Shown here in pieces: positions 1 to 64,000 of a stretch of 64,000 bases of DNA (positions within the stretch are counted from its first letter, which is position 1; each line of letters starts with the position of its first letter). The stretch lies in NCBI RefSeq assembly GCF_000013205.1, contig NC_007775.1:558001-622000 (forward strand). Reading direction: 5' to 3'. The stretch is from Synechococcus sp. JA-3-3Ab. GTDB taxonomy: Bacteria > Cyanobacteriota > Cyanobacteriia > Thermostichales > Thermostichaceae. The notes under the pieces are model-generated. The model had not been told where the DNA came from and searched no databases. It worked only from the letters and a program-made list of their open reading frames with translations. A program made the translations under genes and the position numbers.

Positions 1-2
1 TG

Positions 3-1127
3 ATCGGCAAGATCCACAACGGCACCATCCGCCTTGGGGATCAGTTGGCGGTGGTCAAAGAAGATGGGTCGATTGCCAAGGGCAAGGTAACCAAGCTGTT
101 TGGCTTCCAGGGCTTGCAGCGTGTTGAGCTGACCGAGGCTACTGCCGGCCATATCGTCGCCGTGGCGGGGTTTGCCGAGGCCAACATCGGCTACACCCTC
201 ACCTCTCCCGAAAACCCGCAGGCCCTGCCGCTCATTAAGGTGGACGAGCCGACGTTGCAGGTGATGATCTGCGTCAACGACTCTCCCTTTGCCGGCCAGG
301 AGGGCACCTTTGTTACTTCGCGGCAATTGCGGGAGCGCCTGCTGCGGGAGCTAGAAACCAACGTGGCGCTGCGGGTGGAAGAAACCGACTCCCCCGATTG
401 CTTTTTGGTCTCCGGGCGGGGCGAGCTGCACCTGGGCATTTTGCTGGAGACCATGCGGCGGGAGGGCTACGAGTTTCAGGTGGGGCAGCCGAAGGTGATC
501 TTCCGCGAGGTAAATGGCCAGCCCTACGAGCCCTACGAGTGCTTGGTGCTGGATGTGCCGGAATCCACGGTGGGCGCCTGCATTGAACGGCTGGGGCAGC
601 GGCGGGGAGAGATGCAGAACATGATGGTAGGCGCGGACGGACGGGCCCAGTTGGAGTTTGTCATCCCGGCCCGAGGGCTGATCGGCTTCCGCAGCGAGTT
701 CATCCGCATTACCCGCGGCGAGGGGATCATGAGCCACAGCTTTTTGGAGTACCGTCCCCTGACGCCGGGGATCGAGACCCGCCGCAACGGCGTGCTGATC
801 GCCTTTGAAGAGGGGGTGGCCACCACCTATGCCCTGAAAAATGCGGAAGACCGAGGGGTGTTCTTTATTACGCCAGGTACCCGCGTTTACAAGGGCATGA
901 TCGTGGGCGAGCACAACCGGCCGCAGGACTTGGAGTTGAACGTCTGTAAAACCAAGCAACTGACCAACCATCGCGCTGCCGGCGGGGAGGAGCTGGTGCA
1001 TTTGCAGGCGCCGGTGGAGATGAACCTGGAGCGGGCGCTGGAGTACATCGGCGAGGACGAGCTGGTGGAGGTTACACCGAAGTCGGTGCGGCTGCGCAAG
1101 GCGCAGTTGACGGCCTCTCGCCGCTAG
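3..1127 (+). CDS. typA: TypA/BipA ribosome-associated GTPase, C-terminal part
   Basis: This is the 3' part of a translational GTPase of the TypA/BipA family, which binds ribosomes and supports growth under stress. The frame is open from the first bases of the window, so the gene starts outside it; about 374 residues of a usual 600 or so are visible. What remains is the end of the domain II barrel (GDQLAVVKEDG), the EF-G-like domains (VLDVPESTVGACIERLGQRRGEM) and the TypA-specific C-terminal domain (RNGVLIAFEEG, FFITPGTRVYKGMIVGEH, VCKTKQLTNHRA). The G domain with its nucleotide motifs is not in view. It ends 10 bases before the stop of a convergent gene. The family assignment is firm; LepA, present elsewhere in this window, lacks this C-terminal domain. 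Confidence 0.95.
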   Translation: MGKIHNGTIRLGDQLAVVKEDGSIAKGKVTKLFGFQGLQRVELTEATAGHIVAVAGFAEANIGYTLTSPENPQALPLIKVDEPTLQVMICVNDSPFAGQEGTFVTSRQLRERLLRELETNVALRVEETDSPDCFLVSGRGELHLGILLETMRREGYEFQVGQPKVIFREVNGQPYEPYECLVLDVPESTVGACIERLGQRRGEMQNMMVGADGRAQLEFVIPARGLIGFRSEFIRITRGEGIMSHSFLEYRPLTPGIETRRNGVLIAFEEGVATTYALKNAEDRGVFFITPGTRVYKGMIVGEHNRPQDLELNVCKTKQLTNHRAAGGEELVHLQAPVEMNLERALEYIGEDELVEVTPKSVRLRKAQLTASRR

Positions 1128-1137
1128 CGGTCGGCTC

Positions 1138-3246
1138 CTACCGTCGCAGGTAGAAGCGCAGGTTGGGAAAAGAGAAGGCCCCCCAGACGCCGAACAAGAC
1201 GACTCCCAGGCCGAACAACGCCAGCCACAGGCGGGGACGGCTGTGGAGCTGCTGGGATCCCGCCTGGACGTAGGCCAGATCCACCCAGGCGGTGTTGCCG
1301 CGGCGGAACCAGCCCACCACCTTGACGCGCTGACCCATGAGGGCGCGGAGCCGCTTCAGGCCGGAAAAGACATTGCCCACCGGCCCCAGGGAAGAGGTGA
1401 AGCGCAGCGGCATCAGCCCAGTGGCATCTTGCAGCTTCAGCTCTGCCCCCAGTTGGTAGCCAGCCTGTCCCAGCCCCACCAATTCCCCCTCCAACTCCAC
1501 CGGCTGGCTGCGGCAGGGATCCGCCTCGGGATCGGCCAGCAAGTGCAGCACATCGGTCGGCTGGGGCGACAGGGATCCGCGGTACATCAAGACCGCCTTG
1601 GATCCCAGGCCCAGGCCATAGCCCACCACCGCTGTTGCCGCAATCACCTTGGGATCGAGGCGATCTGGCAGCGCCAGATAGAGGATCAGCCCCAGGAGCC
1701 AGCCAATTACCATCCCGCTCACTTCGGCAGCATAGATAGCCAGATCCAGCCAGAAGCGGCTTTGCAGACGGGCCCCATCCAACTTGGGTCCGGATCCCAG
1801 GCTCAACTCTGGCAGCAGGCGCAGCCGTTGGGCATACCCCGCCAAGACCTGGAAGCGGTGCCCCAGCAACGGATGGCTGGAGTTGACCTGCATCCAGCGG
1901 GCCCAGGGGTTGAGCTGATCCCAGAGAAAGACTTGGCCGGCTTGGGCGGGATCCCGCAGGCGGCTGGCGGCACTGGCGGCGGCGGTGGTTTTGAAGTCCA
2001 AGAAGCTGAAGAGGCGGGTGCAGTGCAGCAGCGAAGAGGGGCGGCGGTCGTTTTTGTGGGCCTCCTGCAGGCCGGCAGCCGCTTTGAGCAGAGCGGCCAT
2101 CAGACCGTTGGGATTGCCCGTCGCTTCCACTGCAAAATGGTCGGCGTGGTAGGTGCCGAGGCGACAGAGGAAAAACAGGGGATAGGAGAGCACCGTGTAG
2201 ATCAGGTAGAGCAGCGGAGCCACATGCCCGATCAGATCCCGCCGCTTGTTTGCCAGTTGGCTCACCTGCTCCAGGGCCAAGTAAACCAGTTGAACGGGGG
2301 ATCCCAGTAGGGTCAGGATCAAGATGTCGCCGTTGAGGATGCGCCCCAGGGCTTGGGCATAGACGGCGGCAATCTCATCCGGGGCAAGCTGCTGCAACAG
2401 GGCCTGGGTGACCACGATGCGGCCGCCGTCGGGAAGCGTGCCATAGACAAAAGCCAGCGGCCCCCCTTCCGGGATCACCCCCAGCCGAGGCAGTTTTAGC
2501 TGTTTTTGGGCGCAGAGGCGCTGCAGCAGACGGGCAGTCTCGGGACTGTGGCGCTCGATTTCCCCCAAGGTGGCCCAGCGCAGCTTGTGCAGCCGCCGGT
2601 GCAGGTGATCCATCAGCCAGGGGGCAAAAAACAAAAGGCCGACGCCAAAGTTGACCGCCAGGCTGCCGGCTACCAACCAGCGCAGGCCATTGCGCAGCCA
2701 GGGCAGCAACCCCTGCAAAAACCAAAGCTGCCGCGGAAAACTCAGCCGTCCGAAATCCAGGTGAGCGCCCACCAGCACAAAACTCAGCCACCAGAGGAAC
2801 AGAATGCCCACCCCCAGGGATCCCCACTTGGCCCAGCGCAGAGGGCCGGCCCGCTCCGGCAGGGGGATCTTCAGGCCCAATTGACCGGCCCGTTGGCGGC
2901 TGGAGAGCGGCTGAGCCTCAGGAGCTGGCTCTGGGGAGGGTGGGGAAGCAGCGGGTTTTTCCACCGTTTGGGGCAGGCGGGGCAGGATTTTTTGGGCCCA
3001 GCCTCGCGCCTGCGGATCCGGGTGCTGCAGCAGTTCCAGACAAAGCGCCCGCGCCTTCTCCGTCTCGCCCAACTGATGGTAGGCCCGCACCAGGTTCATC
3101 TGGGCCTCCAGGGCTTGGCTGTCGGATGCGCCTGCTTCGCCCCGCTGGCGAGACTGCGCCAAGTAGGCCTCCAGCAGTTGGATGGCTTCTTGGAAACGGC
3201 CCTGCTGCAGCGCCTCCCTGCCGGCCTGAAGGGCATCGGGGGTCAT
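1138..3246 (-). CDS. TPR plus M48-like membrane protein with degenerate zinc motif
   Basis: A 702-residue protein. Residues 1-90 look TPR-like, 95-125 are a proline-rich linker, and hydrophobic segments lie near 141-161, 188-212 and 310-325. Residues about 225-450 resemble M48/HtpX-type membrane proteases: PRLGVIPEGGPLAFVYG, then APDEIAAVYAQALGRI, then YHADHFAVEATGNP. In active members the middle motif reads AHELGH; here residues 297-302 are AQALGR, so both histidines and the glutamate are replaced, and the third-ligand region EAD has become HAD. Two more membrane segments lie near 520-560 and the C terminus. From the sequence I infer a non-catalytic pseudoprotease or scaffold. It starts 37 bases after cinA on the same strand and may be co-transcribed with it. 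Confidence 0.75.
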   Translation of the reverse strand: MTPDALQAGREALQQGRFQEAIQLLEAYLAQSRQRGEAGASDSQALEAQMNLVRAYHQLGETEKARALCLELLQHPDPQARGWAQKILPRLPQTVEKPAASPPSPEPAPEAQPLSSRQRAGQLGLKIPLPERAGPLRWAKWGSLGVGILFLWWLSFVLVGAHLDFGRLSFPRQLWFLQGLLPWLRNGLRWLVAGSLAVNFGVGLLFFAPWLMDHLHRRLHKLRWATLGEIERHSPETARLLQRLCAQKQLKLPRLGVIPEGGPLAFVYGTLPDGGRIVVTQALLQQLAPDEIAAVYAQALGRILNGDILILTLLGSPVQLVYLALEQVSQLANKRRDLIGHVAPLLYLIYTVLSYPLFFLCRLGTYHADHFAVEATGNPNGLMAALLKAAAGLQEAHKNDRRPSSLLHCTRLFSFLDFKTTAAASAASRLRDPAQAGQVFLWDQLNPWARWMQVNSSHPLLGHRFQVLAGYAQRLRLLPELSLGSGPKLDGARLQSRFWLDLAIYAAEVSGMVIGWLLGLILYLALPDRLDPKVIAATAVVGYGLGLGSKAVLMYRGSLSPQPTDVLHLLADPEADPCRSQPVELEGELVGLGQAGYQLGAELKLQDATGLMPLRFTSSLGPVGNVFSGLKRLRALMGQRVKVVGWFRRGNTAWVDLAYVQAGSQQLHSRPRLWLALFGLGVVLFGVWGAFSFPNLRFYLRR

Positions 3247-3283
3247 CAGCCTGCTCCGAGATCTGCCTGCTCCCCCAGCTTAC

Positions 3284-4600
3284 TCAAGGATTTGGCCTTG
3301 CTGAGGTGGATCCCCCCGAAAGGGGGTAGTGGAGCAAGCGCCGCCGCAGGCAATCCAGCGCCGTCTGGGCGCTCCACCAGCGCACCCCCTCTCGGCCCCG
3401 CAAGCTGCCGAAGCGGTACTCGTGGACTTCCACTTTCCCCTCCGGGTCGGCCAAGCCCAGATAGACCAGGCCAACCGGCTTGGTGGATGTTCCCCCCTCT
3501 GGGCCGGCAATGCCGGTAATGCTCAGGGCCCAGTCGGAGCCGAGGACTTGCTTGGCCCCCAGGGCCATCTGGGCCGCCACCGGCTCGCTCACGGCCCCGT
3601 GCTGCCGCAGCGTCTCTGGATCCACCCGCAAAAGCTGCTCCTTGATGCGGTTGTCGTAGGCAACAATCCCGCCGACAAAATAGCGGGAGCTGCCCGGGAT
3701 CCCGGTCACCAATTGCCCCAGGAGCCCGCCGGTGCAGGATTCCGCCACCGCCAGCGTTTGCCCCCGCTGCAGCAGCAGCTCCCCCACCACGCTGGCCAAG
3801 GTGGCCTCGTCGCTGCCGAAGTAGTCTTCCCCAGAAACCTGTAAAATCTGCTCCACCACCGGGGCAATCAACGCTTCCGCCGCCTCGCGCGTGGGGGCGC
3901 GTCCGGTAACCCGCAGGCGCACCTCCCCCTGGCTGGCGTAGGGTGCCACGGTGGGATTTTCCCCCGCCAGCAGGGATCCCACCCGTTCGGCCAAGGTCGA
4001 TTCGGGAATGCCCCAGTAGCGCAACACGCGGCTGTAGAACACCTCCTGGCCCCAGCCCAGGGAGCGCAAATAGGGCACAGCCGTCTCCTGCCACATCTGC
4101 TGCATCTCCCGCGGCACCCCGGGAAAGGTGAGGATGTGCAGGTCGGGCCGCGGCTGCCAGATGAGGCCACAGGCGCTGCCGACCGGGTTGGGCAGGACGG
4201 TTGCCCCCTGAGGCAAAAAGGCCTGCTTGCGGTTGCTGGGGGAGGGCTCCATACCTCGCTGGCCGTACTTCTGCCGGATCTCCTCCCAAACCTGCGGGTG
4301 CTCCACCATCTCCACCCCGAAGAAAGAGGCCAGCGCCGCGTGGGTCAGATCATCAGGGGTCGGCCCCAGGCCGCCGGTGATCAAAATCAAACGGGAGCGG
4401 TTGCAGGCCACCTCCAGGGCGTGGTGGATGCGGGCTTCGTTGTCCCCCACCACCGTTTGGTAATAATGGGGGATCCCCAGCTTGGCCAGCTCGGCTGCCA
4501 GATATTGGGCGTTGGTGTTGGTGATCTCTCCCAAGAGCAACTCTGTGCCAATGCAGAGGATCTCAGCCCCCTGGGGAATAGCGGTTTGCGGTGGGCTCAT
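3284..4600 (-). CDS. cinA: CinA-family protein (nucleotide amidohydrolase/pyrophosphatase)
   Basis: A 438-residue CinA protein. The N-terminal half is the MoaB/COG1058 domain (GTELLLGEITNTNAQYLA near residue 17 and ITGGLGPTPDD). The C-terminal half is the PncC-like domain (AVAESCTGGLLGQLVTG, YDNRIKEQLL, SITGIAGPEGGTSTKPVG). Family members hydrolyse NMN to nicotinate mononucleotide in the pyridine-nucleotide cycle and cleave ADP-ribose; some are competence- or damage-inducible. The frame is open further upstream, but I chose the ATG at 4600 because the CinA homology begins directly after it (MSPPQTAIPQGAEILCIGTE) and the longer N terminus is the reverse-strand shadow of the next gene. Both domains and their motifs are complete. 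Confidence 0.93.
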   Translation of the reverse strand: MSPPQTAIPQGAEILCIGTELLLGEITNTNAQYLAAELAKLGIPHYYQTVVGDNEARIHHALEVACNRSRLILITGGLGPTPDDLTHAALASFFGVEMVEHPQVWEEIRQKYGQRGMEPSPSNRKQAFLPQGATVLPNPVGSACGLIWQPRPDLHILTFPGVPREMQQMWQETAVPYLRSLGWGQEVFYSRVLRYWGIPESTLAERVGSLLAGENPTVAPYASQGEVRLRVTGRAPTREAAEALIAPVVEQILQVSGEDYFGSDEATLASVVGELLLQRGQTLAVAESCTGGLLGQLVTGIPGSSRYFVGGIVAYDNRIKEQLLRVDPETLRQHGAVSEPVAAQMALGAKQVLGSDWALSITGIAGPEGGTSTKPVGLVYLGLADPEGKVEVHEYRFGSLRGREGVRWWSAQTALDCLRRRLLHYPLSGGSTSARPNP

Positions 4601-4721
4601 GCTTGGCCTTGAGCTCAGCTCAGCCGCAAGTATACAAGCATAGAGGTCTCGGCCCCCCTTCACGCCCTCAGATTTTTGGCTGGTCGTCGGCCATTCCGAA
4701 TTGCGATCCCAGAAGACTTGC

Positions 4722-5216
4722 TCAAGCTCGCCAGGGATCCTCGGCCAGCCGAGCCAAAGCTTCCAAATCAGCACCCACCACGCGGTGCAGGATCCACTCG
4801 GGATGTGGCTTGGCGCCCAGGCGCCGGTAGAACTCCAATGCCGGCTGGTTCCAATCCAAAACCATCCACTCCAGCCGCCCGTATCCTTTGGCCACCGCCT
4901 CCTGGGCCACCCGCGCCAAGAGCGCCCTGCCGATGCCCCTGCCCCGGAACTCCGGCAACACGAACAGGTCTTCCAGGTAGATTCCCGGCCGGGTGAGGAA
5001 GGTGGAGAAATTGCGAAAGTAAAGAGCAAAGCCCACCGCCTGCCCTTCTACCTCCGCCAGCAACGCCGAAACGAAGGCCTCGGGGCCAAACAGATGCTGT
5101 CGCAGCAGCTCAGCGGATCCCGTTACCAAGTGGCTCAGCTTCTCGTACTCGGCCAAAGCACAAATGAGATCAAACAGAACGGGCGCATCCTCAGGGGTGG
5201 CAGGGCGGATTTCCAT
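4722..5216 (-). CDS. GNAT-family N-acetyltransferase
   Basis: A 164-residue GNAT acetyltransferase. The fold is marked by EIRPATPEDAPVLFDLI at the N terminus and by the acetyl-CoA pyrophosphate loop in LFVLPEFRGRGIGRALLARV, followed by NQPALEFYRRLGAK. The sequence resembles the diamine/spermidine acetyltransferase-like branch (EDLFVLPEFRGRGIG, LDWNQPALEFYRRLG), but the substrate cannot be decided from sequence alone. The start at 5216 was chosen because MEIRPATPEDA is the normal beginning of the fold; an upstream in-frame start would add 25 residues without homology. It lies upstream of cinA on the same strand, separated by 121 bases. Confidence 0.85.
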   Translation of the reverse strand: MEIRPATPEDAPVLFDLICALAEYEKLSHLVTGSAELLRQHLFGPEAFVSALLAEVEGQAVGFALYFRNFSTFLTRPGIYLEDLFVLPEFRGRGIGRALLARVAQEAVAKGYGRLEWMVLDWNQPALEFYRRLGAKPHPEWILHRVVGADLEALARLAEDPWRA

Positions 5217-5303
5217 CAGAACCTCCGGGGTACTCCCGCCACAGCGCAGCTTGGCGGGATGGGGGATAGGCGGTGAGACGAAGGGGTTCAATGCCCCTGA
5301 GTC

Positions 5304-5750
5304 TCACAATCTGGGCGTTGCCTGCTGCTCGACATACTTCTTCAACTCCTCAACGGTGACCCCACCACAAGAGGCAACAAAATAGGCCCCTGTCCAAAAT
5401 ACAGGCTTGCTGTAGAACCGTGCCACCTCTGTGGCGAACTCTTTGCGAATCAACCGGCTGGAGACTGTTTTCAGGTTGTTCACCAGCTTCGAGACCTGAA
5501 CATCCGGCGGAAAACTCACCAACAGATGCACATAATCCGCCTCACCGTTGAACTCCACCAAGGAACAGCGCCACTTTTGGCAGGTCGCTCGAAATATATC
5601 TTCCAGCCTCTGCAACATTGGAGCAGTTATCACCCGACGACGGTACTTTGTCACCAGCACCAAGTGGATTTGTAGGCTGTAAACAGAACGATGGCCTATG
5701 TTGTAGCTCGTTGCGCTAAATGCTAGAACCGTCTCATGATTCTCACCCAC
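5304..5750 (-). CDS. tnpA: IS200/IS605 TnpA (Y1 HUH transposase), HUH motif altered
   Basis: A Y1 single-strand transposase of about 148 residues, the usual family size (LQIHLVLVTKYRRRVI, VSKLVNNLKTVSSRLIRKEF, KPVFWTGAYFVASCGG). The catalytic tyrosine is in VEELKKYVEQQ. The metal-binding HUH motif, normally HVH in NGEADHVHLLV, reads DYVHLLV here; the codon is TAT where CAT is expected, a one-base change that removes the first histidine. I infer that it is inactive. The start is uncertain: I chose GTG at 5750, which overlaps the opposite-strand tnpB start at 5736; a TTG at 5780 is possible but less likely. Confidence 0.85.
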   Translation of the reverse strand: MGENHETVLAFSATSYNIGHRSVYSLQIHLVLVTKYRRRVITAPMLQRLEDIFRATCQKWRCSLVEFNGEADYVHLLVSFPPDVQVSKLVNNLKTVSSRLIRKEFATEVARFYSKPVFWTGAYFVASCGGVTVEELKKYVEQQATPRL

Positions 5751-6977
5751 GAGTACCGGATCCTGCCCAGCGACGACCAAGCCGCTCTGATGACCGAGTG
5801 GCTGGAATTGTTGCGGCGGCAGTGGAACGACGCTCTGGGGCAGAGACTGGATTGGCTGACCGCAACCCGTTGCCCAATTGACCGCTGCAGTCTTGTCTCT
5901 TGTCCGTTGCCTGTGTCAGAACCCCCGCTGGAGCCGAATTATTATCGGCAGGCGGGATCCCTCAAACAAATCAAGCAACTGTTCCCGGCCTACCGGGGCA
6001 TTTACGCCGAGGTGCTGCAGCAAAACTTGATGCGGCTGGACAAGGCGTGGAAAGCGTGGCAGGTGCCGGATAGCACAGGCAAGCGGCGGGGGCGGCCCCG
6101 CTTCAAAAAAGCGGGGGAGTTGAGATCCTTCACATTCCCCCGCATCAATTGCCCCAAGGCGGGAGCGCATCTGGAAGGGGAGACTCTGCGGCTGAGCAAG
6201 ATTGGCTCGATGCCTGTGGTGCTGCACCGCCCCTTGCCGGAGGGGTTTGTGCCCAAAACCTGCACAGTGGTGCGCAAGGCCGATGGGTGGTATGTCTGCA
6301 TCACCTTGGAGGACAAAAGCGTCCCTTCCCCAGAGCCTGTGCCGGTCAAAAGGGCGGTGGGCATTGATGTGGGATTGGATAGGTTTCTCACCACCAGCGA
6401 TGGGGAGGTGGTGCCTATCCCGCGGTACTACCGCCGAGCCCAAAAACACTTGGCTCGACAGCAGCGGCAACTGAGCCGCAAGGTGAAGGGATCCGCCAAC
6501 TGAAAGAGACAAGCCACGAAAGTTGCTTGTTTGCAGTTGCACGTTGCCCGACAACGCAAAGCGTTCCACTACCAAGTGGCGCACTGGCTGGTGGGGCAAT
6601 ACGACCTGTTGGTGGTGGAGGATCTCAACGTCCGAGGGCTGGCACGGACTCGGTTGGCTAAATCGATTTTGGATGCGGCTTGGGGACGATTTCTCGACAT
6701 TCTGACAGCAGTGGCGGTCAAACGCGGCAAACAGGTGTTGAGAGTGGATCCCCGTGGTACGTCCCAAAATTGTTGTGTTTGTGAGGAGCGTGTTCCCAAG
6801 ACCTTGTCGGAACGGGTGCATGATTGCCCCCGTTGCGGGTCGTGGGACAGAGACTTGAACGCTGCTATCGAGATTTTGAAGCGAGGACTCAGGTCCCCCC
6901 GTATACGGGGGGATATAGGGGGGCGGTGGGACTGCCGCTCTCTGGCTGTGGAGGATCCTGGTTTACCAGTCCGTTGA
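5736..6977 (+). pseudogene. tnpB: tnpB (IS605 RNA-guided nuclease family) with one in-frame stop
   Basis: TnpB is the RuvC-type RNA-guided nuclease carried by IS605 elements. The frame runs from ATG 5736, is interrupted by TGA at 6501-6503, and continues in the same frame to 6977. The stop lies in KGSAN-stop-KRQATKVA, where a TGG tryptophan codon would be one base away. On either side all expected motifs are present: RuvC aspartate in GIDVGLDRFLTT, glutamate in LLVVEDLNVRGLA, the zinc-binding pairs CCVCEE and CPRCGS, and the final aspartate in WDRDLNAA. The lesion looks recent, because nothing else has decayed. Without readthrough the product stops after the first RuvC aspartate and should be inactive. 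Confidence 0.88.
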
Positions 6978-7008
6978 AGCAGCAACTCCGGGAAGTGATT
7001 CTCGGAAG

Positions 7009-7042
7009 CTCCCGTCTACAGCCCGTCAGGGCTTAGCGGGAG
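7009..7042 (+). other. Right-end hairpin of the IS605 element, possible omega-RNA scaffold end
   Basis: CTCCCG (7009-7014) pairs with CGGGAG (7037-7042), and an inner AGCCC/GGGCT stem closes a short loop. Position directly behind tnpB fits the subterminal hairpin recognised by TnpA and the 3' end of the guide RNA made from such elements. The role is inferred from position and shape only. Confidence 0.55.
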
Positions 7043-7109
7043 AGGATGTCACACTCTTGTCTAGATCCACACACGAATTCTGTAAGATACCCGCACGAGA
7101 CCAGGGGGA

Positions 7110-7397
7110 CTAACCTGTTGACCCCGCTCCTGGGTCGGTGGAGCTCTGGCAACGCGCGACGTAGTGGGGGCAGCGACAGGGGCCCAGGGGGTTCACAGCA
7201 CAGGGCAGATAGGGCGAGCGAGAAAAGTAGCGGCAGGAGGGATCCCAACTCGAGGTGGGCTGCAGCTGGCGGGAGGGAGTGGGCTCATCCCAGCTTGAGG
7301 GGCGACGGGAGCCTCTCTTTTCCAGCAGAGGGAGCAACTGGGCCAAGAACGTCAGGCCCAACCACAAACCGACTCCCAGGATCAGCGCTGGCACCAT
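7110..7397 (-). CDS. Small membrane-anchored protein, DUF6464-like
   Basis: A 95-residue product starting at ATG 7397. Residues 1-25 form one hydrophobic anchor (ALILGVGLWLGLTFLAQLLP). A polar linker follows, then a cysteine-containing stretch DPSCRYFSRSPYLPCAVNP and GPCRCPHY. That C-terminal pattern matches my memory of a small cyanobacterial family (DUF6464) of unknown function. Cysteine spacing suggests disulfides or a metal site, but this is not shown. The longer frame from 7493 adds no recognisable sequence. It diverges from mrp, with 177 bases between the starts. Confidence 0.55.
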   Translation of the reverse strand: MVPALILGVGLWLGLTFLAQLLPLLEKRGSRRPSSWDEPTPSRQLQPTSSWDPSCRYFSRSPYLPCAVNPLGPCRCPHYVARCQSSTDPGAGSTG

Positions 7398-7574
7398 TGC
7401 CCTCCTCCGTCGGCCAACAGCCTTGTCTTCCAACCAGAACCAGCCTAGGCCAGCCGGTTGGCAGAGGGCCAGCCTTGGCAGACAGTTTCGCAACTGTCCT
7501 GGTTAGCCAGCGAAGAGCCGGGAGAAAAAACGACTAGAGTGAGAAATGGAGCCGTTACCTCGTTTTTGAATGCC

Positions 7575-8657
7575 ATGACCACCTCCACCCTCGATGCTGC
7601 CGCCATCCTTGAGGCGTTGCGCCCGGTTCAAGATCCGGAGCTGCGCCGCAGCCTGGTGGAACTGAACATGATCCGCGACATTCGCGTCGAGCCCAAGCGG
7701 GTGGCCTTTACCCTGGTGCTGACCACGCCGGCCTGCCCCTTGCGGGAATTCATTGTGGACGAGTGCAAAGCTGCCATCCGCCGCTTGGCCCCAGTTGAAG
7801 CCATTGATGTCACAGTAACGGCGGAAACCCCCCGCTCCCCTTCTCTGCCGGATCGCCAGTCTGTCCCCGGCGTGCGCAACATCATCGCCATCTCCAGCGG
7901 CAAGGGAGGCGTGGGCAAAACCTCCGTCTCGGTCAATGTGGCCGTGGCCCTGGCCCAGAGCGGAGCGCGGGTGGGGCTGCTGGATGCCGATATCTACGGC
8001 CCCAATGTGCCGCTGATGCTGGGCCTCCAGGATCGCTCTTTGTTGGTGCGCAAGCGGGAGGACGGCGGCGAAGACATCTTCCCCCTGGAAAATTACGGCG
8101 TCAAGATGGTGTCGATGGGCCTGCTGGTGGGGCGGGATCAGCCGGTGATCTGGCGGGGGCCAATGCTCAACGGCGTCATCCGGCAGTTTCTCTATCAGGT
8201 GCAGTGGGGGGAGCTGGACTATCTCATCGTGGATATGCCCCCCGGCACCGGCGACGCCCAACTGACCCTGGTGCAGGCGGTGCCCTTGGCCGGCGCCGTG
8301 ATCGTCACCACACCGCAGTCGGTGGCCCTGCTGGATAGCCGCAAGGGCTTGAACATGTTTCGCCAGTTGGGGGTGCCCATCCTCGGCATTGTCGAGAACA
8401 TGAGCTACTTCATTCCCCCCGACCTGCCGGATCGCCAGTACGACATCTTTGGCTCAGCAGGCGGAGAGACCACGGCCCGCGAGCTGGGTGTCCCACTGCT
8501 GGGGCGGATCCCGCTGGAAATTGCCCTGCGGCAGGGGGGAGATGCGGGCCAGCCCATCGTGGTCGGTCAGCCTGAGTCTGCTTCTGCCCAAGCTCTGCAG
8601 CAGATCGCCAAAACCTTGGCCGGCCGCGTCTCCATGCTGGCCTTGGGGGCCGGCTAG
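7575..8657 (+). CDS. mrp: Mrp/ApbC/NBP35-family Fe-S carrier P-loop ATPase
   Basis: A 360-residue protein. The N-terminal domain (about residues 1-85) is of the MIP18/DUF59 type (ILEALRPVQDPELRRSLVELNMI). The ATPase domain carries the deviant Walker A ISSGKGGVGKTSVSVN, followed by LLDADIYGPNVPLMLG and the Walker B-like YLIVDMPPGTGDAQ. Such proteins bind a transient 4Fe-4S cluster and pass it to apoproteins. The usual CXXC of E. coli Mrp is absent here (ENMSYFIPPDLPDRQYDIFG). The start at ATG 7575 is preferred over an upstream in-frame codon because MIP18 homology begins right after it. Its stop shares the palindrome CTAG with the convergent lipoprotein gene. Confidence 0.92.
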   Translation: MTTSTLDAAAILEALRPVQDPELRRSLVELNMIRDIRVEPKRVAFTLVLTTPACPLREFIVDECKAAIRRLAPVEAIDVTVTAETPRSPSLPDRQSVPGVRNIIAISSGKGGVGKTSVSVNVAVALAQSGARVGLLDADIYGPNVPLMLGLQDRSLLVRKREDGGEDIFPLENYGVKMVSMGLLVGRDQPVIWRGPMLNGVIRQFLYQVQWGELDYLIVDMPPGTGDAQLTLVQAVPLAGAVIVTTPQSVALLDSRKGLNMFRQLGVPILGIVENMSYFIPPDLPDRQYDIFGSAGGETTARELGVPLLGRIPLEIALRQGGDAGQPIVVGQPESASAQALQQIAKTLAGRVSMLALGAG

Positions 8658-9022
8658 AAGCGCTCCGCTTCCACCAACGACACCCCGAAGCTGCGTCCTC
8701 CCAAGACAATGCCCTCTTGGGCCTTGCCGCGCACGGTTACGGTGCTGTTCATGGCCGGCAAGCCCTTGTCGGTGATGACCCAGAGGGAGCCGCTGCTGTC
8801 TTGGATCTCGTACACACCCTGGCCGAACACCCCTATCTGGTTGACCACGCGACCGCGGACGTACACATTGGTGTAGCGGGAAGGATTTTGTTCGATCTGG
8901 GCAATCGGGGTTGTGCCAATGCCTAAGCGCGCCAACGGCCCACATCCTGTCAGGGCTAGGCTGGCACAGAACAAGAGTACCAGGGATCCACCGCGGAACG
9001 ATTGGCCGAGTTGCCGTTTCAT
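8654..9022 (-). CDS. Small lipoprotein with OB-fold-like domain
   Basis: A 122-residue lipoprotein. A basic N terminus and hydrophobic stretch (LVLLFCASLALTGCG) end in the lipobox LTGC, so Cys27 should be lipidated. The mature part (NVYVRGRVVNQIGVFGQGVYEIQDSSG, then VTVRGKA) has the strand pattern of small OB-fold domains. Function unknown; a cell-envelope location is inferred. It lies downstream of bamA on the same strand, 64 bases away, and may be co-transcribed with it. Its stop codon overlaps that of mrp. Confidence 0.8.
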   Translation of the reverse strand: MKRQLGQSFRGGSLVLLFCASLALTGCGPLARLGIGTTPIAQIEQNPSRYTNVYVRGRVVNQIGVFGQGVYEIQDSSGSLWVITDKGLPAMNSTVTVRGKAQEGIVLGGRSFGVSLVEAERF

Positions 9023-9086
9023 GGGTTGCTTCCCTCACGAGCCCTTGCTCTCACCATAGCAAGCCGGCAGCAGATCCACCGCCAAG

Positions 9087-11000
9087 CTAGAACTTCTCGC
9101 CAATGCCAAAGTGCAGTTGAGGCCGGCCGGCCTCCCCTTGCCCGATGGCGTAGTCGATGCGCAGCGGCCCCAAGGGAGATTGGATGCGGATGCCGGCCCC
9201 CAGCCCCAAGCCGCTGCCCGGCTTGTTGCGCACCGCCGCCGGATTGCCGATGACCGCCGCGCCGCTGCCCAGATCGGTGCCGTAGTCGGCGAAGACCACC
9301 GCCCCCACCGGGTCGAACAGGGGGAAGCGCAACTCCGCCGTCGCCGTGGCAAAGCTGCGACCGGAGCCGACGCCGCCCTCAAAAAATCCCCGCACCGAGC
9401 TGCCCCCGCCGATGGGGAAAGCATCGTAGGGAGCCAAGTCGCCAATCGTGGTGCCCGCCCGCACGTCAAAAGCCAGCACCTGCGGTCGCTCGCTGCGCGT
9501 CTCGAACAGCTTGACGGGAATGAACTGGCTGTAGCTGGTCTCGAGGCGGTTGGCGTTGAGGCCGTTCTCCAACAGACGGACCGACTGTTCGGTGGAGAGG
9601 CGAAAGACGGATCCCTGGCTGGGGCTGTTGGGGTTGTCGCGGCTGTCGTGGACAAGGCCGAACCGCAGGGTGGTGTAGCTGTCTTGGCCGCTTGCGCTGA
9701 AGGTAATCGGGTTGCCCAGCACATCGAAGCGCTCCTGCTCGCCGTTGCTGTTGCGGGCTTCCACAAATTGGACGCGGGTGCCCAGGCTGGCCCGCCAATT
9801 GCCCCCAATGGGACGGGAGAAGGTGACGCCGCCGCCCAGCCGGTTGATGCGCACGGGATCCCCGTTGGGCAGGGTCAATCCCTCGTTGAAGACAAAGCTG
9901 GAGCTCTGCTGGTTGGCGATGTTGACGTTGTAGGAGGTGGGGATCTCCAGCGTGGCAATGCGCGGGTCGGTGAAGTTGAGGTCAAACAGAGTTTCGTTGG
10001 TGCCCACCTGCACGTTGAAGCTGGCGCTTTGGTTGTTGCCGCCCAAGTTTTCTTCCGAGACGTTGAGGCCGGCAAAGACCCCTGTGGCCGAGCTGACGCC
10101 GATGGTGCCGCTCAAGGTGCCGGTGCGGCGCTCTTCCACGTTCACCACCACCACCACCTTGTTGGGATCCTGGCCAGGGTTGAGCCCAACATTCACATCT
10201 TGAAAAAGGTTAAGGTCGAAAACTGCCTGGAGATCCTTCTGGATTTGGTTGCGGTTAAACACATCCCCTGGCTTGGTCTTGAGCTCGCGGGTGATGATGA
10301 AGTCGCGGGTTCTGGTGTTGCCTTGAACGCGAATGTCCTCGATCTCCCCTTCGGCAATTTCCAGAGTGAGGGTGCCATCTTCGGAGGAGCGCACGTCGGT
10401 CACCTTGGCCAGCACGTAGCCCTTGTCGGCGTACCACTGCTCGATCTCGGCCACTGCCGCTTGCAGCTCGCCAAAGTTGAGCACCCGCCCTTCTTGATCG
10501 GCAAAGGCCTTCTTGAGCACCTCCGGATCCAGAACTTTTGCCCCTTCTGTGCGCACGGCTTTGAGGATCGGATTGGGCTTGACCTCAAAGGTAACCCGCA
10601 CCCCCAGGGGCGTATCGGAGGGCACCGCCCGCACATCGGCAAAAAACCCAGTGGCAAACACAGCATTGATGTCTTCCCGCAGTTGGGAGCGAGTGGAGAC
10701 CTCGCCGGCCCGCGTGCGAATAGCCTTGTAAACCTGCTCGATCAACTCTGGGTCGTCGGTTCCTTCCACCACCACTTCCGCTACCAAAACTTCTGGCTCG
10801 CCAGCGGCTGGGGTAGGTGTAGGGGAGGGTTGGGCGGGGGTATCGCCATTGGTGCGCAGATCCAGGGTGCCGGGCGGGGGAGCTGATTGCGCCCAAGCCG
10901 CGGATCGCATCGACAGACCGTTCGCGAAAGCGGTGCGTAGCACTACCCCACAGGCGAACACTGAAGCAAGCCGGAGTCCGAGTTGCTGGGAACGGTTCAT
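9087..11000 (-). CDS. bamA: BamA/Omp85-family outer-membrane assembly protein
   Basis: A 637-residue Omp85 protein. It has a signal peptide (residues about 1-38, ending AWAQ), a Pro/Thr-rich linker, and POTRA-type repeats, for example DPELIEQVYKAIRTRAGEV, RDFIITRELKTKPGDVFNRN and DLNLFQDVNVGLNPG. A 16-strand type barrel makes up the C-terminal half, with the conserved GGGSSVRGF (Omp85 VRGY/F motif), GLGLGAGIRIQSPLGPLRIDY and a terminal aromatic (IGEKF). It inserts beta-barrel proteins into the outer membrane; cyanobacterial members are the relatives of plastid Toc75. Length and domain order fit cyanobacterial Omp85. The start at 11000 gives a normal signal peptide. Confidence 0.95.
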   Translation of the reverse strand: MNRSQQLGLRLASVFACGVVLRTAFANGLSMRSAAWAQSAPPPGTLDLRTNGDTPAQPSPTPTPAAGEPEVLVAEVVVEGTDDPELIEQVYKAIRTRAGEVSTRSQLREDINAVFATGFFADVRAVPSDTPLGVRVTFEVKPNPILKAVRTEGAKVLDPEVLKKAFADQEGRVLNFGELQAAVAEIEQWYADKGYVLAKVTDVRSSEDGTLTLEIAEGEIEDIRVQGNTRTRDFIITRELKTKPGDVFNRNQIQKDLQAVFDLNLFQDVNVGLNPGQDPNKVVVVVNVEERRTGTLSGTIGVSSATGVFAGLNVSEENLGGNNQSASFNVQVGTNETLFDLNFTDPRIATLEIPTSYNVNIANQQSSSFVFNEGLTLPNGDPVRINRLGGGVTFSRPIGGNWRASLGTRVQFVEARNSNGEQERFDVLGNPITFSASGQDSYTTLRFGLVHDSRDNPNSPSQGSVFRLSTEQSVRLLENGLNANRLETSYSQFIPVKLFETRSERPQVLAFDVRAGTTIGDLAPYDAFPIGGGSSVRGFFEGGVGSGRSFATATAELRFPLFDPVGAVVFADYGTDLGSGAAVIGNPAAVRNKPGSGLGLGAGIRIQSPLGPLRIDYAIGQGEAGRPQLHFGIGEKF

Positions 11001-11379
11001 AGGGATCCCTCACACACCGCCAAAATCCAAAGAGCTAAGTTGCAGAACTTCTTATTGCCCGGCAGCGGACAATTGCCCTGAATTATATCAACCCCGACCC
11101 GGGCAGAGCTGAGCATTGCCGCGAGCCGGATTGCGGGCTTGGGCAGTGTAAACTACCCGACTCCAACCGCTAGGCGGCACGAAGCAGGCTTTCAGTAGCC
11201 CCCAAAAGCGCAATCCCCTTGGCACCATCTACATCCTTTCCCCAGCCACAGGCCGAGTTGACATAACGGAGCGGCCCCCAGTCCCCCTTCGCCCCCCGTA
11301 CACGGGGGGTGTGGGGGGTGGGGAGTCCAGTGCGGGGCTCCTGCGGCTTCTAGCTGAAGTACAAGCAGCAGCCTCTTCT
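11001..11379. other. Intergenic region upstream of bamA with a GC-rich palindrome
   Basis: About 380 bases without a convincing gene. It should contain the bamA promoter on the minus strand near 11005-11100. The only marked structure is CCCCCCGTACACGGGGGG near 11294-11311, flanked by further G runs; a related palindrome is at the 3' end of the IS605 tnpB near 6896. Confidence 0.5.
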
Positions 11380-11727
11380 TTACGGCAGGCGCAGGGATCC
11401 CTGGCAGCGCTGGCCACAGGCCTGGGGCTTGGCTGCCTCGGCGGACAGGTTGGCTTGGGAGTTGAGGATAAGAATTGTCATGGGGGCGGGGGGCGGTGAG
11501 GGGCTGCTGTGCCAACCCCACCTGCCGGCGAAGTGCCGCGTTGGGGCGCTGGGCACAACGAAGACGATGTTTTGTAGGACATTGCCTTGTAGAGGGGTGG
11601 CGCTGTTCTGTCTGCTGTCGAGGAGCACTGTTTGCTGCGGGAGGAGTGTCTGGGCCAGAGCGGCTGGAGCGGATCCCAAACTGAGCAGAGCTGCCAGACC
11701 AGAAAAGATGAGCTTGCTCGGCAACAT
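11380..11727 (-). CDS. Small predicted secreted protein, unknown function
   Basis: A 115-residue product with a clear signal peptide (MLPSKLIFSGLAALLSLGSA then APAALAQ), cleavage expected after residue 26. The mature part is short and low in recognisable motifs (TPLQGNVLQNIVFVVPSAP). A strong ribosome site, AGGAAGG, stands about 5 bases before the ATG, which is my main reason for accepting it as a gene. The C-terminal third reads poorly and a frameshift there cannot be excluded. No family recognised. Confidence 0.45.
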   Translation of the reverse strand: MLPSKLIFSGLAALLSLGSAPAALAQTLLPQQTVLLDSRQNSATPLQGNVLQNIVFVVPSAPTRHFAGRWGWHSSPSPPPAPMTILILNSQANLSAEAAKPQACGQRCQGSLRLP

Positions 11728-12095
11728 CAGCCTTCCTCTCCAAAATGCTGGGACGCCGGCACCTTAGCTAGTTCCATCCAAAAAGCTCTATCGACTTGCC
11801 GCAAAAAAAGCTACGCTCTAGAGCAAAATTTCTCCTGGGCACAGAGAGCTTGCAGAAACGCCCTCCTCCTCTCAGGAAGCTGCAAAAAGGTTGTGGGCAA
11901 AAATTCTGGACAGCCCAATCGGGGTTGAGGGCAAACAGGCCGACTGGGCTCGAGGGGTTATCCCGGGCAGACAGCCAGACGGGCAAAGCTGAGCAGAACC
12001 GCCCTGGGTGCTGCCCCTTTTCCCAGGAGTTCTGAGCCGCCAACCTGCCCTACAGTTAGCCGGCACCAAGGATGCTCCCCGCCATAGCCGCAGCC
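11728..12095. other. Intergenic region with no gene seen
   Basis: About 370 bases between cysE and the small secreted protein. Open frames on both strands are short and lack plausible protein character. Nothing specific seen apart from the likely promoter of the secreted-protein gene next to 11730-11800. Confidence 0.4.
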
Positions 12096-12899
12096 TCATT
12101 CGCATCTGACCTGATCCTGGCGGTCCTGTTCCCGCTCTTGGTTGAGGCGGGCCACCTGGGCTTCCAGCTCTTGAATGCGGTGCAACAACTGCTCGATCGC
12201 CCGTCCCACTGGGTCAGGCATGAGGTGGTGATCTAGATCGATGCCATGGGCGGGGATGCGGCGTTGATGGGGTGGGATGACCGCTCGACCTGGGATCCCG
12301 ACCACCGTCATGCCGGGGGCCACATCTTGAATCACCACTGCGTTGGCTCCGATGCGGGCTCTAGCACCGATGCGAACCGGCCCCAGGATCTTCGCCCCTG
12401 TGCCCACAATCACCCCATCTTCTAGGGTGGGATGCCGTTTACCTTTGGTCCAAGAGGTGCCCCCCAAGGTAACCCCGTGGTAGAGGGTGACGTCATCGCC
12501 AATTTCCGCCGTCTCCCCGATCACCACGCCACAACCATGGTCGATGAAAAAGCGCCGTCCAATCCGGGCTGCCGGGTGAATTTCGATCAACGTAAAGGAG
12601 CGAGAAATGAAACTGAGCAAGCGGGCCAGAAAAAAGCAGCGCCGTTTCCACAGCCAATGGGCGATGCGGTGCAGGAAGAGAGCATGTACCCCTGGGTAGG
12701 TGAGAAGCACCTCCCAGCGGTTGCGCGCCGCCGGATCCCGCTCGAAGACACAGTCGATGTCTTCCCAGAATTGCTGCCAGAACCCCAGTTTTGGCTCCGG
12801 CTTGGCAGAAGAGGGAGAATCACTCCCCCCTGTCTCGGGGCTTTCCACCGCCGACGGCAAGGACTTCGTCCCGCTAACACGAGAGGACTCTGTTAGCAT
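12096..12899 (-). CDS. cysE: Serine O-acetyltransferase
   Basis: CysE transfers an acetyl group from acetyl-CoA to L-serine, giving O-acetylserine for cysteine synthesis. The SATase N-terminal region is present ([28 protein letters not shown]), followed by the left-handed beta-helix hexapeptide repeats: [73 protein letters not shown]. The catalytic His-Asp region IDHG and substrate loop are intact. I prefer ATG 12899 (267 residues), which has GGAGG about 6 bases upstream, over GTG 12944. A coiled-coil-like charged tail ([20 protein letters not shown]) ends the protein. Confidence 0.93.
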
Positions 12900-13082
12900 G
12901 AATGGCCTCCGGTGAGAAACCTCCACTGCTTCCCCTTCTAGCACTTTTTGTTGTCAGCAGGGGGATCCCCCGCCAAGCTCCAGGATGCCTGTTGACGCTT
13001 TTCGTCAAAAGCAGATGAAAATGAGATCACGATAGGAGCCGAATTGGCCTGTCCCCTGTTGTCGCTAAACTGGCTGGCTACC

Positions 13083-13424
13083 ATGCTGGATCCCCTTTTG
13101 GAAGAGAAAATCCGCAACCAGGTCCGCACGCACAAGGTGCTGATTTACATGAAGGGCACCCCAGAAATGCCCCTGTGTGGGTTTTCCTACGCCGCCGTTC
13201 GCATATTGGATAGCTTGGGCTTCCCCTACACGGCAATTAACGTGCTGGAGGATCCTGAGCTTCGCCAAGGGATCAAAGAGTTTTCCAACTGGCCGACCAT
13301 TCCGCAGATCTATATTGACGGGGAGTTTGTGGGCGGCTGCGACATCCTCCAAGAGATGCACGCCCGCAACGAGTTGCGTCCCCTGATCGAGGCGGCTTTT
13401 GCCAAGGCCGGCACTCAATCTTAA
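13083..13424 (+). CDS. grxD: Monothiol CGFS glutaredoxin (Grx4/GrxD type)
   Basis: A 113-residue monothiol glutaredoxin with the signature CGFS in [14 protein letters not shown], the cis-proline segment [20 protein letters not shown], and a C-terminal helix. CGFS glutaredoxins bind a bridging 2Fe-2S cluster with glutathione and work in iron-sulfur transfer and iron sensing, commonly with BolA partners. The next gene, 8 bases downstream, is a BolA protein, which supports that pairing. The start at 13083 is preferred over 13044 because homology begins with [13 protein letters not shown]. Confidence 0.95.
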
Positions 13425-13432
13425 AGGATCCC

Positions 13433-13714
13433 ATGCTCACCTCGAACCGCCTTCGGCAGCTCTTGGCTGAGAAGCTGCAAGCCCTCTACGTCCACGTGGA
13501 GGACGAATCACACCGCCATGCCGGCCATGGGGAACGGCAACAGGGATCCGGGGGGCACTACCGCGTGCAGGTGGTGTCGCCTCTGTTTGCCGGCAAAACT
13601 TCTCTGCAACGGCATCGCCTGGTGTACGCCGCCCTGGCCGAGGAGATGGGGCAGAGTATCCATGCTTTGGCGTTGCAAACTTACAGCCCGGAAGAGCATG
13701 ACTCTAGTCAATAA
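13433..13714 (+). CDS. bolA: BolA-family protein with IS-derived C terminus
   Basis: A 93-residue BolA-like protein (LLAEKLQALYVHVEDESH, HYRVQVVSPLFAGKTSLQRH, LVYAALAEEMGQSIHALALQTYSPEE). BolA proteins bind CGFS glutaredoxins through a conserved histidine and share their iron-sulfur cluster; the grx gene lies just upstream. The last five codons (HDSSQ) and the stop are not native: from 13697 the DNA matches the left end of the IS607-type element at 48500. The normal C terminus, usually continuing after PEE with a tryptophan-containing tail, has been replaced. The core fold looks complete, so the protein may still work. Confidence 0.85.
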   Translation: MLTSNRLRQLLAEKLQALYVHVEDESHRHAGHGERQQGSGGHYRVQVVSPLFAGKTSLQRHRLVYAALAEEMGQSIHALALQTYSPEEHDSSQ

Positions 13715-13999
13715 TAAGCTCAACTATACTGAAAGTAATGTATAATATGTTCAGTACGGATTACTACCAGTTGATCTTTCTGTTTACTTTCGAGTCTGCC
13801 AACATGGTAGCCAAAGCAAAGCAGAAAATTGGTAGTAAGACGACACGGAAACTGCGCTTTGGGTATTCTACTCAAAGCTTTGCGGGATACCGCCATTCTG
13901 TTTGGACTCCGTCCCGCTAACGCGAATGGAAACAAGCAGAATGCTATCGCTGCATAGTTGAACAGTGATGTTCAGCAGTGTTCAGCGTAAATGTATCAG
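13697..13999 (+). mobile_element. Internally deleted IS607-type relic
   Basis: The left 60 bases (from CATGACTCTAGTCAAT) match the left end of the intact IS607-type element at 48500, and the right end (GCAGTGTTCAGCGTAAATG, then TATCAG) matches its right end at 50285. Between them remain a TnpB piece (YYQLIFLFTFESANMVAKAK, matching YRLIFLPTFESAKMVAKAG) and a piece of the TnpB C terminus (FAGYRHSV in a shifted frame, DNA close to GGGCTTTGCGGGATACCGCC). All of tnpA and most of tnpB are gone. About 303 bases remain with both ends, so it could in principle be mobilised in trans. Confidence 0.85.
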
Positions 14000-14077
14000 G
14001 TGCCGACAGCCGGGATCCCTCACAATTGGATAGCATAGAGGGCGAAATGGCTGCCCCAGCGGGGTAAGGGAGGAAGT

Positions 14078-14428
14078 ATGGCAGCTCTTTTGGCCACCTG
14101 GCTGATGTCGGCCTTGAGCGTGATGATTTTGGCCTGGCTTTTGCCCGGGATCCACGTCTCCGGGTTTGGAGGTGCCTTGGTGGCGGCGCTGGCCATTGGT
14201 TTGGTGAATAGCTTGGTGAAGCCACTCCTGCAGTTGATTACCCTACCGCTTACGATCTTCACTTTTGGTCTGTTTTCCCTAATTTTGAACGCCATTTGCT
14301 TGCTCATTGCCGACAAGCTTGCCGGTGACGCCTTCAAGGTTGACAACTTCGGCTGGGCACTGGTTGGGGCAATTGCCCTCTCCATCATTAGCAGCTTGGT
14401 TCGGAGCATTTTTGAACAAGCTGCTTAG
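14078..14428 (+). CDS. Phage holin family (4-TM) membrane protein
   Basis: A 116-residue integral membrane protein with four hydrophobic segments (about 5-25, 30-50, 54-78, 90-112). The pattern ALAIGLVNSLVKPLLQLITL, then PLTIFTFGLFSLILNAICL, is typical of the small holin-like/DUF360 family found in most cyanobacteria, where the role is unknown despite the phage-derived name. A ribosome site (GGGAGGAAG) sits just before ATG 14078. It stands alone between the IS607 relic and topA. Confidence 0.85.
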   Translation: MAALLATWLMSALSVMILAWLLPGIHVSGFGGALVAALAIGLVNSLVKPLLQLITLPLTIFTFGLFSLILNAICLLIADKLAGDAFKVDNFGWALVGAIALSIISSLVRSIFEQAA

Positions 14429-14481
14429 TTTCCTTGCAGAACAAGCCGAGTTAGCCAGCAAGTTGCCCCTACCCCCACCGC

Positions 14482-17142
14482 TCAAGCCCGAGCTTTGGAG
14501 ACAGCCTCCAGCAGGGTGGGATGGGATTGTTGCTTCTGGGGAGCAGCTTCAGCCTTCTTGGCCCGCTTGGCCGCCGCTGGTCGGCTGGCTTTTGCCTGGC
14601 CCTTGCCTTCTTTTTCCGCCAGCAACTCCAGCGCCATCTCCAGCGTCACGGCTTCCGGGGAGAGATCTTTGGGCAGTGAGGCGTTTACCTTGCCGTGCTT
14701 GACATACAGACCATAGGGGCCGTCGTGCAAGGTGACCGGCTCGCCATCCTCAGGATGGGATCCCAGCTCGCGCAGGGGCTTGGCCGAGCCGCGCCCACGG
14801 CCTTTTTTGGGCTGGGCCAGCAGCTCTAGCGCCCGCTCTAGGCTGATGGTCAGCACATCCTCATCGGCAGGCAGCGAGCGGAAATCCCCGTCGCAGACCA
14901 CGTAGGGGCCGAAGCGGCCAATGCCGGCCTGCACCTTTTTCCCCGATTCCGGGTGCTCCCCCAACGTGCGGGGCAGGCTGAGCAGCCCCAGGGCAATCTC
15001 AGGGGTGACCTGCTCCGGCTTCAGCCCTCTGGGCAGGGAGGTGCGCTTGGGCTTTTTGTTCTCCTCCGACACCTCTCCCAACTGCACATAGGGGCCGTAG
15101 GGACCCTGGGGAATTACGTAGACCGGCTCTTGGGTTTCCGGGTGGAAGGCGATGGGCTTGGGACCTTCCTGCTTGCGCCGGATGAGCTCCTCGATGTGTT
15201 CGGCGCTGAGATCGGCGGGGGGAATATCCTCCGGCAGGTTGGCGCGCACCTCTCCTGATTCAGTCTCTACCGACACATAGGGGCCGTAGGGGCCGATGCC
15301 GATCTTGACGGGCAGGTTCTCCAGGTAAATGGAGCGGGCCAGGCCGGAGTCGATTTCCAACTCGCGCGCCTTCACCTGGCCTTCTAGGCCCTGCTCGCCC
15401 AGGAAGAAATGGCGCAAGTAGGGCAACCAGTCTGCCTGGCCAGAAGCGATGTCATCGAGGGTTTGCTCCATCTCGGCAGTGAAGCGGGTGTTCACCAGGT
15501 TGGGAAAGTATTTTTCCAGCAGCTCGGTCACCGCAAAGGCGGTGTAGGTGGGCACGAGGGCGTTCCCCATCGACCTGACGTAGCCGCGGCTCATGATGGT
15601 GTTCAGGATGGTGGCGTAGGTGCTGGGGCGGCCAATGCCCTCGCTTTCCAACACCTTGACCAAGGATGCTTCCGTATAGCGAGGCGGCGGCTGGGTTTCG
15701 TGGCCCACCGGCTCCAACTGCAGGCAGCTCAAGGGATCCCCCTGCCGCAACAGGGGCAGATGCACTTCCCGATCTTCCAAAGCCGCCTCTGGGTCGTCGG
15801 ATCCCTCCACATAGGCGCGGAAGAAGCCGGGAAAGTCAATGCGCTTGCCGCTGGCCCGAAACACCGCATCGTCCACCGCGATGAGCACGATGGTGTGGGT
15901 CTGCCGCGCCTCGGCCATTTGGCTGGCGACAGTGCGCTTCCAGATCAGGTCGTAGAGGGCCAGCTCCTGCCCTGTGAGGGGGGTTTGGCTGGGCAGGCGA
16001 AACTCCGAGCCGGCGGGACGAATGGCCTCGTGGGCTTCTTGCGCCCCTTTGGTTTTGGTGGTGTACTGCCGAGGTTCGGGGCTGAGGTACTCCTTGCCGT
16101 ACATCGACTCCACGCAGGCGCGGGCGGCGCGGATGGCCTGTTCCGACAGGTGTACCGAGTCGGTGCGCATGTAGGTGATGTAGCCCTCTTCGTAGAGCTT
16201 TTGGGCGATGCGCATCGTCTGCTGAGCCGACAGGCGCAGCTTGCGGTTGGCCTCCTGTTGCAGCGTGGAAGTGGTGAAGGGAGGGGCGGGCTTGCGGGTG
16301 GAGGGGCGTTCTTCGACCGAGCTGACGACCCAAGCTTTCCCCAGCAGGCGATCCCGTAGGGCCTCGGCCTGGGCTTGATCCAACAGCACCACATCCCGTC
16401 CGGCTATGAGCTGCCCGGTGCTGGGATCGAAGTCTTGCCCGCTGGCCAGACGTTTGCCGCCCAGGCTCACCAGCTCTGCCGGGAAAGAGGCCGCTTGGCT
16501 TGCTGTCCTCGGTTGCAAATCCGCTTTCAGATCCCAGTAGGTGGCTTTTTTAAAGGCGCGACGCTCCCGCTCCCGATCCACCAAGAGCTTCACCGCCACC
16601 GACTGCACCCGACCTGCCGAGAGTTTGGGGGCAATTTTTTTCCACAGCAGCGGCGACAGAGTGTAACCCACCAGGCGATCCAAGATGCGGCGCGTCTCTT
16701 GGGCCCGCACCAGTTGCTCGTCCACCTCACGGCAATTTTGCAGCGCCTCCTGAATGGCCTCGCGGGTGATCTCGTGGAACACCATGCGGCGGGTGGGCAC
16801 CTTGGGCTGCAGCACCTGTTGCAGGTGCCAACTGATACTTTCCCCCTCCCGGTCTTCGTCAGTGGCCAGAATTAGCTCGTCGGCTTTCTTAAGCGCCTCC
16901 TTCAGCTGTTTGACTACCTTTCTTTTGTCCTTGGGGATCACGTAGAGAGGCTCGAAGTTGGCGTGGACATTGACCCCGAGACGGCTCCACTCTTCTCCCT
17001 TCACCTCTTCGGGAATGTCAGAGGCCGACTCCGGCAGATCGCGTACATGTCCCATCGAGGCTTGCACCTCATAGCCGGCGGGCAAGAAGCCGCGGATGGT
17101 ACGGGCTTTGGTGGGAGATTCGACAATGACCAGCTTGGGCAT
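14482..17142 (-). CDS. topA: DNA topoisomerase I
   Basis: An 886-residue type IA topoisomerase that relaxes negative supercoils. The TOPRIM domain is at the N terminus ([34 protein letters not shown]), and the catalytic tyrosine is in [14 protein letters not shown]. The body continues with [20 protein letters not shown] and [20 protein letters not shown]. In place of zinc ribbons the C terminus has repeated modules ([62 protein letters not shown]) followed by a Lys/Ala-rich tail, the arrangement usual in cyanobacteria. The start is ATG 17142; 25 extra residues upstream have no homology. Confidence 0.96.
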
Positions 17143-17342
17143 GATGATGTTGACTAGAAGGAATCGACTGAAGGTGGTGAGCCTCCCGACCCAGGGGTGC
17201 GGCGGATCGGCGCCCACAATCGGGTCTACCTATGGATCTATCGCTACTTCTTCTGGAGCCTAGCAAGTCTGCTTGTGCTTGGCTAGCGATCCTGGGCGGT
17301 TGACCTGGGCAGTCTGCTCCTATTCGACCTCTTAGCACAACC

Positions 17343-17762
17343 ATGAAGCTGCATCACTTTTCCATTCGCACCGCCGATATTTTTCGCTCCATCGCCTTTT
17401 ACGAGGGTCTGGGCTTTGTGGTGGAAGAACGGTTTACCGCTGGGATCACCTTAGCCTGCTGGATGCTCAGCCCCTGGGGTCGCCTGGAGCTGATGCAGGT
17501 GCCGCAGCCCCATCCTGCGCCGGATCCTTTCGGGGATCCCCACTATGTGGGCTACTACCATCCCTCTTTGGAGATCGGCCCTGAATGGGGATCCCTGGCC
17601 GACTATCTACAGCATCTGGAGGCACAGGTGCCCCTTACCTTGCTGTTGCCGCCGCAGTGCCAGCAAATTGGCGGCCAAGTCTATGAGGTGGCGTTCATCG
17701 CCGATCCCGATGGCCTGCCGATCGAACTCATCCGCCCCCAGGGATGCCCAGGATCAGAATAA
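17343..17762 (+). CDS. VOC-superfamily (glyoxalase/dioxygenase-like) protein
   Basis: A 139-residue single-module pair protein of the vicinal oxygen chelate superfamily. It shows the two beta-alpha-beta-beta-beta halves: KLHHFSIRTADIFRSIAFYE with LGFVVEERF, and VYEVAFIADPDGLPIELIRP. Metal ligands would be His4 or His5 in the first strand and the glutamate of IELIRP. Members include lyases, dioxygenases and resistance proteins, so the substrate cannot be named. It is divergent from topA and followed by a gap before the convergent dnaX. Confidence 0.82.
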   Translation: MKLHHFSIRTADIFRSIAFYEGLGFVVEERFTAGITLACWMLSPWGRLELMQVPQPHPAPDPFGDPHYVGYYHPSLEIGPEWGSLADYLQHLEAQVPLTLLLPPQCQQIGGQVYEVAFIADPDGLPIELIRPQGCPGSE

Positions 17763-17989
17763 GGTTTGCCCCGACGCAGGGATCCAGGAGATATCTCCTC
17801 AATTGACGGAACGGGTGGAGGCGGTCGCTCTCTCTAGCTGGGCTGGCCCTTAAGGATCCCAGCGCTAGAGGCGTTCCTTGATGGGCCAGCCAAAGTGGCA
17901 GGGGCAGAACCAGCGCCCAGTCCGGCGCCTGCGCCGAGAAGCGGATCAGATCATGGGGCCCAAGGGTCAAGACAATCCCAAAGTAACGC

Positions 17990-20068
17990 CTAGAAAGGTA
18001 GCTCCTCCTCTGCGGGGGCTAGGGGGGACTGGGTTGCCGGCGGGCCGTAGGCTTCACCCAGATCCGGGGATCCCTCTGCTTCCAGGCTCTCGAGAGCGGA
18101 CAGTTCTGCCGTCGCCTCCTCGGGCGAGGCCAGGATCCCTTGCAAATCTATCAGGCTGCCGTTGAAATGGTCGGCAAAGCGGCGGGCCACCTCCGCCAGC
18201 TCGTGGGCAAGGTGGTAGGAGGGAGGCTTTGCCGCTTGCGCTGGCGGGATGGAGTTCTCGCCAGGGGTCTCTGGCTCAGCAGGAGGAGGTTGCCCGACTC
18301 TACCGTAGCTTTGGGATCCCGCCTTGGGAGATGGCGATAAGTCTTTGGGGAGGTTGTCGCCCCTGGGGGTTCGGCTCTGCAACTTTGCAGGGGCGAGGGG
18401 TGGAGCCTTTTCGCGACCTGAGGTTTCGCCAGCACTCCCCTCACGATGGCGGGACGAAGGTCCCTGCTGCACCACCAAATTTAGCCGCACCGGGCGCTGC
18501 AGCAGGTTGTGGAGCGCAGAGCAGAGCTCGGCTTCTTTGCTGCGCACCTTGTCCACTAAGCCCTTATTGGGAAAAGCAAGGGTGATCTCTAAGGTCTCCG
18601 TCCCGTCAGAGCCAACGAGAGACTCCTGCTGCAAATAGCCGGATGCCAATAGGCCTCTGGTGATGGGGCGAAGGTTTTCAAGAAACTCCTCCCACCGGGG
18701 CCGCAGCAGCTTGAGGGGATGCGGATCTTTCGCTTTTTCCGGGCTGGCCGGCTTCTCCCGACTTGGCTTTGCCGTTTGCGACGGCGGGAGGGATCCCCCT
18801 GTTGCAGCAGGGGAAGGGGCTGGGGTCTCTGGAAGGGTTGTCGTAGGAGCTGTCAGCTCCTCGCTGGCTGGGACGGTGGGGCTAGGGGTCTTTCCGACCG
18901 TTGGCGGGCCGACGGCTGGGAGCGGCTCTCCGCCTTTGGCCTCTATTGACGGCAGCGGGACGGCACTCTGGCGAAGCTGGCCCAGCAGATCCAGCAGGGC
19001 GATCTCCAACCAAAGCTGGGGTTGCCCGCTCTGGCGAATTTGCGGCTCGCACTGGCGCAGGTGGCTCTGGGCCGCCAGCAGCATCTCCACCGAGTAGCGA
19101 GGAGCCCGCTGCTGCAGAGCTGCCCAGGTGGGATCCGTTACGGCCGCCAACTGCCGCTGTTGGGGGGCCGTCTTGGCCAGCAGCAGATCCCGGTAAAAAA
19201 CCACCAGGCTCTGCAGCACCACCAGGGGCTCTCTGCCCCGCTCCAGCAATTGTCGCGTCTGGGCCAGCACCGCCTGCACATCCTGAGCCAGCAACGCATC
19301 GGTCAAATCCAAAAGCTGCCGCTCCGGGATCCCGCCCACCAAGTCCCATACGGCTTCTGGGGTGATGGATCCCTCCAGCAAGCTGAGCTGATCCAACAGG
19401 CGCTCGGCGTCCCGCAGCCCGCCCTGGGCCAGTTGGGCCACCAGGTGCAAGGCTTCTGGTGCAATGGGGATCCCTTCCTGGGCGGCGATCTGGCCCAGGT
19501 GGGCCACCATGTCGTCAAGGGGGATGCGGCGGAAGTCAAACCGCTGACAGCGGGAAACGATGGTGGGCAGAACCCGCTGGGGGTCGGTGGTGGCCAGCAC
19601 AAACACCACGCGAGGAGGCGGCTCTTCCAGCGTCTTCAGCAACGCGTTGAAGGCGGCATTGCTGAGCATGTGGCACTCGTCGATGACATAGACCTTGTAG
19701 CGGCTATTTACCGGCGCAAATTGGGCCCGCTCGATCAGCTCGCGGATGTTGTCTACGCCGGTGTTGCTGGCCGCGTCGATCTCAATCACGTCCAAAGAAG
19801 AGCCGGCGGTGATGGCGCGGCACTGGCTGCATACCTGACAGGGATCCGGCGTTGGCCCCTGCTCGCAATTTAAAGACTTGGCCAAGATGCGGGCGCTGGA
19901 GGTTTTTCCGGTGCCCCGCGGCCCACAGAACAAGTAGGCCGGCGCCACCCGCCCCAGCCGGATGGCATTGGCCAAAGTCTGCACGACTGCCCCTTGGCCC
20001 ACCACCTCGGCAAAGCGCTGCGGGCGGTATTTCAAATGAAGGGGTTCGTACTTGCCAGCAACGGCCAT
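17990..20068 (-). CDS. dnaX: DNA polymerase III gamma/tau subunit
   Basis: A 692-residue clamp-loader subunit. The AAA+ core has Walker A FCGPRGTGKTSSARILAKSL, a zinc-binding cysteine cluster (CEQGPTPDPCQVCSQC), Walker B VYVIDECHMLSNAAFNALLK, sensor-type TLEEPPPRVVFVLATTD and the arginine-finger region SRCQRFDFRR. The tau-like C-terminal half is long, Pro-rich and weakly conserved. The frame is open to 20752, but the upstream part is the shadow of the coiled-coil gene; ATG 20068 begins the family sequence (YEPLHLKYRPQRFAEVVGQ). It loads the sliding clamp and couples the polymerases. Confidence 0.95.
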   Translation of the reverse strand: MAVAGKYEPLHLKYRPQRFAEVVGQGAVVQTLANAIRLGRVAPAYLFCGPRGTGKTSSARILAKSLNCEQGPTPDPCQVCSQCRAITAGSSLDVIEIDAASNTGVDNIRELIERAQFAPVNSRYKVYVIDECHMLSNAAFNALLKTLEEPPPRVVFVLATTDPQRVLPTIVSRCQRFDFRRIPLDDMVAHLGQIAAQEGIPIAPEALHLVAQLAQGGLRDAERLLDQLSLLEGSITPEAVWDLVGGIPERQLLDLTDALLAQDVQAVLAQTRQLLERGREPLVVLQSLVVFYRDLLLAKTAPQQRQLAAVTDPTWAALQQRAPRYSVEMLLAAQSHLRQCEPQIRQSGQPQLWLEIALLDLLGQLRQSAVPLPSIEAKGGEPLPAVGPPTVGKTPSPTVPASEELTAPTTTLPETPAPSPAATGGSLPPSQTAKPSREKPASPEKAKDPHPLKLLRPRWEEFLENLRPITRGLLASGYLQQESLVGSDGTETLEITLAFPNKGLVDKVRSKEAELCSALHNLLQRPVRLNLVVQQGPSSRHREGSAGETSGREKAPPLAPAKLQSRTPRGDNLPKDLSPSPKAGSQSYGRVGQPPPAEPETPGENSIPPAQAAKPPSYHLAHELAEVARRFADHFNGSLIDLQGILASPEEATAELSALESLEAEGSPDLGEAYGPPATQSPLAPAEEELPF

Positions 20069-20156
20069 TTTTTCGAGCTCTCCAGTCGCCTTGCAAGCGC
20101 GCCCCCGCCGAAACCGCTCTTGCTGGGCAATGCTGAGGCATCCCAGGGGGGCTCCC

Positions 20157-20693
20157 CTATTCTGGCTTCTCCCTTTGTCCCTCAAGAGCGATACTGGGCC
20201 TGGGAGGAGATGTCGCTCCCTGGGCGGGCAGAGCTTTGGGATCCCGGCGGCGCAGCGGAGGGATCTGCGGCAATTGCACCTTCCAGCCGGGGGCATCCAG
20301 TTGATCCACGTGCTGCAGCCGGTAGCTGAGCTGGTACAGTTCCCTCTTGAGCCGGCGATTTTCTGCCTGCATGGCGGCGATGCGCTCGCGGATGGGCTGC
20401 AGGCGGGCCTGAAGTTTGCGCCGGTAGAGCTCCGGCAGCTCCTGGAGCATCTGCTCCAACACCTGCTTTTCTTGGTAGAGCTGCTCGATCTCGGCCTCGT
20501 AGCTGCGAATTTGCCGCTGTTGCTTTTCTTGGCGCAGCTCCAACAGGTCGATCTGGCTCTGCAGCAGGCGGTTGCGCTCCCGCAAAAGCTGGATCTCCCG
20601 CTCCCGCGCCGCCAGCGCTGAGGTCCACAAAGACTCTCTCCCGCTGCCACAAAGTGCTTCCTGCATCGCCTCTTTCTCGATCCATCCAGACAT
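20157..20693 (-). CDS. Coiled-coil protein of unknown function
   Basis: A 178-residue protein dominated by heptad-like sequence from about residue 27 to 125 (REREIQLLRERNRLLQSQID, LLELRQEKQQRQIRSYEAEI, EQLYQEKQVLEQMLQELPEL). It then has a basic stretch and a Pro-rich tail. There is no signal peptide or membrane segment. I do not recognise a family beyond a generic cyanobacterial coiled-coil protein. It sits in a same-strand run: coaE lies 28 bases upstream and dnaX starts 88 bases downstream. Confidence 0.7.
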   Translation of the reverse strand: MSGWIEKEAMQEALCGSGRESLWTSALAAREREIQLLRERNRLLQSQIDLLELRQEKQQRQIRSYEAEIEQLYQEKQVLEQMLQELPELYRRKLQARLQPIRERIAAMQAENRRLKRELYQLSYRLQHVDQLDAPGWKVQLPQIPPLRRRDPKALPAQGATSPPRPSIALEGQREKPE

Positions 20694-20721
20694 AGCTGCA
20701 AAGAAAGGGATCCCTCCCCCG

Positions 20722-21414
20722 TCACTCTATCCGGCTCGGCGGGGTGGGGCAAATGGCCCCTCCTTCTCTGGGGTGAGCCCCCAGGGCTTGCCTAACCTGG
20801 GCTTCCAGCTGCGCCAGGGATCCGGAATTGTCCAGCACTACATGGGCGCGACGGGCCTTTTCTTCTAGGGGCCACTGGCTGGCCAGGCGCGCCTCGATTT
20901 CTGCCGCCGTCAGCAGATCCCGCTGCGCCAGCCGCTGCCGCTGCTGCTCCGGGGTACAGGTCACCACCCAGATCTCGCTGGCCCAGTTTTCCATGTGGGC
21001 CTCAAACAGGAGCGGGATCATCAGGCAAACGGTGGGATGGCCTTCCCCGTGAGGACATTGGCAACTGGGTCGAGCCTCAGTCGCTTCCTCAGGCGGCGCA
21101 GATGCCCCGTGGGCCTCGAGAAACTCCCGCAGCCGCGCTTTGACAAAAGGATGGATCTGGGCTTCCAGCCAGGCCCGCTCGGCGGCATCGGCAAAGACAA
21201 TCCGCCCCAACTGGCGGCGATCCAGCGCTCCAGAGGGATCCTGGATGGCCCGGCCGTAGCGCTGCAGCACCCGCTCGCGGATGGGGGATCCCACCGCTAG
21301 GGCTTGCCGCGCCATCTGATCTGCATCGGCCACCGGGATCCCGTGCCGTTCCAAGATGCGGGCCACCGTGGATTTGCCTGTGGCTATGCCGCCCGTCAGG
21401 CCGATGATTCTCAT
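20722..21414 (-). CDS. coaE: Dephospho-CoA kinase
   Basis: CoaE phosphorylates the 3' hydroxyl of dephospho-CoA, the last step of coenzyme A synthesis. The P-loop IGLTGGIATGKSTVARIL is at residues 4-21, followed by PVADADQMARQAL (substrate aspartate), GRIVFADAAERAWLEAQIHP and the lid arginine region EQQRQRLAQRD. Length is 230 residues, about 25 longer than usual because of an insert near residue 125 (EEATEARPSCQCPHGEGHPT), which may be strain-specific. It is the first gene of a probable coaE, coiled-coil, dnaX run. Confidence 0.94.
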   Translation of the reverse strand: MRIIGLTGGIATGKSTVARILERHGIPVADADQMARQALAVGSPIRERVLQRYGRAIQDPSGALDRRQLGRIVFADAAERAWLEAQIHPFVKARLREFLEAHGASAPPEEATEARPSCQCPHGEGHPTVCLMIPLLFEAHMENWASEIWVVTCTPEQQRQRLAQRDLLTAAEIEARLASQWPLEEKARRAHVVLDNSGSLAQLEAQVRQALGAHPREGGAICPTPPSRIE

Positions 21415-21466
21415 GGGAGCTGGGTGATTTCAAATGAGTTGGAGACAGGCCCAAGCGCTCCGCGCC

Positions 21467-21510
21467 GGCCCTCACCCCCAGCCCCTCTCCCAGAGGGAGA
21501 GGGGAGATCC
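21467..21510. repeat. Dispersed hairpin repeat, copy 1
   Basis: A perfect 10-bp stem, CCCCTCTCCC (21482-21491) with loop AGA and GGGAGAGGGG (21495-21504), preceded by CCCTCACCCCCAG. Related sequences of the same type lie at 27131-27183 and 61258-61300. It sits between cimA and coaE and could act as an RNA hairpin, but there is no T tract. Confidence 0.75.
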
Positions 21511-21513
21511 CCT

Positions 21514-23181
21514 TCAAGGCGAGGCCCTTTGGGTAGAGGGTGGGGAAAGGCAAGGTTCTGTTAAGAGACTATACTCAAAGCCTTCCACCAAGGCCCGGCA
21601 GGAGGCTTCGATGATGTTGGTGGAAACTCCCACCGTGGTCCAACGGCGGTGGCCGTCGCTAAACTCCACCAGCACCCGCGTCTTGGCCGAGGTGCCGGCC
21701 CGCCCGTCCAAGATGCGCACCTTGTAGTCGGCCAGGTGAATGGCCTCCAGTTGCGGGTAAAACTCCAGCAAGGCTTTGCGCAGCGCCCCATCCAAAGCCG
21801 CCACCGGCCCATTGCCTTCCGCTGCCGTCACCCGCGTCTGCCCCCGCACCGCAATCTTCACCGCCGCCAAGGACTGCACCTCCGTTGCCTCGCCGCTGGG
21901 ATCCCAGTCTTTGCTGCTCCAGTCGGAGCGGGTGGTGGCGCTGACATGGAAGCTGAGCACCTCAAACGGATGCGAGCGCTGCCCCAACAGCTCCCGCACC
22001 AAGAGCTCAAAGCTGGCCTCAGCGGCCTCAAACTGGTAGCCCTGCAGCTCCAAGGTCTTCAGCCGCTCTAGGATCAAGCGGGCCTGGGGATCCGACTTGT
22101 CCAGCCGGATCCCGAACTCGGCCACCTTGCTGAGGATATTGCTCAACCCCGCCTGATCCGAAACGACGATGCGCCGGCAGTTGCCCACCTGCTCCGGAGC
22201 AATGTGCTCGTAGGTAAGAGGGTTTTTCTGAACAGCGCTGACATGGATCCCACCCTTGTGGGCAAAGGCGGATCGGCCCACGAAAGGAGCATGGTCGTCC
22301 GGGGCCAGGTTGACCACCTCACTGATGGCGCGGGAGATCTCTGTTAGGTGTTGCAGCTTTCCCTCGGGCAGACAGCGGTAGCCTAGCTTGAGTTGTAAGT
22401 TGGGGATAACGCTGCACAGGTCGGCATTGCCACAGCGCTCCCCGTAGCCGTTGATGGTGCCCTGCACCATGCGCGCCCCCGACTGTACTGCCGCCAGGGC
22501 ATTGGCCACAGCAGTGCCAGAGTCGTTGTGGGTGTGGATCCCCAAGGGCAAATGCCCCAGGTGATGGGATTCGGCCAAGACGGCTGCCGTGATGGCGGCG
22601 ATCTCGTGGGGCAGGGATCCGCCGTTGGTATCGCAGAGAACCAGCCACTCCGCCCCTGCCTCGGCAGCCGCCACGAGGGTTTGCAGGGCGTAGTCGGGGT
22701 TGTGGCGGTAGGCGTCGAACCAGTGCTCGGCATCGTAGATCACCCGCCGCCCTTGGGAGCGCAAATAGGCGATGGTGTCGCGGATCATGGCCAGGTTTTC
22801 CTGCAGCGTGGTGCCCAGCCCCTCCGTAACATGCAGATCCCAAGACTTGCCAAAAACCGTCACGTAGCGGGTTCCCGCCGCCAAGATGGCCTGCAGCAGG
22901 GGGTCATCGGCTGCCCGCCGCCCCGGCTTGCGGGTGGAGCAAAAGGCCACCAGCTCCGCCTGCTCCAGCGGCTCTTCCCGCAGTTGCCAGAAAAATTGTC
23001 CATCTTTGGGATTGGCCCCCGGCCAGCCCCCCTCAATAAAGGGGATCCCCAGCCGATCCAGCAGCTTGGCAATCTGCACCTTATCTGGCACCGACAGCGA
23101 CAGCCCCTCCCGCTGCGCCCCATCCCGCAGCGTGGTGTCGTAGAGGGTGATGGCGACCGGAGAATCTGCTTCAGTCTTCAT
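21514..23181 (-). CDS. cimA: Citramalate synthase
   Basis: A 555-residue member of the alpha-isopropylmalate/citramalate/homocitrate synthase family. The catalytic core has LYDTTLRDGAQREGLSLS, the metal-binding GIHTHNDSGTAVANALAAVQ and GTINGYGERCGNADLCSV, followed by the C-terminal allosteric domain. The pattern (TLRDGAQREG with IEGGWPGANPKD) fits citramalate synthase, which joins acetyl-CoA and pyruvate on the threonine-independent isoleucine route, rather than LeuA. Regulation by isoleucine is likely from the family but not shown. It overlaps the upstream 123-residue gene by 11 bases, suggesting coupled translation. Confidence 0.9.
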   Translation of the reverse strand: MKTEADSPVAITLYDTTLRDGAQREGLSLSVPDKVQIAKLLDRLGIPFIEGGWPGANPKDGQFFWQLREEPLEQAELVAFCSTRKPGRRAADDPLLQAILAAGTRYVTVFGKSWDLHVTEGLGTTLQENLAMIRDTIAYLRSQGRRVIYDAEHWFDAYRHNPDYALQTLVAAAEAGAEWLVLCDTNGGSLPHEIAAITAAVLAESHHLGHLPLGIHTHNDSGTAVANALAAVQSGARMVQGTINGYGERCGNADLCSVIPNLQLKLGYRCLPEGKLQHLTEISRAISEVVNLAPDDHAPFVGRSAFAHKGGIHVSAVQKNPLTYEHIAPEQVGNCRRIVVSDQAGLSNILSKVAEFGIRLDKSDPQARLILERLKTLELQGYQFEAAEASFELLVRELLGQRSHPFEVLSFHVSATTRSDWSSKDWDPSGEATEVQSLAAVKIAVRGQTRVTAAEGNGPVAALDGALRKALLEFYPQLEAIHLADYKVRILDGRAGTSAKTRVLVEFSDGHRRWTTVGVSTNIIEASCRALVEGFEYSLLTEPCLSPPSTQRASP

Positions 23182-23542
23182 ACCGCATCAACTTTTTGTA
23201 AAAGGCGGTGGTGAAATCCGGCGGCTGCCCCCGCTGCACCAGCGCTACCAGGTCGATGAGGTAGTCCACAAACTCGTAGTTGACGATGGAGAGCTGGTAA
23301 GTGAGCTCGGCATCCTGATCGAAGACCACCTGCACCACGGTCAGATCTGCGGGCAACAGCGACGTGTGCCAACTGGCCAGGAAACGCACGGGCTTGTCTC
23401 CCTCGATGGCCCTCTGTCCTTCCAGGCTGCCTTTTTTGTAAAGGCCCACGGCCAGGGGCAGGTACTGCCGGCGGGCAACCGCGTAATAGGGCTGATAGAC
23501 GGACACTTCCGACGGGCCGGCGGGTTCGAGCTGCAGAGCCAT
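23171..23542 (-). CDS. Conserved hypothetical protein coupled to cimA
   Basis: A 123-residue soluble protein (VSVYQPYYAVARRQYLPLAV, VRFLASWHTSLLPADLTVVQ, QLSIVNYEFVDYLIDLVALV). It has no signal peptide, membrane segment or motif that I can tie to a function. Clear alternation of hydrophobic and polar residues and the 11-base overlap with cimA support a real gene in one operon with it. I do not recognise the family. Confidence 0.7.
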   Translation of the reverse strand: MALQLEPAGPSEVSVYQPYYAVARRQYLPLAVGLYKKGSLEGQRAIEGDKPVRFLASWHTSLLPADLTVVQVVFDQDAELTYQLSIVNYEFVDYLIDLVALVQRGQPPDFTTAFYKKLMRYED

Positions 23543-23764
23543 GGCGTGTCAAGGGAAGAAAACGGTTAAGGACGGCAACAACCCCAACTGCAATCCAGCC
23601 TACCGCCTCGACGACTTGCTGGTCTAAGGGTTAGGGGCTCTAGGAGGATCCGGCACCTTACTTTGGGAGAAAAGCGTTGGAAAGTCGAGAAGCTCTGCGG
23701 AAGAATAGGAGAAGTAAAGAGGGGATCCCCCCAAGCGACTCCCTCTTCGGCATGTCCTGGACCC

Positions 23765-24655
23765 ATGGACACCAACCAAGACAGGAACATCGCTTCCCCC
23801 GCCCCAGCTCTGGCGACGGAGTGGGATCCCGTGCTGCAGCAAAAGTTTGAGCAGCTTGCCCAGATCTTGGCCAAGATGGGGCGGGTCTTGGTGGCCTACT
23901 CAGGCGGGGTGGATAGCAGCCTGGTGGCCAAGCTGGCCTGGGATCAGTTGGGGGAGGGGGCCCTGGCCGTCACTGCCGCCTCCCCTGCCCTTTTGCCCGA
24001 AGATCTGGAGGAGGCCATCTGGCAAGCCCAATCCATCGGCATCCGCCACCAGATCGTCGAGACCCAGGAGCTGCAGGATCCCCGCTACGCCGCCAACCCC
24101 GCTAACCGCTGCTACTTCTGCAAAAGCCACTTGCATGACCTGCTGTGCCGGCTGGCGCAAGCCCAAGGATACGACTACGTGGTGGATGGCCTCAACGCCG
24201 ACGATCTGGCCGACTACCGGCCGGGAGTGCAGGCAGCTCGAGAGCGGGGCGTGCGTTCCCCCCTGGCGGAGGTGGGGATGAGCAAGCTGGAGGTGCGGCA
24301 ACTGTCTCGCCATCTGGGCCTGCCCTGGTGGGATAAGCCGGCTCAGCCCTGCCTCAGCTCCCGCTTTCCCTATGGCGAGGCCATCACTGCCGAGAAGCTG
24401 CGCCGAGTGGGGGCGGCAGAGCGCTATTTGCGCAGCTTGGGCTGGCACCAGGTGCGGGTGCGCTCCGAGAAAGATACTGCTCGCATCGAACTGCCCCCTC
24501 ACCAGATCCGAGAGTTTGTGCAAAAAACCGATCTGGAAGCGCTGGTCAGGGCTCTGCAATCCTTCGGCTACCTCTACGTCAGTCTCGATTTGGAGGGCTA
24601 CCGCAGCGGCAAGCTCAACCGCGCCCTCAACCCGCCCCCGCCGACAACGGGCTGA
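23765..24655 (+). CDS. larE: LarE-type ATP-dependent sacrificial sulfur transferase
   Basis: A 296-residue PP-loop enzyme. The PP-loop is SGGVDSS (residues 46-52). Cys196 in QPCLSSRF is at the position of the sulfur-donating cysteine of Lactobacillus LarE, which becomes dehydroalanine; Cys116 and Cys119 (NRCYFCKSH) are also conserved in many members. LarE makes the nickel-pincer cofactor of lactate racemase together with LarB and LarC, neither of which is in this window, so a different sulfur transfer role is possible. The ATG at 23765 is chosen over 23663 because the extra residues lack homology. Confidence 0.87.
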   Translation: MDTNQDRNIASPAPALATEWDPVLQQKFEQLAQILAKMGRVLVAYSGGVDSSLVAKLAWDQLGEGALAVTAASPALLPEDLEEAIWQAQSIGIRHQIVETQELQDPRYAANPANRCYFCKSHLHDLLCRLAQAQGYDYVVDGLNADDLADYRPGVQAARERGVRSPLAEVGMSKLEVRQLSRHLGLPWWDKPAQPCLSSRFPYGEAITAEKLRRVGAAERYLRSLGWHQVRVRSEKDTARIELPPHQIREFVQKTDLEALVRALQSFGYLYVSLDLEGYRSGKLNRALNPPPPTTG

Positions 24656-24702
24656 GCCAGCCCGGGGGCTTGGGCTGAAGTTTTGCGCAGGTTTGGGGGA
24701 GT

Positions 24703-26529
24703 ATGAAAGGGTTTTGGTGGCTCTGGCTTTGCTTGGGGGTGTTTGGCCTGGCAACGGCTGCTCCTGCCTCAGCCCAGAAAGACCAGGTGGCAGCCGCTCA
24801 GCCTGGGGATACGAGTGCCCCCGATACCCTTGCGGATCGCACGTTACGGCTGCGCTCCGACCGCCAAACCTTCGACCAACGGGCGCAGGTTTTCCAGGCG
24901 GAAGGAAATGTGGAGATGCGGCTGGGCCGCTCTGTGCTGCGGGCAGACCGCCTGCGCATCGAGCTGCAACAGCGGCGAGCCGTGGCCGAGGGCAATGTCT
25001 CGGTGGAGCTGCATCGGCAGCGCATCCAGGGATCCCGCCTGGAATACGACTTTGAGCGGGAGCAGGGAGTTTTGGAAGAGGCCTTCGGGCAGGTGGATAT
25101 CGGCCAGTTGCAGGCCGCCGGATCCCCGGCAGCGGCCCTCTCGCCGCAGCGGCTGGTGCGCTTTCGCGCCGTTCGCATCCGCTTCGCTGCCAACAACTGG
25201 GAAGGAGAGCAAGTGCAGTTGACCAACGACCCGCTAGATCCGCCAGAGCTGGAGATCCGCAGCCCGCGAGTGACCTCCGCCCTGCAGCCGGATGGTTCCA
25301 GCCTGCTGATGGCCGAGGCGGGGCAACTGGTTTTCGACCAGGTCTTTTTTTTGCCCCTGCCCATTCGGCTGCGTCTTGACTCCTTCAACCGTCAGCCTCC
25401 GGTCAGCCTTTTTTACGATGACTTCGACCGGGAAGAACTGCGGCGCGGCCTGATCCTGCAAGCCAACATCGAGCTGCTGCAGGATCCCAACCTCAGCTTG
25501 GTGCTCTCCCCCCAACTGTATCCGCAGCGCCTCTGGGGGAGCCTCCAAGGGATCCGCGATGGGGTTGGGCTGCGGACGGATTTTCGTTGGCGGCAACCGG
25601 AAGCCAATGCCCAAACCTCGCTGTTTGCCGAGCTGCGCGGGATCGTCTTCGAGGAATTTGCTCGGCGCTTGCGGGCGCAGGTCGAACACCGCGTTACCAC
25701 CGGCGACGGCGGCCAAGTCACCTACACCTATGCTTATCGGGAGCGTTTTTTCAGCGGGCGGCTGGGGTTTCAGATCGTGGAAAATCGCTTCGGTGTCAGC
25801 TACAACTCGCCCACCCTCCTTCTCGGCGACACCGGCTTGAATTTCAGCTACCGCATAGCCGCCGACTCCATCGACGCCCTAGGACAACTCGGCGACATCG
25901 ACACCGATCCCGATCTAGCCCTGGCCAAGACCACCGACCGCATCCAGCTCACCCGACTGCAACTGGGGGCAACCGTGAGCCGCTCCTTTCCCATTTGGCG
26001 GCCCCCCAAGACGGCAGCAGATCCCCCACCCCGCTTTTCCGCTTTGCCCATCGAACAGGGAATCTGGCTCAACACCGGCCTCAGCAGCAGCCAGTCGTTC
26101 TACTCCAATGGCCGTGCCCAAAGCTATACTGCCGGCAGCATTGGCCTCGACGCGGTAATCGGGGCTTTCGTGGCCGATACCTTCGACTACACCAACCTGA
26201 GGGTGACCTACTCCAATGGCTTTTTGGCGGGGGCCTCGCCGTTTTTGTTCGACCGCATCACCACGCGGGAGCAGCTTGTTCTGGGCTTTTTACAGCAACT
26301 GTACGGCCCGCTGCGGGTGGGGGCCGAAACCACACTGGATCTCCAATCCGGCCAGCAGGTGGATACCACCTATCGCCTGGGTTACGACCGCCGCACCTAT
26401 GGATTTAGCTTGCAATACAATCCGGTGCGTCAGTCGGGGGCGCTGGAGCTGCGGGTGGAGGGCCTGAACTGGGATCCCCGCCAGTCCTCGCCGAAGCCGA
26501 CGACCGGAGCGAGCCTCCACGAGCCGTGA
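24703..26529 (+). CDS. DUF3769 / LptD-like outer-membrane beta-barrel protein
   Basis: A 608-residue exported protein. The signal peptide ends near residue 25 (ATAAPASAQ). Residues about 45-135 form an OstA/LptA-like jellyroll strand pattern (LRLRSDRQTFDQRAQVFQAE, then GNVEMRLGRSVLRADRLRIE, VAEGNVSVELHRQRIQGSRL). The remainder is a barrel-like region of alternating strands typical of the cyanobacterial DUF3769 proteins, regarded as LptD counterparts that place lipopolysaccharide in the outer leaflet. The role is inferred from this architecture. It starts 47 bases after larE on the same strand. Confidence 0.78.
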   Translation: MKGFWWLWLCLGVFGLATAAPASAQKDQVAAAQPGDTSAPDTLADRTLRLRSDRQTFDQRAQVFQAEGNVEMRLGRSVLRADRLRIELQQRRAVAEGNVSVELHRQRIQGSRLEYDFEREQGVLEEAFGQVDIGQLQAAGSPAAALSPQRLVRFRAVRIRFAANNWEGEQVQLTNDPLDPPELEIRSPRVTSALQPDGSSLLMAEAGQLVFDQVFFLPLPIRLRLDSFNRQPPVSLFYDDFDREELRRGLILQANIELLQDPNLSLVLSPQLYPQRLWGSLQGIRDGVGLRTDFRWRQPEANAQTSLFAELRGIVFEEFARRLRAQVEHRVTTGDGGQVTYTYAYRERFFSGRLGFQIVENRFGVSYNSPTLLLGDTGLNFSYRIAADSIDALGQLGDIDTDPDLALAKTTDRIQLTRLQLGATVSRSFPIWRPPKTAADPPPRFSALPIEQGIWLNTGLSSSQSFYSNGRAQSYTAGSIGLDAVIGAFVADTFDYTNLRVTYSNGFLAGASPFLFDRITTREQLVLGFLQQLYGPLRVGAETTLDLQSGQQVDTTYRLGYDRRTYGFSLQYNPVRQSGALELRVEGLNWDPRQSSPKPTTGASLHEP

Positions 26530-26809
26530 TCCCCAAACTCCCAAGGGGACTCAAAATGTAATCTTAACTACTGCTCTGCGGAGATTCTCTGTGAGAAATT
26601 GCCTCGCCGCAGGGAGAAATTTCAATCCAAATCCCTCCTGATTTGAAGGGCCATTCTGAAAAATCAAAACGGTAAGATAAAATACAGAAATTACTTTTCC
26701 AGGATTCATTTTTGCTGGTTGGGATCGCCGTATCAAAGGCTACTGCAGCGATCCCCAGGCGGTGTTAGGGTAGATAGTAGGCTGAGCAGAGTGGGCTGGT
26801 GATCTAATT
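26530..26809. other. Intergenic region upstream of the DUF1830 gene
   Basis: About 280 bases, more AT-rich than the surroundings, and likely to carry the promoter of the DUF1830 gene. It contains GTAN8TAC at 26672-26685, but no TAN3T box at the expected distance, so I do not call it an NtcA promoter. Confidence 0.4.
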
Positions 26810-27091
26810 ATGCAAACACTTGATGCGATCCCCGACAAAAAACGAGTAGAGCGAATAACCTGTAGCTACATCAACGCGACCAGCTCCGTTCAGGTGGTTC
26901 GCATCACAAATATCGAGAACTGGTACTTTGAGCGGGTGGTCTTCCCAGGGCAGCGGCTGCTGTTTGAGGCAGTGCTGGGAGCCAAACTGGAGATCCACAC
27001 GGGCATGATGGCCAGCTCCATCCTGACGGATATCATCCCTTGCGAAAAGCTGCGCGTGCGAGAGACGGAGCCGGTGACGGTGGGCGCCTAG
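26810..27091 (+). CDS. DUF1830 family protein
   Basis: A 93-residue protein matching the cyanobacterial DUF1830 family: ITCSYINATSSVQVVRITNI, then NWYFERVVFPGQRLLFEAVL and LEIHTGMMASSILTDIIPC. It is small and soluble with no signal peptide. Function is unknown. It stands alone, with a convergent lipoprotein gene downstream. Confidence 0.88.
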   Translation: MQTLDAIPDKKRVERITCSYINATSSVQVVRITNIENWYFERVVFPGQRLLFEAVLGAKLEIHTGMMASSILTDIIPCEKLRVRETEPVTVGA

Positions 27092-27115
27092 ATGCCCCGA
27101 GGCCAGCGGTGTGGA

Positions 27116-27490
27116 CTAGGTCTCGCGACCTTGCTCCTTTCTCTCCTCTCTTTCCGGGCTAGGGGAAGGTTGGGGTGAGGGGCGAGGCTTGGGCGGCAGT
27201 GGGATCTCAAGGAAACGGGCGCTCAACCGCACCGGGCTGATCTCGCGCCGTTGCGGCGGCCACGGGATCCCCAGCCAACGGGCCGTGAGCTCCAGCAGGC
27301 TGGGGGGCGGTGTGGGAGTAGGGGTGGGCGTTGGTGGTGGGGTGGGGTACAGATCCAAGCGCGGCGGACGGGGGGTGCTGACCCGAAAAGCATCGGGGGG
27401 AGGTTGGGTCAGCGGCACATTGGGATCCCCGCACCCCAGCAGGCCCAGCCCCAGCAGGATGTACAGCGTTGCGGTGCCTCTGCTTCTCAT
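27116..27490 (-). CDS. Proline-rich lipoprotein
   Basis: A 124-residue product from ATG 27490. The signal (TATLYILLGLGLLGCGD) ends in the lipobox LLGC. The mature part is very proline-rich (PTPPPTPTPTPTPPPS and PLPPKPRPSPQPSPSPE) with one more ordered segment (LLELTARWLGIPWPP). Such linkers span the periplasm or peptidoglycan. The last 20 codons overlap a dispersed hairpin repeat, so the end of the protein may be derived from it. Function unknown. Confidence 0.65.
   Translation of the reverse strand: MRSRGTATLYILLGLGLLGCGDPNVPLTQPPPDAFRVSTPRPPRLDLYPTPPPTPTPTPTPPPSLLELTARWLGIPWPPQRREISPVRLSARFLEIPLPPKPRPSPQPSPSPEREERKEQGRET
27131..27183. repeat. Dispersed hairpin repeat, copy 2 (degenerate)
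   Basis: On the minus strand it reads CCTCACCCCAACCTTCCCCT then AGCCCGGAAAGAGAGG, related to the copies at 21467 and 61258 but with a mismatched stem. It overlaps the 3' end of the proline-rich lipoprotein gene. Confidence 0.55.
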
Positions 27491-27521
27491 GAACAAGCTG
27501 CCGAGCATCGACACCAGACTA

Positions 27522-28247
27522 TCACCGGGATCCCAGGGCTCTGAGCTGGGTTTGCAGATCTGCTTCCAGGGCAGATAGCTCGCGAGCTATGGCTGCGTAG
27601 CGGTTGGCAGTCAAGTTTTTGGCGATAAATTGCTCCAGCAGTTGCTGATCCCGGGCAACCATCTGGTTAAAGTACTGCTCTACGGGAACCCGTGGGTCTT
27701 CGATCAAGGCTCTGCACATCTGCAAAGCCGTGATCAACTGGGCCCGCACCTGCAAAAAGAGCGACTGGATATACCGCTGCTCGGCCTCGCTCAGTTGGCG
27801 AAAATCTCGCCAATACTGGCCCCCCTCCAGCGATTGTTGGAGCTCTTGCACCCAGCGGTTGTACTCTTTTACCTTGCGGGCGAGATCGCTGGCAAACTCC
27901 ATGATCTTGGGAGGGCTATTTAGGAGGTGGGCCTCCTGCCAGCGCTGGCGAATGCGGCGCAGGCTCTGCTGCAGCTCCAAGCTGGCCCAGAGGAGCCCCA
28001 GCAAAACCACCGCCAGCAACACGACGGCCACTGTATACAGTAGCCAATAGCCGGGATCCCGCATCCCCAAAAAGATCACCAGGGCAACCACCAACAGGCA
28101 GAGGGCCAGCATAACCCAGAAGCGCAGTTGTTGTTGTTGCAGACGCAGGTACCCTTCCCTCAGGCCAAATGCTTCACAGCAAGCCTCCAGATCCGCATCC
28201 ATGATCTGGCGAAACTCCTCTAGAGAGATTGGTTCGGCAGTGATCAT
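27522..28247 (-). CDS. Membrane protein with two TM segments and helical cytoplasmic domain
   Basis: A 241-residue protein from ATG 28247. Two hydrophobic segments (about 43-61 FWVMLALCLLVVALVIFLG and 68-90 LLYTVAVVLLAVVLLGLLWA) form a hairpin. The remaining 150 residues are strongly helical and charged (QQSLRRIRQRWQEAHLL, KVKEYNRWVQELQQSLEGGQ, EQRYIQSLFLQVRAQLITAL). The architecture resembles the unrelated-looking membrane protein at 51477. Function unknown. It follows the J-domain-like DUF3110 gene by 41 bases on the same strand. Confidence 0.65.
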   Translation of the reverse strand: MITAEPISLEEFRQIMDADLEACCEAFGLREGYLRLQQQQLRFWVMLALCLLVVALVIFLGMRDPGYWLLYTVAVVLLAVVLLGLLWASLELQQSLRRIRQRWQEAHLLNSPPKIMEFASDLARKVKEYNRWVQELQQSLEGGQYWRDFRQLSEAEQRYIQSLFLQVRAQLITALQMCRALIEDPRVPVEQYFNQMVARDQQLLEQFIAKNLTANRYAAIARELSALEADLQTQLRALGSR

Positions 28248-28288
28248 CGAAGACCCTCGCAACGCAATCTGGGTTGAAGTCCAGGCCG

Positions 28289-28831
28289 TTAGGATTTGCC
28301 CTGCCAATTCCGCGCGGCTTCCGTACTCTCCTCCAGCGGCTCCAGCACCTCGCTGGCTGGAACCACCATCAACCCATAGCCCCCTTCGCGACAAAAATCG
28401 ACGATCTCCTGAGTATCAAAGCGCTCGGCCAGCGGCTTGGGCAGCCCCTGCTGGGCCAGCCTTTGGGCATATTTTTTCGCCCCAAAGGCGCTCTCAAACG
28501 CAATGACAATGTCCTGCCCCCCGATCTGGCGTGTGCAGATCCCCTCTTGGCCATTGGCTTGGTAAAGCAGCACGATGACCTGGGAAGGCAAGTCTTCCGG
28601 GCTAGCCCAAGCCAACTCCTTCTCAGCCTGGGATCCGCCGCCGAGCAACACATCCCGCGCCTCGTTGAGCCGTGCCAGTTGCGCCTCCAGCAAGGGCCTT
28701 TGCCGTTCGTCCTCCAGCTCCAAGAGGGCGGCACTGAGGGTTTGATATTCTCGAAACCACTTCCTCCGGATCTCCCGTTCGCTGGCATCCGGCGGCAGGT
28801 TGAGAACTTGGAGGGCCTCGGCGGTGTCCAT
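28289..28831 (-). CDS. J-domain-like protein with DUF3110 domain
   Basis: A 180-residue protein. The N terminus resembles a J domain (MDTAEALQVLNLPPDASERE, IRRKWFREYQTLSAALLELE), but the HPD tripeptide needed to stimulate Hsp70 is missing, so it is at best J-like. The C-terminal half fits the cyanobacterial DUF3110 domain (VIVLLYQANGQEGICTRQIG, DIVIAFESAFGAKKYAQRLA, GLPKPLAERFDTQEIVDFC). Function unknown; a protein-binding role is only a guess. It probably forms a transcription unit with the membrane protein downstream. Confidence 0.72.
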   Translation of the reverse strand: MDTAEALQVLNLPPDASEREIRRKWFREYQTLSAALLELEDERQRPLLEAQLARLNEARDVLLGGGSQAEKELAWASPEDLPSQVIVLLYQANGQEGICTRQIGGQDIVIAFESAFGAKKYAQRLAQQGLPKPLAERFDTQEIVDFCREGGYGLMVVPASEVLEPLEESTEAARNWQGKS

Positions 28832-29288
28832 CGACAGCCTCTGCTCGGATTGAGAGGAACGTCACTGTCCACAGTCTAGACTAACCGCTCTGGGAGCTTT
28901 GAGAGGGGGACTCTTCCAGGGATCCCCGCTCCTTGGCGCTGTCAGCCGGTCGTTGGGTAGGAAGCCGAACTGCTGAGCAATTCCCCTTGCACCACGTTCG
29001 AGATGCCGCCAGCGGGGTGGGCAGATATCGGGCTTGGCCAACTGGATAGGCAAATCGGGCAGAGCAGCAAAGGATGGTGTGGCACAGCAAGTGGGGGTTG
29101 CCTGCCAGCAGCTACTGCAAGTTGTGAAAGAATCGCCGCTCTCCCCCTGCGTGGGAGCAAGCCGGCAGGGCTGCGGACAACGTCAAGGTTAATTCTCAGT
29201 TAAGAAAAAAGCCGTTGCGGGGTGTAATCCCGCTGCATCTATGAGAAGATGGTAAAGCTGTGCTTTTTGTTCGCACGGCTTCGGTAGT
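28832..29288. other. Gene-free region upstream of speD
   Basis: About 455 bases without a credible protein gene. Short complementary GC-rich stretches are frequent (for example near 28880-28950 and 29085-29170), so a structured RNA is possible, but I recognise no known class. An AT-rich part at 29185-29260 is the likely promoter area of speD. Confidence 0.4.
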
Positions 29289-29347
29289 CTATCTGGCCAA
29301 TTAGGGGATAGTATGCTGCACACACTATCTGGCCAATTAGGGGATAG
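29289..29347 (+). repeat. 23-bp direct repeat spanning the speD start
   Basis: Two perfect copies (29289-29311 and 29325-29347), period 36 bases, each beginning CTATCTGGCCAATTAG and ending GGGATAG; the outer CTATC/GATAG bases are inverted repeats. The first copy ends 1 base before ATG 29313; the second encodes residues 5-11 (LSGQLGD) of SpeD. The period is a multiple of three. Confidence 0.85.
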
Positions 29348-29771
29348 GTCTCTGGCTCTGATCGGGATCCACTGCATCCTAGAGCTTTACGACTGCCCGG
29401 CCAAACTTCTGGATGATGTTTCCCTGGTGCAACAGGCCTTGCGGGAGGCAGCAAGACGCTCCAACTCCACCCTCTTGGGCGAGCTTTGCCATCCGTTTGA
29501 GCCACAGGGGATCACGGCTCTGGCCCTTTTGGGAGAATCCCATATCTCCATTCACACTTGGCCCGAAGCGGGCTATGCAGCGGTGGATGTGTTCACCTGT
29601 GGTCGCCACACGCGGCCCGAAGCAGCCTGTGAATACTTGATCCAGGTGTTTCAAGCGCGGCGGTATTCGCTGCGCAAGCTACCTCGCCGAACCACGGATG
29701 CGGCACCCATTGAAGAGATGGCGGATTTTCCCAAAGCGCTAAGCTGTGAAACGGCCGGACGAAGGCGCTGA
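29313..29771 (+). CDS. speD: S-adenosylmethionine decarboxylase proenzyme
   Basis: A 152-residue proenzyme that cleaves itself between Glu75 and Ser76 in LLGESHISIHTWPE; Ser76 becomes the pyruvoyl group. Other family features are present (HCILELYDCPAKLLDD, GYAAVDVFTCG). It supplies decarboxylated SAM for aminopropyl transfer, and the spermidine synthase gene follows 28 bases downstream, so polyamine synthesis is the evident role. The first 14 residues include sequence from a tandem 23-bp repeat; bacterial enzymes of this type usually start about 10 residues later, so the N terminus may be an extension created by the duplication. Confidence 0.93.
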   Translation: MLHTLSGQLGDRSLALIGIHCILELYDCPAKLLDDVSLVQQALREAARRSNSTLLGELCHPFEPQGITALALLGESHISIHTWPEAGYAAVDVFTCGRHTRPEAACEYLIQVFQARRYSLRKLPRRTTDAAPIEEMADFPKALSCETAGRRR

Positions 29772-29799
29772 GATCCCGCCACTTTTTGTCAGGTGTCCT

Positions 29800-30738
29800 A
29801 TGAACACCCCAAAGAGCTTCTTCTGGGCGCAGGAGTACTTCACCCCCTGGGACTACACTGCCCGTGCCATCACGCGCATTCTGGCCTACCGAAAAACCCG
29901 TTTTCAGGAGATGCTGATCGCCGAGACGGGAGCCTATGGCAAGGGCCTGATGCTGGATGGCCACTGGCAGTCCACCACGGCGGACGAATTCCTGTACCAC
30001 GAGGCTCTGGTTCATCCGGCCCTGGTGCAGGTCGTCCAGGCGGGTGGGATCCCGCGGCGAGTGTTGATATTGGGTGGTGCGGAAGGGGCGACGCTGCGGG
30101 AGGTGCTGCGCTGGCGCTCGGTGGAGCAAGTGGTGATGGTGGATATCGACGGGGAGGTGGTGGAAGCCTGTCGAGAGCATCTGCCGGAAATGCACCAAGG
30201 ATCCTTTGCGGATCCGCGGGCAGAGGTGGTGATCGCCGACGCCTTGGACTTTCTTGGCCAGACGGAGCCGATCTGGGACGCGATCCTTTCCGATCTGTCG
30301 GATCCCGTTGAGGCCGGCCCGGCCTACCGCCTCTTTACCCAGGAGTTTTTCCGCCAGGTTCGCTCCAAGTTGCAGACCGCTGGGGCTTTTGTCATCCAAG
30401 CTGGGCCGACGGGTCCAGTGGAGTTGTGGCAGCACACTCGCATCGTTCACACCTTGAAAACGGTGTTTGCTGCTGTGCAGCCCTACGCTATCTACGCCCC
30501 CACCTACGGCGGGCCGCTGGGGTTTGCCCTGGCAGCCCAGGATCCCATCTCTTCCAGGCCGGAGCCCGAACAGGTCGACCAGATCCTGGCCCAACACCTG
30601 GATCCCGACCGCGGAGCGCTGCGCTTCATCGATGGCATCACCCTCCTGGGACTCTACCAGGTTCCCGCCCACCTGCGCCGTGCCATTGCTGCTGAGACCA
30701 CCGTCTACACCCTGGCCAACCCTCCTCAGGTCGAGTAA
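29800..30738 (+). CDS. speE: Spermidine synthase-like aminopropyltransferase
   Basis: A 312-residue aminopropyltransferase. The methyltransferase-like fold shows the nucleotide loop ILGGAEGATLREVLRW, the acidic strand VVMVDIDGEVVEACREHLPE, IADALDFLGQ and the catalytic-aspartate region AILSDLSDP. The N-terminal beta domain has QEMLIAETGAYGKGLMLDGH and TTADEFLYHEALVHP, the putrescine-side motif. It follows speD, which makes its co-substrate. Whether the product is spermidine or another polyamine (thermophiles make unusual ones) cannot be decided. I chose ATG 29800, where homology begins, over 29746. Confidence 0.93.
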   Translation: MNTPKSFFWAQEYFTPWDYTARAITRILAYRKTRFQEMLIAETGAYGKGLMLDGHWQSTTADEFLYHEALVHPALVQVVQAGGIPRRVLILGGAEGATLREVLRWRSVEQVVMVDIDGEVVEACREHLPEMHQGSFADPRAEVVIADALDFLGQTEPIWDAILSDLSDPVEAGPAYRLFTQEFFRQVRSKLQTAGAFVIQAGPTGPVELWQHTRIVHTLKTVFAAVQPYAIYAPTYGGPLGFALAAQDPISSRPEPEQVDQILAQHLDPDRGALRFIDGITLLGLYQVPAHLRRAIAAETTVYTLANPPQVE

Positions 30739-30807
30739 TCTGGCGGCCCAATCCGCGATTAAAAGTGGGATCCCAGGGTATTTGTCTTCGGTGCCATAAC
30801 TTGGTAG

Positions 30808-32897
<2,090 letters not shown>

Positions 32898-32946
32898 ACC
32901 AGGGCAAGGTAGCGTTCTTGCAGTCTAGCCTAAGCCCATCTTCCCT

Positions 32947-33267
32947 CTACCCGTAGAAGGCTTCCGACATGGATCCCGCATAGGGATCAACGCCAAAAGA
33001 AGCTTGTTGCAGCTTTTGATTGACCACCTCCCGCACTACCGAGCGGAGCAATTCCAGCTCAGAAGGGTTGAGCTGATCGCGGCTGGGACACTCATCGGCA
33101 GCCAGCCACATATAAACAGCAGGAACCCGGTTTAAGATCTGCTGCATCAGCGCTTCCCGCTCCCTGGCATCGTGGAAAACCTGCTGATGGGGGTGCTCAG
33201 TACAGAGGACATTTTCCAGTTCTCCCAAAGCCAGGTACTCAACGATATTAACCAACATCTTTTCCAT
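32947..33267 (-). CDS. ComFB-family protein
   Basis: A 106-residue protein with the ComFB pattern: NIVEYLALGELENVL at the N terminus, then LMQQILNRVPAVYM, then LELLRSVVREVVNQKLQQAS. In cyanobacteria ComFB-type proteins have been described as receptors for cyclic dinucleotides such as c-di-GMP that influence cell size, motility and competence. The assignment rests on my memory of the family pattern (NVMELLV, YALNRLPALY). A good ribosome site, GGAGGG, precedes the ATG at 33267. It stands alone beside a long gene-free region. Confidence 0.65.
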   Translation of the reverse strand: MEKMLVNIVEYLALGELENVLCTEHPHQQVFHDAREREALMQQILNRVPAVYMWLAADECPSRDQLNPSELELLRSVVREVVNQKLQQASFGVDPYAGSMSEAFYG

Positions 33268-33847
33268 TTGTCCCTCCTAAAAATCCCCGTCGCTCTTAAA
33301 ACAGGCATTAAACAAAAAGTGCAACTTTCTCCTTTCCTCCTTCGCCGCTCTTTGCCTCGGACTCTTGCCTACAGGCCGGATAGCTGAGCCGGCGGCAGAT
33401 CCAGTCCACCAGCGGGAAGAGGTTGTGGATTTGTCTGCTAAGATCTCCCCTGCGGCCAATCCTTAGCCCCCTCTATTTGCCCCGTTTGCCCTCCCCTCTG
33501 CCGCTGAAAGCAGCCAACAATCAGCAGCCGGAAAATCTCTTCGCTGGTATCCGGTACCAACGAAAAATTATCGGCTTTTTGAGAAGGACAGGGTAGGCCA
33601 TTTAACAAAGACTATAGAAACTCAACCGCAAGAGGGAAGAAGATCTTACCCAGCTACTCCTCCTCCAATACGCTAACACGTAACTATGTAGGAAGTTATG
33701 GGACTATTAAGAAGTTTACACATTTCTTGACGATCGGCTAACACTTTCGTTTGGCAAAGACACCCACTTGAAGAGCTAAGCGGAGCAACTCTTCGCCTGG
33801 CTACAAGCTCTGAAAAGCTGCCAAGATCTAAGGATCTAAAACTATGT
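33268..33847. other. Long gene-free, AT-richer region
   Basis: About 580 bases with no credible gene on either strand. It must contain the promoter and leader of the ComFB gene (near 33270-33480, minus strand). The part from 33590 to 33840 is clearly richer in A and T than the rest of the window. An unannotated small RNA is possible but I recognise none, and I see no tRNA. Confidence 0.5.
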
Positions 33848-34219
33848 CTAGCCTGCTATTGGCAAATCGACTCGCTGAGCCTGGATCCAGAAAGATTCCA
33901 GGTCGTAATAGTCTCTTTCCTCCTGCATGAACACATGGACGATGAGATCGGCATAGTCGATCAGTATCCAAGAGCCTGACTCTTGACCTTCGATGCGGCG
34001 CGGACTCTGTTGCCACTCCTCCCAAACCTTTTCCTCGATTGCTCGGGCAATGGCCCGTACTTGCGTAAGCGAGTAGCCACTGATCAAAAGGAAGTAATCC
34101 GCCAACGTGGAAATTTGGGATACATCCAGCAGGACAATGTCGCCGCCTTTTTTTTCTTCTGCTGCGCGAGCTGCGCTCAACGCCATGCGATAGATGGGAT
34201 CCCTGGCACGGACAGGCAT
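33848..34219 (-). CDS. rsfS: Ribosomal silencing factor RsfS
   Basis: A 123-residue RsfS/Iojap protein that binds uL14 on the large ribosomal subunit and blocks subunit joining when nutrients fall. Family signatures: DIVLLDVSQISTLADYFLLI, SGYSLTQVRAIARAIEE, GSWILIDYADLIVHVFMQEE, RDYYDLESFW. I chose ATG 34219; a TTG at 34231 would abut the stop of yqeK exactly. The order lepA, yqeK, rsfS on one strand with overlaps suggests one operon tied to ribosome function. Confidence 0.94.
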   Translation of the reverse strand: MPVRARDPIYRMALSAARAAEEKKGGDIVLLDVSQISTLADYFLLISGYSLTQVRAIARAIEEKVWEEWQQSPRRIEGQESGSWILIDYADLIVHVFMQEERDYYDLESFWIQAQRVDLPIAG

Positions 34220-34231
34220 GGACTGTAGCAA

Positions 34232-34873
34232 CTAAAACCCTCCTGAAACGACTGAATTGACTGGAGACACAATCTCCTCCGAACCTTTTTTACCCAAAGG
34301 ATGCAGCAGAAAATGATTCCGAGTCATGAGTGTGCGTGGATGGATCACCTGATACCGGTTTAGCAGAAATCTCAGGCTGAGATCGCAAACCCCCACCACA
34401 GCTTTAGATAAATCTACAAAAGCTAGTCGTCGCAGATGTTCTAGCTCCGGACTGTTGCCGCGGTTGGGTTCCAGAGCATCGGCTACAAAAACCACACAAC
34501 TGAGCGGATCCATGCCGGGCCGTCCCAGGGTGTGGTTGGCGATGGCTGCCAAGATCTCCGCATCCTGCACCTGAAATCGCTCCCGTGCCAGCAGGGATCC
34601 CACCTCGGCATGGAGAAGGTGGGGCTCGGCCCGCTCGATCTCGTCCAACTCCCGCTCCTGAGCGACGCTCTGCAGCAGTTGCTCCGGGGGGAAGGACTTG
34701 GCCAAGTCGTGCATCAGCCCTGCCCAAGCAGCTTTTTGCTCATCCAGCCCATAGTGAGCTGCCAGTTGCCGGGCCATCGCCTCTACCCCCAAGATGTGGC
34801 GAAGGCGAGGGGGGGGCACCTGCTCCTGGAGCCAGGCCAACACCTCTTCCCGCCGTAAGACCGGGCTAGTCAT
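34232..34873 (-). CDS. yqeK: YqeK-type HD-domain Ap4A hydrolase
   Basis: A 213-residue HD-domain protein. Metal ligands are in [36 protein letters not shown] and [20 protein letters not shown] followed by ADALEP. YqeK enzymes hydrolyse diadenosine tetraphosphate symmetrically to ADP, an alarmone-clearing role. Location next to rsfS is the usual arrangement in many bacteria and supports the call. It overlaps the 3' end of lepA by 8 bases, so translation is probably coupled. Confidence 0.92.
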
Positions 34874-36677
34874 TTTGCAACTTCAGCACCGCCATAAACG
34901 CCTCTTGGGGCACCTCGACGGTTCCCACCGCCTTCATGCGCTTTTTCCCCTCCTTTTGTTTTTCCAACAGCTTGCGCTTGCGGGTCACATCCCCCCCATA
35001 GCACTTGGCCAGGACATTTTTGCGCAGGGCAGGAATAGTTTCGCGGGCTATCACCCGAGAGCCAATTGCTGCTTGAATGGGCACCTCAAACTGGTGGCGT
35101 GGGATCAGCTCGCGCAGCTTGGCTACCAAAGACCGGCCCACATAAAAGGCTTTGTCCCGATGCACAATGGTGGACAGAGAATCCACCACGTCGCCGTTGA
35201 TGAGGATGTCCAAGCGCACCAGGTCGTCGGCGCGGTAACCCACCATTTGGTAATCCATACTGGCGTAGCCGCGGGTGCGAGATTTCAGTTGATCGAAAAA
35301 GTCGGTGACCACTTCTGCCAGCGGTAGCTCATACACGAGCGTAGTTCGACCCTGCGCCAGGTATTTCATGTCCTTAAAGGTGCCGCGTTTGGTCTCGCAC
35401 AGCTCCATCACGGTACCGACAAATTCCTCAGGAAGAATCACCTCTACCCTCACAATCGGCTCCTCAATGCTGGTGCGCTCGTTGGGGGGAGGCAGCTTGC
35501 TGGGATTGTCTACCCGAATCACAGAGCCATCGTTGAGGGTAACCTGATACACCACCGTCGGAGCGGTGATCACCAAATCCAGGTTGTATTCCCGCTCCAG
35601 GCGTTCCTGCACCACCTCCATGTGCAGCAGGCCCAAGAAACCACAGCGGAAGCCAAAGCCCATCGCAGGGGAAACTTCCGGCTCAAAGTAGAGGGCGGCA
35701 TCGTTGAGCTTCAGTTTTTCCAGAGCTTCTTTGAGTTCGGCGTATTGATCGGAGTTGCTGGGGAAGAGGCCGCAGAAGACCATCGGCTTGGCTTCTTTGT
35801 AGCCGGGCAGAGGCTCAGAGGCCTTGCGATGGACAAGTGTGATGGTATCCCCGACACGGGCGTGCTCGACACTTTTAATGGCGGCGGCAATGTAGCCCAC
35901 TTCCCCAGCATGGAGAGACGCAACGGACTCTTGATGAGGGCGCATCACCCCCAGCTCGGTAATTTCGTATTCCCGACCGGAGGCCATGAAGCAGATCTTA
36001 TCTCCCGTCTTCACCTCCCCATCCATGATGCGCACATAGACAATCACGCCGCGGTAGGAGTCGTAGTAGCTATCGAAAATTAGGGCCCGCAAGGGATCCG
36101 CCACTGTATCCCGCGGCGGGGGCACCCGCTGCACAATGGCCTCTAGGATCTCTGGGATGCCGATGCCCATTTTGGCAGAGGCCAAGATCGCTCCGCTGCA
36201 ATCGAGGCCGATGACCTGCTCGATCTCGGCGATCACCCGCTCCGGCTCCGCCCCCGGCAGGTCGATTTTGTTAATGACCGGGATGATCTCCAGGTTGTTC
36301 TCCAGGGCCAGATAGACGTTGGCCAGGGTCTGCGCCTCCACACCTTGAGAGGCATCCACCACCAGCAGCGCCCCTTCGCAGGCGGCCAGGGAGCGGGAGA
36401 CTTCGTAGGTAAAGTCCACATGCCCCGGCGTATCGATGAGGTTGAGGACATAGTCTTGGCCGTCTTGGGCGCGGTAGTTCATGCGGGCCGCCTGCAGCTT
36501 GATGGTGATGCCCCGCTCCCGTTCCAGTTCCATGTTGTCCAACAGTTGCGGCTTCATCTCGCGGGCTGAAACGGTGCCGGTCGCCTCCAGCAGCCGGTCG
36601 GCCAGGGTGGATTTACCGTGGTCGATGTGGGCGATGATGGAAAAGTTGCGAATGCGGGAGACGGGAACGTCGGTCAT
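34866..36677 (-). CDS. lepA: Elongation factor 4 (LepA)
   Basis: A 603-residue translational GTPase that acts on stalled or back-translocating ribosomes. G motifs: G1 [17 protein letters not shown]2 region [20 protein letters not shown]3 [11 protein letters not shown]4 [12 protein letters not shown]. The LepA-specific C-terminal domain is complete ([55 protein letters not shown]). I chose ATG 36677 because the 60 upstream residues in frame have no homology. It is the first gene of the lepA-yqeK-rsfS run. Confidence 0.97.
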
Positions 36678-36943
36678 AAAAACCTGGTTGGGGCAAAGAT
36701 TTTTTACAATGCTAGCCTCTTTGGCCCTCTGCCTGGGCCAAGGTTGCCCAGAAGTTAAAGTGGCTGGGACAGCTTTTCCCGGCAACGCCGACGATGGCCG
36801 GTGTAACAGATGGGTCGCTTGCGTGGCAGCAATTTTACCAAGCAGACTTTCTCTCAAGGCGGAGAAACCCGAAGGACCTCAGGTGGGTTGTGACAACTCC
36901 GCCGGGGAGCTGTGGGGCCAGCTCGAGAGTAGAGGGATCAGCC

Positions 36944-37468
36944 CTACTTATCCAGCTTCTCGATGTAGGGGCGAATGTCGTTGAGGTCGATGTAGCGATC
37001 GGTGGCATTGCGCAGCTCGCGGGCGATCATTCCTTCAGTGGAGACGACTGTAATCAAAGTGTTTTTGGAGCGCAACAGCTCAACGGCCCGCTCAAAATCG
37101 CCATCGCCGCTAAACAAGATGATCCTGTCGTATTGCCCAACCGTGTTGAACATATCGATGACGATCTCGATATCCAGGTTGGCCTTCTGGGAGTAGCGGC
37201 CAGAGTCTTCGTCTCGATACTCTTTAAGGATCTTGGTGCGCACCGTAAAACCCAAGCTGATCAGAGCATCTCGAAAGGCCCTTTGATCGTTGGGATCCTT
37301 GATGCCGGTGTACCAAAATGCGTTGACTAGCTCGACGTTGGGCTGTGACCTGACAAAATAATCCAAGACTCGGCGCGGGTCGAAAAACCAGCCATTTTTT
37401 TGTTGAGCATAAAACATATTGTTCCCATCGATAAAGATGGAAACCCGCGTGACGGGATGGCGAAACAT
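36944..37468 (-). CDS. NYN-domain (LabA/DUF88-like) protein
   Basis: A 174-residue NYN-domain protein of the PIN-like nuclease superfamily. The acidic active-site residues are in VSIFIDGNNMFYAQQ, NLDIEIVIDMFN and IILFSGDGDFERAVELL. In Synechococcus the family member LabA acts in circadian transcriptional feedback; others are RNases. Whether this one is LabA itself cannot be said. It stands between lepA and glyQ on the same strand, with 266 bases of non-coding sequence upstream of lepA's start side. Confidence 0.88.
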   Translation of the reverse strand: MFRHPVTRVSIFIDGNNMFYAQQKNGWFFDPRRVLDYFVRSQPNVELVNAFWYTGIKDPNDQRAFRDALISLGFTVRTKILKEYRDEDSGRYSQKANLDIEIVIDMFNTVGQYDRIILFSGDGDFERAVELLRSKNTLITVVSTEGMIARELRNATDRYIDLNDIRPYIEKLDK

Positions 37469-37615
37469 AAAGATTTTTCTCGGAATAAAGGTGGACTGGT
37501 CAGGAAAAGAGGGTGAAAACGAGAGTGTCGATTATCCTAAGGTAAGGGTGGCCACGGCAGGCCAGCGCCTGCTGATACCAATCACCCATCATAGCGAAAA
37601 CAGGGATCTTTTTCC

Positions 37616-38602
37616 CTAGCCATTAGCCCAGGCGCCTTTGGAGATCAGGGTGGGTTCCGGCTGCCGCAGGGCATAGCTGGATCCAGGGCGGTCGGCTTGG
37701 CTAACGTACAGCTCTGCCAATTGTCGGGCCAGGTTGCGGATGCGCCCAATGTAGAGGGTGCGCTCGGCTACGGCAATGACGCCGCGGGCATCGAGCAGGT
37801 TGAAGGTGTGGGAGCACTTGAGCACATAGTCGTAGGCGGGCAGGAGCAGCGACACCGCCAGCCGATCGGGAAGCACCTGTTTTTGCAGCTTCTGCTGTGT
37901 GGTTTCGATCAGGCGCTTGGCTTCAGCTTCGTAGAGGCGGAACAGCTCCAGCAGCATCTCGGGATCCGAATACTCGAAGTTGTAGTAGGACTGCTCCACC
38001 TCGTTTTGGAAATAGATTTGCCCATAGGTAATCCGGCCTAGGGAAGGGTGCTCACCCCAGCAGAGGTCGAAAACCGAGTCCACCCCCTGTAGGTACATGG
38101 CCAGGCGCTCTAGGCCGTAGGTAATCTCCACAGAAACGGGGCGACAATCCAGCCCGCCCACTTGCTGGAAGTAGGTGAATTGGGTTATTTCCATGCCATC
38201 TAGCCACACTTCCCAGCCCACACCCCAAGCCCCCAAGGTGGGAGATTCCCAGTCATCTTCCACAAAGCGAATGTCGTGTTCTGCCGGGTCAATGCCCAGG
38301 GCCCGCAGGCTCTCCAGGTACACCTCCTGGATGTCGTCGGGGGAGGGCTTGATCAGAACCTGGTACTGAAAGTAGTGCTGCAGACGGTTGGGGTTTTGGC
38401 CGTAGCGCCCATCGGTGGGGCGGCGACAGGGTTCGACATAGGCCACTCGCCAGGGATCCGGCCCTAAGGCGCGCAAAAACGTGTGGGGGCTCATGGTGCC
38501 GGCGCCTTTTTCCAGGTCGTAGGGTTGCAGGATGAGGCAGCCTTGCTCCCCCCAAAACTGCTGCAGGCGAAAGATCAAGTCCTGAAAGGTGTGGGCTGAC
38601 AT
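37616..38602 (-). CDS. glyQ: Glycyl-tRNA synthetase alpha subunit
   Basis: A 328-residue alpha subunit of the tetrameric bacterial glycyl-tRNA synthetase; it carries the class II catalytic core. Signatures include [56 protein letters not shown] and [16 protein letters not shown], then [20 protein letters not shown]. The C terminus ([20 protein letters not shown]) is helical and normal. The beta subunit gene, glyS, is not in this window. Length is about 25 residues longer than many homologues because of the C-terminal tail. Confidence 0.96.
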
Positions 38603-38647
38603 ACCAAGGGCTGAGCAGGGATACCTTATCCTACCAATCTCCCCCCC

Positions 38648-39418
38648 TCAGTCGATCAGCTCTTCTTGATCGGCATCCGCTGGGTCTGAGTGGTTCCACT
38701 CGATGGGCGGCATTTGGTCGAAGGCTTGTTTGAGGGCGCTCTCCCACAGTTTGCGCATCTTGGCCAGGTAGGGATCCCTGGTGCGCAGGCGCAGACGGTG
38801 GGTGACCTTGAACTGATCCGCTTGCACCATCACCAAATCGATGGGGGGGCCGACGGAGATGTTGGATTTCATGGTGGAGTCAATGGAGAGGAGAGCGCAT
38901 TTGGCCGCATCTGCTAGCGAGGTTTCGTAGGAGAGGATGCGATCCAGGATGGGTTTGCCGTATTTGGTTTCCCCCATCTGCAAAAAAGGGGTTTCCGGGG
39001 TGGCCTGGATGCAGTTGCCCTGGCTGTAGATCAAAAAGAGGGCCGGCTCTTCGCCTCGGATCTGTCCCCCCAGCAACAGGCTGCACTGGGCGTCGATACC
39101 GTCCTTTTCCAGCCAGGGTCGGTCTTGCTCCTGGATGTACCGAATTTTGGATCCCAGGTAGCGGGCCACGTCGTAGAGATGGGGGAAGGTGTGGAGATTG
39201 GAACTTTCCGGTTGGCGCAGATCCCGCTGCACTTCGGTCAAAACGCCCTGGGTGATGGACAGGTTGCCGGAGGTGCAGATCAAGATCACCCGCTCTTCGG
39301 GCACGGAAAAATCGAACAGCTTTTGGTAGGTGGAGACGTAGTCCACCCCGGCGTGGGTGCGGGAATCTGCCGCCATCACCAAGCCAAAGCGGGTGATGAT
39401 GCCAAGGCAGTAGGTCAT
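38648..39418 (-). CDS. Anbu-type proteasome-like protease
   Basis: A 256-residue Ntn hydrolase of the Anbu/COG3484 family (ancestral beta subunit related to HslV and proteasome). It starts MTYCLGIITRFGLVMAADSR; removal of Met1 exposes Thr2 as the nucleophile. Later regions TYQKLFDFSVPEERVILICT, GNLSITQGVL, YGKPILDRILSYETSLADAA and LLSIDSTMKSNISVGPPIDL match the family. In many bacteria Anbu is clustered with a transglutaminase-like protease, an alpha-E protein and an ATP-grasp gene; none of these is adjacent here. ATG 39418 was chosen because Thr2 must become N-terminal. Confidence 0.9.
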   Translation of the reverse strand: MTYCLGIITRFGLVMAADSRTHAGVDYVSTYQKLFDFSVPEERVILICTSGNLSITQGVLTEVQRDLRQPESSNLHTFPHLYDVARYLGSKIRYIQEQDRPWLEKDGIDAQCSLLLGGQIRGEEPALFLIYSQGNCIQATPETPFLQMGETKYGKPILDRILSYETSLADAAKCALLSIDSTMKSNISVGPPIDLVMVQADQFKVTHRLRLRTRDPYLAKMRKLWESALKQAFDQMPPIEWNHSDPADADQEELID

Positions 39419-39442
39419 GCGAACGATGCGGCTCGGCTCTCT

Positions 39443-39476
39443 GATTGTAGAGGGATTGTAGAGGCGATTGTAGAGG
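39443..39476. repeat. Three copies of an 11-bp tandem repeat upstream of the Anbu gene
   Basis: GATTGTAGAGG occurs at 39443-39453, 39454-39464 and, after one extra C, 39466-39476. It fills the 59-base gap between the GTPase gene and the Anbu gene. It may be replication slippage or a small protein-binding array. Confidence 0.9.
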
Positions 39477-39477
39477 T

Positions 39478-40887
39478 TCAGGGGAAAGCAAATCCGATTT
39501 TGTGGCGGATTTCCTCCCGCAGGCGGGCGGTGATCGAGGCTTCGTCCAAATCGGCCAAAATCTGGGCTATGGCGGCTTTGGGGCCCTCTGGCCCCCAACT
39601 GGCTCCCTGGGCCAGGTAGTGGCGGGCGGACTCGCCGATGGCATAGCAGGAAAACCCGGCCAACACCGCCTGCGTCAGGGCCACGGAACCGTAGGCCCCC
39701 AGAGAGAATCCTCCCAGCAAGGTTTTCAGGGATCCCAGGCCCAACAGCGCCACCCACTCGCCGGCGCCCAGGCTGAGCATGCTGAGGACGATCTTCTGCA
39801 GCAGTTGTGCGGCTCCCGCGCTGCTCATGGGCCAGCCATAGAGGCGGGACAGGCGCAGGATCAAGGCAATATCCAGGGCCAGCCCTCCCAAGGTATCGAG
39901 CAGGGTAACGGGGTTGAGGGCAACCGCCAGCGCTTTGGTGCGGGCGGCTGAGGCGATGAGGTCTTGGGCTTGCTGGGCGCGGCTTTGCAGCTTGCGCTCG
40001 ATGACCTGTTGGTTGACGCGATCGGCAAACAGGAGGGCATTCAAGGCCAGCAGGGAGCGCCCCTCCCGATGCAGGACTTCCAGGATTTTCAGGCGCAGCT
40101 CATCCACCTGCGGGGATCCCACTTCCATCTGGGCAGCAAAGCTCCCATCCGGCCTTTGCACCAGGCGGGGCACGCGAGGGGAGGCCGCCACCATGACGAT
40201 CTCGTTGGGAGAAAGGAGCTGCCGCACCCGTTCGTTGCGGATCTTGTCGTAGATGGCCTGGCGATCTGCCTCTGGGTACTGGTCGATCTTGTTGAACACC
40301 AGCAGCATAGGCTTGCCCGCCTCCCGCAGGGTGGCCAGAGCCTCAAACTCCACCCGCGTCAGATCCCCGCAGACGACAAACAGGATCAAATCCGCCCGCT
40401 GCGCCACTTCTCGGGCCAGCCGCGCCCGCTCTTCGCCGTCTACTTCATCCAGGCCGGGAGTGTCGATCAGCTCCAGACGGGATCCCTGCCAATGGGCGAC
40501 CTGTACCGACTGCACCGAGGAAGGGGGGAGGCGGGATCCCTGCAGGGATGTGCCAGAGAAGGAGGACTGGGGGCGGGTTTCCCAGCTGATGTTCCAAGTT
40601 GCCGCTTGCTGGGTACGGGTGATGCCATGGGTGGGCCCCGTCTCAAAGACTGGCTCGCCCAGCAGGGCATTGAGCAGGGAAGACTTGCCTCGCCCCACCA
40701 GACCAAAGGCGGCGATGTGGATGACCTCGGTTTCCAGCTTGTCCAAGAGCGCTTGCAAGCTCTCCAACTCCCCTTCTAAGCCCGCGACCTCTTGGGGGCG
40801 CAGATCCAGTTGGGCCACCCACTGGCGCAGGCTGCGCTTGGCTTGTTGGTAGTTGAGGTCATCTTGTAGGGTGTTGCGGCGAGCCAT
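39478..40887 (-). CDS. Era-like GTPase with DUF697 membrane domain
   Basis: A 469-residue protein. The G domain (about residues 55-270) has G1 AFGLVGRGKSSLLNALLGE, G3 LIDTPGLDEV and G4 LVFNKIDQYP. The C-terminal part is DUF697-like, with helical hydrophobic segments (ALAVALNPVTLLDTLGGLAL, VALLGLGSLKTLLGGFSLGA, QAVLAGFSCYAIGESARHYL). Such GTPases are membrane-associated and common in cyanobacteria and plastids; the function is not settled. ATG 40887 is preferred over 40965 because the upstream 26 residues have no homology. It precedes the Anbu gene on the same strand. Confidence 0.88.
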   Translation of the reverse strand: MARRNTLQDDLNYQQAKRSLRQWVAQLDLRPQEVAGLEGELESLQALLDKLETEVIHIAAFGLVGRGKSSLLNALLGEPVFETGPTHGITRTQQAATWNISWETRPQSSFSGTSLQGSRLPPSSVQSVQVAHWQGSRLELIDTPGLDEVDGEERARLAREVAQRADLILFVVCGDLTRVEFEALATLREAGKPMLLVFNKIDQYPEADRQAIYDKIRNERVRQLLSPNEIVMVAASPRVPRLVQRPDGSFAAQMEVGSPQVDELRLKILEVLHREGRSLLALNALLFADRVNQQVIERKLQSRAQQAQDLIASAARTKALAVALNPVTLLDTLGGLALDIALILRLSRLYGWPMSSAGAAQLLQKIVLSMLSLGAGEWVALLGLGSLKTLLGGFSLGAYGSVALTQAVLAGFSCYAIGESARHYLAQGASWGPEGPKAAIAQILADLDEASITARLREEIRHKIGFAFP

Positions 40888-40985
40888 AGCCGTAGCGCTC
40901 AATAGCGGTAGGAAGCAGCCCTTAAAAGACTCCACTTTGCTCTCGGGATCGGCAGGCTTCCCCACCAGACAGAGAGCTTCTCATC

Positions 40986-41009
40986 GGACAATACAAGGGA
41001 CAATACAAG
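40986..41009. repeat. 12-bp tandem duplication
   Basis: GGACAATACAAG occurs twice back to back (40986-40997, 40998-41009) in the gap between the GTPase gene and the DUF427 gene. Probably replication slippage; no function assigned. Confidence 0.85.
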
Positions 41010-41118
41010 ACGATCATAAGAGGAAGGGAAGAGTTAAGCTCAAAGCAAGGCGGCCTCAGCCGCCGGGATCCGCAACTCAAAAATCCGATATCCAAAACTT
41101 GGCAAGAGGAGGTTTTCC

Positions 41119-41403
41119 ATGCCCAGGGCTATCTGGAATGGGGTAGTGGTGGCGGAGACAGACCGCTACGAAACCGTGGAAGGCAACATCTATTTTCCGC
41201 CGGAATCCCTGCGCTGGGAATACTTCCAGCCCAGCTCCACCCACACCACCTGCCCCTGGAAAGGACAAGCCAGCTACTACACCCTGGTGGTCAACGGCCA
41301 GGAGAACAAAGACGCCGCCTGGTACTACCCGGATCCCAAGCCGGCTGCAGCCAACATCCGCGGCTACGTGGCCTTCTGGAAGGGCGTCGAGGTAGAACTC
41401 TAG
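41119..41403 (+). CDS. DUF427 family protein
   Basis: A 94-residue protein that matches DUF427 over its length: PRAIWNGVVVAETDRYETVE, GNIYFPPESLRWEYF, STHTTCPWKGQASYYTLVV, AAWYYPDPKPAAANIRGYVA and FWKGVEVE. The fold is a small beta-tent; molecular function is unknown. A ribosome site (AAGAGGAGG) stands just before ATG 41119. It is divergent from the DUF697 GTPase gene. Confidence 0.93.
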   Translation: MPRAIWNGVVVAETDRYETVEGNIYFPPESLRWEYFQPSSTHTTCPWKGQASYYTLVVNGQENKDAAWYYPDPKPAAANIRGYVAFWKGVEVEL

Positions 41404-41456
41404 CCGAGCCGAGTTGCCAACTGAGTATGATGGAGAAGAATTGGAGGGGCAATGCG

Positions 41457-42041
41457 ATGCTGACCGATGGCCAGATTCCACGCAGCCCAACCCGCTGGGC
41501 AAGCAGGTGGTGTTGGGCCGGCTTGAGCCTCCTGTTGCTCGGTTGTGGCCCGGCAGGGTTTCGCACGCCGCGCCCCACGCTGGCCGGCAGCGGCCTCAAC
41601 AGTATCTTCCCCGATGGGGAGCCTTCCTTCAGCGGGGATGGTCGCTACCTGGTGTTTTCCTCCGCCCGCGGCGGCAGCCAGGATATTTTTCTCTACGACA
41701 CGGTGGAACAGCGGCTGGTGGACTTGCCCGGCCTGAATTCCAGCGACGTGGCCGCCACCTCGCCCGACATTAGCGCCGACGGCCGCTACATCGTTTACGT
41801 GTCCAATGCGCTGGGCAAATCGGAGATTTTTCTCTACGACCGCCAAACCCGCCGCGTTGAGAATATCAGCAGCCGGGTACCGGGAGATGTGCGCAACCCC
41901 ACCATCAGCGGCGATGGCCGCTTTATCGCCTTTGAGAGCAACGGTCGCGGCCAGTGGAACATCGAGATCTTCGACCGTGGCCCGGCAGCGGCCACACGGC
42001 CCTCTGCCCCCAGCTCTTCTAATGCCGGCAGCAATCCCTAA
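41457..42041 (+). CDS. Lipoprotein with TolB-type PD40 repeats
   Basis: A 194-residue lipoprotein from ATG 41457, which has GGAGGGG seven bases upstream. The signal (WCWAGLSLLLLGCG) ends in the lipobox LLGC. Three PD40/TolB-like repeats follow: GEPSFSGDGRYLVFSSARGG, SPDISADGRYIVYVSNALGK and NPTISGDGRFIAFESNGRGQ. Three blades cannot close a propeller, so it may oligomerise or bind as a partial blade set. The function is unknown; an earlier ATG at 41427 is possible. Confidence 0.8.
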   Translation: MLTDGQIPRSPTRWASRWCWAGLSLLLLGCGPAGFRTPRPTLAGSGLNSIFPDGEPSFSGDGRYLVFSSARGGSQDIFLYDTVEQRLVDLPGLNSSDVAATSPDISADGRYIVYVSNALGKSEIFLYDRQTRRVENISSRVPGDVRNPTISGDGRFIAFESNGRGQWNIEIFDRGPAAATRPSAPSSSNAGSNP

Positions 42042-42075
42042 GGGGATTCAGGAATAGCCAACCTGGACTTGTCGC

Positions 42076-43260
42076 ATGCTCGCTGCCTTCGCCCAACGAC
42101 TGGAGCCGCTGCACTCCAATGTCTTTGACCAGCTAGACCAGGCCAAGTGGGAGGCGCGCCGGTCGGGCTTGGATGTCATCGACCTTTCTTTGGGCTCCTC
42201 AGACCTGCCCCCGCCCCCGGAAGCGCTGGCAGCCATTCAGAGGGCCCTGGCAGATCCCTCCACCTATGGCTACACCCTGTTCCACGATACGGCCGAGTTT
42301 CGCGCCGCCTGCGCCCAATGGTATCTCAGGAAGTTCGGCCTGGAGATCGACCCAGAAACTGAGGTGCTGCCGCTGATCGGATCCCAGCAGGGAACGGCTC
42401 TCCTACCGCTGGCCCTGCTCAATCCCGGGGATGTTGCTTTGATCACCGACCCGGGCTACCCCTCCCATGGGGGCGGGATCCATCTGGCGGGCGGGATCCC
42501 CTACTATCTGCCCCTGCGGGCGGAAAACCGCTTCCTGCCCCAGTGGGATGAGATCCCGGCGGAGATCTGCCGTCGGGCGCGGCTGTTGGTGCTGAGCTAT
42601 CCCCACAACCCCACCACCGCCACCGTCACCCCAGAGTTTTGGCAGGAGACGCTGCAATTTTGTCAGCAGCACGATATCTTCCTGGCCCATGACTTTCCCT
42701 ATGTGGACTGGCGTTTCGACGGCCAGGTGGCTCCCTCGGCGCTGCTGGCGGATCCCGGCAAGACCCGCACCATCGAGTTCTTTTCCCTCTCCAAGTCTTA
42801 CCACATGGGGGGGTTCCGGGTGGCCTATGCCATCGGCAGCCGCGAGCTGATCCGAGCTTTGCGCCTGGTGAAGTCCACCATCGACTTCCACCCCTACCAG
42901 GGCATCCTGCGGGGGGCGGCGGCGGCCTTGGCAGCTCCCGACAGCTTTTTGGATCACTGGCGGCAAGTGTACCGCGAGCGACGGGATATAGCTGTGGCGG
43001 CTCTGCACCGCATCGGCTGGCCTGTGCCTTTGCCGGAGGCCACCATGTACCTGTGGGCGCCTTTGCCGGAGTTTTATCGCGGCTCTTCTGCCCAGTTTTG
43101 TTTGGACTTGGTGAGAGCCACAGGGGTTGCCCTGTCTCCAGGCTCTGGCTTTGGCCCCAGTGGGGAAGGCTATGTCCGCTTTGCTTTGGTGGCAGAGGGA
43201 TCCCGTCTGGAGGAGGCGGTGGGACGGATCGAGGCGTTTTTGTCCCGGTGCATTTCCTAA
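42076..43260 (+). CDS. PLP-dependent class I/II aminotransferase, LL-DAP aminotransferase-like
   Basis: A 394-residue fold-type I aminotransferase. PLP-binding features: IGSQQGTALLPLALLNPGDV, DPGYPSHGGGIHLAGG, SYPHNPTTATVTPEFW and the Schiff-base lysine in FFSLSKSYHMGGFRVAYAIG, with the C-terminal arginine in EGYVRFALV. The pattern (DLSLGSSDLPPPPEAL, HNPTTATVT) is like the LL-diaminopimelate/aspartate aminotransferase group, but the substrate is not certain and cyanobacteria carry several such paralogues. It begins 34 bases after the TolB-like gene. Confidence 0.9.
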   Translation: MLAAFAQRLEPLHSNVFDQLDQAKWEARRSGLDVIDLSLGSSDLPPPPEALAAIQRALADPSTYGYTLFHDTAEFRAACAQWYLRKFGLEIDPETEVLPLIGSQQGTALLPLALLNPGDVALITDPGYPSHGGGIHLAGGIPYYLPLRAENRFLPQWDEIPAEICRRARLLVLSYPHNPTTATVTPEFWQETLQFCQQHDIFLAHDFPYVDWRFDGQVAPSALLADPGKTRTIEFFSLSKSYHMGGFRVAYAIGSRELIRALRLVKSTIDFHPYQGILRGAAAALAAPDSFLDHWRQVYRERRDIAVAALHRIGWPVPLPEATMYLWAPLPEFYRGSSAQFCLDLVRATGVALSPGSGFGPSGEGYVRFALVAEGSRLEEAVGRIEAFLSRCIS

Positions 43261-43375
43261 ATCCCAAACATCAATCCCAAACATCGAGCATCCAGCTCTC
43301 GGTTGGTTGTGCTCGCCCACCCTCGGGCAATCTAAGTCAGGATAAGAGTAAGAGTGTTATCCAAGTTGAGTGGGC

Positions 43376-44164
43376 ATGGAGAAGGAAACGCTCGACAGTT
43401 TTTTGTCCATCCGTGGGGTGATGGGGGTGGCGCTCTTGAGTCGGGCAGGTCGCCCTTTCTTCTACCGCTCTTTTCAGGATTTGGATAGCCGACAGCAGCA
43501 AGCCCTTACCGAAGGGCTGTTTCAAGTTTTGCAGACCATGCCCCCAGGACTTGACTATTTTGACTTTCAGTTTGCCGAGCAGCGGGTTTTCGTTTACCCC
43601 CTTGGGCCGGAATGGGCGCTGCTGGTGGCGGTGAATGACGAGCTGGTGATGCCGGTTTACACCTTGGCCGTGAACCGCCTGCGAGCCGAGCTGCAACGGG
43701 ATACGCCGAAGGGCCTGGCCACCTTGCGCCTGTTGACCAGCCAGGCGGAGACGGGTCGGAACCTTACCCAACCCAGCTCCACCCTAGCAGAAGGCAAGCC
43801 CACACCAAGGGAGGAGGCGACCCAGCCGGCAGCGACAGGCAGCCGCATGGAGATGGATGTCTTCGTGCAATCTCTCAATCGTCTTTGCCAGATCACAAGC
43901 GGCTATTTGGGCAAGGCGGTGATCGTCAACTATTGGAAGGCGACGCGGCAGGAAGTGGTGGAACGCCAGGGATCCTCAGCCGAGTGGCTCCATCAGTTCG
44001 AGATCGAGCGCAGCGGACAAATCCACTACAAGGGCACCCTCAAGGAGCTGGACGAATCTCAACAAAAGGTGCTGCGGGACTGGGTGCTGGCTTTTTTCCG
44101 CCGCTGCGAAGAGGTGATCCACGATTTTCGCAATTTAATCAAATCGGCGGAATTGCGCTTTTGA
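43376..44164 (+). CDS. Hypothetical protein with roadblock-like N-terminal domain
   Basis: A 262-residue protein from ATG 43376. Residues 1-105 (LDSFLSIRGVMGVALLSRAG, RPFFYRSFQDLDSRQQQALT, YFDFQFAEQRVFVYPLGPEW, ALLVAVNDELVMPVY) have the alternating helix-strand pattern of roadblock/LC7 domains, which bind small GTPases; this is a weak fold guess. A linker of about 35 residues follows, then a second conserved part (QSLNRLCQITSGYLGKAVIV, NYWKATRQEVVERQGSSAEW) ending in helices. No catalytic motif seen. It lies between the aminotransferase and hisD genes. Confidence 0.65.
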   Translation: MEKETLDSFLSIRGVMGVALLSRAGRPFFYRSFQDLDSRQQQALTEGLFQVLQTMPPGLDYFDFQFAEQRVFVYPLGPEWALLVAVNDELVMPVYTLAVNRLRAELQRDTPKGLATLRLLTSQAETGRNLTQPSSTLAEGKPTPREEATQPAATGSRMEMDVFVQSLNRLCQITSGYLGKAVIVNYWKATRQEVVERQGSSAEWLHQFEIERSGQIHYKGTLKELDESQQKVLRDWVLAFFRRCEEVIHDFRNLIKSAELRF

Positions 44165-44407
44165 CATGCTCCCTAAGGCCACAACACCCCCGCCCCGCAA
44201 AGGCTGGGCGGCTCTTGGCCGCGGAAAATCCAGGCTAAGCTATGACCATAGCCACCGTGGATCACGCTAGGTGCAGACGGGATCCCTGACCGAGGGTAGC
44301 TCCTCTGGTCACTGCGAACCGGTGCAGCGAGGATCTGCTTTGCTACCGCGATGCCACCGGATCCCTCGCTACCATCTGCTTACGGCACGCTAAGCGAAGG
44401 AGTTGCC

Positions 44408-45721
44408 ATGCTGAGAATCGTCACCCAGCTAGCTGAGGCTGAAGCCGAGCTTAGACGGATCTCGGAGCGCACTCAGGCTGACCAGAACTTGCACCGCGAG
44501 GCAACCGTGCGGGAGATCCTACAAGCGGTACGCCGCCAGGGGGATCGCGCTCTCCTGGCCTACACGGCGGAGTTCGACCAGGTGGAGCTGAGCGTAGCCG
44601 AGCTAAAGGTGTCGGGGGCTGAGCTGGAGGCAGCCTACCAGGCGGTATCTCCGCAACTGCTATCGGCCCTGCGCTTGGCCAAACAGCGCATCGAAGCCTT
44701 TCACCGGCAGCGGGTGCCCAGCAGTTGGGTGAGCTTTCCCGGCCCCGAGATCGTCTTGGGCAAGCAGTACCGCCCGGTGGATCGCGCTGGCCTCTACATT
44801 CCAGGAGGGCGGGCCGCCTATCCCAGCACGGTGTTGATGAACGCCATTCCGGCCAAGGTGGCGGGGGTGCCCGAGATTGTCATGGTGACCCCGCCGGGAT
44901 CCGACGGGCTGGGGGGCAAGGGGATCAGCCCGGCTATTTTGGTGGCCGCCCAAGAAGTGGGCATCCACACCATCTATCGCGTCGGCGGGGCCCAGGCTAT
45001 TGGGGCCTTGGCCTATGGCACCGAGACCATCCCCAAGGTGGACGTGATCACCGGCCCCGGCAACATCTATGTGACGCTGGCCAAGAAGCTGGTCTACGGC
45101 ACGGTGGGGATCGACTCGCTGGCGGGGCCTTCCGAGGTGTTGATCATCGCCGACGAGAGCGCCAATCCCCTCTACGTGGCTGCCGATCTGCTGGCCCAAG
45201 CGGAGCACGATCCCTTAGCAGCCGCGATCCTCCTGACCCCCGATCCCAAGCTGGCCCAACAGGTGCAGCAGGCTGTAACCACCCAGATGGAAGCCCACCC
45301 CAACCGTCTGCTGGTGGAGAAGGCGGTGGCCAACTACGGCCTGATCGCGGTGGTGCCGGATCTGGCCACAGCGGTCAACTTGTCCAACCAGTTTGCGCCG
45401 GAACACCTGGAGCTGCAGGTGGCGGATCCCTGGGCTCTGCTGGATCCCATTCGCCACGCGGGGGCGATCTTCCTGGGACACTACACCCCAGAAGCGGTGG
45501 GAGACTACCTGGCCGGCCCCAACCACACCTTGCCCACAGCGGGGGCGGCCCGCTACGCCTCAGCGCTGGGAGTGGAGACCTTCCTGAAGCACTCCAGCCT
45601 AATCCAGTACGGCTCGGCAGCCCTGCAGGAGGTGGCCGGCGCGATCCAAGCTCTGGCGCAAGCCGAGGGGCTGCCCGCCCATGGCCAGTCGGTACAGGTA
45701 CGGCTGGCGGAGGAGCACTAA
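44408..45721 (+). CDS. hisD: Histidinol dehydrogenase
   Basis: A 437-residue zinc enzyme that oxidises histidinol to histidine in two NAD-dependent steps. Family signatures are complete: PVDRAGLYIPGGRAAYPSTV, RVGGAQAIGALAYGTE, IPKVDVITGPGNIYVTLAKK, AGPSEVLIIADESANP, DLLAQAEHDP, and ANYGLIAVVPDLATAVNLSN followed by QFAPEHLEL. The catalytic pair is expected in FAPEHLE and GPNHTLPT. Start at ATG 44408, where homology begins with MLRIVTQ. There are 243 non-coding bases upstream of it, which should hold the promoter. Confidence 0.96.
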   Translation: MLRIVTQLAEAEAELRRISERTQADQNLHREATVREILQAVRRQGDRALLAYTAEFDQVELSVAELKVSGAELEAAYQAVSPQLLSALRLAKQRIEAFHRQRVPSSWVSFPGPEIVLGKQYRPVDRAGLYIPGGRAAYPSTVLMNAIPAKVAGVPEIVMVTPPGSDGLGGKGISPAILVAAQEVGIHTIYRVGGAQAIGALAYGTETIPKVDVITGPGNIYVTLAKKLVYGTVGIDSLAGPSEVLIIADESANPLYVAADLLAQAEHDPLAAAILLTPDPKLAQQVQQAVTTQMEAHPNRLLVEKAVANYGLIAVVPDLATAVNLSNQFAPEHLELQVADPWALLDPIRHAGAIFLGHYTPEAVGDYLAGPNHTLPTAGAARYASALGVETFLKHSSLIQYGSAALQEVAGAIQALAQAEGLPAHGQSVQVRLAEEH

Positions 45722-45770
45722 CCTAGCCTAGACAGGGCTTGAACCGCAGTGAAGACGGAAGGTGGAGCAG

Positions 45771-46595
45771 ATGGGGAGCCGGCTCAGGCAAAACTGGCTG
45801 GGGCAACTGGGGGGAGCCCTTGTGGCGGTTTGGATCGTCTGGGCGGAGGGGAGCGCCGCCTGGCCGAAGGACATAAAAGACATAATGTCGGCTGCCCCCG
45901 AAGCAATCTCTTCTCCTGCCTTGCCCATCCCGTGGGAGTGGGTATACGACTTGCAGGAGCAGGCGCGGCAACGGCAGTGTACGCTGGTGGGCCTGTTGCG
46001 CAGCCGGCCCCTGCCGGCCCCGGATCCCCAGTGGCAGGTGTACACTCGTCTGGATTTGGTTGCCACGCCTCAGACCAGTCGGTTGACCAGTGTGTTGTTT
46101 GCCAAGAACACTCGTACCCAAGCCTTGCAAGTGATCTATCAAGCTGCGGCGTCTGTGTACGACCCCGTTGAGCCATTGGATTTTGCCATGATCCTGCCTC
46201 TGGCCTGGCAGGACAACACCCTGCTGGCGCGGGAGTACGCAGGCTGGTTCCAGACCGACTTGAGCTGGGATCGGGCGGTGATCTGGCCCTTGCCCGCCGA
46301 CTCGAACAGGATCCCACCGGTACAGGTTTGGGAGCCACCGCCGGCCCTGGGGTATGCCGAGCTGCTGGACTGGGATCCCCAGGCGCGAGGGCGGGTGCTG
46401 TTTGCCGTGGCCGATAGCCTGGAGGAGGTGCCGCGGCTGGTGAGCGTTGGCCCTGGTCAAGACTTGCTGTTGCGAGGGACGGCACCGCTGCCAACCTCCG
46501 AGCCTCCTCTCCCGCAAAAGGGCTGGACCAGCGCTACCCTCGCAGGGTCGGTACCCATTTGTCATGCCAACAACTTTGGGCTAAACATCAGGTAG
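45771..46595 (+). CDS. Predicted exported protein of unknown function
   Basis: A 274-residue product from ATG 45771, with a GTG three codons upstream as an alternative. The N terminus (LGGALVAVWIVWAEGSAAWP) is a signal peptide or anchor. The rest is a folded-looking mixture (PWEWVYDLQEQARQRQCTLV, ALQVIYQAAASVYDPVEPLD, FAMILPLAWQDNTLLAREYA) without motifs I recognise. It follows hisD by 49 bases and precedes two further same-strand genes, so it may belong to that unit. Confidence 0.6.
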   Translation: MGSRLRQNWLGQLGGALVAVWIVWAEGSAAWPKDIKDIMSAAPEAISSPALPIPWEWVYDLQEQARQRQCTLVGLLRSRPLPAPDPQWQVYTRLDLVATPQTSRLTSVLFAKNTRTQALQVIYQAAASVYDPVEPLDFAMILPLAWQDNTLLAREYAGWFQTDLSWDRAVIWPLPADSNRIPPVQVWEPPPALGYAELLDWDPQARGRVLFAVADSLEEVPRLVSVGPGQDLLLRGTAPLPTSEPPLPQKGWTSATLAGSVPICHANNFGLNIR

Positions 46596-46691
46596 TTCCT
46601 CCCCAGGGTTTTGGAGCTGCCGCCGATCTTTGGGGTGCTTAGGAGCCGAGGGGAGGATCTAGAGCAGCCCCTAGCGGGAGAGGGAGTAAGC

Positions 46692-46997
46692 ATGCCTAGA
46701 CCCCAAGTACGACGCGGCTGGCCTTTAGAGGCCTTTGTGGGCGATGTTATTGTCTGTACGCTGGAGGGATCCCATCTGGATCAGGTGACGGAGATCCGGA
46801 TCAGCCCGGCGGGCAAGGGGATCCGGGTTAGCTTCGGGGATCCCTTGGGGCGCTCCCAAGAGCCGGTGCAGGCCACTGCCGAGGCGCTGACTGTGACTTT
46901 TGAGATCGATCCCAGCACCTACCCCGGCGAAAAGCGCATCGAGCTGATCTCGCCGGCAGGGCCCAGCGATCCCCTGCCGTTTTTGGTGATGATGTAG
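46692..46997 (+). CDS. Small hypothetical protein, beta-sandwich-like
   Basis: A 101-residue product from ATG 46692, preceded by GGGAGAGGGAG. The sequence (VGDVIVCTLEGSHLDQVTEI, RISPAGKGIRVSFGDPL, EALTVTFEIDPSTYPGEKRI, ELISPAGPSDPLPFLVM) resembles IPT/TIG-like immunoglobulin modules in its strand pattern, including the typical closing PSDPLPFLV. There is no signal peptide. Function unknown. It is followed 24 bases later by the TPR gene and is likely co-transcribed with it. Confidence 0.6.
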   Translation: MPRPQVRRGWPLEAFVGDVIVCTLEGSHLDQVTEIRISPAGKGIRVSFGDPLGRSQEPVQATAEALTVTFEIDPSTYPGEKRIELISPAGPSDPLPFLVMM

Positions 46998-47021
46998 AGG
47001 CGCGCAGAGGGGAAGTGAGTC

Positions 47022-48212
47022 ATGGCGTTGGCAACTGCCTCGACCGACTTGGGCGCGCTGCTGCTGGGAGTGGGCCTGTTGCTCCTGGTGGGAGGCTGGG
47101 CCTGGCGGCTGCGGCGACAGCAGCGAGCTGCTCCCCCAGACTCGACAACTGTTTTGCCGGCAACGGCGATTGACCTCTCTGCCCTTACGGCGGAACAGGC
47201 GGCCCAACTGCAGCCCTTCGAGCAGGCGGTGGGAGATCGGCCGCGGGATCCCATTGCCTGGTACAACCGCGCCACCACCCTCGACCAAATGGGGCAGGCC
47301 CAAGCCGCCCTGGCCAGCTACGACCGGGCCCTGCAGCTGAAGCCGGATTTTCCCGAAGCCTGGAACAACCGCGGCTCTCTGCTGGACGATCTCGGCCGTC
47401 ACCAGGAGGCGCTGGCCAGCTACGAGCGGGCTTTGCAACTGAGGCCGGATTTTTTCGAGGCCCGCTTTAACCAGGCCAACACGCTGCGGCAACTGGGCCG
47501 CTACCAAGAAGCGCTACGCGCCTACGAGCAGGTTCTCACCTTCCGCCCCGACAGCGGGGAAGCCTGGCATCTGCACGGGCTGACCTTGGCCTCCTTAGAG
47601 CGGTGGCAGGAGGCGGTGAACAGCTACGACAAGGCCCTGGCCATCAATTCCAGCGATCCCCGGGTTTGGCAAAGTCGCGGGCTGGCCCTGGTGCACCTGG
47701 AGCGCTACGCCGAGGCTCTGGCCAGCTATGAACGGGCTCTGCAACTGGGATTGGAGTCGGCCTCTCTCTGGGCCGGCCACGCCCTCGCCCACCACCGCCT
47801 GGGCAACTGGATGGAAGCTCTCAACAGCTACGACCGCGCCCTGCAGCAGGATCCCCGGCGTTCTCAGATCTGGGTGCAGCGCGGCCTGGTGCTGATGGAC
47901 TTGAACCTCTACGGGCTGGCCATCCAGAGTTTTGACCGAGCCCTGCAGATGGATCCCGACGATGCCGAGGCCCACTACGCCAAAGCCTGCTGCTGCGCCT
48001 GGGAAGGCCAGGTGCCCCAGGCCCTGCAAGCCTTGGAGCAAGCCCTGCGCCTGCAGCCGGAACGCTACCGCCCCTTGCTCGCCTCTGAGCCCTATTTCGA
48101 CCTCATTCGCGGTGAGCCGAGCTTTACGGCCTTCCTGACAGCCCTCTCCGGCCTTGGAACCGACACGAACTCTACCTCCCTGACGCGAACGGCTCCATCC
48201 TCTGCTTCCTAG
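47022..48212 (+). CDS. TPR repeat protein with N-terminal membrane anchor
   Basis: A 396-residue protein. One hydrophobic segment lies at residues 11-28 (LLLGVGLLLLVGGWAWRL). From about residue 80 to 365 there are eight or nine consecutive TPR units with the repeating pattern WYNRATTLDQMGQAQAALAS, YDRALQLKPDFPEAWNNRGS, YERALQLRPDFFEARFNQAN and so on. Such repeats are protein-binding scaffolds; no partner is indicated. The final 50 residues (PLLASEPYFDLIRGEPSFTA) match the tail often found after TPRs in cyanobacterial proteins. The gene ends the hisD-side run before the IS607 element. Confidence 0.85.
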   Translation: MALATASTDLGALLLGVGLLLLVGGWAWRLRRQQRAAPPDSTTVLPATAIDLSALTAEQAAQLQPFEQAVGDRPRDPIAWYNRATTLDQMGQAQAALASYDRALQLKPDFPEAWNNRGSLLDDLGRHQEALASYERALQLRPDFFEARFNQANTLRQLGRYQEALRAYEQVLTFRPDSGEAWHLHGLTLASLERWQEAVNSYDKALAINSSDPRVWQSRGLALVHLERYAEALASYERALQLGLESASLWAGHALAHHRLGNWMEALNSYDRALQQDPRRSQIWVQRGLVLMDLNLYGLAIQSFDRALQMDPDDAEAHYAKACCCAWEGQVPQALQALEQALRLQPERYRPLLASEPYFDLIRGEPSFTAFLTALSGLGTDTNSTSLTRTAPSSAS

Positions 48213-48571
48213 ATTTCTTCTGAGGTTCCAAAGTGAGCCAGCAGCAGCAATCCGGCGATTCCGCCAAATGACGGAGAGAAATTCGGCTCTTTTGCTGAAG
48301 AAAGCTGCTGATTTTCCGTAGGGATGCTGTTGCTTGCGGCGGAAAACCCAGTAAACTAAGAACGCTCCAGCTCCTGGCAGATCTCGGAGGCAAGCTGTGT
48401 TCTTGTTAACATCTGGTAGCATTTTCACGGCTACAACCTGATACTGTCTGCCTGCAAGCTTCTTCGCGGTTGGTTCCAGCAGAAGTCTGGCCTAGGGAGC
48501 ATGACTCTAGTCAATGATATGCTGGACTATACTGAAAATAATGTACAATATGTTCAGTATGGCTGCTTGGT

Positions 48572-49189
48572 ATGGCTAGGTATGTAAAACCGAGAGAAGC
48601 GGCGGATTATTTTGGGGTGTGTCTCCACACCTTGAGGCGATGGGAACAGAAAGGCTGGATCCATGCAGTACGTACACCATCCGGTAGGGCGAGAAGGTAT
48701 GACCTCGACAGCTACATTGGCCTCCGGCCCGCTGACGCGAACAGAGCACCCAAGAAGGACAAACGAGTCGTTTTGTACGCCCGAGTTAGCAGTCGAGGGC
48801 AGAAACCAGACTTGGAGAGACAGATTGCAAGACTGGTTGACCTCTATCCTGGAGTCGAAGTGGTCGGAGAGGTTGGCGGCGGTCTCAACTTCAAAAGACC
48901 AAAGTTCCTTGCCTTATTGGAACGAGTTCGTGCGGGAGATGTCGGAACAATTGTGGTCGCTCACCGGGATCGACTCTGCCGGTTTGGATTTGAGTTCGTT
49001 GAGTGGTACTGCCGTCAATACGGGTGCGAAATCTTGGTTCTCGATGACGATCACCTTTCTCCCCAACAGGAACTGGTTGAGGATATCCTCACCATCCTGC
49101 ACTGCTTCAGCAGTCGGCTCTACGGACTCAGAAAATACCGGGCTGCAATCGAGAAAGATACGGATTTATCCGGAGCCAGCGCTGGCTAA
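48572..49189 (+). CDS. tnpA: IS607-type serine recombinase TnpA
   Basis: A 205-residue recombinase. Residues 1-50 form a MerR-like helix-turn-helix (KPREAADYFGVCLHTLRRWE, SGRARRYDLDSYI), which in this family sits N-terminal to the catalytic domain. The resolvase domain begins RVVLYARVSSRGQKPDLERQ with the catalytic serine at 73 or 74, followed by FLALLERVRAGDVGTIVVAH and RDRLCRFGFEFVEWYCRQYG. Length is normal and there is no break, so it may be active. The 3' part overlaps tnpB in another frame. Confidence 0.93.
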   Translation: MARYVKPREAADYFGVCLHTLRRWEQKGWIHAVRTPSGRARRYDLDSYIGLRPADANRAPKKDKRVVLYARVSSRGQKPDLERQIARLVDLYPGVEVVGEVGGGLNFKRPKFLALLERVRAGDVGTIVVAHRDRLCRFGFEFVEWYCRQYGCEILVLDDDHLSPQQELVEDILTILHCFSSRLYGLRKYRAAIEKDTDLSGASAG

Positions 49190-50261
49190 AGTTTGGAAGC
49201 GGTGGCAAGCGGCGTGCCGGTACTGCTACAACCAAGCGATTGCCTATCAGCGTCAGCATGGTGCCCCAAAAACGGCCAGAAAGCTGCGGGATATCATCCT
49301 GCGCTCCGACCTGCCTGGGTGGGTAAAGGACGCCCCCTGCCACATCAAGCAGAACGCGGTCGTCGAGGCGTGGTTGGCGTTTCGCCGAAGCAAAGACGCG
49401 AGGTTTCGCAGTGTGCGGGACAGGTCGCATACGCTGCAATTCAACGCCGGCAACTTTCGCAATGGGACGTGGTATCCGAAACTCACCCGAGGTTTGGCGT
49501 TCCGTGCATCCGAGGAGATGCCCAGAGAGTGGGTACGTGGAACTGAGCTAATGCGGGTGAAAGACAGATGGTATGCCATCTTTCCTGAGCCCGTGAACGA
49601 GCAGTGTTCGTTAGCAAAGGGGGTGATCGCACTTGATCCTGGAGTAAGAAGCTTCCTTACAGGGTTTGATGGGGCGGGCTTTGTAGATATCGCCAAGGGA
49701 GACTTTGGCAGGATCGTTCGGCTGTGCTACCACCTAGACGATCTGCAATCTAGGCTGAGTAAAGCACCGCGACCCAAGCGTAGGCGAATGCGGCAAGCGG
49801 CGTTTCGTCTGCGGGAGAGAATCAGGAACTTGGTGGACGAGTGCCATCGCAAGGTAGCGGCGTTCCTAACGGATAACTACCGATTGATATTCCTCCCCAC
49901 TTTCGAGTCAGCCAAGATGGTTGCCAAGGCAGGGAGGAAGTTTGGTAGCAAGACAGCAAGGGCGATGCTCACCTGGGCGCACTATCGGTTCAAGCAGCTC
50001 CTGAAGTTTCAAGCCAAGAAGAAAAACGTGGTTGTCGTGGAAGTATCGGAAGCGTACACCAGCAAAACCTGTACCAAGTGCGGGCACATTCACACTAAGT
50101 TGGGTGGCGCAAAGGTGTTTAGATGCCCAAAGTGCAACCATAGGCTACCACGAGATTGGCAAGGCGCTCTGGGTGTTATGCTCAGGGCTTTGCGGGATAC
50201 CGCCATCCTGTTCAGCAGTGGGCAGGATGCTATCGCTGCACCGTTGAGCGATAATGCTTAG
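49044..50261 (+). CDS. tnpB: IS607-associated TnpB (RuvC-type RNA-guided nuclease)
   Basis: The frame is open from 48663 but homology begins near SRKIRIYPEPALAKVWKRWQ, so I chose ATG 49044 (405 residues, normal length), overlapping tnpA by 146 bases; the exact start is uncertain. RuvC residues are intact: aspartate in VIALDPGVRSFLTGFD, glutamate in VVVEVSEAYTSKTC, and aspartate in RLPRDWQGALG. The zinc site is CTKCGHIH and FRCPKCNH. The element therefore should encode an active RNA-guided nuclease; the guide RNA would come from the 3' end near 50150-50285. Relics of the same gene lie at 13758 and 61312. Confidence 0.9.
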   Translation: MTITFLPNRNWLRISSPSCTASAVGSTDSENTGLQSRKIRIYPEPALAKVWKRWQAACRYCYNQAIAYQRQHGAPKTARKLRDIILRSDLPGWVKDAPCHIKQNAVVEAWLAFRRSKDARFRSVRDRSHTLQFNAGNFRNGTWYPKLTRGLAFRASEEMPREWVRGTELMRVKDRWYAIFPEPVNEQCSLAKGVIALDPGVRSFLTGFDGAGFVDIAKGDFGRIVRLCYHLDDLQSRLSKAPRPKRRRMRQAAFRLRERIRNLVDECHRKVAAFLTDNYRLIFLPTFESAKMVAKAGRKFGSKTARAMLTWAHYRFKQLLKFQAKKKNVVVVEVSEAYTSKTCTKCGHIHTKLGGAKVFRCPKCNHRLPRDWQGALGVMLRALRDTAILFSSGQDAIAAPLSDNA

Positions 50262-50381
50262 CAGTGTTCAGCGTAAATGTATCAGAATGGGGGTCGCCTG
50301 GCATCCTCTGCCTTTGAGTTGTTTGGGTGCTGAATCCAACCTTGAATGGCTTCAGCTCAAAAAGAAAAAAAGTAGTTGTCT

Positions 50382-51281
50382 ATGCTAACGGCTCCTCAGC
50401 AGCCTTCTCTCGACGACTCCGAGCCGCCGGCGCCATCGACAGCCGCGGCTCCCCTGTTTTCTGCCAAAGCTGGTGCTGGGGATTCTGGATCCGGAGCTGT
50501 GGGTGCGTCTATGGCATCCAAATATGAAGATGTTAAAGCTCAAACTGCTGCACTGTTGCGACTCTACCACCAGACTCGGGATCCAGCCCTGCGCAACCGG
50601 CTGGTGGAAATAAACCTGGGCTTGGTGCGCAAAGAAGCCCACCACTGGCGTAACCAATGCGACGAAGGATACGACGACTTGGTGCAAGTGGGTTGCATAG
50701 GGCTCATCCAAGCCATCGAGCGCTTCGATATCAGCCGCGGCCTGGCTTTTAGCTCCTTTGCCATGCCCTACATTCGCGGAGAAATTCAACACTACCTGCG
50801 AGACAAAAGCCCAACAATACGGATCCCACGCCGCTGGGCGACGCTGCAGCGACAAGCCAAGAAGGTGATCGCGCGCCTGAGACAAGAATTGGGCCGTTCT
50901 CCTTCTGAGGCGGAGGTGAGGGAAGCCCTACAACTGACGGAGCAGGAATGGCGAGAGCTGGAGCTGGCCCAACAAAACAGCCTTTTGCTCAGCCTAGATG
51001 CTCCCGTACAAGTTGAAGAAGACAGCGTTGCTTTGGGGGATACCATTCCCGATCAGCGCTACCGCAGTTTTCAACTGGCCGAAGAAGATCGCATCCGCCT
51101 GCAAAATGCCTTGGCCAAGCTGGAGGAGCGCACCCGACAGATTTTGGAATTTGTTTTCTTCTACGACCTCACCCAAAAAGAAACAGCAGAGCGGCTGGGG
51201 ATCAGTGCCGTTACCGTTTCCCGACAGGTTAAAAAGGGCCTGGAGCGCTTGGCTAAGCTGCTGAGTCAGGACATTTTTTAG
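50382..51281 (+). CDS. sigF: SigF-type group 3 RNA polymerase sigma factor
   Basis: A 299-residue alternative sigma factor of the sigma-70 family. Regions 2, 3 and 4 are all present: region 2 INLGLVRKEAHHWRNQCDEG, YDDLVQVGCIGLIQAIERFD, SRGLAFSSFAMPYIRGEIQH; region 3 RQAKKVIARLRQELGRSPSE; region 4 RTRQILEFVFFYDLTQKETA, ERLGISAVTVSRQVKKGLER. The pattern matches cyanobacterial SigF, which controls pili, motility and envelope stress genes. The first 45 residues are low-complexity and vary among homologues. ATG 50382 is preferred to TTG 50376. The gene lies 96 bases downstream of the IS607 element, which may affect its promoter. Confidence 0.9.
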   Translation: MLTAPQQPSLDDSEPPAPSTAAAPLFSAKAGAGDSGSGAVGASMASKYEDVKAQTAALLRLYHQTRDPALRNRLVEINLGLVRKEAHHWRNQCDEGYDDLVQVGCIGLIQAIERFDISRGLAFSSFAMPYIRGEIQHYLRDKSPTIRIPRRWATLQRQAKKVIARLRQELGRSPSEAEVREALQLTEQEWRELELAQQNSLLLSLDAPVQVEEDSVALGDTIPDQRYRSFQLAEEDRIRLQNALAKLEERTRQILEFVFFYDLTQKETAERLGISAVTVSRQVKKGLERLAKLLSQDIF

Positions 51282-51476
51282 GGCGTTGCCGAGAAGGAAG
51301 ATCCCTGGGCTTCGCGACAGTCTCCAGCGCTTTTCCAGGCAGATCTGAACCCTCTCCCAAAGTGGAGATCAAGGCGACAAAGAGCCTCACAACGACTTTC
51401 CCGTAGTCCAAGGCTTTGGTTACTTCAATATCAGTGCAGTATCCTGGTCGAAATAGCTGTAACTTGTGTCTTCGCT

Positions 51477-52247
51477 TTAATCTTTTTTGTCTCGAGCTTT
51501 GTCTGAAGCTTGATCTTTGTCTTGGGAACAATTTGCTCCCCGGTTCTGCAGTTGGCTTAGTTGGGAGCGCACCTGCAAGGCAATTTGCAAAGCAGCATCC
51601 AAAAGCTGCGACTGTTCGCTGGCCTGTTCTCTTAGCTGGAGCGCAGTCAGAGCTGCCAGCTCGTCGCCGAAGAACTCCCTTTGCTGCTCAATAAAGTCTT
51701 TGTTCTGCCGCAAGATCCGTTCAGTTTTCAAGGCGCGGATTAGGTCGCTGCGAGTCAGCTTCAGAGCCTCGATGATCTGATCCCGCTGGGGCAGCTTGGC
51801 CTCAGGATTGCCCGCCTCTACCAATTCATCGTTGATGTGAATGGCTTGAATGAGCCGATTGTAGCGATCTACTTCTTCTAGCAAGTTCAGCAAGAGCGGC
51901 ATGCGGCGGCTGCGGAAAATCCAATAGGCTTGGCCCAAAGCGGCAATGGCTGTCAGGATTCCCCATTCCACCAGCCAACTTTCCCAACTGCTGCGCAGGC
52001 CAGGGATCAAAATTCGCCCCACCAAGGTCAGCAGGGATCCCCCTGACCAAAAGGTCAAGAAACGGCAGAACAAATCCAGCACCAACAGCAGGCCCAGCAG
52101 ATCCCAAAAGGCGGAGAACTGGCGCAGCCAGTCTTTCCAGCGACGGATAGGCCGAGGTCGGTACAGCCAGGCTATGGGTACCCCAGAAAGGTTTTCCACC
52201 AGAAAAGGGGAAATGACCAGCTCTTGTAAATCCCGCCGCATGGCCAT
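51477..52247 (-). CDS. Membrane protein with helical cytoplasmic domain
   Basis: A 256-residue protein from ATG 52247 (TTG 52259 is possible). Hydrophobic segments lie near residues 43-68 and 92-112 (FWDLLGLLLVLDLFCRFLTF, LVEWGILTAIAALGQAYWIF). The C-terminal 140 residues are highly helical and charged (LLNLLEEVDRYNRLIQAIHI, TRSDLIRALKTERILRQNKD, QQREFFGDELAALTALQLRE). The layout resembles the protein at 27522-28247. Function unknown. Its start lies close to the ruined 5' end of the AllA-type gene on the other strand. Confidence 0.68.
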   Translation of the reverse strand: MAMRRDLQELVISPFLVENLSGVPIAWLYRPRPIRRWKDWLRQFSAFWDLLGLLLVLDLFCRFLTFWSGGSLLTLVGRILIPGLRSSWESWLVEWGILTAIAALGQAYWIFRSRRMPLLLNLLEEVDRYNRLIQAIHINDELVEAGNPEAKLPQRDQIIEALKLTRSDLIRALKTERILRQNKDFIEQQREFFGDELAALTALQLREQASEQSQLLDAALQIALQVRSQLSQLQNRGANCSQDKDQASDKARDKKD

Positions 52248-52359
52248 GGACTCTGCCAAGGGCTAAGTTTTCCACCCAATTCTACTGCCGGCACCTGAGA
52301 TCCTGCTGAGATCCCTTCTCAGGGGTAAAAGCTGGCCAAAGAGGAGACAAGCAGGGTGA

Positions 52360-52412
52360 GTAGCCCAACTACGCCAACTGAAGGCACCTCTGGTTGAAGC
52401 GGAAAACTTTGC
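52360..52412 (+). pseudogene. 5' fragment of the AllA-type (ureidoglycolate lyase-like) gene
   Basis: Translated in the frame of the 3' fragment, these bases give VAQLRQLKAPLVEAENF and then the first two bases of an alanine codon. Joined to 59226 they continue APYGQAIYPAPDDKPF, the normal start of this cupin family in cyanobacteria. A TGA stands at 52357 and I find no standard start codon between it and the homology, so the very 5' end is unclear or has decayed. The urease block begins at the next base. Confidence 0.75.
52405..52412. repeat. Target-site duplication, left copy
   Basis: AACTTTGC directly abuts the left end of the urease block; the identical sequence abuts the right end at 59218. 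Eight bases is the usual duplication size for IS256-family insertion. Confidence 0.85.
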
Positions 52413-52414
52413 GG

Positions 52415-52690
52415 TCAAGTCGCGATTTTTGTGGGTTTCTCTTCCGCGGCCCAAAGCGGGTCCATGTCCAGGTAACGCCGGAAAGCCCAGTCCTCCGTGG
52501 CCCTCAGCATCACCACCGTGGCCAGATTCACCAGGCTCCCCTCGCCGGGGAAACTCCGCCGCTTCACCTCACGGATAAGCCGCTCCAGCACATTCGTGCT
52601 CTTGATGTGCCTCTGGTGGCCGCTGGGAAAGTCCAGGTAGGTCAGGGCCTCCCCCAGACCCTGGGCAAACACCTCCACCGCCCGCTTAAA
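52415..52690 (-). pseudogene. IS256-family transposase, C-terminal remnant (left copy)
   Basis: About 90 codons of the C terminus of a mutator/IS256 transposase (FKRAVEVFAQGLGEALTYLD, RHIKSTNVLERLIREVKRRS, LVNLATVVMLRATEDWAFRR) closed by the stop at 52415. It is very similar to the same region of the right copy but differs at several bases (for example PSGHQ here, PGVHQ there), so the two are not recent duplicates. Homology stops at about 52690, where AT-rich promoter-region sequence begins; the catalytic residues and inner inverted repeat are missing. Confidence 0.9.
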
Positions 52691-52714
52691 CCCGTACACA
52701 AACGCTTACACATA

Positions 52715-52764
52715 GCATACTGTCAGCGAAGTATTCGCTAACTGTATCGTTGCATACTGTCAGC
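52715..52764. repeat. Direct and inverted repeats in the urease promoter region
   Basis: GCATACTGTCAGC occurs twice (52715-52727 and 52752-52764), 37 bases apart, and a perfect inverted repeat GCGAA-GTA-TTCGC (52726-52738) sits between. The second copy overlaps the NtcA-type site. The region is AT-rich compared with both neighbours and may be an operator or an end of a further mobile element. Confidence 0.7.
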
Positions 52765-52786
52765 TTGGCTAATGCAACTTTATTTT
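52744..52786 (+). promoter_or_regulatory. Predicted NtcA-activated promoter of the urease cassette
   Basis: GTATCGTTGCATAC (52744-52757) fits GTAN8TAC, the NtcA consensus. After exactly 23 bases comes TATTTT (52781-52786), a TAN3T -10 box, which is class II NtcA promoter geometry and identical to the nirA promoter in this window. Transcription would start near 52793, 44 bases before ATG 52837. NtcA is the cyanobacterial activator of nitrogen-scavenging genes under low ammonium. Confidence 0.7.
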
Positions 52787-52801
52787 ATGCTTTCCACCAG
52801 G

Positions 52802-52820
52802 GTCGGACCTGAAGTCCGAC
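52802..52820 (+). promoter_or_regulatory. Leader hairpin upstream of the urtA-urtE scar gene
   Basis: GTCGGAC (52802-52808), loop CTGAA, GTCCGAC (52814-52820): a perfect 7-bp stem in the predicted leader, ending 5 bases before the ribosome site AGGAGG (52826-52831). It has no T tract, so it may protect the mRNA or tune translation. Confidence 0.6.
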
Positions 52821-52836
52821 TCGGAAGGAGGAACAC

Positions 52837-53103
52837 ATGGGAAAAGGCTGGAGGTTACTAGGGGTACTGCTAGGGGTACTGGGGGTGGTTAGCTTGGTGG
52901 GTCTGAGCCTCGCCCAAGGCCTTGCCCAAGGCGAGGTCAAGGTGGGCGTACTCCACTCCCTTACCGGCTTGGTGGAGCAGAAACTAGAGTTCGCCTGGAA
53001 CTTCGCCCAAAGATTTTACATAATGGACCGGGGACGTGTGATCCTGGAGGGTCGGACCTCGGAGGCCAGTCCGGAGACGGTGGGTCGGCTGATCAGCTTG
53101 TAG
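52837..53103 (+). CDS. UrtA-UrtE deletion chimera (urea transporter scar)
   Basis: An 88-residue open frame fused from two genes. Residues 1-44 are the signal peptide and start of a UrtA urea-binding protein ([14 protein letters not shown], then [13 protein letters not shown]). Residues 45-88 are the extreme C terminus of the UrtE ATPase ([40 protein letters not shown]). Everything from urtA through urtE has been removed by one in-frame deletion, leaving no transporter. The short frame is preceded by a good ribosome site and ends 8 bases before ureA, so it probably serves as a leader cistron. A 12-bp tandem duplication, CTAGGGGTACTG, lies at 52858-52881. Confidence 0.85.
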
Positions 53104-53111
53104 GAGAGGCC

Positions 53112-53414
53112 ATGCGGTTGACCGAACGCGAGATCGATAAGCTCCTGATTTTCCTGGCGGCCGAAGTCGCCCGACGCCGCCTTGCTCGGGGACTCAAGTT
53201 GAACCACCCCGAGGCGGTGGCCTTGATCACGGCGGAGGTACTGGAGGGTATTCGCGAGGGTAAAAGCGTGGCTGAGCTAATGGACCTGGGAGCCCAGGTA
53301 TTGAAACGGGAGGACGTAATGGACGGAGTGGCGGACATGATAGAAGAGGTTCAAGTAGAAGGCACCTTTCCCGACGGGACCAAGTTGGTAACGATCCACA
53401 AGCCTATTCGCTAG
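53112..53414 (+). CDS. ureA: Urease gamma subunit
   Basis: A 100-residue UreA, the small structural subunit of the (alpha-beta-gamma)3 urease, which hydrolyses urea to ammonia and carbamate in the cytoplasm. The family sequence is complete: [60 protein letters not shown] and [19 protein letters not shown]. It starts 8 bases after the urtA-urtE scar frame. Normal length; a terminator-like hairpin lies between it and ureB. Confidence 0.97.
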
Positions 53415-53452
53415 GGGGTAAAAATGCGGCCGCGGCCCTTTTTGCCTTGCTG

Positions 53453-53471
53453 GCCTCAGGGAGGCTTTTTT
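53453..53471 (+). terminator. Terminator-like hairpin between ureA and ureB
   Basis: GCCTC (53453-53457), loop AGG, GAGGC (53461-53465), then six T. The shape is that of a short intrinsic terminator, although the stem is only 5 bp. It stands in the 82-base gap inside the urease operon and could cause partial termination. Confidence 0.55.
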
Positions 53472-53496
53472 GGGAGATCTTGGTGCGAGGTGAATC

Positions 53497-53853
53497 GTGA
53501 TTCCCGGAGAAATCTTCACCGAGTCAGGGGAAGTGGAACTCAACCCCGGCCGCCGCACGGTCCGCCTCGAGGTGGCCAATACTGGGGACCGTCCTGTTCA
53601 GGTGGGCTCCCACGCCCATTTCTTTGAGGTCAACCGCGCCCTTCGCTTTGATCGAGAAAAGGCCTATGGGTTCCGCCTCAACATCCCCGCTGGAACGGCT
53701 GTGCGATTCGAGCCTGGGGAGACCAAGGTGGTGGAACTCGTAGAGATAGCGGGTCTTAGGAGGGTTTACGGTATGAATGCCTTGGTCATGGGCTCCTTGG
53801 AAGAGAAGCGGGCGGAGGCGCTCCGTGCAGCTCGGGAAAGGGGGTTCCTATGA
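53497..53853 (+). CDS. ureB: Urease beta subunit
   Basis: A 118-residue UreB. Matching regions: [80 protein letters not shown] and the closing [14 protein letters not shown]. The start is GTG 53497, the only start that keeps the full family N terminus. The last four bases overlap the ureC start. It packs against UreC in the mature enzyme. Confidence 0.97.
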
Positions 53854-55559
53854 GGCTTTCCCGGGAAGCCCGTGCTCGCCTTTATGGACCCACAGTAGGG
53901 GATCGGATCCGCCTGGCCGATACCAATCTGATCCTGGAGGTGGAAGAGGATTGGACCCTGCCCCCAGGAGAGGAGGCGGTCTTCGGCGGAGGAAAGACTG
54001 TCCGGGACGGCATGGCCCAGTCTCAGAGGAGCCGGTCGGAGGGAGCCCCCGATCTGGTGATTACCAATGCGGTGGTCCTGGACTGGTGGGGTGTTGTCAA
54101 GGCAGATGTGGGTGTCCGGGATGGGCGCATTGTGGCCTTGGGTAAGGCGGGCAATCCGGACATCATGGACGGCGTTACGCCGGGCTTGGAAATCGGTCCA
54201 GGAACAGAGGTCATCTCTGGCCAAGGTCGGATCCTCACCCCCGGAGGTATTGATGTCCATATCCACTTCATCGCTCCCCAGCAAGCTTGGGAGGCCCTCT
54301 TTAGTGGCATAACCACCATGACCGGGGGAGGTACCGGACCGTCCGAAGGAACCAAGGCCACCACCTGTACCCCGGGCCCTTGGTATATCCACCGGATGTT
54401 GGAGGCCCTCGAGGGGCTACCCCTTAACTTCGGTTTGCTGGGGAAAGGGAACGCCTCCTCGCCCCAGGCGCTGGAGGAACAGATCCTGGCCGGTGCTATC
54501 GGGCTCAAGATTCACGAGGATTGGGGGGCTACCCCCGCCGTTATCGACACCGCTCTGACCGTGGCCGAGGCCTACGATGTCCAGGTGGCCATTCACACGG
54601 ATACTTTGAACGAGAGCGGTTTTGTAGAGGATACGCTGGCGGCCTTCAAGGGGCGAACCATCCACACCTTTCACTCGGAGGGGGCCGGGGGAGGCCATGC
54701 CCCGGACATTCTCAGGGTAGTGGGGTACCCCAACGTGCTCCCCTCTAGCACCAATCCCACCATGCCTTACACGGTGAACACCCTTGACGAGCACCTGGAC
54801 ATGCTAATGGTGTGCCACCATCTAAGCCCCAATATCCCCGAAGACGTGGCCTTTGCGGAGTCCCGCATCCGACCCGAGACGATGGCAGCGGAGGATGTTC
54901 TCCATGATCTCGGAGCCATTAGCATGATGACCAGCGATTCCCAGGCCATGGGACGCGTGGGGGAGGTGATCCTAAGGACATGGCAGACAGCCCATAAAAT
55001 GAAAGAGGAGCGGGGTCCACTACCGCAAGACAGCACGAGGAACGACAACTTCCGCATCCGGCGATACCTGGCTAAATACACCATCAACCCGGCCATCGCC
55101 CACGGGATCGCTGAGTATGTGGGGTCCATAGAGCCCGGAAAGTACGCGGACTTGGTCCTGTGGCATCCGGCTTTCTTCGGCGTCAAGCCCGATCTAGTTC
55201 TCAAAGCTGGCTTTATCGTTGCTACGCCTATGGGAGATCCCAACGCCTCCATTCCCACCCCTGAGCCCGTCCGTTATCGCCCCATGTTTGCTGCTTTTGG
55301 CAAAGCGCTGACGCGAGTCTCGTTTACCTTTGTCTCCCAAGCCGCCCTGGAGAGGGGGGGGCTTCCGGCCGGGCTAAACCGTACTCTGCTTCCGGTACGG
55401 AAAACCCGGGGGCTCACTAAGAAGGATATGCGACTTAACGATGCCTTGCCCCAGGTAGAGGTGGACCCGGAGACCTATAGGGTTTTGGTGGATGGGGAGG
55501 AAATAACCAGCGAGCCTGCCAAGATCCTGCCTTTGGCCCAGAGGTACTTCCTTTTCTAG
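53850..55559 (+). CDS. ureC: Urease alpha subunit (catalytic)
   Basis: A 569-residue catalytic subunit with every active-site residue in place. Nickel ligands are His137 and His139 (DVHIHF), carbamylated Lys220 ([12 protein letters not shown]), His249 ([12 protein letters not shown]), His275 ([15 protein letters not shown]) and Asp363 ([14 protein letters not shown]). The mobile flap Cys322-His323 is in [10 protein letters not shown]. Length is the usual 567-570. The gene overlaps ureB by four bases. No frameshift or missing residue is seen, so an active enzyme is expected if the accessory proteins work. Confidence 0.98.
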
Positions 55560-55566
55560 GAGACTT

Positions 55567-56016
55567 ATGATCAAGACCTACGTGGTGACCCATCTTAGAA
55601 AGATGGAGGAGGGCATCCCTGAGGGGTTACAAGTGGTAGACTTACCCATGACCTCGGAGGAGCGTACCCAGGTGCGCCGGCGCTTGGAAACGCCAAGCGG
55701 CCTTGTCCTGAACCTGGCCCTGCCTACAGGAACTGTGCTTCAGCCAGGGCAGATTCTCTGTGTGGTAGAGGGTGTGGCCTACCGGGTAGTAGCAGCTCCG
55801 GAGGAGGTTCTCGTCATTTATCCCAGAAGTCTCAAGGAAGCGGCTCAAGTGGGCCACCTCATCGGCAATCTTCACCGCCCCATAGACCTTTCAGGGGAGG
55901 TGATTGCGATCCTCTACGATGCCGCTTTGGAAGAGCGGTTACGGAACCTTGGTTTGGTAGTGGTTAGGGAAATGCGCTCTTTCGCCAAGACCCCTCTGCC
56001 TGGGCATAGCCACTAG
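55567..56016 (+). CDS. ureE: Urease accessory protein UreE (nickel metallochaperone)
   Basis: A 149-residue UreE that hands nickel to the UreG-UreF-UreD complex. The N-terminal peptide-binding domain (VVDLPMTSEERTQVRRRLET) and the metal-binding domain (HLIGNLHRPIDLSGEVIAIL) are recognisable, although divergent; the metal-site histidine is likely that of GNLH. The C terminus ends GHSH, a short histidine tail instead of the long runs of some bacteria. It starts 7 bases after ureC. Confidence 0.9.
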   Translation: MIKTYVVTHLRKMEEGIPEGLQVVDLPMTSEERTQVRRRLETPSGLVLNLALPTGTVLQPGQILCVVEGVAYRVVAAPEEVLVIYPRSLKEAAQVGHLIGNLHRPIDLSGEVIAILYDAALEERLRNLGLVVVREMRSFAKTPLPGHSH

Positions 56017-56022
56017 CGCTCC

Positions 56023-56676
56023 ATGAAGGAAGTAACCCTCCTCAGGCTTTTCCAACTCGCTGATACGGCCTTCCCGGTAGGAAGCTTTGTGCACTCCTAC
56101 GGCTTGGAATCCTACGCGGCCGTTGGATTGGATCCTGGAAGGATACCCGATCTGATCCTCGCTGACCTTCGGCTTGGGCAGCTTCGTTTGGATCTAGCCG
56201 CCTTGGTGCTGGCCTTTGAGAAGAGTCCCGACCTCGAGGCCCTGCAACGGCTTAACGCCCTGCTTACCGCATGGAAGCCGGTACGGGGGGCCAGAGAGGC
56301 CAGCCTGCAGGTAGGAAGACGCGTTCTGGCGCTTCTAGGCCGTCTATATCCCAACCTGCCTTGGCCACCCTTACGGGAAGGGCATCAAGCAGTAGCCTGG
56401 GGTATTGCGGGAAAAATGCTGGGGCTTGAGCGGGAACCTCTGGCCCTGGCCTTCCTGCACACTTCCGTACAAGCTTTGCTTTTGGCCGGAACCCGGGTGT
56501 TCGCGTTGGGAGCTGAGCGTGCCCAACACATGCTTTGCTCCCTTCACTCTTCCATGGCCAAAACGGTGCAAGAGGTACTCCGCAACCCTGATGAGGCGTT
56601 GTTTGCCGCTACGCCTGCCTGGGACCTGAGAGCGCATCAACAGGACTTCCTATGGACCAGGCTGTTTCAGAGCTAA
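56023..56676 (+). CDS. ureF: Urease accessory protein UreF
   Basis: A 217-residue all-helical UreF that bridges UreD and UreG during nickel insertion and acts as a checkpoint. Family landmarks: [30 protein letters not shown] and the segment [20 protein letters not shown]. The later helices ([40 protein letters not shown]) are normal. It starts 6 bases after ureE and overlaps ureG by 25 bases. Confidence 0.93.
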
Positions 56677-57296
56677 GGAGGGGGATTGTGAAACCGGTAA
56701 AAATCGGTGTGGCCGGGCCTGTCGGCTCAGGGAAAACCGCCCTTATAGATCGGCTGGCCAAAGCCATGCGGGATCGCTACAACCTTGCGGTGATCACCAA
56801 CGACGTCTACACCTATGAGGACGCCGAATTCCTTGTGCGCTCGGGGGCTCTTCCCCCCGAGCGGATCGCAGGGGTGAGGACGGGAGGATGCCCTCATACG
56901 GCCATTCGCGAAGACCCTGCAGCCAACCAGGAGGCGGTGGAAGCCATGCTGGCCCGCTTCCTCGATCTGGACATCCTTTTTTTGGAATCAGGGGGGGATA
57001 ATCTCGCTGCTTCCTTTAGCCCAGAACTGGTGGACGTGTGGATCTATGTGATCGATGTGGCTGCGGGAGACAAGATTCCCCGCAAGGGGGGCCCGGGCAT
57101 TGAAAAAAGCCATCTCCTGGTGATCAACAAGATCGATCTTGCCCCTTTGGTTGGGGCCGACCTTGGGGTCATGGAGCGGGATACGCGGCTCAAACGGGGT
57201 TCACGTCCTTGGGTGTTTACCAACCTCAAGACGGGGGAAGGGCTGGATAGCGTGGTGGAGTGGATCCGACGGGAGGTCCTCTTTGAGGGAGACTGA
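56652..57296 (+). CDS. ureG: Urease accessory GTPase UreG
   Basis: A 214-residue SIMIBI GTPase that powers nickel insertion. G1 is [17 protein letters not shown], the metal-binding CPH motif is [15 protein letters not shown]3-like [20 protein letters not shown], and G4 [15 protein letters not shown]. All nickel and GTP residues are present. ATG 56652 overlaps ureF; a GTG at 56688 ([10 protein letters not shown]) would give a 202-residue protein closer to many homologues. Confidence 0.96.
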
Positions 57297-57312
57297 GGCG
57301 TCCCCACCAGCT

Positions 57313-58104
57313 TTGGTTAGCCAATTTTTGGTTAGCCAATTGGAATTGGAGTTCATCGCTATCGGCGGCCGGACCCACCTGCGTAGGGCTTACAGCCGCG
57401 GTGCCCTCAAAGTGCTAAGGCCCTTTCCCTATGGGGAAGGCCTGGTGTTGCAGCTTTTGACCCTTGGCCCTGGCCTTATGGGAGGGGACCAGGTGGAGAT
57501 CCGGGTTCATGTTGCTCCGGGGGCCAAGGTAATCCTCCTCAACCAATCGGCGACCAAGGTTCTCCCTGCCCGGGGGTATCGACCGGTGGTTCAGAGGCTC
57601 CTTTTTCGGGTGGAAGGCTTTTTGGAGTACTACCCCGGCCTCACCATTCCCCACCCCGCCTCGGCCTTGGACCAAAGGATGGAGGTGAGTTTGGGAACGG
57701 AAGCGTCTTTTAGCTGGATGGAAATGTATGCCCTAGGGAGATTAGCTAGAGGAGAAGTGGGAAAGTTTAAGTGGATTCGCGCCCGAACGGCGATTTTCGG
57801 CCAGGTTCCCTTTTATATGGACGCTTTGGAGCTCCTTCCTGAGGAGCTGGGTCCAAACCACCCAGGGGTTCTAGAGGGTCACCCCTACCTTGTGTGCGGT
57901 TTCTGGAACTGGGAAAGTCACCCCTTCTTTGAGGAAACGGAAAACGGGCTTCTAGGAGTGGGGCTTACCGCGTTCAGGCACTCTTTTCTTAGGGGGATTG
58001 GGAACAAGGAGGTGACCCAGAGGGCCCTAAAGATTTGGAGTCAGGAAAGAGCCTTAAGGGGGCTTCCAGCCGTAGACGTAATGCGCTATAGCAGCGCCCT
58101 TTAA
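57313..58104 (+). CDS. ureD: Urease accessory protein UreD (UreH)
   Basis: About 263 residues. UreD is the scaffold that binds apo-urease and UreF-UreG. Family regions: AYSRGALKVLRPFPYGEGLV, GLMGGDQVEIRVHVAPGAKV, LLNQSATKVLPARGY and MEMYALGRLARGEV. The frame has no ATG; TTG codons at 57313 and 57328 are the likely starts. They lie in a 15-bp tandem duplication (TTGGTTAGCCAATTT) that encodes LVSQF-LVSQL, so the N terminus may be in flux. The stop lies within a perfect 24-bp palindrome. The gene is placed last in the operon. Confidence 0.88.
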   Translation: MVSQFLVSQLELEFIAIGGRTHLRRAYSRGALKVLRPFPYGEGLVLQLLTLGPGLMGGDQVEIRVHVAPGAKVILLNQSATKVLPARGYRPVVQRLLFRVEGFLEYYPGLTIPHPASALDQRMEVSLGTEASFSWMEMYALGRLARGEVGKFKWIRARTAIFGQVPFYMDALELLPEELGPNHPGVLEGHPYLVCGFWNWESHPFFEETENGLLGVGLTAFRHSFLRGIGNKEVTQRALKIWSQERALRGLPAVDVMRYSSAL

Positions 58105-58114
58105 AGGGCGCTGC
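58091..58114. terminator. Perfect 24-bp palindrome at the ureD stop codon
   Basis: GCAGCGCCCTTT followed immediately by its exact reverse complement. The RNA would fold into a hairpin that includes the ureD stop TAA (58102-58104). There is no T run behind it, so it may stabilise the 3' end of the urease mRNA or terminate inefficiently. Confidence 0.6.
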
Positions 58115-58159
58115 CTGGCCGCTTGATCGTGTAAGAGGCTGTCGTAAAAGTCCTCCACA

Positions 58160-59217
58160 GGTCAAGTCGCGATTTTTGTGGGTTTCTCTTCCGCGGCCCA
58201 AAGCGGGTCCATGTCCAGGTAACGCCGGAAAGCCCAGTCCTCCGTGGCCCTCAGCATCACCACCGTGGCCAGATTCACCAGGCTCCCCTCGCCGGGGAAA
58301 CTCCGCCGCTTCACCTCACGGATAAGCCGCTCCAGCACATTGGTGCTCTTGATGTGCCGCTGGTGAACCCCGGGAAAGTCCAGGTAGGTCAGGGCCTCCC
58401 CCAGACCCTGGGCAAACACCTCCACCGCCCGCTTAAACCGGTCCCGGTAGCGCTCAACGAACCCCCGGGCCAGAGATTCCGCCGTGCCCCGCCGCCGCGC
58501 CACAAACACCTCCTGGAGGGAGCCGCTCCGACTGCGGCACATGAGCTAAAACGTTCCGCATAAAGTGCACCACGCACCGCTGCCAGCTGGCCCCAGGAAG
58601 CTCCGCCATCACCGCTTGGCGGATGGAAGGGTGGTCGTCGGAAATGACCAGCCTCACCCCATGAAGCCCCGCTCCACCAGGCCCTTCAGCAGGTTCCTCC
58701 AGGCCTCCTCCTCCAGGCGCTGGGCTACCCTGGAGACCGCGTCCTTACCGATGCGCACCCGGGACACGCCCTCCGTGATGGCCGCTACCTTGCGGGTGGA
58801 GACCCCTTGCAGGTACATCTCCAGCACCGCCTCTGCTTTGGGGCCCCTACCCCAAATGAACCGCTACCTCCCCGGTCATCCGCTTGTACCGCTCAAAGAC
58901 CTCGGTCAGGAAAGTCCCCTCCCGGTCCCGGGGTACCCGGAGCTGGGCGATCCTGCCCGCCGGCGTGATGAGGTCCCGGGTGTAGTAGCCGTTCCGCTCC
59001 CCGCGGCGGCTTGGGGTGCGCTCACGGTAACCCGCAGCCAGGTGCTCGGTCATTTCTTCTTCCAACACCTGCTCGTTCGCGTAAGCGGTGCGGAGCACTA
59101 TGACGGCCTTGACCCCTTCCCGGATGCGCCGGCTGATCTCCTCCTTGGTCAACCTCTTGAGCTCCTCTCGGTCCATTCCGCCCTCCATGCTTAACCCACA
59201 AAATACGCGACACTACC
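58160..59217 (-). mobile_element. IS256-family element, right copy, with both inverted repeats
   Basis: The inner end GGTCAAGTCGCGATTTTTG (58160 onward) is identical to the left end of the whole block, and the outer end at 59217 is its imperfect inverse. At 1058 bp it is shorter than the normal 1.3 kb for this family, consistent with the internal losses in its transposase gene. Confidence 0.85.
58162..59188 (-). pseudogene. IS256/mutator-type transposase, frameshifted
   Basis: The gene begins at ATG 59188 (MDREELKRLTKEEISRRIRE, RRGERNGYYTRDLITPAGRI). It meets a stop after VAVHLG near 58847 and resumes in another frame (AVLEMYLQGVSTRKVAAITE, VAQRLEEEAWRNLLKGLVER). It shifts again near 58657 (VRLVISDDHPSIRQAVMAEL, WQRCVVHFMRNVLAHVPQSE) and once more near 58510 to end in the same C terminus as the left copy. 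A segment around 58847 also seems lost. At least three lesions make it inactive. Confidence 0.9.
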
Positions 59218-59225
59218 AACTTTGC
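59218..59225. repeat. Target-site duplication, right copy
   Basis: AACTTTGC, identical to 52405-52412, directly outside the right inverted repeat of the urease block. Confidence 0.85.
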
Positions 59226-59655
59226 CCCTTACGGGCAGGCGATCTACCCTGCTCCCGACGACAAGCCTTTCGACAGCTCAGATGCCCAGTTGTTTTTGAA
59301 TCAGGGCCAGCCCCGCTTTTACCTCATGCGCCTGCCCCGCCGCGGCCTCAAGTTTAGCCAAATAACCCGCCACACCCGTTGCACCCAGTGCCTGGGATCC
59401 CTGCACGGCAAGGAGTGGTTTATCGCCGTCGCGCCGCCCGCCGACGAGCTGCAAGTGGACGAGATTCAGGCTTTTCGGGTGCCCGGCGATCGCTTTATCA
59501 AACTGGAGATGGGCACCTGGCATGCCGGCCCCTACTTCGACCACGAGGAGTTCATCGATTTCTATAATCTGGAGCTGGCCGACACCAACCTCACCGACCG
59601 CGAGACGATCAACCTGCTCCAGACCTACAACCTGGAGTTTCAGATCGTCCCCTGA
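59218..59655 (+). pseudogene. 3' fragment of the AllA-type (ureidoglycolate lyase-like) gene
   Basis: From 59218 the frame reads NFAPYGQAIYPAPDDKPFDS, then NQGQPRFYLMRLPRRG, RHTRCTQCLGSLHGKEWFIA, VPGDRFIKLEMGTWHAGPYF and DHEEFIDFYNLELADTNL to the stop at 59655. This is a cupin of the AllA type; family enzymes cleave ureidoglycolate to glyoxylate and urea, though the activity of cyanobacterial members is not established to my knowledge. Only about the first 18 codons are cut off by the urease block. A TTG at 59290 could start a 121-residue remnant that keeps most of the cupin. Confidence 0.85.
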
Positions 59656-59922
59656 AGGCGGATCCCTGCAGTCTCGGCAAAAAAATCGATGTAGTCTTTA
59701 CGCTTGAGCGCGGAAAGAGGTGCGGGGATCCGCAGCTACGCTATAGGAAGGGGCAGAGGCTGAACTCAGGTTCTAGCCCTAGAGGATCCGGCTGAGTTGG
59801 GTGAGCATTTCTTGACTGGGGTTCGAGTTCTGCCCTTGCCGACAGAAGTCTCGGCACAGCAACTTGTTGGGCCAGGTGATAGAACAGGGTCAAACCTGGC
59901 AGCGTTTTGGAGGTTTGTTGCG

Positions 59923-60078
59923 ATGGCCGCACTCCAACTCAACAAGGTGAGCCGCCAGCTCTTGGGGGCTCTGGCCCTGTTCCTGTGCCTGGGACTGTTG
60001 TCTGCCTGCGACGAGGGTAGCAGCAGCACCGTCAGTCCCCCCAGCCTCACGCCCACTCCCACCCCCGCTGGTCGGTAA
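59923..60078 (+). CDS. Very small lipoprotein
   Basis: A 51-residue product from ATG 59923. The signal (LLGALALFLCLGLLSACDEG) ends in the lipobox LSAC, and only about 22 residues remain after the cysteine, rich in Ser, Pro and Thr (SSSTVSPPSLTPTPTPAG). It may be a small envelope lipoprotein, or a remnant of a longer one. It stands 16 bases upstream of the CAP-domain lipoprotein gene on the same strand. Confidence 0.5.
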   Translation: MAALQLNKVSRQLLGALALFLCLGLLSACDEGSSSTVSPPSLTPTPTPAGR

Positions 60079-60094
60079 GCCCACAGGATCTTGC

Positions 60095-61252
60095 ATGCCT
60101 TGGCAGCGGCTGCCCAGTTTGCAGCAAGTCTGGGCAGGGATGGTTTTGAGTCTGCTCTGCCTTTTTCTGTTGGCAGCCTGCGGCGGTGGGGAGGGATCCC
60201 TTACTGCGGTGGGGCCCCCTCCGGCAGGGGAGCTGCCCATCGCCGGTTTCTTGTGCCAGTTGGATCGCCAGACCCGCAGCTTTGCCGGCCCCATCTATGC
60301 CGAGCAGCCTCAGGCTGCCACCTGCAATCCCGGTCGCCTCACCCCGGCAGCAGCCCAAAAGATGATGGATCGGCTCAACTTTCTGCGGCTGTTGCACGAG
60401 TTGCCGCCGGTGAAGCTCAATCCCGAATTCTTGGAGGCCGCTCAGCAGGCGGCCCTGATGCAGGTGGCCAATGGCGCCCTCAGCCACCAGCCGCCCCCCT
60501 CTTGGCGCTGCTTTACCCCTGCTGGGGAGGCGGGATCCCGCTTCAGCAACCTGGCGGTTGGGCCCATCCTAGAGCTGAACGGCCCCGATCCAGGCCGGGT
60601 GTTGGCGCGCCAGGTGGATATCTACTTTGCCGAGCCGGGCCGAGAGAACTTTGTAGATGTGGGGCATCGCCGCTGGAACCTCTATCCCCAATATGCCCAA
60701 GGAGCCTACGGCATCGTCTTTGACCCGCGGGCCGGGCGGGTGACCCAGGCCAATGCCAATTGGGTCTTCGGCTTTGACGAGTCGGTACCGGATCCCGAGT
60801 TTATTGCTTTCCCCGAAAGAGACGGCTACCTGTACCGTCTGGAGGGCTTTTCCGGCCAGCCCTTGTCTGCCTACCGCTGGTCTTTCTCGGTGCCCAGCCG
60901 CGGCGGCCTGTCTGACCTCAGCCAAGCCCAAATCCGCATCACCGATGCCGTCACAGGTGAGCCGGTGCCCGTTGGAGATATCCGGGTTGGGGATCCCGCC
61001 TTTGGCCTGGAAACTTTGACCTACTCCGTGGGTTCGATCCAGCCCAATCGCAACTACACCTTTGAAATTAGCGGCATTCGCCTCAACGGTGGCCCCCCCC
61101 GCAGCTACCGCTACACCACCGCTCTCTACGACTGCGATCCCCAAACTTCCCAACGGCCCGCACCCCTCACTGAAGGGCTGGGGATCCCGCCCCGTCTGCT
61201 CTGGCAGATGGAGCCTTTCAACTCTTTCAACCCTCTCAACCCTCTCAACTAG
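60095..61252 (+). CDS. CAP-domain (SCP/PR1-like) lipoprotein
   Basis: A 385-residue lipoprotein. The signal (LSLLCLFLLAACGGG) ends in the lipobox LAAC. Residues about 85-225 form a CAP domain (MMDRLNFLRLLHELPPVKLN, PEFLEAAQQAALMQVANGAL, FVDVGHRRWNLYPQYAQGAY). The following 150 residues are beta-rich and unassigned (QIRITDAVTGEPVPVGDIRV). The last ten residues, NSFNPLNPLN, come from a short tandem repeat (CCCTCTCAA). CAP proteins are secreted and bind lipids or wall components; the role here is unknown. Confidence 0.85.
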   Translation: MPWQRLPSLQQVWAGMVLSLLCLFLLAACGGGEGSLTAVGPPPAGELPIAGFLCQLDRQTRSFAGPIYAEQPQAATCNPGRLTPAAAQKMMDRLNFLRLLHELPPVKLNPEFLEAAQQAALMQVANGALSHQPPPSWRCFTPAGEAGSRFSNLAVGPILELNGPDPGRVLARQVDIYFAEPGRENFVDVGHRRWNLYPQYAQGAYGIVFDPRAGRVTQANANWVFGFDESVPDPEFIAFPERDGYLYRLEGFSGQPLSAYRWSFSVPSRGGLSDLSQAQIRITDAVTGEPVPVGDIRVGDPAFGLETLTYSVGSIQPNRNYTFEISGIRLNGGPPRSYRYTTALYDCDPQTSQRPAPLTEGLGIPPRLLWQMEPFNSFNPLNPLN

Positions 61253-61257
61253 CTTTT

Positions 61258-61300
61258 CCTCACCCCTAGCCCCTTTCCCAAAGGGGAAAGAGGGGTCTGC
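61258..61300. repeat. Dispersed hairpin repeat, copy 3
   Basis: CCTCACCCCTAGCCCCTTTC, then CCAAAGGGGAAAGAGGGG: same layout as the copy at 21467, with a stem of CCCCTTTCCC against GGGGAAAG and a variant loop. It lies directly behind the CAP-domain gene and may serve as its 3' hairpin. Confidence 0.65.
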
Positions 61301-61302
61301 TG

Positions 61303-61470
61303 CTGATACATTCACGCTGAACTCTCCTGAACATGGTTCAGGAAAGAAGCGATCGCATCCTGCCTATCTCTGAGCAGGAAGGCGGTATCCCGCAAAGCCC
61401 TGAGGAATACCCCCCGAGCGCTTTCCCCCTTCACTTCCCGGCAACCGTTGCGGTGGACTCAAGGATCAGG
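61303..61470 (-). pseudogene. IS607-type tnpB C-terminal relic
   Basis: On the minus strand the bases from about 61470 to 61312 encode RNGCREVKGESARGVFLRAL, RDTAFLLRDRQDAIASFLNH and VQESSA-stop. This matches the C terminus of the intact tnpB at 50261 (LGVMLRALRDTAILFSSGQD). Beyond the stop, CTGATACAT (61303-61311) corresponds to the right end of the element. The rest of tnpB, tnpA and the left end are absent. This is the third trace of the family in the window. Confidence 0.85.
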
Positions 61471-61641
61471 GGGAAACTTGGTCTACTATATCCCTCTCAA
61501 TGACTTTTGCCAAACCGCCTAAAGCTCAGTAAATTCAGCAAAGTTCAGGGTTTTGGGGGTTAGAGGCATGCTCCTGGAAGACTGACTTTATGCATAAAGC
61601 GCAATTCGAGAATGACAAAACTGCATAACCTGTTACAAAGT

Positions 61642-61684
61642 GTAACTGCCAATACCAAAGTTAACGGTTCGTCATCGCTAGGGT
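61642..61684 (+). promoter_or_regulatory. NtcA-activated nirA promoter
   Basis: GTAACTGCCAATAC (61642-61655) is a perfect GTAN8TAC; 23 bases later TAGGGT (61679-61684) fits the TAN3T -10 box. The start would be near 61691, 22 bases before ATG 61713. Overlapping the site is an inverted repeat GTTACA-AAG-TGTAAC (61632-61646) that may bind a second regulator such as a LysR-type protein. Confidence 0.85.
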
Positions 61685-61712
61685 AGCTAGTGTTCACCCC
61701 ACGGCAGCGATC

Positions 61713-63260
61713 ATGGCGAACCAATTTGAACGCCTCAAAAGCGAAAAGGATGGGCTGGCGGTCAAGGCCGAGCTGGAGGCGTTTGCCCGGATGGGTTGGG
61801 AGAACATTCCTGAAGACGACCGGGATCACCGCCTCAAGTGGCTGGGGATCTTCTTTCGCAAGCGCACCCCAGGTCAGTTCATGCTGCGGCTGCGCCTGCC
61901 CAATGGGATCCTAACCAGCGGCCAAATGCGGATGTTGGGCGCAATCATCCACCCCTATGGAGAACAGGGCGTAGCCGACATCACCACCCGGCAGAACCTG
62001 CAACTGCGCGGCATCCCCATTGAAGAAATGCCCCAGATCCTGGGCTACCTGAAAGAGGTAGGCCTGACCAGCATCCAGTCGGGCATGGACAACGTGCGCA
62101 ACATCACGGGATCCCCTCTGGCCGGTATTGACCCGGATGAGCTGATCGATGTGCGCGGTCTCACCCGCAAGGTGCAGGACATGGTTACCAACAACGGCGA
62201 GGGCAACCCTTCCTTCAGCAACCTGCCGCGCAAGTTCAACATCGCCATCTGCGGTTGTCGCGACAACTCCGTGCATGCGGAGATCAACGACCTGGCCTTT
62301 GTGCCCGCCTTCAAAAATGGCCGCCTGGGCTTCAACGTCCTGGTGGGCGGCTTTTTCTCGGCTCGCCGCTGCGCCGAGGCAATTGGCCTAGATGTCTGGG
62401 TGGATCCCCGCGATGTAGTTCCCCTGTGCGAGGCGGTGCTGCTGGTCTACCGGGATCACGGCCTGCGGGCCAACCGGCAAAAGGCGCGGTTGATGTGGCT
62501 CATTGACGAGTGGGGCCTAGAGAAGTTCCGGGCGGCTGTGGAGCGCCAGATAGGCCACCCTCTGCCCAGGGCAGCGGAAAAAGACGAGGTGGTCTGGCAC
62601 AAGCGGGATCTGCTGGGGGTGCATGCCCAGAAGCAGCCGGGCCTCAACTTTGTCGGCCTGCATGTGCCGGTGGGGCGGCTCAACGCCCTGGAGATGATGG
62701 AGCTGGCCCGCTTGGCGGAGGTGTACGGCTCCGGGGAGCTGCGGCTGACAGTGGAGCAGAACGTGCTCATCCCCAATGTGCCCGACTCCCGAGTGGCCCC
62801 GCTCCTCAAAGAGCCGCTCTTGAAGAAGTTCTCCCCCAACCCAGGGCCCTTGCAGCGGGGGTTGGTGTCCTGCACGGGCAACCAGTTCTGCAACTTTGCC
62901 CTTATCGAGACCAAAAACCGGGCTGTGGCCTTGATGGAGGAGCTGGAGGCGGAGCTGGAGATCCCCCAAACGGTGCGCATCCACTGGACGGGCTGCCCCA
63001 ACTCCTGCGGCCAACCCCAAGTAGCCGATATCGGCCTTATGGGCACCACTGCTCGCAAGGACGGCAGGGTGGTGGAGGCCGTGGACATCTACATGGGGGG
63101 AGAGGTGGGCAAAGACGCCAAGCTGGGCGAATGCGTGCGCAAAGGGATCCCTTGCGAAGACCTCAAGCCGGTCTTGGTGGAGCTGCTCATTGAACACTTT
63201 GGGGCCAAGCCGCGTCAGCATCCGTCCGCCGCCCAGGCTTCTGTTTTGGTAACCCGCTAG
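61713..63260 (+). CDS. nirA: Ferredoxin-nitrite reductase
   Basis: A 515-residue siroheme and 4Fe-4S enzyme reducing nitrite to ammonium with six electrons from ferredoxin. Two nitrite/sulfite reductase half-repeats are visible (FMLRLRLPNGILTSGQMRML and LNFVGLHVPVGRLNALEMME). The cluster cysteines are in VSCTGNQFCNFALIETK and HWTGCPNSCGQPQVAD, all four present. The N-terminal half carries ADITTRQNLQLRGIPIEE and GMDNVRNITGSPLAGID. The C terminus is normal for cyanobacteria. It is the first gene of the nitrate locus, followed by nrtA, and is controlled by the NtcA promoter directly upstream. Confidence 0.97.
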   Translation: MANQFERLKSEKDGLAVKAELEAFARMGWENIPEDDRDHRLKWLGIFFRKRTPGQFMLRLRLPNGILTSGQMRMLGAIIHPYGEQGVADITTRQNLQLRGIPIEEMPQILGYLKEVGLTSIQSGMDNVRNITGSPLAGIDPDELIDVRGLTRKVQDMVTNNGEGNPSFSNLPRKFNIAICGCRDNSVHAEINDLAFVPAFKNGRLGFNVLVGGFFSARRCAEAIGLDVWVDPRDVVPLCEAVLLVYRDHGLRANRQKARLMWLIDEWGLEKFRAAVERQIGHPLPRAAEKDEVVWHKRDLLGVHAQKQPGLNFVGLHVPVGRLNALEMMELARLAEVYGSGELRLTVEQNVLIPNVPDSRVAPLLKEPLLKKFSPNPGPLQRGLVSCTGNQFCNFALIETKNRAVALMEELEAELEIPQTVRIHWTGCPNSCGQPQVADIGLMGTTARKDGRVVEAVDIYMGGEVGKDAKLGECVRKGIPCEDLKPVLVELLIEHFGAKPRQHPSAAQASVLVTR

Positions 63261-63321
63261 CGGTTCTGTTGCCGTCCTGAAAGTTTTTCTTTCTTCGTCG
63301 TTGTAAATCTTGGAGGTTTCG

Positions 63322-64000
63322 ATGTCTAAGCTGTTCAGCACTTCCTCTCCCGTCTCCCGTCGGCAATTTTTGGCCGGGGTGGCTGCTCTCACGGCTGGGG
63401 CGGCCACGGCTGGGATCCCGCGCGCCCAATCGCAATCCTTGGGCAAAGGCTACTGGGTGGCGCAGGCCGATACTCCCGAAACCACCAGCGCCAAGCTGGG
63501 GTTCATCGCTCTAACCGACGCGGCCCCCCTGATCATCGCCAAAGAAAAGGGGTTCTTTGACAAGTACGGCATGAAGGACGTAGAGGTGGTCAAGCAGGCC
63601 TCTTGGGGCACCACCCGCGACAACTTGGTGCTGGGATCCGCCGCCGGCGGCATCGATGGGGCACACATCCTCACCCCCATGCCCTACCTCATCACCACCG
63701 GCAAAGTTACCGATGGCAAGCCGGTGCCTATGTACATTTTGGCCCGTCTCAATCTGGACGGTCAGGGCATCAGCATTTCCAACCAATATCGGGATTTGCA
63801 AATCGGCCTGGATAGTTCCCCCCTCAAGGCCAAGTTTGCCGAGGTCCGAGCTGCCGGCGGGGATCCCAAATGTGCGATGACCTTCCCCGGCGGTACCCAC
63901 GACCTATGGATGCGCTACTGGCTGGCCGCAGGCGGGATCGATCCCACTAGCGACGTCTCCATCATTGTGGTGCCGCCGCCGCAGATGGTGGCCAATATGA
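63322..64000 (+). CDS. nrtA: Nitrate ABC transporter substrate-binding protein, partial
   Basis: The gene runs off the window; 226 codons are seen of about 440. The N terminus has a twin-arginine-type signal (SSPVSRRQFLAGVAALTAGA) and a following signal-like region, then the NrtA domain: KLGFIALTDAAPLIIAKEKG, FFDKYGMKDVEVVKQASWGT, DGAHILTPMPYLITTGKVTD, FPGGTHDLWMRYWLAAGGID. Ligand-binding residues described for NrtA lie in such regions. It binds nitrate (and nitrite) in the periplasm for NrtBCD. A good ribosome site (TGGAGG) precedes ATG 63322, 61 bases after nirA, consistent with a nirA-nrtABCD-type operon. Confidence 0.95.
   Translation, partial: MSKLFSTSSPVSRRQFLAGVAALTAGAATAGIPRAQSQSLGKGYWVAQADTPETTSAKLGFIALTDAAPLIIAKEKGFFDKYGMKDVEVVKQASWGTTRDNLVLGSAAGGIDGAHILTPMPYLITTGKVTDGKPVPMYILARLNLDGQGISISNQYRDLQIGLDSSPLKAKFAEVRAAGGDPKCAMTFPGGTHDLWMRYWLAAGGIDPTSDVSIIVVPPPQMVANM

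Follow-up and report, generated by a model that had tools for sequence, protein, structure and literature searches.

A Thermus-type composite transposon carrying the only intact urease of Synechococcus sp. JA-3-3Ab, and the probable donor origin of its promoter

The transfer of a urease cassette from Thermus to Synechococcus is already known (PMC4477158). In the portions of that article available here, the cassette is confined to PE A1 strains, is absent from A4 and A14 and is >90% identical to that of Thermus islandicus. The strain, gene set and Thermus affinity of this 'Cluster 1 urease' (JA-3-3Ab, 65AY6Li) agree with those of the cassette described below, and the two are very probably the same; the same portions contain no transposon ends, target duplication, urtA–urtE scar, landing gene, native gene decay or promoter. 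A related operon is found on plasmid 4 of Thermus thermophilus TTHNAR1 (NZ_LR027520). Its gene order, urtA-B-C-D-E-ureA-ureB-ureC...ureG, is the one implied by the scar at the present locus, its UreC is 81.5% identical to the cassette UreC and the region above its urtA is likewise AT-rich. The plasmid differs in having kept urtBCDE, in a stop codon within urtA and in its upstream sequence, which contains a promoter-like site, TTGACA-17-TATACT. The urtA stop is early, in frame and unannotated (4300–4500 of the extracted region).

Composite transposons with Mutator/IS256-type ends share with our locus two co-oriented insertion sequence (IS) copies, intact outer ends and an 8-bp target duplication; the locus differs in having a mere 283-bp stub as its left copy and a broken transposase in its right one. 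Class II NtcA promoters, such as those of nirA, glnA and ntcA, comprise a GTAN8TAC core and a TAN3T box 22–23 bases downstream. Both elements occur above the cassette, but the site there differs in that its flank and score fall below those of all genus sites and in lying within a repeat array. A preliminary description had proposed that this site places the cassette under host nitrogen control. In this study, we analysed the cassette, its vehicle and its upstream segment within a 64-kb stretch of the genome (the window), in comparison with related genomes and Thermus plasmids.

The transposed unit and its landing site

Positions 52413–59217 of the window form one transposed unit bounded by the ends of a Thermus IS of Mutator/IS256 type. 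Its borders are as follows.

52405–52412, unstranded: left 8-bp target-site duplication, AACTTTGC
52413–52695, minus strand: truncated left IS with intact outer end and a C-terminal transposase fragment
58160–59217, minus strand: right IS copy with both ends present and the transposase broken by frameshifts
59218–59225, unstranded: right 8-bp target-site duplication, AACTTTGC
59226–59655, plus strand: ureidoglycolate-lyase-like host gene (PF04115), right part after the interruption

Five relatives have an empty site, with no insertion and a single copy of the target; in the host, AACTTTGC stands on both flanks. The left stub matches the right copy, from its first base on, over 283 ungapped bp (98%). 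The transposase belongs to family PF00872, and the IS matches eight Thermus plasmids; T. aquaticus pTA78 carries a 238-bp deletion derivative that retains both IS ends. No copies of the IS beyond these two were found in the host. Neither encodes a functional transposase, the left being a stub and the right frameshifted, and the unit is therefore now a fossil, immobile by itself. The transferred operon adjoining IS remnants that had been described earlier is thus supported. In the relative G004, a lone 61-bp piece (574855–574915) reproduces the right end of the Thermus-type IS with 100% identity, which indicates that this IS reached that lineage too.

The cassette, the urtA–urtE scar and the native urease genes

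The unit carries seven ure genes, all open, preceded by a short fusion ORF.

52837–53103, plus strand: 88-residue in-frame fusion of a UrtA N-terminus and a UrtE C-terminus (TIGR03410, residues 45–87)
53112–53414, plus strand: ureA, urease gamma
53497–53853, plus strand: ureB, urease beta
53850–55559, plus strand: ureC, urease alpha, the product 81.5% identical in amino acids to the T. thermophilus plasmid copy
55567–56016, plus strand: ureE
56023–56676, plus strand: ureF (PF01730)
56652–57296, plus strand: ureG
57337–58104, plus strand: ureD (PF01774), start approximate

Both in gene order and in having its closest relatives in Thermus, the cassette corresponds to a Thermus urt–ure operon, T. 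islandicus being included through PMC4477158 alone. A genome-wide search with UreC returned no Thermus among the matches listed, and a comparison with viral contigs gave one distant fragment.

The ORF at 52837 had been taken for the first cistron. An ORF with an ATG does begin there, behind AAGGAGG at 52825–52831, but it is a UrtA'–'UrtE fusion and no normal gene: its start aligns with Thermus urtA and its end with Thermus urtE. Given the Thermus order urtA-B-C-D-E-ureA, such an ORF points to an in-frame deletion that removed the transporter and left the donor urtA start. Judged by these alignments, it is the scar of a deleted urtABCDE.

The native urease genes of the host have decayed. ureC is missing beside psaB, where five relatives have it; two frameshifts interrupt ureG, and ureA has degenerated close to a transposase ORF (host 756500–760000, 2609500–2613500), whereas both genes are intact in G004. 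The native urtA is retained by the host. The cassette is consequently the only intact urease and presumably expressed, which suggests that it works and has replaced the native enzyme. The replacement of an enzyme by a cross-phylum transposon is thus well supported. If the cassette is in use, a promoter for it exists; with the native urease ruined and the cassette genes intact, the host's only urease is most likely expressed from segment 52696–52836.

Origin of the upstream segment

The following features lie between the left IS and the scar ORF, with the nirA promoter added for comparison.

52696–52790, plus strand: AT-rich (40% GC) promoter segment, probably a remnant of the donor urtA upstream region
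52715–52764, unstranded: repeat array of direct and inverted repeats
52744–52757, plus strand: NtcA-core-like palindrome GTATCGTTGCATAC, weak by the host profile
52781–52786, plus strand: TATTTT, putative −10 box (TAN3T) 23 bases downstream of the core
52793–52829, plus strand: leader hairpin GGGTCGGAC-CTGAA-GTCCGACTC, just before the RBS of the scar ORF
61642–61684, plus strand: NtcA promoter of host nirA, conserved in the genus

The segment is indeed AT-rich, as first described (40% GC in 52695–52790 against 60% in the window), and distinct from both neighbours. It had been regarded as a promoter captured or evolved between the IS and the coding region; its position instead places it inside the transposed unit, where it begins exactly at the break of the left IS. 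Native landing-site DNA was rejected as its source, since relatives show uninterrupted sequence at the empty site, and no second copy was found in the host genome. For a promoter segment directly above the scar and within the unit, a donor origin is the simplest reading and, the supposed first cistron being the UrtA–UrtE scar, the segment is most likely a remnant of the donor urtA promoter.

Comparison of 52696–52839 with the T. thermophilus urtA upstream region revealed a weak similarity, equalled in 28 of 1000 shuffles; by part, 31 of 1000 shuffles did as well as the leader and 262 of 1000 as well as the upper part taken alone. That one Thermus region is AT-rich too (43% GC), with a GC-rich leader. 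A plasmid search with 52696–53100 gave no Thermus match. The leader hairpin of the cassette has a predicted stability of −19.2 kcal/mol, matched in 11 of 200 shuffles. A search of the segment for a sigma-70 promoter with a −35 box gave none, as would be expected if an activator is needed; the missing box fits activator dependence as well as a decayed promoter.

We therefore favour, with a probability of about 0.65, the reading that a Thermus-type composite transposon brought in the urease together with a leftover donor urtA promoter, which now drives the host's only urease. The transposon (52413–59217) would have jumped into the ureidoglycolate-lyase-like gene of the cyanobacterium, with 52696–52836 arriving inside it as a remnant of the promoter and leader of the donor urtA. 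One internal deletion would have fused urtA to urtE in frame and a further one cut the left IS, the two together putting the promoter directly above ureABCEFGD. The match to an NtcA core would then amount to no more than a weak site and could have arisen as a side effect of the repeats. We also infer that the cassette is expressed and that strong NtcA control is absent.

The repeat array and the candidate NtcA site

Within 50 bp, the array holds two perfect 13-bp direct repeats, GCATACTGTCAGC at 52715 and 52752, and an imperfect 14-bp inverted repeat (86%; 52717–52730 and 52734–52747). The right arm of the inverted repeat and the first bases of the second direct repeat together make up the NtcA-like core, whose GTAT and ATAC halves sit in separate repeat arms. 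Such an arrangement would suit an operator at 52715–52764 for another regulator, either the donor's or a CRP-type relative in the host, with GTAN8TAC as a by-product. Folding of the repeat is unexceptional, however (21 of 200 shuffles are as good), the array is absent from the one Thermus urtA upstream region compared and no candidate regulator was identified, which leaves this operator a tentative and on balance unlikely explanation. A 16-base piece of the array had five scattered matches in viral contigs, taken as chance.

The proposal of a working class II NtcA promoter at 52744–52786, at which NtcA and 2-oxoglutarate would activate the transferred urease under nitrogen shortage, starts from letters that were described correctly: the core at 52744 is followed after 23 bases by TATTTT, and the nirA promoter (GTAACTGCCAATAC at 61642–61655, ATG at 61713) likewise has 23 bases before its TAGGGT. 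In the urease segment, TATGCT at 52785 could serve as the −10 box instead. A second NtcA-like site, GCATAACCTGTTAC, lies at 61623–61636, 19 bases upstream of the nirA site. The host genome encodes NtcA, and the lack of a −35 box would also suit this proposal. GTAN8TAC is rarer by chance than the roughly one per 4 kb assumed earlier, 1.65 copies being expected in the 64-kb window and seven found; three of these sites fall within 190 bp (26558–26743), two of which receive high scores from the genus NtcA profile.

The combined geometry had been considered improbable by chance. Locally this holds: the plus-strand class II pattern arises in 0.35% of dinucleotide shuffles of the 142-bp upstream segment, and in 0.05% with the exact N23 spacing, although this rarity is local and the site was picked after the 64 kb had been read. 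Genome-wide it does not, GTAN8TAC-N20–24-TAN3T having 25 matches in 2,932,766 bp against 37 for the reversed control; the geometry alone therefore carries no signal and is no mark of an NtcA promoter. Among the 25 matches, some lie upstream of glnA, nirA, ntcA and the formamidase gene, which are credible NtcA targets. At the urease site, a second match, on the minus strand, passes through the same palindrome, GTATCGTTGCATAC.

As a yardstick we used 'footprinted' sites, i.e. sites found repeatedly in the promoter of a given gene across the genus. They comprise nine families (nirA, glnA, ntcA, a LysR gene, an ilvB-like gene, an ABC transporter, a dihydroorotase-like gene, formamidase and a BMP-family gene), with the dihydroorotase-like and formamidase profiles built from one locus each. 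Each family was left out in turn for scoring, and the training set is small, so that the scores are rough. The urease site reached 4.4 bits, the lowest of all sites compared and unlike the extended sites of genuine genus promoters (9.1–27.6 bits), and it is without the A-rich TAC[A/C]AA flank that nearly all genus NtcA sites carry. Among the 127,868 positions of the 64-kb window it comes 10th when spacing and −10 box count, but 48th by the binding site alone and 95th with a non-symmetric profile.

Its spacing agrees better: all genus sites have 22 or 23 bases, and the geometry (core, 23 bases, TAN3T) is that of nirA and of further NtcA promoters in the host. A spacing of 23 recurs in the nirA, ntcA, ilvB, amiF and ABC promoters of the host genus, the last also with TATTTT; the notion that TATTTT is foreign to host NtcA promoters was accordingly rejected, since the ABC-transporter promoter of relatives uses it. 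Of the genus genomes examined, at least three share a conserved class II pattern upstream of the acetolactate-synthase-like gene (ilvB). Compared with the genus profile, the Anabaena ChIP consensus (PMC3898017) is less detailed; by our own position count, the urease site agrees with it at T4, C5 and A11 and at five of the six flank positions given there as A/T.

Although NtcA canonically targets urtA in Anabaena (PMC3898017), no GTAN8TAC was found within about 420 bp upstream of the native urtA of the host or of its G004 counterpart, and canonical NtcA sites were found neither at host urtA nor at urtA, ureA and ureG of one relative. The cassette, and hence its upstream site, occurs in one of the six genus genomes compared. 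NtcA is a cyanobacterial regulator, so that a Thermus-born segment would match its site only by luck or later mutation. The earlier idea of a host NtcA promoter thus keeps its geometry and its host-encoded factor, against a low score, a missing flank, overlap with a repeat array and urea genes without canonical sites. We regard a working NtcA promoter at this site as rather unlikely, and host nitrogen control of the cassette through NtcA as similarly doubtful. A combined history, in which after a single transposition NtcA came to read a Thermus-born promoter from the deleted transporter operon, or that promoter became adapted to NtcA, as the native urease was decaying, is improbable.

That the segment is debris, such as the end of another mobile element, above a silent or read-through-transcribed cassette would accord with its start at the IS break and with the lack of a sigma-70 promoter in it, but is very unlikely in view of seven open ure genes set against decaying native ones and of an upstream gene and IS fragment on the opposite strand.

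Were NtcA control nevertheless real, a foreign urease would have been drawn into the nitrogen regulation of the host during the decay of the native one. On the favoured reading of a leftover donor promoter, the locus documents nearly every part of a single transfer between phyla in a hot-spring mat: the vehicle, the landing site, the trimmed transporter, the foreign promoter and the decaying native enzyme. How a Thermus operon is expressed and regulated in a cyanobacterium thereby becomes a directly testable question.
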